From positions 1-23,834 of IMG/VR virus record IMGVR_UViG_3300025151_000303: a stretch of DNA of 23,834 bases; one strand, given 5' to 3'. The notes below the pieces were generated by a model. It was not told where the DNA came from, made no database searches, and saw only the letters and a program-made list of their open reading frames with translations. This DNA is from a virus. The translations under genes and the position numbers were made by a program. This document shows, piece after piece, positions 1 to 23,834 of this stretch (position 1 is its first letter; each line of letters opens with the position of its first letter).

Positions 1-1719
1 AATAAATCCAAACGATTGAGCAGCACTTTTAGAATCAAGACCTTTTTCATCTAATTTAGATATTTCTTCAGAAGTCATTTCTGTAACTTTTCCTTCTAAT
101 CCCATATCTGTTATTTGTTTCTTAACAGATTCGGTTGTTCGTTTAGCTGCGGATTCTAATACTTGTTTTTTAATAGATAGAACATTACCATCTAAAATAT
201 CATTTCTTGAATTTAAAGATTTAACAGCTAGATCGTAACTTTCTTGAGTTATTTTTTTATTTTTTATCTTATTATTTAAAGAAATTATTTTGTTTTGTAT
301 ATTATCTTTTTCGTTAATAGTTTTTATTAAAGATTTTTTTTCATCTTCTGTTAAGTACTGTGATACAGCTCTAGTGTCTATTATAAATTTTTTAAAATCT
401 CTTTGTGTTTGTTTTATTTGCAACTCTAAGGCATCTTTAACGTCTTTATCTTGTGTTATACTTTTTTGTATATTCAACTCACTTAAAGTATCTATATATT
501 TATTAATTTTTGCAGCAGTATTTTTGTCACTTCTTAATGCTCTATTTATAGCACTACCACCAACTGACACGGTTCCACCACCAATAAAACCCTGTATAAA
601 AGACTCTAGCCCTTGATCAGTAAACATTGATTTTATACCTTTAGCGGTAGCTGTTTGTAGATCATCTCCTTGCCCAAGACTTACGTTCACCTTCTCTATA
701 GCGTGTTGACCCCACTCTGTTGCAGCTTCATAGGTTGAAGCTGTAGTTAATCTACTAAAAGAACCAATTAAACCAGGTACACCTCTTATATAGTCGTCAA
801 CAGCTTTTAATCCCAATCTTTCTAAAGCTATAGCACCAGCGGATGCTACTAGTGGTTTTATTATCTCTGTCTCATTGTTTCTAACTAACTTTTCCATTGC
901 ATCAGGATCATCTTCGCCGTATAATCTTATTGCTTTTTGTTCGTTATGATCATAATACATTAAACCACCTATCATCGGTATCAATGATACACCTCTTGTT
1001 GCTACAGCTGGACCCATGCTTTCCAACAGTCGAATAGGCGTAAAAAGAGCTGTTGCTAATATATCAGCGCCTGAACCCTCTTTAATTCCACCAACTATAC
1101 CAAGTCCTTCGTCTTTAAATTTTAGTTTTTGAACGCTTTTAATTTGCTCTATTATTTTATTATCAAGCTCTTTAATTTCTTCTTCTCTTTCTTCTTCAGT
1201 TCTTGGCGCACCAGTAGCAATCGCACTAAAGTCTACATTCTTGTAAACATCAAGCATATCAGCATAAAAACCTTTTAGCCATTTTTGAGCTCTAGGTTTT
1301 ATATTAGAAAGCTGATTACCAAACAACGTGTAAAATCTCTGTCTCTGATCTTTATCTTTTACGTCTTCAGATAATATTTGATTTATAACAGATAGCTCTG
1401 TCCCACCAAAAGCTTGACCAAGAGGATGATCTTCTTGTTTACCACTTTGTGAACCCAAAGAACCATCGTCCGATTTGGATGCCGTAGCTTTTGGTATTAT
1501 TTTGGATATAACTTCCCCTGTCGTCAGGTCGACTGATACGTCCTCGTCTATTTTTAATTGATTGTTTTGGGACTGACTCGTCCCCAGAGACTTTCCCGGC
1601 TCGTCAGTTATTAGTTCAGCCGTTAAGTTTGCTTCTTCTAGAAGTTTAAAGAATTGTTGTTCGTATTCTAATGGAACTATCTGTGTAGAACCATTAGATA
1701 ATAAATATTTTTTATCCAT
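1..1719 (-). CDS. Large internal virion / DNA-ejection-type protein, N-terminal 573 residues (cut by window edge)
   Basis: The frame opens at ATG 1717-1719 (MDKKYLLSNGSTQIVPLEYE) and runs without a stop to base 1, so 573 residues are visible and the C-terminus is missing. The start is 33 bases after the upstream gene and is the first ATG after it in this frame. Visible parts are a polar, low-complexity N-terminus (to about residue 105), a charged helical stretch with an EEEREEE run (about 170-205), three Gly/Ala-rich hydrophobic segments (about 212-255, 285-305 and 374-395), and a long Lys/Glu/Ile-rich predicted coiled coil (about 400-573). No enzyme motif is visible. Position after two ejection-type genes, large size, and hydrophobic plus coiled-coil segments fit the giant ejected protein of podoviruses (role like T7 gp16). 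This is inference; a peptidase, transglycosylase or toxin domain may lie in the missing part. Bases encoding about residues 37-70 are unusually GC-rich. Confidence 0.72.
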   Translation of the reverse strand, partial: MDKKYLLSNGSTQIVPLEYEQQFFKLLEEANLTAELITDEPGKSLGTSQSQNNQLKIDEDVSVDLTTGEVISKIIPKATASKSDDGSLGSQSGKQEDHPLGQAFGGTELSVINQILSEDVKDKDQRQRFYTLFGNQLSNIKPRAQKWLKGFYADMLDVYKNVDFSAIATGAPRTEEEREEEIKELDNKIIEQIKSVQKLKFKDEGLGIVGGIKEGSGADILATALFTPIRLLESMGPAVATRGVSLIPMIGGLMYYDHNEQKAIRLYGEDDPDAMEKLVRNNETEIIKPLVASAGAIALERLGLKAVDDYIRGVPGLIGSFSRLTTASTYEAATEWGQHAIEKVNVSLGQGDDLQTATAKGIKSMFTDQGLESFIQGFIGGGTVSVGGSAINRALRSDKNTAAKINKYIDTLSELNIQKSITQDKDVKDALELQIKQTQRDFKKFIIDTRAVSQYLTEDEKKSLIKTINEKDNIQNKIISLNNKIKNKKITQESYDLAVKSLNSRNDILDGNVLSIKKQVLESAAKRTTESVKKQITDMGLEGKVTEMTSEEISKLDEKGLDSKSAAQSFGFI

Positions 1720-1752
1720 ACTGTATCGTTAGTTACCCGTGTTAATATTTAG

Positions 1753-3726
1753 TTATGTAATGTTTTGTAGTGTGCCAGCGTTTATACCACCTTTACCACC
1801 TTGTATGTGCTTCATTAAAGCATCAGCATATTTTTTATCTGTTTCAACAGCGTTAATGAATTTATCAAATGCTTTTTTCTGCGCTTCAGTTGCCCCATTT
1901 TCACCTTTAAACCACTGCATAGGAGTTTTACCAGCAGTTTTATTTTGATCTGGGTACCATTTGTATTTACCGTTTTCTAATTTAAATCTACCAAAACCCA
2001 TTTCTCCCATACTAGAGTCAACAATAATATCTGTTCCAGAGACTTTAACACCATCAACGCTAACAGCTCTAAATGGCCCTATATTAGCTGTTATTGGTCT
2101 ACCATTTTCTAATATATTAGCTTTACCTGGACCATCACCAACAACACTAAGATTACTCATCTCAGTATAATTAGTTGTGTATTGATCTCCTTGATTATTT
2201 TCAGATTGATTATTGTTGTCAACGTTAAATTGATCTATGCCCAATTCTGGATTAAATACAGATTGATCACCTTGATCACCTTGGTTACCTTGATCACCTT
2301 GATCACCTTGGTTACCTTGATCACCTTGATTACCCATACTTAACCTTTCCTGTTCCATTCTAGCAAGCGTCGCTTCAGTTTCCTGTTCATCCATAAATGC
2401 CATACCAGCTACTCTTGATGCTCGAAGCACCTCTTTATCTAGACTTTGCATGTATATATCTTGACTCAAGTTGGTTAAATATCCAGCTAGTAAATCACTT
2501 CTTAACTCCGGTTGATTGTTGATTATCTCATCAACAATAGCTTCAACATCACTATCTGTTATTGGAGTATCTTTTGTTGGGTCCATACTTTTAGCGTCAC
2601 CCTCTGTCATGTTTATACCCATACTTTGATAAGTGTTATTCTTGATAGCTTCTATTAAATCTTCTTTTGGCACTCTACCACCAAGCACAGGGTTGTTCCA
2701 TATTCCCTTTGAATTTCCTTTAGCTTCAAAGGTTTTCATTTTATCATATGTAACACTCCAGTTGAAATCTGGTTTTTCTCCAACTTGAACGTTTTTAGCA
2801 TTATTTATGGTGCTGTTTATATGTCCCTCAAACTCTAATTGACTTTTTTCATCTGGCGCATACTCATTAATCATGTCTATAAATTCCTCATGTGTAACAA
2901 ACTCCAAATTTTCTGGCAAGTTATTTATATCAATAATTTGTAATTCTTTTGTTCTACGATCATGTTCTGGTCCATCTCCATCCTTGTCCACTCCTGTTTC
3001 TAAAAGAGCTTGATTTTGGTTTAAATACTCTTTATAAAACTCTGCAACACTTGGATGCATAGTCGATTGTTGACCCTCATGTTCGTATAGATAAGCGTTA
3101 CTTACATTTTGATCTCCTGTAGGTTGGTCACTAGATTCTTTATTTTCTTCTTCTTTAGTTTTAGTGTGATACATTTTACCATTCCACTCAAACTCTTTTA
3201 GTCCTTGATTTTGGGCGTTAGCAAAAGCTTTACTAAAATCATCATTTTGTTTAACATAACCATTAAGTTCGTTACCATTACTATCCTTTAGTTTTACTGT
3301 TTTACCATTGTTTAATATAGTTGTTATTTCGTCTTTTCTATTCGATGGTAAAAGATGAGATAAATCTTCAGCATTTATAGCTATATCGTTCATGTTGTTT
3401 TCGTCGGTAACAACCTGTTCAGCCAGTTTGTTTAAATTATCCTCTGCTTCTAATCTAAGTTTTCTATCATTTAAATAAACATATCCAAATCTTTGTTTTT
3501 CTATTTGATCGTATAATTCATCTTTTTGATTTTGACTTAAATCATCTTTGTTTAATTGATTAGCTAGTATTCTATTAAACTCTCTATTTCTAGCTTGAAA
3601 CATTTTACCTAGTCCAGTACTAAGATGTGTTCCAATATCACTAAATGCTTTTGATTGAGCTAGTTTGCCTTTACCACCGATTCCAGCTGCTAAACCAGCT
3701 CCATGTACTAATGTTGTGTTTGCCAT
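1753..3726 (-). CDS. Internal virion protein-like structural protein with Gly-Asn/Asp-Gln repeats (657 aa)
   Basis: This is a complete 657-residue protein starting MANTTLVHGAGLAAGIGGKG. The start is 27 bases after the preceding gene and lacks a Shine-Dalgarno site. Residues 1-45 are Gly/Ala-rich. Residues 45-110 are charged and probably helical (QARNREFNRILANQL). The middle is hydrophilic and rich in Asn, Asp, Glu and Gln, with an Asp-rich loop DKDGDG at residues 247-252 that resembles a calcium-binding loop without being a full match. Eight G-(N/D)-Q triplets occupy residues 465-488. The C-terminus is a more compact basic region (PMQWFKGENGATEAQKKAF). There is no signal peptide or clear membrane helix. 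It sits between a gp14-like ejection protein and a giant ejection-type protein, so it is probably the middle member of an ejection set (role like T7 gp15). I recognise no catalytic domain, and the role rests on context. Confidence 0.65.
   Translation of the reverse strand: MANTTLVHGAGLAAGIGGKGKLAQSKAFSDIGTHLSTGLGKMFQARNREFNRILANQLNKDDLSQNQKDELYDQIEKQRFGYVYLNDRKLRLEAEDNLNKLAEQVVTDENNMNDIAINAEDLSHLLPSNRKDEITTILNNGKTVKLKDSNGNELNGYVKQNDDFSKAFANAQNQGLKEFEWNGKMYHTKTKEEENKESSDQPTGDQNVSNAYLYEHEGQQSTMHPSVAEFYKEYLNQNQALLETGVDKDGDGPEHDRRTKELQIIDINNLPENLEFVTHEEFIDMINEYAPDEKSQLEFEGHINSTINNAKNVQVGEKPDFNWSVTYDKMKTFEAKGNSKGIWNNPVLGGRVPKEDLIEAIKNNTYQSMGINMTEGDAKSMDPTKDTPITDSDVEAIVDEIINNQPELRSDLLAGYLTNLSQDIYMQSLDKEVLRASRVAGMAFMDEQETEATLARMEQERLSMGNQGDQGNQGDQGDQGNQGDQGDQSVFNPELGIDQFNVDNNNQSENNQGDQYTTNYTEMSNLSVVGDGPGKANILENGRPITANIGPFRAVSVDGVKVSGTDIIVDSSMGEMGFGRFKLENGKYKWYPDQNKTAGKTPMQWFKGENGATEAQKKAFDKFINAVETDKKYADALMKHIQGGKGGINAGTLQNIT
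2263..2334 (-). repeat. Eight tandem 9-bp units encoding Gly-(Asn/Asp)-Gln
   Basis: On the plus strand the unit alternates between ttgatcacc (Gly-Asp-Gln) and ttggttacc or ttgattacc (Gly-Asn-Gln). Eight perfectly in-frame copies lie inside the 657-residue gene at residues 465-488. The protein pattern is collagen-like in having Gly at every third position, but it lacks proline. The near-identity of the units suggests recent expansion by slippage. It probably forms an extended hydrophilic linker. Confidence 0.95.
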
Positions 3727-3753
3727 GTCTTTAACTGTTATTTTATAAATTTA

Positions 3754-4623
3754 TTATCCATATGGATTGCTAAAATATTTACTACTGTTGTATTTGTTTC
3801 CACCAAAGACATCGAAATTTTCAAATTGATTTTGTATTTGATCTGTAGTTCCTACTCTTAACCCTTGTTGTATATAGTCACTCATTGACTCTCCAGCGTT
3901 GTATCCACCTAGTCTATTACTACCGCCCCCTATACCATCAAGTAGTGGTCTTTCTCCACCGCCGAACCCAGCGAACATATTAACTGCTCCTGTTACAGCT
4001 CCAGATATTGCACCCCACTTAGCTTCATTAGCAGCTGATTTTCGCTGCGCATAAGCGGCTGTTTCTTGTTGAGACATGCCTAGCATGGTTCCTGTTCTCT
4101 CTAACTCCCTTGATTGACGTATCATCTCACCTTGAGCTCCTAGTTGATCTATAGTACCTTGGCCTTGTCTTTGTAGTGTTTGTATTCTACTAGCCTCTTG
4201 AGCCTGTAACCTTTGATTAATAGCCTCTTGTTGACCTATGCTAGCAGAAGATTTTTGTGCTGCTATTTGACCTTGCTGTGCCATCGTTTGAGCTAGTGCT
4301 GCTATACCACTACCACCAGCAGCCCCTCTCAATCCACTTAAAATATTGGCTTGGCTTTGCTGAAACTGTTCAGCTTCAAACTGAGCTTGTTGTTGGTTGA
4401 TCGTTAAATCTTCCGCCATATTTTCCATGTTTTCGTATGGATTCTTTAGATCAGCAAATGGATTAGTAATATCCATATTTGCATAAACCTGCTTAAGTCT
4501 ATTCATCTCTCTTCTAGCTCTTTTTTCTTTTCTTGCAGCTTTTTTTTGTTCCTTAGAAGCTCTTATTGCTGAGAAAATAGAAGAACCAATAGATAGTCCA
4601 GCTGCTATTAAACCTATAGCCAT
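3754..4623 (-). CDS. Internal virion / DNA-ejection protein, T7 gp14-like (289 aa)
   Basis: A 289-residue protein beginning with a hydrophobic, small-residue segment (about residues 3-20, IGLIAAGLSIGSSIFSAI). A strongly basic helix (SKEQKKAARKEKRARREMN) follows, then Gln/Ala-rich helices (about 75-195) with the stretch LSGLRGAAGGSGIAALAQTM, and a Gly/Asn-rich C-terminus. This plan, hydrophobic N-terminus then Gln/Ala-rich coiled coil at about 200-300 residues, matches the small ejected core protein of podoviruses (T7 gp14), and similar proteins are common in marine phage late operons. Such proteins leave the capsid with the DNA and help form a channel through the envelope. The start ATG is preceded by an A/T-only leader of about 20 bases with no Shine-Dalgarno site. 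It is followed 27 bases on by the 657-residue gene, which suggests a shared ejection module. Exact homology was not tested. Confidence 0.72.
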   Translation of the reverse strand: MAIGLIAAGLSIGSSIFSAIRASKEQKKAARKEKRARREMNRLKQVYANMDITNPFADLKNPYENMENMAEDLTINQQQAQFEAEQFQQSQANILSGLRGAAGGSGIAALAQTMAQQGQIAAQKSSASIGQQEAINQRLQAQEASRIQTLQRQGQGTIDQLGAQGEMIRQSRELERTGTMLGMSQQETAAYAQRKSAANEAKWGAISGAVTGAVNMFAGFGGGERPLLDGIGGGSNRLGGYNAGESMSDYIQQGLRVGTTDQIQNQFENFDVFGGNKYNSSKYFSNPYG

Positions 4624-4674
4624 AATTAATTAATTTTAAGTTATTTACTATTATATAGTTACATTTATTGTTAT

Positions 4675-5031
4675 TTATTTACTACTTTCATCTGCCTCAC
4701 AAAATGCTGAATACATTTCAGCTTTACCTCTACTAGTGTTTACAAAATTAACTAAACCATAATAACCCTTTATAGAACTAGTATTTACCACTTTGCTTTT
4801 TACAAAAAATATAAAGTCATTTTCATTTGGTGCGTTTCCATTAAAATCGCACTTTAAAGAAGCGATACCATTGTCAATTTGAATTTCTTGTATTACTCCT
4901 ACTAAATTATAGTTAGCGGATGAATCAAATTCAGTATTTTCAATGGTTTGAGTTTCAGAATAATATGCAACGTCACCTATTTCTACAGATGCGTTTAACG
5001 GAGCTTGAAGTTTTAATATTACGTAAGACAT
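4675..5031 (-). CDS. Small conserved phage structural protein of unknown function (118 aa)
   Basis: A 118-residue protein (MSYVILKLQAPLNASVEIGD at the N-terminus, ending CEADESSK). It is predicted to be mostly beta strand: alternating hydrophobic strands with GDVAYY, NLVGVIQEI and GYYGLVNFVN. There is no signal peptide or membrane helix. From memory, small proteins with this start and an ESSK-type end recur in the late operons of uncultured marine phages next to tail genes, but I know of no assigned role. It lies 11 bases after the 559-residue putative fibre gene and 51 bases before the gp14-like ejection protein. That supports a virion role, for example a small tail or fibre accessory subunit. 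A function cannot be read from the sequence. Confidence 0.7.
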   Translation of the reverse strand: MSYVILKLQAPLNASVEIGDVAYYSETQTIENTEFDSSANYNLVGVIQEIQIDNGIASLKCDFNGNAPNENDFIFFVKSKVVNTSSIKGYYGLVNFVNTSRGKAEMYSAFCEADESSK

Positions 5032-5042
5032 ATATTATAAGA

Positions 5043-6722
5043 TTATGAAACTATTGTGTTTAGATCTAGTGTAGAAACTAAATCACTAGTTCCCCATTTA
5101 TTAATTATTAAACTAAAAGTAATTGTACATATACCATTTGTTGTTTCACTGTTAGATAAAGCGATTGAAATATTTTTTATTTCAAACTCTGTTCCACTTT
5201 CGTTAGAACTTCCAGTGTTAGAAAAATCAGACAAGTGTTCTTGACTTGAATATACAGGTGTTTTTATAATAGAAAACGCTTTGCTACTAATACCATCAAG
5301 AGTTATAGTTACTTGATTTACACCTTGAACTAAACCTTTGCTTTCTAATTCTGTATAACTTTTATTTGGTTCTCCTGGATAAAATAAATTAAAAGCCTGA
5401 TCACCACTATGTGGCACCGATTGTCCATTTATAGTATATGCCCTAGTACTATCTGTGAATCTTAAGTTTAAATAAGGATTTAAATGTTGATTTAAAGTAA
5501 GAGTTGGGTTAGTAGAAGATATATTATCACTCAATCCAGATGTAGAACTTAAATTAATATAGTACTTGGTTCCTCTGATAAACCTAACGACAGCAAGGTT
5601 GGCAGCTGTAACAGTATCTGACAGAAGACATTCATTAGCATCATCACCATCTGGATCCAATTCAACAACCTTAATAGTTGAGGTACCACTTATTTCTTTC
5701 ATTATAATTTGATCGCCAACTTCAACACCAGTTAAACTAGCAAATTTTATTTGATTAGTACCACTAACAGCCATACTACCATTTATAGTTGTTTGTATAA
5801 CTTCTTTTGTTTTTGGAAACTTTTGCTTAATCTTATAACAACCGTTTTCAGGTATATTTTCACTTATACATCTAACCGTATTACCATTAACGTCTGTAGT
5901 AGTTTTATTATTCGCGAAGTAACTTTTATTTCTACTATCAAGTAAACCACTGGAACTAATCTTTATATCAGGACCATTAATTTGGTTATAAACATTTTCT
6001 ATTATACTGTTGTTATCAGCATCATAAGCTGTATACACAAAGGGTGTTTGTGGTGAACCTGTTATTTTGATATCTTTAGTCTCACCATTAATATCAATAG
6101 TTTCTAATGGGCTAACAGATATTCTATCTATAAGTAATGATTTTGTAATTTTTTCTTTTAAAGGTAAAACCAGCTCATAAGTTGGAACAATACCTGTATC
6201 ACTTAGATCTGTGTTAGAAGATAAATAAACATCAAGAGTACAATTTGTTGTATTATCACTTGAGTCGATTGTAGTAGATATTTTTTTAACTATTAAATCT
6301 ACATCACCTTGAATATTTGCGGTAGATGAATTTCTAGACATTTTAATACTAGGTGGTGCTAAAAATGATTCATCACTTTTAGATGCTAATATTACTTGTG
6401 CTATTTTTTGTCGTTTACCATATAGTGGTATTATTCCAGATATGCTATACGTTGTAATTTCACTAGTGGTTCCAGAATTAGAAACTGCACTAGAAACGGT
6501 CATTGTTTTACTTTTAGATAAAAAACCGTTTGTAGATACTAAAGCTCCCTTTGCTGCAAATAAAGTTTTTTCAGAACTAGACAAAGCCACGTTGCTAGTT
6601 ATACCTTTAACTGAAACACTCGCAGCGTTTACAGTTGTAGATAAAAGTTTACCTGTAGCTATTTTTAAATCTACTGAGAAATTAAAAGTTTTTCCTTGTT
6701 TAACTGAATGTCTTTGAAACAT
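5043..6722 (-). CDS. Putative tail/fibre-like structural protein, beta-rich (559 aa)
   Basis: A 559-residue protein starting MFQRHSVKQGKTFNFSVDLK. It is rich in Ser, Thr, Asn, Ile and Val, with many short alternating strands and repeated Ser/Thr runs (for example TTSEITTYSISGIIPLYGKR near residues 85-105). This composition is typical of beta-sandwich or beta-helical tail appendages. There is no signal peptide, membrane segment or catalytic motif. A DPDGDDANE stretch near residue 360 could bind a metal ion, but this is weak. It follows the 579-residue structural gene after 23 bases and precedes the small 118-residue protein, in the usual place for tail fibre or receptor-binding genes after the nozzle gene. 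I do not recognise a family. It could equally be a head-decoration or tail-hub protein. Confidence 0.65.
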   Translation of the reverse strand: MFQRHSVKQGKTFNFSVDLKIATGKLLSTTVNAASVSVKGITSNVALSSSEKTLFAAKGALVSTNGFLSKSKTMTVSSAVSNSGTTSEITTYSISGIIPLYGKRQKIAQVILASKSDESFLAPPSIKMSRNSSTANIQGDVDLIVKKISTTIDSSDNTTNCTLDVYLSSNTDLSDTGIVPTYELVLPLKEKITKSLLIDRISVSPLETIDINGETKDIKITGSPQTPFVYTAYDADNNSIIENVYNQINGPDIKISSSGLLDSRNKSYFANNKTTTDVNGNTVRCISENIPENGCYKIKQKFPKTKEVIQTTINGSMAVSGTNQIKFASLTGVEVGDQIIMKEISGTSTIKVVELDPDGDDANECLLSDTVTAANLAVVRFIRGTKYYINLSSTSGLSDNISSTNPTLTLNQHLNPYLNLRFTDSTRAYTINGQSVPHSGDQAFNLFYPGEPNKSYTELESKGLVQGVNQVTITLDGISSKAFSIIKTPVYSSQEHLSDFSNTGSSNESGTEFEIKNISIALSNSETTNGICTITFSLIINKWGTSDLVSTLDLNTIVS

Positions 6723-6745
6723 TTTTTTAATTATTTATATTACTA

Positions 6746-8485
6746 TTAATCATCTTCATCTGGGCCGAATGGATTTTCGGTGTTACTAGCGGTATATAAA
6801 ATTGGATTTCCTTGCCAAAAAATATAAACATAAACTGGTGAGTCTAATGTCCAATAACCATTAGCTTGAGAAGGTGGTTCCCAGACAAAATCAGAATTAA
6901 AATTCATTTCGAGATCTAGGTTAGTATAAGCCTCCTGATTAACATAGGTGTTAAAAGTTGAATCATTTAAATAATTACCTCCTGAAAATGCGGAACCATT
7001 CAATGGTTGTCGGAGTCTTACAACGGGTGCACTAAAAGGGCTATTTACACCAGATACGTAGTTTTCGTAGTAAAAATAATTACCACTAGTATCTACCATT
7101 GGCCATCTTATTGTTACATCAAGAACATTAAAAAGTACTTCATTAGGCGTACTAGAATCATCAATATAATCCCAAGCATTCCATCCCCATCCATTGTTAT
7201 ACGATTGATATTGTTGATTAATTTGTGTTAGTTGTATTTTAGGCCAAAGATTACCAGGGGAATTAGGACTACCTCCACTACCACCACTAGGCAAATACTT
7301 TCCGGTGCAAAATTGCCATCTCATTGAGTCTCCATTTAAAGCAGAGGTACCTATGGAATTACCATAAAAACCTTCGCTTCCATACTCTTCCTTGTTTATT
7401 CTTGCGTGAGCTACACAGTTTTCATAAGCACCTGAACCAGCTTCATCTGTGTAACTTTGAATACCTATATTAGTTTCAGCATTATAGTACGTGGGTATAA
7501 ACGGTCTAACTATGTATCCATCAATATTGGTTTGCGTTGAAAGTGAAACACCTGTACCCGTAATACTTGAGGCACCTGCTCCCCAACCACTCGTTGAAAA
7601 AAATTGGGTGTCTGTCCAACCTTTATTATAATTAATGCCCGAGCCTGAACCAAACAAACCAGCATTACACATCCGATTATCAATCGCCGCTAATTGCTCA
7701 GTGCTATATGGGCTTTCGGTGTAGTTGTAAAATGTGTAACTATCACTAGGAAAATTAGAATCAGAAAAAGAACCAACGTCCATTCTCCTCATAAATATAT
7801 CGTAATTTTCTGATGAACCAACTCTTATTGGGATAAATCTAACTTCAAAGGGAGAATTTGTATTATAATCTGGAACCACCAATCCAGTTTCATCATCAAT
7901 CTCCCAACCACTATCTAAATCAACTGGTACAGCAGCGCCATCTATATCTACGTTTATAGTTAAACTTTCTTCAGGCATTAAAAACGTGTCATATAATATA
8001 ACTGTAACTTCCACCCTATTGTTGGGACTAGTAGGATCTACACTACCAATTTCCGTGGAATTTTGTGGACCCGATGTGTTCCTTAATAAAACTCTATCAA
8101 TGTTAGAATCTAAAGTTATTGCATCTCCTTGGTAATTTTCTTGGCCATTTATCCAAACATAACAGTTAACTGATTGACCTTGATTATAATAATGTGGATC
8201 TACAAAAGCATAATAACTAGATGCAGAGGGTTGAACACCACCAATAGTAAAATTACTAGCATTAATTTGATATCCAGCATCGGGTTCTATTATCGCTTTA
8301 AACATTCCAACTGGTAGTTCAGCATCTAAAAAACCAGATAAATCTGTCCACGGTTGTTGAGACAATGTTGGTATTGTTGAAAATGGTCCCCCTACCATCA
8401 CTAATGGTCCATCACCAGCGTCTTGTTGTGTTGTAAAAAATACTCCATCACCTTGAACAGAACAATTTATTAAATTAGTTGCCAT
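6746..8485 (-). CDS. Putative tail appendage / adhesin-like structural protein (579 aa)
   Basis: A 579-residue protein starting MATNLINCSVQGDGVFFTTQ. It is unusually rich in Tyr, Trp, Asn, Gly and Ser, with few Lys, and ends in an acidic tail (GPDEDD). The stretch IIEPDAGYQINASNFTIGG near residues 65-85 resembles the 'P-x-GY-x-V/I-x-AS-x-F' strands seen in phage surface proteins. A glycine-rich hinge (GGSGGSPNSPGN) lies near residue 405, followed by an aromatic patch (NNGWGWNAWDYIDD). Aromatic-rich, beta-strand-rich composition fits a carbohydrate- or surface-binding tail component. There is no enzyme motif, signal peptide or membrane helix. It lies 15 bases after the 2060-residue nozzle-like gene, so it probably attaches to the tail tip. 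The family is not recognised and the role is inferred from composition and position. Confidence 0.65.
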   Translation of the reverse strand: MATNLINCSVQGDGVFFTTQQDAGDGPLVMVGGPFSTIPTLSQQPWTDLSGFLDAELPVGMFKAIIEPDAGYQINASNFTIGGVQPSASSYYAFVDPHYYNQGQSVNCYVWINGQENYQGDAITLDSNIDRVLLRNTSGPQNSTEIGSVDPTSPNNRVEVTVILYDTFLMPEESLTINVDIDGAAVPVDLDSGWEIDDETGLVVPDYNTNSPFEVRFIPIRVGSSENYDIFMRRMDVGSFSDSNFPSDSYTFYNYTESPYSTEQLAAIDNRMCNAGLFGSGSGINYNKGWTDTQFFSTSGWGAGASSITGTGVSLSTQTNIDGYIVRPFIPTYYNAETNIGIQSYTDEAGSGAYENCVAHARINKEEYGSEGFYGNSIGTSALNGDSMRWQFCTGKYLPSGGSGGSPNSPGNLWPKIQLTQINQQYQSYNNGWGWNAWDYIDDSSTPNEVLFNVLDVTIRWPMVDTSGNYFYYENYVSGVNSPFSAPVVRLRQPLNGSAFSGGNYLNDSTFNTYVNQEAYTNLDLEMNFNSDFVWEPPSQANGYWTLDSPVYVYIFWQGNPILYTASNTENPFGPDEDD

Positions 8486-8500
8486 ATTATTTTTTTGTTT

Positions 8501-11500
8501 TTAATCGTTTGGATCGTTTTGTATAGTTAAAGTTAAATCTCCTTCAGATGTATTACCGTCAGTTCCATTTCCGTTATCAATATTATCCCCATCATCGTCG
8601 TCTCCACCAGATTGATTACCATCACCATCTAATATAACTGTTTGTGCTTTGGAAATTAAAACACCTAATCCTTGAACATTAAAATCATCTGTATCTATAC
8701 TGTCTCCATATTCAGATCCTTCTAGTTTATTAAACCATTTATTTTCTTTATTTTTAAATTCACTTATTTGAGCAGAATCTAGATCTGTTATAAAACTATC
8801 CACATACCATCCAGTTTTATCATTAAATTTATTATAATATTCACCGTCTGTTGGGAAAAATTTATTTCCAAGATCATCTGTAACTTCTTCTATATTAAAT
8901 TTATCTACTCTAGCTTGACTACCCTCGTAACCTAATGTTTTAAAAAGTTTAACCGACTCAGTTGGTTCGTTAAAAACAAGTTTTAAACTAGAGAAGTATT
9001 GACCTCCATAAAAACTATTTCTATCTACATTCGCATCGTTGTGACGATATATCTTATTATAAACACCAGCAAGATACGTGTTGGCAATAGAACAAGCTGA
9101 ATCAGGACCAAAAGATCTAAAACTAACCCAACCCTTAGACACCTCGTTCCAAGCAACGGTTTTTATATTACCCAAAGAATATACACTTTCAGAAGATACT
9201 TCGGTTTCTAAGTCAATATCAAAGGTTACATTGTACTCTCCAAGATGTTTATCAAAAGAACCTAATATTGGACCAGCGCCAGGTAAGTTATCTTTGAACC
9301 AAGTTGACATCCCAACACTAGATATTGGTGTTAAACCATCTCTTGACAATCTAAGAACAGCGCCCCTTTGTCTATCAGTGAAATAAAGTCTATACTGATC
9401 AGAGGCTAAAGACCTAGGGTCTCGCGATATCCCATAGTCACCAGCAAACGGTATGGCTGTACCCAGCACTTTATCTGTAGCTGTTAGTTGTGGATTACCA
9501 TCAGCATTATACAAGGCATCTTTACTAGCTAGAACTTTTAATATTTTATCTTCGGCTAAAACTACTAAGTCTGAATCTCTTGTTTTTAAAGCCTGTATAG
9601 AGCCGTACGATGGATTTATATTTTTAGTTATTTTTTCCGCCATATTAAACTCATTCAGATTATTTGTTTTAGAACCAGAATTGTATATACCAGAATATAT
9701 TAAACTATTTGTTTTGTTTTCTTCTCCATAATTAGAGACCGTGGTGGAAACAGAAACACCATTACCAATTTGAGGTGCGTTGTAGTCATCACGTATTCTA
9801 TCGGATTCAACTCCATTACCAAATGAATAACAATTGTACCAACTTAAATCTGTTTCGTATTTCCAAACCTCATCATCTAATAAATACACACCGTCAGAAC
9901 CTTGTATTTCTACGTAATAATAATAATCATCTGCCATCCAATCCACGCCCAAGGTGGTTGTCATATTATCTGATTCACCATAGTAATTAAATATAAAGCA
10001 ACCAAGTGGTATACCACCCGCGTAAACTCCTTCTTGTGCATCATCAACACCAATATCAGCAGTATTTGCTGCCGCCACAGATGTATAAGTGGCTGTATCT
10101 GGTAGTATCTGAAACCCACTTGTCATATTACTAGTCGCACCAGTAGTAGTCCAAGATGCATTTGGTACAGCGTCTCTATTATATCTTTCTATTGTAAAAG
10201 ATGTGCCATCTGCATTCTTTTTAATTCTTCTTTGGTATTTAGTTTTTGTATCACTAACATCACCACTAAGATTCATTCTATTTAAAACTTTAGATTTAGT
10301 AATAGTACCATCACCATGTTTAAATCCAATTAAATCACCAACTCCGATATCATCTTTTTGATAAAACGGGGAACCACCCGCTCCTAAAGATTTTATATGA
10401 ACCACAACTCCATCATTCGAAAGATCTGGTTTCACTAAGTGGACATAAGTACCTTTAGCGGTTATAACATTAAAAGGTGAATTTGTGTCTATATCAGTAA
10501 ATATAACTTCGTTATTAGATAGCACAGGTGAAGCATTAGCTACGGCCAGTACTGATGGAGGAGTGTATCCATCTCTAGATTCAGAAATTATAGATTTGGG
10601 CGGCATAAAAGCGTAGGAGTTAAAACTATTTAATTTAATTGGTATCGCGGGAGATGCTTCAAAATAAAGTTCTAAATCTATATTCTCTTTAGGTTCAGTT
10701 TCCCAAACAGCTCTATCGTCTTCCGGAACAACAATAGATCCTGGATCTATCAATTGTGACATTATCTGTATTATTATAACACTAGTACCATCATGTCTCA
10801 TTTCTCCTCTAGGATCAAAACTATTGTTAGGAATACCATCACCAGTTATTTCACCGTCAACTAACTTTCTAAATTCAAATTGTACACTATGCCTAGCACA
10901 TCTAGCGCCACCGGTACTATTACTGGGTATGCAGATGTCGCAACCCACACCTATTATACCTGTCGTCGTGTCACTAGAAACACCAATGTCACTTAAACTA
11001 TTTGCAGACGTAATGCCAAACCAACCAGTATCAAGAGTATTATAGTTAACACTTTTAGCTCTTTTTATTGGCGTAGAATTTCCTGTTAAAGGATCTGTAT
11101 CTATAATAACATATATATTTTCAGGGTCTTGTTTAAATCTAAATTTAGTTCCAACAGCTATTTTATCATAAAAATCCTCGCCCTGTCCATCACTACCTCC
11201 TCCTGAACCACCTGGTTGCCAGCCTAAACCTGAAATGTCATCTGGATTTGCAACTTGCTGTGATAAAACCATTCTACCTCTTGTTCCACTATTTGCACCA
11301 CCTTGATCTAGTCCGTCTGGTTTATAAAACTCTGCTGCATATCCACTGGGATCTGTAGTCCATTGCCAGGCTCTAGATCTAGCTTCATCGATAAAAACCC
11401 CTGCGTACTCACTACTACCGCCAGTTGCTGATGCAGCGGTAACTTGATTATTTCTAAGATCTGCCCAAAAGTCTTTTGTATCATCAGCTAAGTTTATCGA

Positions 11501-14500
11501 ATCACTACCATAGTCGTTACTACCACCATTACAACCAATACTCATTAAGTTTGGATCTTTATCGCTACCGGTGAAATCATCTGGATCGCCTTCACTAGCA
11601 GCTGTACCAAAATTAGTATTTGGTAAATAAGTCGCACCGTCACCCGTGTTAAACGTGTAGTTATTGTAAGCACCAATGGTGGCTGGGTTTTTTATACTAG
11701 AAGATATATAACCTATTTGATACTCTTCTTGAACTACATAACCAAATTTCGCAGCACTAATTATTTCTACGTTTTGAGAAATAATATTATTATTATCCCT
11801 TTCAATTAACACGAAAAATCTACCATCAAACTCTGGTTTATTTTCAACAACATCTTCAATTATTTCAAAATAATACTTTAAATTATTTCCTGATGCTGCT
11901 AGTGTTATCCCTAAGTTGCTGGCGTGTGTAAAATAATCTATAACTCCTTGTTTTAAAGGTTCTGTCCATCTTAAAAAACAACCACTTGCAGCGTTATCTC
12001 CTTGTTCAGCAAAAAGACCAATAGTTTGATAATCATGATTAGTTAAAGTGTGTGTAATAACACCAGTATTAGTAACAACGTCAGCAACAATTCTAAATCT
12101 TAATTCACCTCTTTTTTCATAACTACCAAGAATATTACCCCATTGATCATTACCAAAAGTTATTGATACATTATTCGCGCCAACTCCTGGAAAAAGATTG
12201 TTAGGTGTAGAGTCGTAAGTATTCATTGAACTTGTGTCGGTGAATAGATTACTATCCACCATTTCTATGCGAGCCAGTTGTCTTCTATCTGTTTTTACAA
12301 AATCTGGCGCCTCATTTTCTATAGCTATAATTCTATATCTATTGGGTTCTAATACAGGTTCTGGTTGCCCATGTTTACTTTTTAATACTAAATAAGTTTC
12401 TTCATCAACCTTATTTCTATCAGAAGAAGCGAAAGATAACCACAAGTTTTTTTGTTCTTCTGCGTAATACCATTTATCCATAACGAGATTATAGTATTCT
12501 GAACTAGTTTCTTTAACGTAATACTTAACATAGTCCATCCAATCTAGTGGCTGGGAGTTAGTACCTGATTCAGAAGTCCAATTCTGCTTTATAGTAAAAG
12601 AATTTTGAGATGCACAAAGTGATTTGTCAACCACAACATCACCTGTTAAAGCAGAAAAAGTGGTGGAATCGTATTTAAATAAATAAGAAGAAGATAATAC
12701 AGGTGTTTCTCTACCATATTTATCTCCAAAAACAACTCCCCATTTATAATTTCTACCTGATTTCACAGATCTTTGAGGTATAGTGGGTGATGGAGAAGAG
12801 TTGCTATTTAAACTCTGTATTAAAGAGACTGGATAGTTTAAATCATAATTCTCAACATAATTACCATAAACAAGTCTATTTGCTACTATTTCTTGAGCTA
12901 AAGCTCTTCTAGGAACATTATCATAAGATCTTAATATCTGATTTGATTCCACTATAATATGAATCATATCAGATGTTATCGTTAGTTCTCCGTTTTTCTC
13001 AAAAGTAGTTGGTGAGTTGGTTGCCGTAAACTGATCCCACTCAGGATCTATACCTCTTTGTATTTTTTTAACAACATAAATAACCGGTGAATCAGATCTT
13101 TTAAGAAGTATTTCAACACCAGAGACATCAAGTGGTCTGTTCATGTAGAATGGTATAAAATTCTTTACCGTTATTTCCACTATGTTATTAACCATACCTA
13201 AATTATAACCATGTTTTGTTTCGTATTTATAAACACGTGGTTCAAACACGGTATCTGAAAATGGTGAAAAACTAGAATACTCTCCATCATCATATATATA
13301 TCTATAACCAAATCTTACAAACTCTAGTTCAAACAACGATTTATCTTTTTCAGAAACTACAACCTCAACATCCCATGATCCATCATTTACAGTTATAGCG
13401 CCCTGCTTATCTAAAACTAAAACCTTTATTCTACTTGTTGTTGTTAACACCTCGTTGTCATCTGAGTCTAAATAAGATATAAATCTAGTTCTTACGAAAA
13501 CACTTGGATTACCAGGTGCCGTAAAGTTTAGCACCTCATTTGCTTTGTAAAAAGTATAAACATATTGAGAACTCTGCAATATACATGTTTCACCAACTCC
13601 AACACTAACTGTATCACCACCTATTTCTACAACAAAAGTATTATTATTTCCTGAATTAGAATTAACAGATACTATAGGAGAGGATTCATATGTTTCTTTA
13701 ATTTCAATAGTTGGAGGTGTTGTTGGGGCTCTTCTAATTACTGTTACGTGCTCTTCTTTTAATTGATCATCTACAGAATTAAACTCTACATTTGAAAGGC
13801 TTATATATTCATTACCAGAGTAAGTGTCTGGATTTCTCACGCTTAACTTGGTGTGACTAATGTAATCACTTGTACCGTGTTTGCACTTGTCAATATTTAT
13901 TCTTTTGGGTTCTGAGACACCATCTGTCCAATATATATAGTTATCTATTACATTTATGCCACTCATTAAATGATAACCATCAGAGTATGAAGAAAAGTTT
14001 AAAACTCTATCTGCGCTAAATTTAAACGCAGTGGCACTTGATAAGTGTGTATCTTGAGTAGTTGAAAACGTAACTACATTTGTTGTTGTGTTAACAGATT
14101 CTATTCTCAATATAGCATTAACAGGATTTGTTGAACCTAGTATTTGAACCTTCATGCCAGCTCTATAAGGACTAGCATCTATGAAGGTGAGTGTATTCCA
14201 AGCTTCAGATCCATCTGGCAGGTTAGCGTCTAATATAGCTTGATCTTGTGTTTGTTGTATTCCAAACACATCTACAACAACTGGATCGCATGTATTGGTG
14301 TTCAGATTGTATTCTACTATAGAATCTATAAATCTAGCGTTATTTATATTACTTGCATAAATAGGTCCATTTGTAAAAAAGAAATAAGCTTTATTATTTT
14401 TTTCGTCAGCAACACTAGCTACACATCTAGTTGGTAGATTAGCACTTGGTCCAAAACCGGTTGTACTACCACTTTCAGTTAGTTCTTTTATTAGCTTTGT

Positions 14501-14683
14501 GCCTTTTAGATTTTGAATAGCACCCATGTCTCCATAGGAATCTGATTCTCCGTAACCCACTATAGAGTCGGTTGTTTTGACTTGAATATTTATAGCATCT
14601 CTATACTCCCCATTAGGAACAAGTCTGTGGTCAAAATCTTTATTCATTTTACCACCGGTAAAAGTATTTTTAAGTTCTGCCAT
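8501..14683 (-). CDS. Giant tail nozzle/muzzle-like protein (2060 aa)
   Basis: A 2060-residue protein, the largest gene here. The N-terminus (FTGGKMNKDFDHRLVPNGEY, then RDAINIQV) matches the opening of tail proteins found in many marine and crAss-like phages and recalls the start of T7 gp12-type nozzle proteins. Near residues 1690-1800 lies a well-conserved block (SYGSIQALKTRDSDLVVLAE; LYFTDRQRGAVLRLSRDGLT), and near 1960-1990 another (DKTGWYVDSFITD, then ENKWFNKLEG). Between them are long beta-rich stretches, including a Gly/Ser-rich part near residues 1100-1180. Cys1248, Cys1251, Cys1262 and His1265 form a C-x2-C-x10-C-x2-H cluster. The last 43 residues are Asp/Gly/Asn-rich (DGDGNQSGGDDDDGD). 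It starts 3 bases after the second connector gene, as expected for the tail tube distal to the ring proteins. It is probably the hub around which fibres assemble. It is annotated elsewhere simply as 'structural' or 'stabilization' protein; the nozzle role is inferred. Confidence 0.75.
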   Translation of the reverse strand: MAELKNTFTGGKMNKDFDHRLVPNGEYRDAINIQVKTTDSIVGYGESDSYGDMGAIQNLKGTKLIKELTESGSTTGFGPSANLPTRCVASVADEKNNKAYFFFTNGPIYASNINNARFIDSIVEYNLNTNTCDPVVVDVFGIQQTQDQAILDANLPDGSEAWNTLTFIDASPYRAGMKVQILGSTNPVNAILRIESVNTTTNVVTFSTTQDTHLSSATAFKFSADRVLNFSSYSDGYHLMSGINVIDNYIYWTDGVSEPKRINIDKCKHGTSDYISHTKLSVRNPDTYSGNEYISLSNVEFNSVDDQLKEEHVTVIRRAPTTPPTIEIKETYESSPIVSVNSNSGNNNTFVVEIGGDTVSVGVGETCILQSSQYVYTFYKANEVLNFTAPGNPSVFVRTRFISYLDSDDNEVLTTTSRIKVLVLDKQGAITVNDGSWDVEVVVSEKDKSLFELEFVRFGYRYIYDDGEYSSFSPFSDTVFEPRVYKYETKHGYNLGMVNNIVEITVKNFIPFYMNRPLDVSGVEILLKRSDSPVIYVVKKIQRGIDPEWDQFTATNSPTTFEKNGELTITSDMIHIIVESNQILRSYDNVPRRALAQEIVANRLVYGNYVENYDLNYPVSLIQSLNSNSSPSPTIPQRSVKSGRNYKWGVVFGDKYGRETPVLSSSYLFKYDSTTFSALTGDVVVDKSLCASQNSFTIKQNWTSESGTNSQPLDWMDYVKYYVKETSSEYYNLVMDKWYYAEEQKNLWLSFASSDRNKVDEETYLVLKSKHGQPEPVLEPNRYRIIAIENEAPDFVKTDRRQLARIEMVDSNLFTDTSSMNTYDSTPNNLFPGVGANNVSITFGNDQWGNILGSYEKRGELRFRIVADVVTNTGVITHTLTNHDYQTIGLFAEQGDNAASGCFLRWTEPLKQGVIDYFTHASNLGITLAASGNNLKYYFEIIEDVVENKPEFDGRFFVLIERDNNNIISQNVEIISAAKFGYVVQEEYQIGYISSSIKNPATIGAYNNYTFNTGDGATYLPNTNFGTAASEGDPDDFTGSDKDPNLMSIGCNGGSNDYGSDSINLADDTKDFWADLRNNQVTAASATGGSSEYAGVFIDEARSRAWQWTTDPSGYAAEFYKPDGLDQGGANSGTRGRMVLSQQVANPDDISGLGWQPGGSGGGSDGQGEDFYDKIAVGTKFRFKQDPENIYVIIDTDPLTGNSTPIKRAKSVNYNTLDTGWFGITSANSLSDIGVSSDTTTGIIGVGCDICIPSNSTGGARCARHSVQFEFRKLVDGEITGDGIPNNSFDPRGEMRHDGTSVIIIQIMSQLIDPGSIVVPEDDRAVWETEPKENIDLELYFEASPAIPIKLNSFNSYAFMPPKSIISESRDGYTPPSVLAVANASPVLSNNEVIFTDIDTNSPFNVITAKGTYVHLVKPDLSNDGVVVHIKSLGAGGSPFYQKDDIGVGDLIGFKHGDGTITKSKVLNRMNLSGDVSDTKTKYQRRIKKNADGTSFTIERYNRDAVPNASWTTTGATSNMTSGFQILPDTATYTSVAAANTADIGVDDAQEGVYAGGIPLGCFIFNYYGESDNMTTTLGVDWMADDYYYYVEIQGSDGVYLLDDEVWKYETDLSWYNCYSFGNGVESDRIRDDYNAPQIGNGVSVSTTVSNYGEENKTNSLIYSGIYNSGSKTNNLNEFNMAEKITKNINPSYGSIQALKTRDSDLVVLAEDKILKVLASKDALYNADGNPQLTATDKVLGTAIPFAGDYGISRDPRSLASDQYRLYFTDRQRGAVLRLSRDGLTPISSVGMSTWFKDNLPGAGPILGSFDKHLGEYNVTFDIDLETEVSSESVYSLGNIKTVAWNEVSKGWVSFRSFGPDSACSIANTYLAGVYNKIYRHNDANVDRNSFYGGQYFSSLKLVFNEPTESVKLFKTLGYEGSQARVDKFNIEEVTDDLGNKFFPTDGEYYNKFNDKTGWYVDSFITDLDSAQISEFKNKENKWFNKLEGSEYGDSIDTDDFNVQGLGVLISKAQTVILDGDGNQSGGDDDDGDNIDNGNGTDGNTSEGDLTLTIQNDPND

Positions 14684-14686
14684 GTT

Positions 14687-15601
14687 TTACTTTATTTGTT
14701 TACCCATACCTTTTAGTATTTGAGTAAATTCTTCTAGTTTAATATTAGATAATCTAATTTTTGCTTTTCTTGTTTCAGCGAATTTCTCCTTTTTATATCT
14801 TAACACAATATATTCCGGTATGTTAGATCTAGTGGATAGTATAGCATAAACAATATGTTTATAACAGGCTTCTTCACAGAACTTATGTATTACCATTTCT
14901 GAGTCTGTACCTAAACCATCACTAACATAATGAAGTGTTATTGTTTCTCCTGCTAAATCAGAACCGAACTTTATAACACCTCTTAAGTTATCTATAAAGT
15001 AAGAACCGTTAATTTGAGCATGCTCTGGCTCTAGCCCGTATCTTCTTCCTTTAGCAGAAATTTCTATATCATCATTGTAATCAATATCGTAAACTCTATA
15101 ATTAGATGGGGTTTGAGTTTTAAAATTAGTAGAAGTATTACTAGGTGACTGTTCTGATAACGTATCTTCTACTGCATCAAAATCTGTATCTGAAAAAATA
15201 TAATCCCCATCGCTGTTTTGCTCTATAGCAAAAGGATCTGATGTCTTTCTTGCTGGATATAAATTTCTTTCTATACCATCACTACCAACTCTAGATAGTT
15301 TTATATAGTTTACGTAATCTTGAGGAAGAACCATAGATAGATTATTAGGAACTTCTATTTCTTGAGATTTAAAAGAACGTAATATATCGTATGATAATTC
15401 TTGCATAGCACGCATCGCGTGAAATCTAACATCAGTTATTGAAGCTTTAGATATTATCTTTGCTTCACCAACGTAAGCTATCATGAAGTTATTGATTATG
15501 TTTTCTAGCGTAGTAAATTGATAATTTGTTGAACTACCGTGAGACGCTGGGTTTGTAGCGCTATAGTAAGTTGCTTGATTTGTTCCATCTAATAATCCCA
15601 T
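14687..15601 (-). CDS. Head-tail connector / ring-type structural protein (304 aa)
   Basis: A 304-residue protein starting MGLLDGTNQATYYSATNPAS. The first 30 residues are flexible and Ser/Thr/Asn-rich. A helical region follows (NIINNFMIAYVGEAKIISKA, then RFHAMRAMQELSYDILRSFK). The middle is beta-rich (LPQDYVNYIKLSRV; GRRYGLEPEHAQINGSYFID), and the C-terminus is helical and basic (LRYKKEKFAETRKAKIRLSN). The plan of an N-terminal helix pair, beta middle and C-terminal helices is that of adaptor or tail-tube A proteins (T7 gp11, P22 gp4 class, crAss ring proteins). The 'LPxDYVNYxKLSRV' signature is common in marine phage structural proteins, from memory. It starts 2 bases after the other connector gene and stops 3 bases before the nozzle gene. 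It probably joins the portal to the tail tube. No enzyme motif is seen. Confidence 0.72.
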   Translation of the reverse strand: MGLLDGTNQATYYSATNPASHGSSTNYQFTTLENIINNFMIAYVGEAKIISKASITDVRFHAMRAMQELSYDILRSFKSQEIEVPNNLSMVLPQDYVNYIKLSRVGSDGIERNLYPARKTSDPFAIEQNSDGDYIFSDTDFDAVEDTLSEQSPSNTSTNFKTQTPSNYRVYDIDYNDDIEISAKGRRYGLEPEHAQINGSYFIDNLRGVIKFGSDLAGETITLHYVSDGLGTDSEMVIHKFCEEACYKHIVYAILSTRSNIPEYIVLRYKKEKFAETRKAKIRLSNIKLEEFTQILKGMGKQIK

Positions 15602-15603
15602 GA

Positions 15604-16341
15604 TTAACTATTTTTTTGATTAGTTGTTGAATGAATATCCAGTAAAGCAGATTGTTGGATATCCTCATTTTTAGTTAAAACTCCAGCAAGTTGTAATATT
15701 CTATTTACTAAATTTTCTTCTTCAGATTTGTGAAGTTCAAAATCAACAGCTAAATTTCTATTATACAAAGCTTTTTGTTTTACCAAAACATAACTCCAAT
15801 TAGGTTTATTTGGTCTCATCAAGTAGTTGCAGTAAACATCAGTGAGTATGGTAACAGGGTATATTTGTATTCTTCTTTCTCTACCAATATTATCATCTTG
15901 GCCTATTGAAAATCTAGTATAAATAGGTCTAGTTTCTGTTGGTGCTAATGTACTTGAAGATAGTATAAAACCTATTTCATTTTGATCTACAATATCTATT
16001 TTATAAGATTTAGTTGGATCATTGTTAGGTCTATAAAATAAACCACCTATTTTGTAGTTTTCTGGAAGTGTGGCAATACCCCCACCATTTGACATATCTA
16101 AAAGTTCATTGTATTTTTCAAAATGATCTATTTTATCTTGCACACTAGTAGCATTATCAGAGTATATAGTATCATTAGATGCTATTCTTCTAAATCTATC
16201 TTCTTCACTAAAATAGTTTTCAAATATTTCCATTTGAGCCTTATCTGCCAATAAATTAAATTCTTGAGGCGTTATATAACCTCTCTGTTCTTTATTGGCT
16301 ATAGCTAAAACTTTTTGATATACTGTATCTACGCTTATCAT
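15604..16341 (-). CDS. Head-tail connector / ring-type structural protein (245 aa)
   Basis: A 245-residue protein starting MISVDTVYQKVLAIANKEQR, followed by GYITPQEFNLLADKAQMEIF. The pattern 'VYQxVLxxxNKEQxGYITPQEFNxxAxxAQxxIF' is a recognisable opening of conserved structural proteins in marine and crAss-like phages that form a ring below the portal. The middle is beta-rich with a 'LPENYKIGGLFY' strand, then a typical 'RRIQIYPVTI' strand and 'YLMRPNKPNW' segment. The C-terminus is helical (DFELHKSEEENLVNRILQLA). It begins 2 bases after the 53-residue gene and ends 2 bases before the next connector gene. The two connectors are probably translated together and assemble as stacked rings. There is no catalytic motif. 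The family resemblance is from memory and was not searched. Confidence 0.74.
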   Translation of the reverse strand: MISVDTVYQKVLAIANKEQRGYITPQEFNLLADKAQMEIFENYFSEEDRFRRIASNDTIYSDNATSVQDKIDHFEKYNELLDMSNGGGIATLPENYKIGGLFYRPNNDPTKSYKIDIVDQNEIGFILSSSTLAPTETRPIYTRFSIGQDDNIGRERRIQIYPVTILTDVYCNYLMRPNKPNWSYVLVKQKALYNRNLAVDFELHKSEEENLVNRILQLAGVLTKNEDIQQSALLDIHSTTNQKNS

Positions 16342-16343
16342 TT

Positions 16344-16505
16344 TTAATATTTTTTATAAGGAAAATTTTTATTAAGCCAATCTTTTCTGCGATCACAACC
16401 GCAATCTTTATAACCAACGGCTGCAAAAGCTAATTGAGTTAAAGTTTTAATTCCAGTAGCTTTTGTAAACTTGTCAACTGTATCTCCTAATCCTTTTGGT
16501 TCCAT
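16344..16505 (-). CDS. Small Cys-containing phage protein, DCGC motif (53 aa)
   Basis: A 53-residue reading frame, easily missed because of its size. It starts MEPKGLGDTVDKFTKATGIK and ends with KDCGCDRRKDWLNKNFPYKK plus a final Tyr. A glycine-led amphipathic helix is followed by a short hydrophobic stretch (TLTQLAFAAVGY) and a Cys-Gly-Cys motif. From memory, short phage proteins with 'GLGDTVxKxTKATGIKxxxxx...DCGCxxRKxxLNKxFPY' recur in Bacteroidota phages and other late operons, which is why I call it real. The stop codon lies 2 bases before the next connector gene, and the leader is A/T-only with a TA run. It is too small and soluble-looking for a holin. The two cysteines could bind a metal or form a disulfide. 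Function is unknown. It may be a small connector or assembly factor. Confidence 0.75.
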   Translation of the reverse strand: MEPKGLGDTVDKFTKATGIKTLTQLAFAAVGYKDCGCDRRKDWLNKNFPYKKY

Positions 16506-16577
16506 AACTTATTATATATATATATTTTACTATATTATAATCACATGATAAAGTGGAAGGTTAGCCCCTAAATAAAA
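16506..16577 (-). promoter_or_regulatory. A/T-rich intergenic leader, possible promoter for the connector-tail genes
   Basis: This gap between the second terminator and the 53-residue gene is one of the longest in the window. On the minus strand it carries a TATAAT at 16534-16539 and a TA run near 16511-16524. No convincing -35 box lies at the usual distance, and the flavobacterial TAnnTTTG motif is absent. Transcription restarting here after the terminator would be logical, but the sequence support is weak. Confidence 0.2.
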
Positions 16578-16602
16578 ATAGCCACCCATAATGAGTGGCT
16601 AT
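16574..16602 (-). terminator. Intrinsic terminator after the 278-aa gene
   Basis: On the minus strand a perfect 8-bp stem (ATAGCCAC with GTGGCTAT, 16595-16602 and 16578-16585) encloses a 9-base loop and is followed by TTTTATTTA. It begins about 20 bases after the stop of the 278-residue gene and precedes the 53-residue gene. Position, stem and T-rich tail fit a rho-independent terminator acting on the minus-strand transcript. The T run is short, so partial read-through is likely. Confidence 0.8.
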
Positions 16603-16621
16603 TAATACTAGTTAAAAGATA

Positions 16622-17458
16622 TTATTTTAATCTTTTTTCTATATTTGAATATATTTCCATACCTTCGTCGGTTTTAAACCAAGCAGCTAATGCTGAATAT
16701 GGATGTTCATCAAATGGAACTGTCATTAGCTTTCTATCATTAGAACCCCAACTAAATGTTCGTTGATCAGATGATAACTTAATTATTCTCATTTCAGTAG
16801 CTCTAATACCAAAGTTTCTAAGCATTACATTTTCATCATCAACTAAATCTAAGAACAGTTTAGGATTCTTCTTAGCAAATAATAGTAAATCTCTTTTAAG
16901 CTCCTTAGAACTCATGGTTGTTACTTTAGATCCAACTTCTACTCTCATTACCGCTTCAACCATGTCTATATCTAGATTTTGAGCAGCATTTAATGCAGCT
17001 ATTTCTCTTTCAAGAATATCAACTTCATTTTCGGCAATAACCTCAGCTTTATACTCGTAAAACAATCTGTTTCTTTCTGGGTGATATAAAGATAAAAGTT
17101 TTTGTAATACTACCTTCTCTCTTGGAACATGCAAGTAACCATTTCGAAAAATAATATGTTCTAATCTTTGATCACCTTTCATTTCATCAACAAATGGTGT
17201 TCTTTGATTTTCGCAATATTTTAGTTCTCGCTCGTATCCCTTTTCTTCATCGAAATAAAATATCCCAGATGATCTTATAGAATAAGTTAAGGGTTTTCTA
17301 GTTCTTTTTAAATAATATATTCTATCTTTAATTTCCCATTTGGGTTTTTTAATCTCGGTTTTTGTCTCCCTTTTAGAAATCTTAACTATCGGTTCTTCTA
17401 TAACCGTTTTTTCAATTACAGGTTCTTCAACCTTAATTGTTTCTTTTTTCTTTGCCAT
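16622..17458 (-). CDS. Unknown conserved phage protein between capsid and connector genes (278 aa)
   Basis: A 278-residue protein starting MAKKKETIKVEEPVIEKTVI. The first 45 residues are a charged, low-complexity Lys/Glu/Ile/Val stretch. The rest looks folded: beta-like YYLKRTRKPLTYSIRSSGIF with FYFDEEKGYERELKY, a segment LEHIIFRNGYLHVPREKVVL, then a helical region with HPERNRLFYEYKAEVIAENE and EREIAALNAAQNLDIDMVEA, a helical KELKRDLLLFAKKNPKLFLD, and a C-terminal AAWFKTDEGMEIYSNIEKRL. There is no signal peptide, membrane segment or catalytic motif. I do not recognise a family, though proteins of this pattern occur beside capsid genes in marine phages. It is flanked by terminators on both sides, which sets its expression apart from the capsid and connector genes. 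It could be a head-completion, cement or scaffold-assisting protein. This is inference only. Confidence 0.7.
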   Translation of the reverse strand: MAKKKETIKVEEPVIEKTVIEEPIVKISKRETKTEIKKPKWEIKDRIYYLKRTRKPLTYSIRSSGIFYFDEEKGYERELKYCENQRTPFVDEMKGDQRLEHIIFRNGYLHVPREKVVLQKLLSLYHPERNRLFYEYKAEVIAENEVDILEREIAALNAAQNLDIDMVEAVMRVEVGSKVTTMSSKELKRDLLLFAKKNPKLFLDLVDDENVMLRNFGIRATEMRIIKLSSDQRTFSWGSNDRKLMTVPFDEHPYSALAAWFKTDEGMEIYSNIEKRLK

Positions 17459-17484
17459 AATATAATATAATAAAAATTAATAAT

Positions 17485-17512
17485 AAAAAAGGAGTGGAAA
17501 TTAATCCACTCC
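17485..17512 (-). terminator. Strong intrinsic terminator directly after the capsid gene
   Basis: On the minus strand a perfect 8-bp stem (GGAGTGGA with TCCACTCC, 17505-17512 and 17491-17498) encloses a TTAATT loop and is followed by six T residues (17485-17490) and further T/A. It starts about 17 bases after the capsid stop codon. This is a textbook rho-independent terminator. It probably limits transcription into the 278-residue gene and so favours capsid protein. Confidence 0.92.
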
Positions 17513-17529
17513 CTTTTAAATAAATAGTT

Positions 17530-19035
17530 TTACTTCATTAACATAAAGTTGTTTGCACCTTGTGTGATTAAACATCTTTCTGATAAGTAGTGAACTTGCA
17601 TTGCATCCAAGTCAGATGTAACTGCACCAACTGAACCAGTAGTCCAAGTTTTTAGTCTTCTGTCGTCAGTTTGTGAAGCTCTATATCTAACGTGTAAGAA
17701 TGGTCGCTTAAGGTTTTTACCTAGCATTTGATCATACACAGATGAAACACCAGCAGGTACAAAGACACCTCTAATAGCATCACTAGTACCTCTTTCATTA
17801 ATACTTCCTCTTGTAGCTTTATCATTTAAGTATTTCCAGTCAGATTTGTAGAAGTCATAAGAACCTCTTCTAAATCCTGAGAAACCTAAATTAAGTGCCA
17901 TATCTTCTGAGTTATCGAATACTCCGTAAGAAGTACCTCCAGCTCCGTAAGAATTCATTGAAGCAAGCATGTCATCTACAGCTAGAGACGAAGCTCTATT
18001 TACAAACATCATGTTTTCCTCAATAGCACCTTGATTATCAAACTCAGCAAGAATAGCATCAAACTCAGCTAAATCAGTAGCAGCGTTAACACCAGTAATA
18101 CCTGTAGTTACATTACCTCTATCTTCAATAGCAGCAAATAAACCTTCAGTACCTGAGTTAGTTCCTAAAGCAGCATAATCAGTATCGTTAGTACCATCAG
18201 CATCAACGATACGAGATGCAGCAGCTGTTTTCTCAGCTTCCATCATTGTCATCTCTAAGTAATCAGTAAATCTAGATCTTGTATCACCTTCAGCTTTTAA
18301 GTACCATAAATAACCATTTTGCCCATCTTCACCAGATATCTCTACCCAACCAATTTGAGAAGCATCAGATCCAGAGATCTCATAAGCGTCCTTCATAATA
18401 ATTGGTTTGTTAGTAAATGAAACGTGAGTTGGTTTAACAGTTCTAGCAGAGCCAGTACCTGATCCATAAGAACCTTGACCTGTTACACCTTTCTTAAACT
18501 CAGAACCTATAACTAGTAATGTTGCATCTAAGTCAGCGTCAGCGATATCTGAATCATCATCAAAATCTTGAACATTATATGGTTGTACAGTTATTACTTC
18601 AGCCGCAACTTTAGTTACATGAGCTCTTATTACTCTACCAGCTACAGCTACAAGACATATGTCATTTAATCTAACACCGTGATCTGCTAATGTAAATACA
18701 TTTGTAGTACCTGCATTATTACCATCAATATCAGAGGTAACAGTAAATGTTGACACATCCGTATTTAAGGTACCTTTAACTGAGATGTGTAATCTACCTT
18801 GTTCAGTCCATATAACTTGATCAGCAGTCATAGACTCTTCTGCTCCGACTTGTGCTAAGAAACCAGAGACTGTTCTATTACCGAACACTTCAGCTTCTTT
18901 TTCCATTAAGTCAGGCAGGTATTGTTTTGCCCAGCCATTGCCACTGGCTGTAAAATCGATGTAATTTGAATCTAGTGTTTGCTTTTGTGGAGCAGGTACA
19001 CTATTCAAATTGCCACCAGGATTTGAAATTGCCAT
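17530..19035 (-). CDS. Major capsid protein, HK97-fold type (501 aa)
   Basis: A 501-residue protein starting MAISNPGGNLNSVPAPQKQT. The middle block YEISGSDASQIGWVE (about residues 214-228), followed by YLWYLKAEGDTRSRFTDYLE and MMEAEK (about 236-265), is the signature I associate with major capsid proteins of crAss-like and uncultured marine phages. The region between residues 80 and 170 is a beta-rich insertion (VTKVAAEVITVQPYNV; DFDDDSDIADADLDATLL). The C-terminal half holds P-domain-like segments (FDAILAEFDNQGAIEENMMF; GFRRGSYDFYKSDWKYLN) and a final 'HYLSERCLITQGANNFMLMK'. Codon use is clean, and the gene is followed at once by a strong terminator, as expected for the most abundant virion protein. 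It lies 22 bases after the scaffold-like gene. There is no Shine-Dalgarno; the leader is A/T-rich and ends AAATTATG. Exact fold placement was not tested. Confidence 0.9.
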   Translation of the reverse strand: MAISNPGGNLNSVPAPQKQTLDSNYIDFTASGNGWAKQYLPDLMEKEAEVFGNRTVSGFLAQVGAEESMTADQVIWTEQGRLHISVKGTLNTDVSTFTVTSDIDGNNAGTTNVFTLADHGVRLNDICLVAVAGRVIRAHVTKVAAEVITVQPYNVQDFDDDSDIADADLDATLLVIGSEFKKGVTGQGSYGSGTGSARTVKPTHVSFTNKPIIMKDAYEISGSDASQIGWVEISGEDGQNGYLWYLKAEGDTRSRFTDYLEMTMMEAEKTAAASRIVDADGTNDTDYAALGTNSGTEGLFAAIEDRGNVTTGITGVNAATDLAEFDAILAEFDNQGAIEENMMFVNRASSLAVDDMLASMNSYGAGGTSYGVFDNSEDMALNLGFSGFRRGSYDFYKSDWKYLNDKATRGSINERGTSDAIRGVFVPAGVSSVYDQMLGKNLKRPFLHVRYRASQTDDRRLKTWTTGSVGAVTSDLDAMQVHYLSERCLITQGANNFMLMK

Positions 19036-19057
19036 AATTTATTTTTTTTAAATATTT

Positions 19058-20233
19058 TTAATTCTTTTTTCTAATTTTAAAGGATCTGTTTTTTATATCA
19101 GAAGAAGAATCACCTAACACTCTATATTTTACACCCCCAACATTTGTTTCGCTGTGAGATTTTCGAGGTTCAGTGTTTATGTTTTTATCTTTAGCAACTC
19201 TTGTTCTTGTCGCATCAGCTTTACCTTGTTCATAAAAATGATTAGCAATAGCATCAGCGTTCATAGCTGTAAATAAAGATTTGTGATAACCCTTAGCATC
19301 TTCAATAGTTGATTTATCTTCACCAACAAACTTGTTAATGAAATTATTAATATCACTTTGATTAGTCTTTACTTTATCAACATCTTTAATATTAAACCGA
19401 TATTTTTTATCTCCAACATTGTATTCAAAACCTTTGAACTCTTTGTTAAAAACACTATCGGTTTTTTGTAAAAATTTATTTTTACTAGCTTCAGATAACT
19501 TCTTCTGCTCTTTAGAATCCTTATTGTATCTATTAAAGAAATCAATAGCTTGTTGTTGTTCTTGGGTCAACTTCGACCCAGCTTTGATGTCTTCATAGTA
19601 TTTAGACTTTTGCCCGTCTAAGTAGGCTTTAGCCTCGGCAACTTGCTCTTTGAGGGCTATTTTTTTACTACGTATTGTTTTATCATCATCAACATCTTCA
19701 TCAATACCAAATTTATCTTCTAATAAAAAATTACGCTCTTCTGCTGTTAGATGAGATTTTTTAACCCTATAATACTCGTCCAGTATATCAGAGTCATCCA
19801 TCTTAGAAATATCTCTATTTAAATTTACGTAATCTTGTATATCACCACCAGTTTCTTCCATAAAGTCTATTAACTTCTGTATATTTTCTGGTAATGGTTT
19901 TCCAGTTGCTTCTGCTTCAACTACAGCTTCTTCTACTTGTTCTTCTACCTCTTTAACCTCTTCTGTAACCTCTTGAAGTATCGGTTGTTCTTCCACAACT
20001 TCTTCAACAACTTCTTTTTCCTCGACTACGTCCACCTTTTCTTCTTCAGCGGGTTCTTCTTCAACCTCTTCGCCTTCTTGAACTGGTGGTTTACTTAAAT
20101 CTATTTTAATAACACTATCGTCTCCAGCACTATCAAACTTAGATTCATCTATTTCTTGAGTAACCTCTTCTATAGGTTGCTCAGTGTTTTTTTCAGTTAC
20201 TTCTTCGGTAACTTCTTTTAATTCTTCTGTCAT
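19058..20233 (-). CDS. Putative capsid scaffolding protein, acidic (391 aa)
   Basis: A 391-residue protein starting MTEELKEVTEEVTEKNTEQP. Residues 1-110 are an extremely acidic Glu/Val repeat-like stretch (EEVEEEPAEEEKVDVVEEKE) that is probably disordered. From about residue 115 a helical, conserved-looking part begins (LPENIQKLIDFMEETGGDIQ, then DYVNLNRDISKMDDSDILDE). It continues with an FLLEDKFGIDEDVDDD segment and Lys-rich helices (IRSKKIALKEQVAEAKAYLD). The C-terminus is basic (KNRSFKIRKKN). An acidic, coiled-coil protein with a basic C-terminal tail, directly before the capsid gene, is the usual plan of a tailed-phage scaffold, whose C-terminus binds the capsid shell. No protease motif is visible in it or nearby. 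The 22-base gap to the capsid gene suggests coupled expression. The scaffold role is inferred from position and composition. Confidence 0.75.
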   Translation of the reverse strand: MTEELKEVTEEVTEKNTEQPIEEVTQEIDESKFDSAGDDSVIKIDLSKPPVQEGEEVEEEPAEEEKVDVVEEKEVVEEVVEEQPILQEVTEEVKEVEEQVEEAVVEAEATGKPLPENIQKLIDFMEETGGDIQDYVNLNRDISKMDDSDILDEYYRVKKSHLTAEERNFLLEDKFGIDEDVDDDKTIRSKKIALKEQVAEAKAYLDGQKSKYYEDIKAGSKLTQEQQQAIDFFNRYNKDSKEQKKLSEASKNKFLQKTDSVFNKEFKGFEYNVGDKKYRFNIKDVDKVKTNQSDINNFINKFVGEDKSTIEDAKGYHKSLFTAMNADAIANHFYEQGKADATRTRVAKDKNINTEPRKSHSETNVGGVKYRVLGDSSSDIKNRSFKIRKKN

Positions 20234-20266
20234 AATAAAATTTTATAAAATATTAAAATTAAGAGA

Positions 20267-22660
20267 TCACATGTTTAAACCTGCATCCCCTGTAACTATA
20301 TCATTACCTGATGACTCAAATTTATTAAGTGAATCACCCCTATTTCTTTGATCTATCATATCTTTTTGATGAGCAGCTTGTCTATCTACTCTTTCATCTT
20401 TTCTATCTTCTCTTTTAGCTTCATTACGTTCTGTAATCTCTCTTTCCATTCCCTTTAATTGAGAATTTAATTGAAATTCATATGCCATTAGTTCTTTTTT
20501 AACAGCAGCTTCTTCTCTTAAATATTGAATTTTTAATTGTCCTTTTGTTTGTTCTAACTGAGCTTCAGCTTGGGTTTTTGCTTCATTCTTTTGAACCTCA
20601 GCTTGAGCCGCTGCTTGTTGTTGTTGGGCGTTAGCTTCAGCTTGAGCTTGGATATTTTGCTGTTGAATTTGTTGATCTCTAGCTATTTTATTTTTTCTTT
20701 TAAGTTTCAACAGTTGATTTGCTAACTTTATATTTCTAACATTACGAAGATCAATAGCGTCGTCTAAGTCAATTGATTGCTGAGCTAAAGCTTGTTGTAT
20801 ATTATTTTCTAATATAGCTTTTTCTTCTTCATCTGGAAGTAGTTCTATAAATATACCAAAATCGTAAAGATGTAACTCTTTTAATTCGTCTAACGTTGCT
20901 ACATTGTGAACACCTATAGCGTGTATAAAAGCTTCTTTTGTTGGTGAGTACTCTATTATATCGGATATTCTTAAAGATAAGCACTCAGCTGTTTCAGCTG
21001 TCAAATACAACATTGACTGCAATATGTGTCTAGTTGCTGTATTTGAGTTAGCTGCTGCTAATTTTTGTATACCAACAAGAGCATTTTTATCTGGAGTACT
21101 AGCATCTCTAGCTTCGTTTAATCCGGTTACATCTCTAATCATTTGTAAATAATAATTATAAGTTGTAATCAAGCTTTGAAGTTTACCACTATTAACTCCA
21201 TTGTTTATTTGTTGGATTGGTACTTTACCTGGATTCATATCTCCATCAGAAGTAAAACTTCTACCAATAACACTACCAGTTTGGAAGAACATGTTTAAAG
21301 CTTCTTGTGGGTTATAATTTGTTCCGTTACCGAGATCAACTTCAGCTAAACCATCAGCATCTAGGTAAACACCATCTGGTACCATACGTGCCATTACTTG
21401 TTGCAACTTTAAATGAGTTAATTGAATAGTATCAGCAAAACCCGTTATTCTTTTTACTAAAGATTCTATTCTACCTTTATACATTCTTGGTGCTACTATT
21501 TGGTAACTCATTTTAACTCTAGCGAAATCAGAATCTGAACGCATCATATTCTCTGCCATTTCCCACTTTAATAATTTATCGCAACCAACTATATAAACTC
21601 CTTCATAAATAGTTTCAACGACTCTCTCAAGTTTATGGAATTCTCCATCCATACTTTCAACAGGTGGATTAAATGTGTCATCTTTCTGAATAACTTTATC
21701 TGCACCAGTAGCAGTTTTCTTCAACTTATAAACGTCGTTCATATGAGTTTTATAATTAAAATATAAAACTTCTATTTTGTTTTTATCAGCATTAGTTCTA
21801 TAGCTAGCTCTACTAGTTGCTGTTTGGCCAGAACTATCTGTTATTTCTTTTATTTCTTCTTCTGATAAATCTGGAAATTCTTTAACCAACTCATTAATCG
21901 GAATCTCTTTCACTTCACCAACATAATATATATCGTCAAAGTATGGTGATTCAGTATAAGAGTAAACTAAATTAGCTGGATCAACATATTTAACTTTAGC
22001 GCCATCAGCCCAATCAAAAGTTGTTTTAGTTGCACCAATACCTATAGTTGTTAAATCGTATAAACATCTTCTTCTAATTAGATCATAATCACTATCTTCC
22101 ATTAACACGTTGATAGCTTGTTCTTCTGCTAACTCAACCGCTTGTTTATAGTTAAGTTGCATATGCAGAGCTAGTTCCTCTTCCGTGTCGGGTAAAGTTT
22201 CTGGTTCATTTTCATATAAATCTATATTAAATCTTTGCTTAGCTATTTCGTTAAAATTTTTAGAACGCATATCCCTTAACATAGACTCCATGTATTCTGT
22301 TCTTTTGCTAACACCATATTGATCTTGAGAAAAACAATTAATTTCAAAGTTTCGTTGAGACATACCGTTTACAACTATATCAACAAACTTGGGAATTATA
22401 GGAACAGGTTTCCAATCTAAATTAAGATAAGATAAATCACCGTTTATAGATAATTCATTTTTATATTTTTGAATAGATTGTTCACCCCTAGCGTATAGTC
22501 TTAATTGGTGAAAATCGTTTAGATTATTATCAAACCTAGATGTAGTACCATCAAACCACTCTTTTTTTATAGCTTTAGCAATATCTTCTCCATATTTGTA
22601 GGACATTTTTTCTAAGTCGCTAACAGCTTGTGACGGAAAGTTTACAGTGTAATCTCTCAT
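20267..22660 (-). CDS. Portal protein with long Gln-rich coiled-coil tail (797 aa)
   Basis: A 797-residue protein starting MRDYTVNFPSQAVSDLEKMS. The start is one base after the terminase stop codon (TAG T ATG), so translation is probably coupled. Residues 60-130 include VPIIPKFVDIVVNGMSQRNF, the wing or clip entry typical of portals of marine and crAss-like phages, and residues 165-225 include EEQAINVLMEDSDYDLIRRR with LYDLTTIGIGATKTTFDWAD. The core helical part near residues 385-545 has APRMYKGRIESLVKRITGFA and a GLNEARDASTPDKNALVGIQ loop. Residues from about 650 to 780 are a Gln/Ala/Glu-rich coiled coil (NIQAQAEANAQQQQAAAQAE) with a charged end (NEAKREDRKDERVDRQ). It forms the dodecameric ring for DNA entry and exit at one capsid vertex. 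The coiled-coil tail, comparable to the barrel of P22-type portals, may reach into the capsid. Position between terminase and scaffold supports the call. Confidence 0.88.
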   Translation of the reverse strand: MRDYTVNFPSQAVSDLEKMSYKYGEDIAKAIKKEWFDGTTSRFDNNLNDFHQLRLYARGEQSIQKYKNELSINGDLSYLNLDWKPVPIIPKFVDIVVNGMSQRNFEINCFSQDQYGVSKRTEYMESMLRDMRSKNFNEIAKQRFNIDLYENEPETLPDTEEELALHMQLNYKQAVELAEEQAINVLMEDSDYDLIRRRCLYDLTTIGIGATKTTFDWADGAKVKYVDPANLVYSYTESPYFDDIYYVGEVKEIPINELVKEFPDLSEEEIKEITDSSGQTATSRASYRTNADKNKIEVLYFNYKTHMNDVYKLKKTATGADKVIQKDDTFNPPVESMDGEFHKLERVVETIYEGVYIVGCDKLLKWEMAENMMRSDSDFARVKMSYQIVAPRMYKGRIESLVKRITGFADTIQLTHLKLQQVMARMVPDGVYLDADGLAEVDLGNGTNYNPQEALNMFFQTGSVIGRSFTSDGDMNPGKVPIQQINNGVNSGKLQSLITTYNYYLQMIRDVTGLNEARDASTPDKNALVGIQKLAAANSNTATRHILQSMLYLTAETAECLSLRISDIIEYSPTKEAFIHAIGVHNVATLDELKELHLYDFGIFIELLPDEEEKAILENNIQQALAQQSIDLDDAIDLRNVRNIKLANQLLKLKRKNKIARDQQIQQQNIQAQAEANAQQQQAAAQAEVQKNEAKTQAEAQLEQTKGQLKIQYLREEAAVKKELMAYEFQLNSQLKGMEREITERNEAKREDRKDERVDRQAAHQKDMIDQRNRGDSLNKFESSGNDIVTGDAGLNM

Positions 22661-22661
22661 A

Positions 22662-23834
22662 CTATTGTTTTATTATTGTTGATTGAAATCCTTTATTATT
22701 ATACTTTGATATATTAAGGTTTAGTGGTGTTTTTTTCTTTTCTGGATTTGGACGATACAAGTGTCTATTACAAGCCATTATTGCTAAACCAGTACTTATA
22801 GAGGCATCATGCTTTGTTCTTTTGTTTATATCAAATCTAGACCAATCATTCAACGTGTCATTAAAATACATGGTACCGTAAGTACCATCTTCTAACAAAC
22901 CGACATGGTCATTAATATATGTTTCAATTGCAGCAGCATGAGCTTGTTTTATGTCTTCACTGGAGTTTGGTATTCCACCTACTTCTTTTTCTGCAACTGA
23001 TAATTTATTCCATATTTTATCAGGTCTGTTCATACTAAAACCTCTGTAACCTCTTCTACGTAAGTAGTATAACAATCTTGGTTTGTTATTCTCTGCCAAT
23101 ATCGGCATACCATAAAATACTAGTGCCATCAAAACGTCTTCAAAAAACATATCAGCTGTTTGTGGTCTAGCTATATATTCTAAAAAGAAAGTATTAGCCG
23201 GAGCATCTTCCATGGAAAACTTAGTTAATCCATGCAAAGCCCCTTTAGATCCCTTAGAATCTACTGTTCCTGATATATCATATGAGTCACAACCAAATGC
23301 TCCCATGTGCTCGTTACCTGGATATCGTACGCCATTTTTAATTATAACGTTATTTTGTAGTTTTTGTCCTGGTACCCAACTAACTTTAAATCTACCATTA
23401 GGGTCTGGGTTGAAACTAACGCGTGTATCTTTAACTCCATTAGCCCATTGAAAATTTCCATTTGTTATTACAGATGAATTTCTGTTTCCTTCATTATAGT
23501 CTATTTGTTCATATATCTTTATTAGATTAAACAAACTATTCTTCGTCTCATCTCTAAATGCATGTTCTTCGGTTCTGGGAAATTGACGATAAAATTCATT
23601 TAAAGCGTCTTGATCATCTTTTAAACCGTCAGCTTCATTTTCCCAATGATCTACAACTCCTTGATCTATTTCTAATCCGTGTGGATCAAATGTTCGTTGT
23701 TCAGGATCACTGAATACAGGTCGTCCGAATTCATCAATGAATCCCTCGTAATTCCATTCCATAGGAATAAACAAAGAATATAATCCCGACTTAGTTTGTC
23801 CATTTCTATTGCGCTTGGTAACATCTGAATCATA
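22662..23834 (-). CDS. terL: Terminase large subunit, C-terminal nuclease half (cut by window edge)
   Basis: The frame is open from base 23834, with 390 residues visible and the ATPase half missing. The in-frame TTG at 23772-23774 is not the real start, because the frame continues upstream (RNRNGQTKSGLYSLFIPMEW). That segment, followed by EGFIDEFGRPVF, is the bridge after the ATPase in terminases of marine and Bacteroidota phages. The nuclease has its expected acidic residues: Asp in GCDSYD (23286-23288), Glu in ILAENNKP (23091-23093) and Asp in KHDASISTGLA (22806-22808). This RNase-H-like domain cuts the concatemer during packaging, and the missing N-terminal half would drive DNA into the portal. 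The C-terminal tail is basic (RPNPEKKKTPLN). It is followed by the portal gene after one base, the common order in tailed phages. Confidence 0.92.
   Translation of the reverse strand, partial: YDSDVTKRNRNGQTKSGLYSLFIPMEWNYEGFIDEFGRPVFSDPEQRTFDPHGLEIDQGVVDHWENEADGLKDDQDALNEFYRQFPRTEEHAFRDETKNSLFNLIKIYEQIDYNEGNRNSSVITNGNFQWANGVKDTRVSFNPDPNGRFKVSWVPGQKLQNNVIIKNGVRYPGNEHMGAFGCDSYDISGTVDSKGSKGALHGLTKFSMEDAPANTFFLEYIARPQTADMFFEDVLMALVFYGMPILAENNKPRLLYYLRRRGYRGFSMNRPDKIWNKLSVAEKEVGGIPNSSEDIKQAHAAAIETYINDHVGLLEDGTYGTMYFNDTLNDWSRFDINKRTKHDASISTGLAIMACNRHLYRPNPEKKKTPLNLNISKYNNKGFQSTIIKQ

Follow-up and report, generated by a model that had tools for sequence, protein, structure and literature searches.

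The closest described relatives of the small protein examined here, which we refer to as the DCGC protein, are deposited as hypothetical proteins in six phages: MW202828 (UOF82526.1), Microcystis phage Mel-JY01 (WWT39382.1), Nonlabens phage P12024S (P12024S_35), Cellulophaga phages phiST (phiST_gp020, KC821604) and phi13:1 (phi13:1_gp014), and Tenacibaculum phage Larrie (UXQ88754.1). These share a core with the protein of our window (the whole stretch analysed, positions 1 to 23,834 of IMG/VR record IMGVR_UViG_3300025151_000303), yet occupy other places in their genomes. A profile of the family matched MW202828 (e-value 4.2e-24), Mel-JY01 (2.5e-20), P12024S (2.3e-10), phiST (2.1e-09) and Larrie (1e-07), and by this profile the phiST and Larrie proteins are confirmed as very diverged members, whilst phi13:1 gp14 was reached through a tblastn match to the Larrie protein (e-value 0.08). 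The P12024S protein has CESC instead of CGC and an added C-terminal module, and those of phiST and Larrie have CNC instead of CGC and lack the FPY motif. A first-pass annotation of the window had called the frame easily missed by gene callers; this is true of another phiST record (HQ634192/NC_020842), where the gene is unannotated, but its deposition as a hypothetical protein in several phages means that it is not generally missed.

Outside these phages, likenesses are faint or lie in other genes. Two PHROG families, neither with a function, come closest, both matching the core weakly in several members: the window protein scores 0.0028 with phrog_27568 and 0.017 with phrog_32048. For the latter the value falls to 2.1e-10 in the fused L060 form, and its matches cover a fused long form and extend beyond the 53-residue one. 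Any likeness to SU10-type adaptors or crassvirus ring proteins is confined to the neighbouring gene, the DCGC protein itself having no such match. Phage morons are comparable in the presence or absence of a single gene with sharp edges; morons often have their own promoter and terminator, whereas the DCGC gene has a shared leader and little space before its downstream neighbour. No match was found in NCBIfam among 91 members, above the Pfam threshold in any of 11 scanned members, or in Pfam at e-values up to 1 for the window protein, and ten further members searched in Pfam up to 0.1 gave only a sub-threshold DUF4457 (0.053) in L135. A profile search of the PDB found no relative (best e-value 0.24), no tRNA was found near the Larrie gene, and a literature search confined to open-licence articles found no paper on the family.

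The DCGC gene and its operon in the window

The gene encodes a basic protein (computed pI 9.4, mass 6.0 kDa) with the full translation MEPKGLGDTVDKFTKATGIKTLTQLAFAAVGYKDCGCDRRKDWLNKNFPYKKY, ending in KDCGCDRRKDWLNKNFPYKKY; the plus strand across the same interval is interrupted by stops. GLGDTVDK and TLTQLAFAAVGYK are candidate peptides for low-mass proteomics. It sits in a single long minus-strand operon in the order TerL, portal, acidic protein, capsid, m1, hairpin, DCGC, CONN1, CONN2 (Table 1), a position from which late expression of the operon would be expected. As first described, the frame fits between a terminator and a connector gene, with the hairpin upstream and the stop 2 nt before the ATG of CONN1.

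Table 1. Features of the operon around the DCGC gene, in window coordinates
Feature	Position	Strand	Basis and remarks
CONN2, virion structural protein	14687..15601	minus	phrog_13977, 1.5e-39
CONN1, adaptor/ring-like virion structural protein	15604..16341	minus	phrog_14543, 9.9e-35
DCGC protein gene	16344..16505	minus	ORF call, homologues; 53 aa, ATG start at 16505, TAA stop
AT-rich leader CTTTATnATGT..TATAATATAGTA	16506..16565	minus	conserved among relatives
Terminator-like hairpin, 12 pairs then T-run	16577..16603	minus	between m1 and DCGC
m1, conserved 278-aa protein without assigned function	16622..17458	minus	phrog_34748
Putative major capsid protein	17530..19035	minus	phrog_13704 (virion structural), 3.5e-97; role from gene order and weak crassvirus match
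Acidic protein in scaffold position	19058..20233	minus	ORF call; putative role from position only
Portal protein	20267..22660	minus	phrog_6547, 1.2e-147
C-terminal portion of the terminase large subunit, truncated at the window end	22662..23774	minus	phrog_6681, 1.4e-82

The connector-like character of the downstream neighbour was borne out, since its PHROG is virion structural and 4 of 22 CONN1 homologues matched SU10_adaptor in Pfam (best 1.2e-5); one matched CrAss_Ring_3_4. The Crass_capsid match of the putative capsid protein (0.04) lies below the cut-off, and the acidic protein had no usable family match in PHROG or Pfam. Searches with the portal and CONN1 gave as cultured matches phages of Flavobacterium, Cellulophaga, Tenacibaculum and Maribacter together with MW202828 (87 records each). 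The hairpin was the one terminator-like hairpin found, with 0.3 expected in shuffles (folding z-score −4.46); it is common to relatives with and without DCGC, and in relatives it marks the junction of two recombining gene blocks. The leader is possibly a promoter, and a sigma-70 scan gave a signal not clearly above shuffles; in some DCGC-less relatives (e.g. L159, L193) the same leader joins the adaptor gene directly. A search for a terminator in the gap from DCGC to CONN1 gave none, and the upstream hairpin and leader both occur in DCGC-less relatives as well. Elsewhere in the window, a 657-aa protein (1753-3726) contains a short collagen-like GDQGNQGDQ repeat, and its tail-fibre family matches span that repeat only; no RNA families were found within the window.

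Conservation, predicted fold and long forms

The DCGC protein is a widespread, uncharacterised small protein of marine phages, mostly of Bacteroidota type. The window protein matched 2 of 50,697 phage records by tblastn and a second family member matched 7; a first scan of viral contigs gave 49 loci, and a second at least 577 confirmed stretches, of which 80 were retained. This bears out the first-pass statement of a pattern recurring in phage late operons. The shared core comprises a GLGDT-helix, TGIK, DCGCxxRKxxLN and FPY, all present in the window protein. A scan of genome contigs gave 10 loci, and a family-wide search matched 2 of 299 genomes, one being the Galbibacter genome already found; matches this sparse indicate that the gene belongs to phages or prophages and is not a common one of their hosts. 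In the family alignment G7, D8, C35, C37, R40 and N45 are invariant in all 91 members, so that the proposed 53-residue frame is real and its cysteines conserved, and across 121 representatives the motif reads CGC in 118, CNC in two and CESC in one. Compared with four relatives by the Nei-Gojobori method, the window copy gave dN/dS values of 0.107/0.58, 0.12/0.79, 0.287/0.77 and 0.291/0.82, a range from 0.15 to 0.37 that is far from the value near 1 named beforehand as grounds for doubt. The median over 796 pairs was 0.33, with 82% below 0.5 and a maximum of 1.30, values above 1 occurring in distant pairs, where dS is probably underestimated in AT-rich DNA. By these comparisons the gene is under purifying selection, and a chance open-reading frame is ruled out by the relatives, the at least 577 stretches, the six invariant residues and the low dN/dS.

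Carriers mostly have a single copy: 32 of 34 records gave exactly one match, L031 gave two, and the remaining record gave a weak second match inside a large open-reading frame. The two genes of L031 (4989-5207 and 6968-7297) differ from one another and lie 1.8 kb apart, the second having its own C-terminal extension. Large virion-type frames in L311 (1033-5439) and L312 (1-3354) contain a CxC stretch resembling the C-terminal part of DCGC (e-values 6.9e-5 and 0.008); as weak profile matches that looked like chance or convergence, these were set aside as family members.

AlphaFold2, run with 91 sequences, predicts three helices (mean pLDDT 90.0, pTM 0.66), placed in the window protein at residues 6-17, 19-29 and 37-47, with CGC opening the third. 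A fold search of the PDB with this model gave no match. A library of viral models gave 17 matches at e-values up to 10, seven of them up to 0.001; all are unnamed or uncharacterised except that at rank 17, a putative virion structural protein with an insignificant e-value of 7.7. Long forms of the protein (type C below and some others) end in an extra C-terminal module containing another invariant cysteine pair, so that the 53-residue form has two cysteines and the fused form four, invariant in all 12 sequences aligned. The module resembles a separate 68-aa partner found in type D loci (hhalign probability 94.8, e-value 5e-8). A joint action of the two parts is probable, as the module is fused in some phages and encoded by an adjoining gene in others; AlphaFold2, run on 12 sequences, gave only a weak model for the fused form (pLDDT 69). 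The second cysteine module was not found elsewhere in type A or B genomes, its matches falling in 5 of 34 records, all at fused forms. The cysteines may bind a metal or link a dimer through their thiols, or may pair with the second Cys-pair module.

Placement, presence and absence across phages

Placement was recorded for 121 representatives, with neighbours taken from a simple ORF caller rather than a gene finder and context labels (A, B, C, D and Z) set by rules made for this analysis; late-gene surroundings proved recurrent. In type A (27 representatives) the gene has the window's arrangement, with m1 on one side and CONN1 on the other; 0 to 10 nt separate its stop from the start of the adaptor gene, except for one overlap of 1 nt. 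Type B (56) is a region variably containing chaperonin genes, small Cys-containing proteins (DUF5754, DUF6321, DUF5872) and a fibre-like 162-aa protein, and type B contigs, where long enough, have a terminase and portal of the window's type. The DUF6321-type small protein beside DCGC (L081:5709-5993 and similar) finds its PHROG matches mostly at the very C-terminal end of longer phage proteins, like a portable C-terminal tag. Type C (8) is a sigma-like/terminase setting, type D (10) has a sigma-like gene on one side and the 68-aa partner on the other, and type Z (20) lies elsewhere. In all 18 representatives of types C and D the sigma-like gene (phrog_1740) stands one or two genes upstream, a count that is partly circular because type C is partly defined by that gene; the same arrangement occurs in L319. 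In temperate-type phages a longer DCGC form lies between the sigma-like gene and TerS-TerL; a small terminase subunit was ruled out as its identity, since L318 and L319 have a separate TerS (phrog_1482 / phrog_606) after the long form. A second, MW202828-type lineage has DCGC upstream of TerL and portal. The ten representatives with a separate partner, plus L014, L019, L020 and L064, have recombination and replication genes rather than virion genes nearby. In phi13:1 a virion protein, MS/MS-detected per the record, starts 5 nt after the DCGC gene; the record marks gp12 and gp15-gp17 as detected by MS/MS and leaves the small DCGC protein unmarked.

The window-type lineage was also surveyed by m1 irrespective of DCGC, using the best 80 of 590 confirmed stretches, of which 67 were informative and 13 were set aside as incomplete or without a connector match. 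DCGC precedes CONN1 in 22 of the 67, and the other 45 have a short gap only. Whole-contig searches of 19 window-type relatives lacking the gene at this site (two >66 kb) gave no match in 18 and one weak, Cys-less, chance-like match. At the adaptor site of MW202828-type loci DCGC was found in 0 of 79, and 9 of 16 whole contigs of this type contain it, among them all six with a length of at least 56 kb. DCGC was likewise not seen at the adaptor site of Cellulophaga phages phi38:1 and phi18:3 and a Flavobacterium elemo phage, whose 12-kb stretches gave no member in a profile search, and in Panino and phi18:3 other small genes occupy the same gap. Five close pairs have DNA 76 to 86% identical upstream that diverges at or near the hairpin or leader, after which one has DCGC and the other begins CONN1; for example, L188 and L161 share ~86% identity up to the hairpin, with DCGC in one only. 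The m1 tree requires at least 16 presence changes, 9 forced by well-supported branches (27 of 500 shuffles were as low, nearly as scattered as chance), and the CONN1 tree, built on 66 of 68 rows after two too-short ones were dropped, requires 12, with 9 forced (0 of 500 shuffles as low). The DCGC tree itself gives 12 changes for place A, 3 of them forced, a weak count because it has 48 columns and few supported branches (10 of 118 inner branches). DCGC is thus gained or lost at least nine times with good support on each of two gene trees; it is a clean accessory single-gene cassette. In L117 (5185-6150) m1 and DCGC form a natural in-frame fusion, a single 321-aa frame created by loss of the hairpin and stop, with a breakpoint that looks like a short shared AATAT; this fused frame exceeds the length limit used and is therefore outside the representative set.

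Across 23 loci with all seven genes, the divergence of DCGC correlated with that of CONN1 (r 0.56, p 0.001) and portal (r 0.43, p 0.002), less so with that of CONN2 (r 0.20), and not with those of capsid (r 0.02) and m1 (r 0.05). The 16 non-redundant loci gave 0.51 with the adaptor, 0.38 with the portal, 0.03 with the capsid and 0.01 with m1, and a 41-locus set gave 0.47 with CONN1 and 0.00 with m1. Capsid and m1 correlated with each other in the 23 loci (r 0.87), and neither did so with portal or CONN1. The capsid protein and m1 (16622-19035) behave as one exchangeable block amid the portal and adaptor, in a mosaic late operon whose joint lies at the hairpin. Linkage by itself could account for the co-variation of DCGC with the adaptor, and a common backbone ancestry for that with the portal; these effects explain part of the pattern, which hints at the neck without proving it.

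Candidate functions

We tentatively favour an optional late helper of particle assembly at the portal/packaging vertex. On this reading the small, basic protein, with three helices and a CXC dithiol, would be expressed late from the optional single-gene cassette and, though dispensable, would assist assembly, presumably at the portal vertex, during packaging of DNA, completion of the head or joining of the neck. This is the best supported reading because the places by adaptor, portal, TerS-TerL and virion-fibre genes share a theme; tight adaptor spacing, co-divergence with adaptor and portal, the places upstream of TerL and portal and at TerS-TerL, the presence in all six MW202828-type contigs of at least 56 kb, the virion neighbour in phi13:1 and the m1 fusion are all in its favour. 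It accommodates type D and the places on the replication side poorly, and the absences at the site, the state changes, the missing MS/MS mark in phi13:1 and the lack of a PDB fold relative also count against it. The first-pass annotation had drawn a small head-tail joining or assembly factor from a constant place next to connector genes. That constancy did not hold, and a protein absent at the site in 45 of 67 loci of its own lineage cannot be a required head-tail joining part; a required connector or completion protein is ruled out by its presence in only 22 of 67 loci at the site and beside a connector in only 27 of 121 representatives, which leaves the assembly half of the proposal standing as a possible optional assembly or packaging helper. 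The gain and loss itself is best accounted for by a moron-like gene acting on the host or rival phages (anti-defence, takeover or superinfection control), for which the late promoter would be a safe landing place, and this doubtful but possible explanation comes close behind the vertex helper: single-gene presence or absence in close relatives, the supported changes, several unrelated places and the other small genes in the gap of Panino and phi18:3 all agree with it. Such a gene would be less expected to be mostly single copy, to keep a strict sequence core across unrelated phages and to lie within packaging and virion operons, and none of the 91 members matched a PADLOC model, a library of defence rather than anti-defence proteins.

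The remaining explanations start from the cysteines or the sigma-like neighbour. DCGC could be one of two parts of a reusable Cys-bridged module, with a metal or disulfide linking its CXC to the Cys pair of the second small helical module; in solo carriers it would form dimers, and phages of unrelated structure would repeatedly have recruited it to the packaging/portal machinery as an optional part. We consider this rather unlikely. Unlikely too, and slightly more so, is a late-transcription cofactor working with the sigma-like protein encoded just upstream; that gene accompanies DCGC throughout types C and D and in L319, but is not near it in the 27 type A and 56 type B representatives. CXC peptides can serve as redox catalysts, and a thiol-disulfide helper in which CGC folds or locks virion proteins as a redox pair would suit the near-constant motif at the N-terminus of predicted helix 3 and the GroEL/GroES genes that are frequent neighbours in type B; we judge it improbable, as one member has CESC and two have CNC, and no redox protein related by sequence or fold was found in the PDB.

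The family has hundreds of members in marine phages, yet no solved relative and no assigned function, and cultured carriers exist in Cellulophaga phi13:1 and Tenacibaculum Larrie. From the gene trees, joints of recombination within the late operon can be placed as well, setting the capsid block apart from the portal/adaptor backbone.
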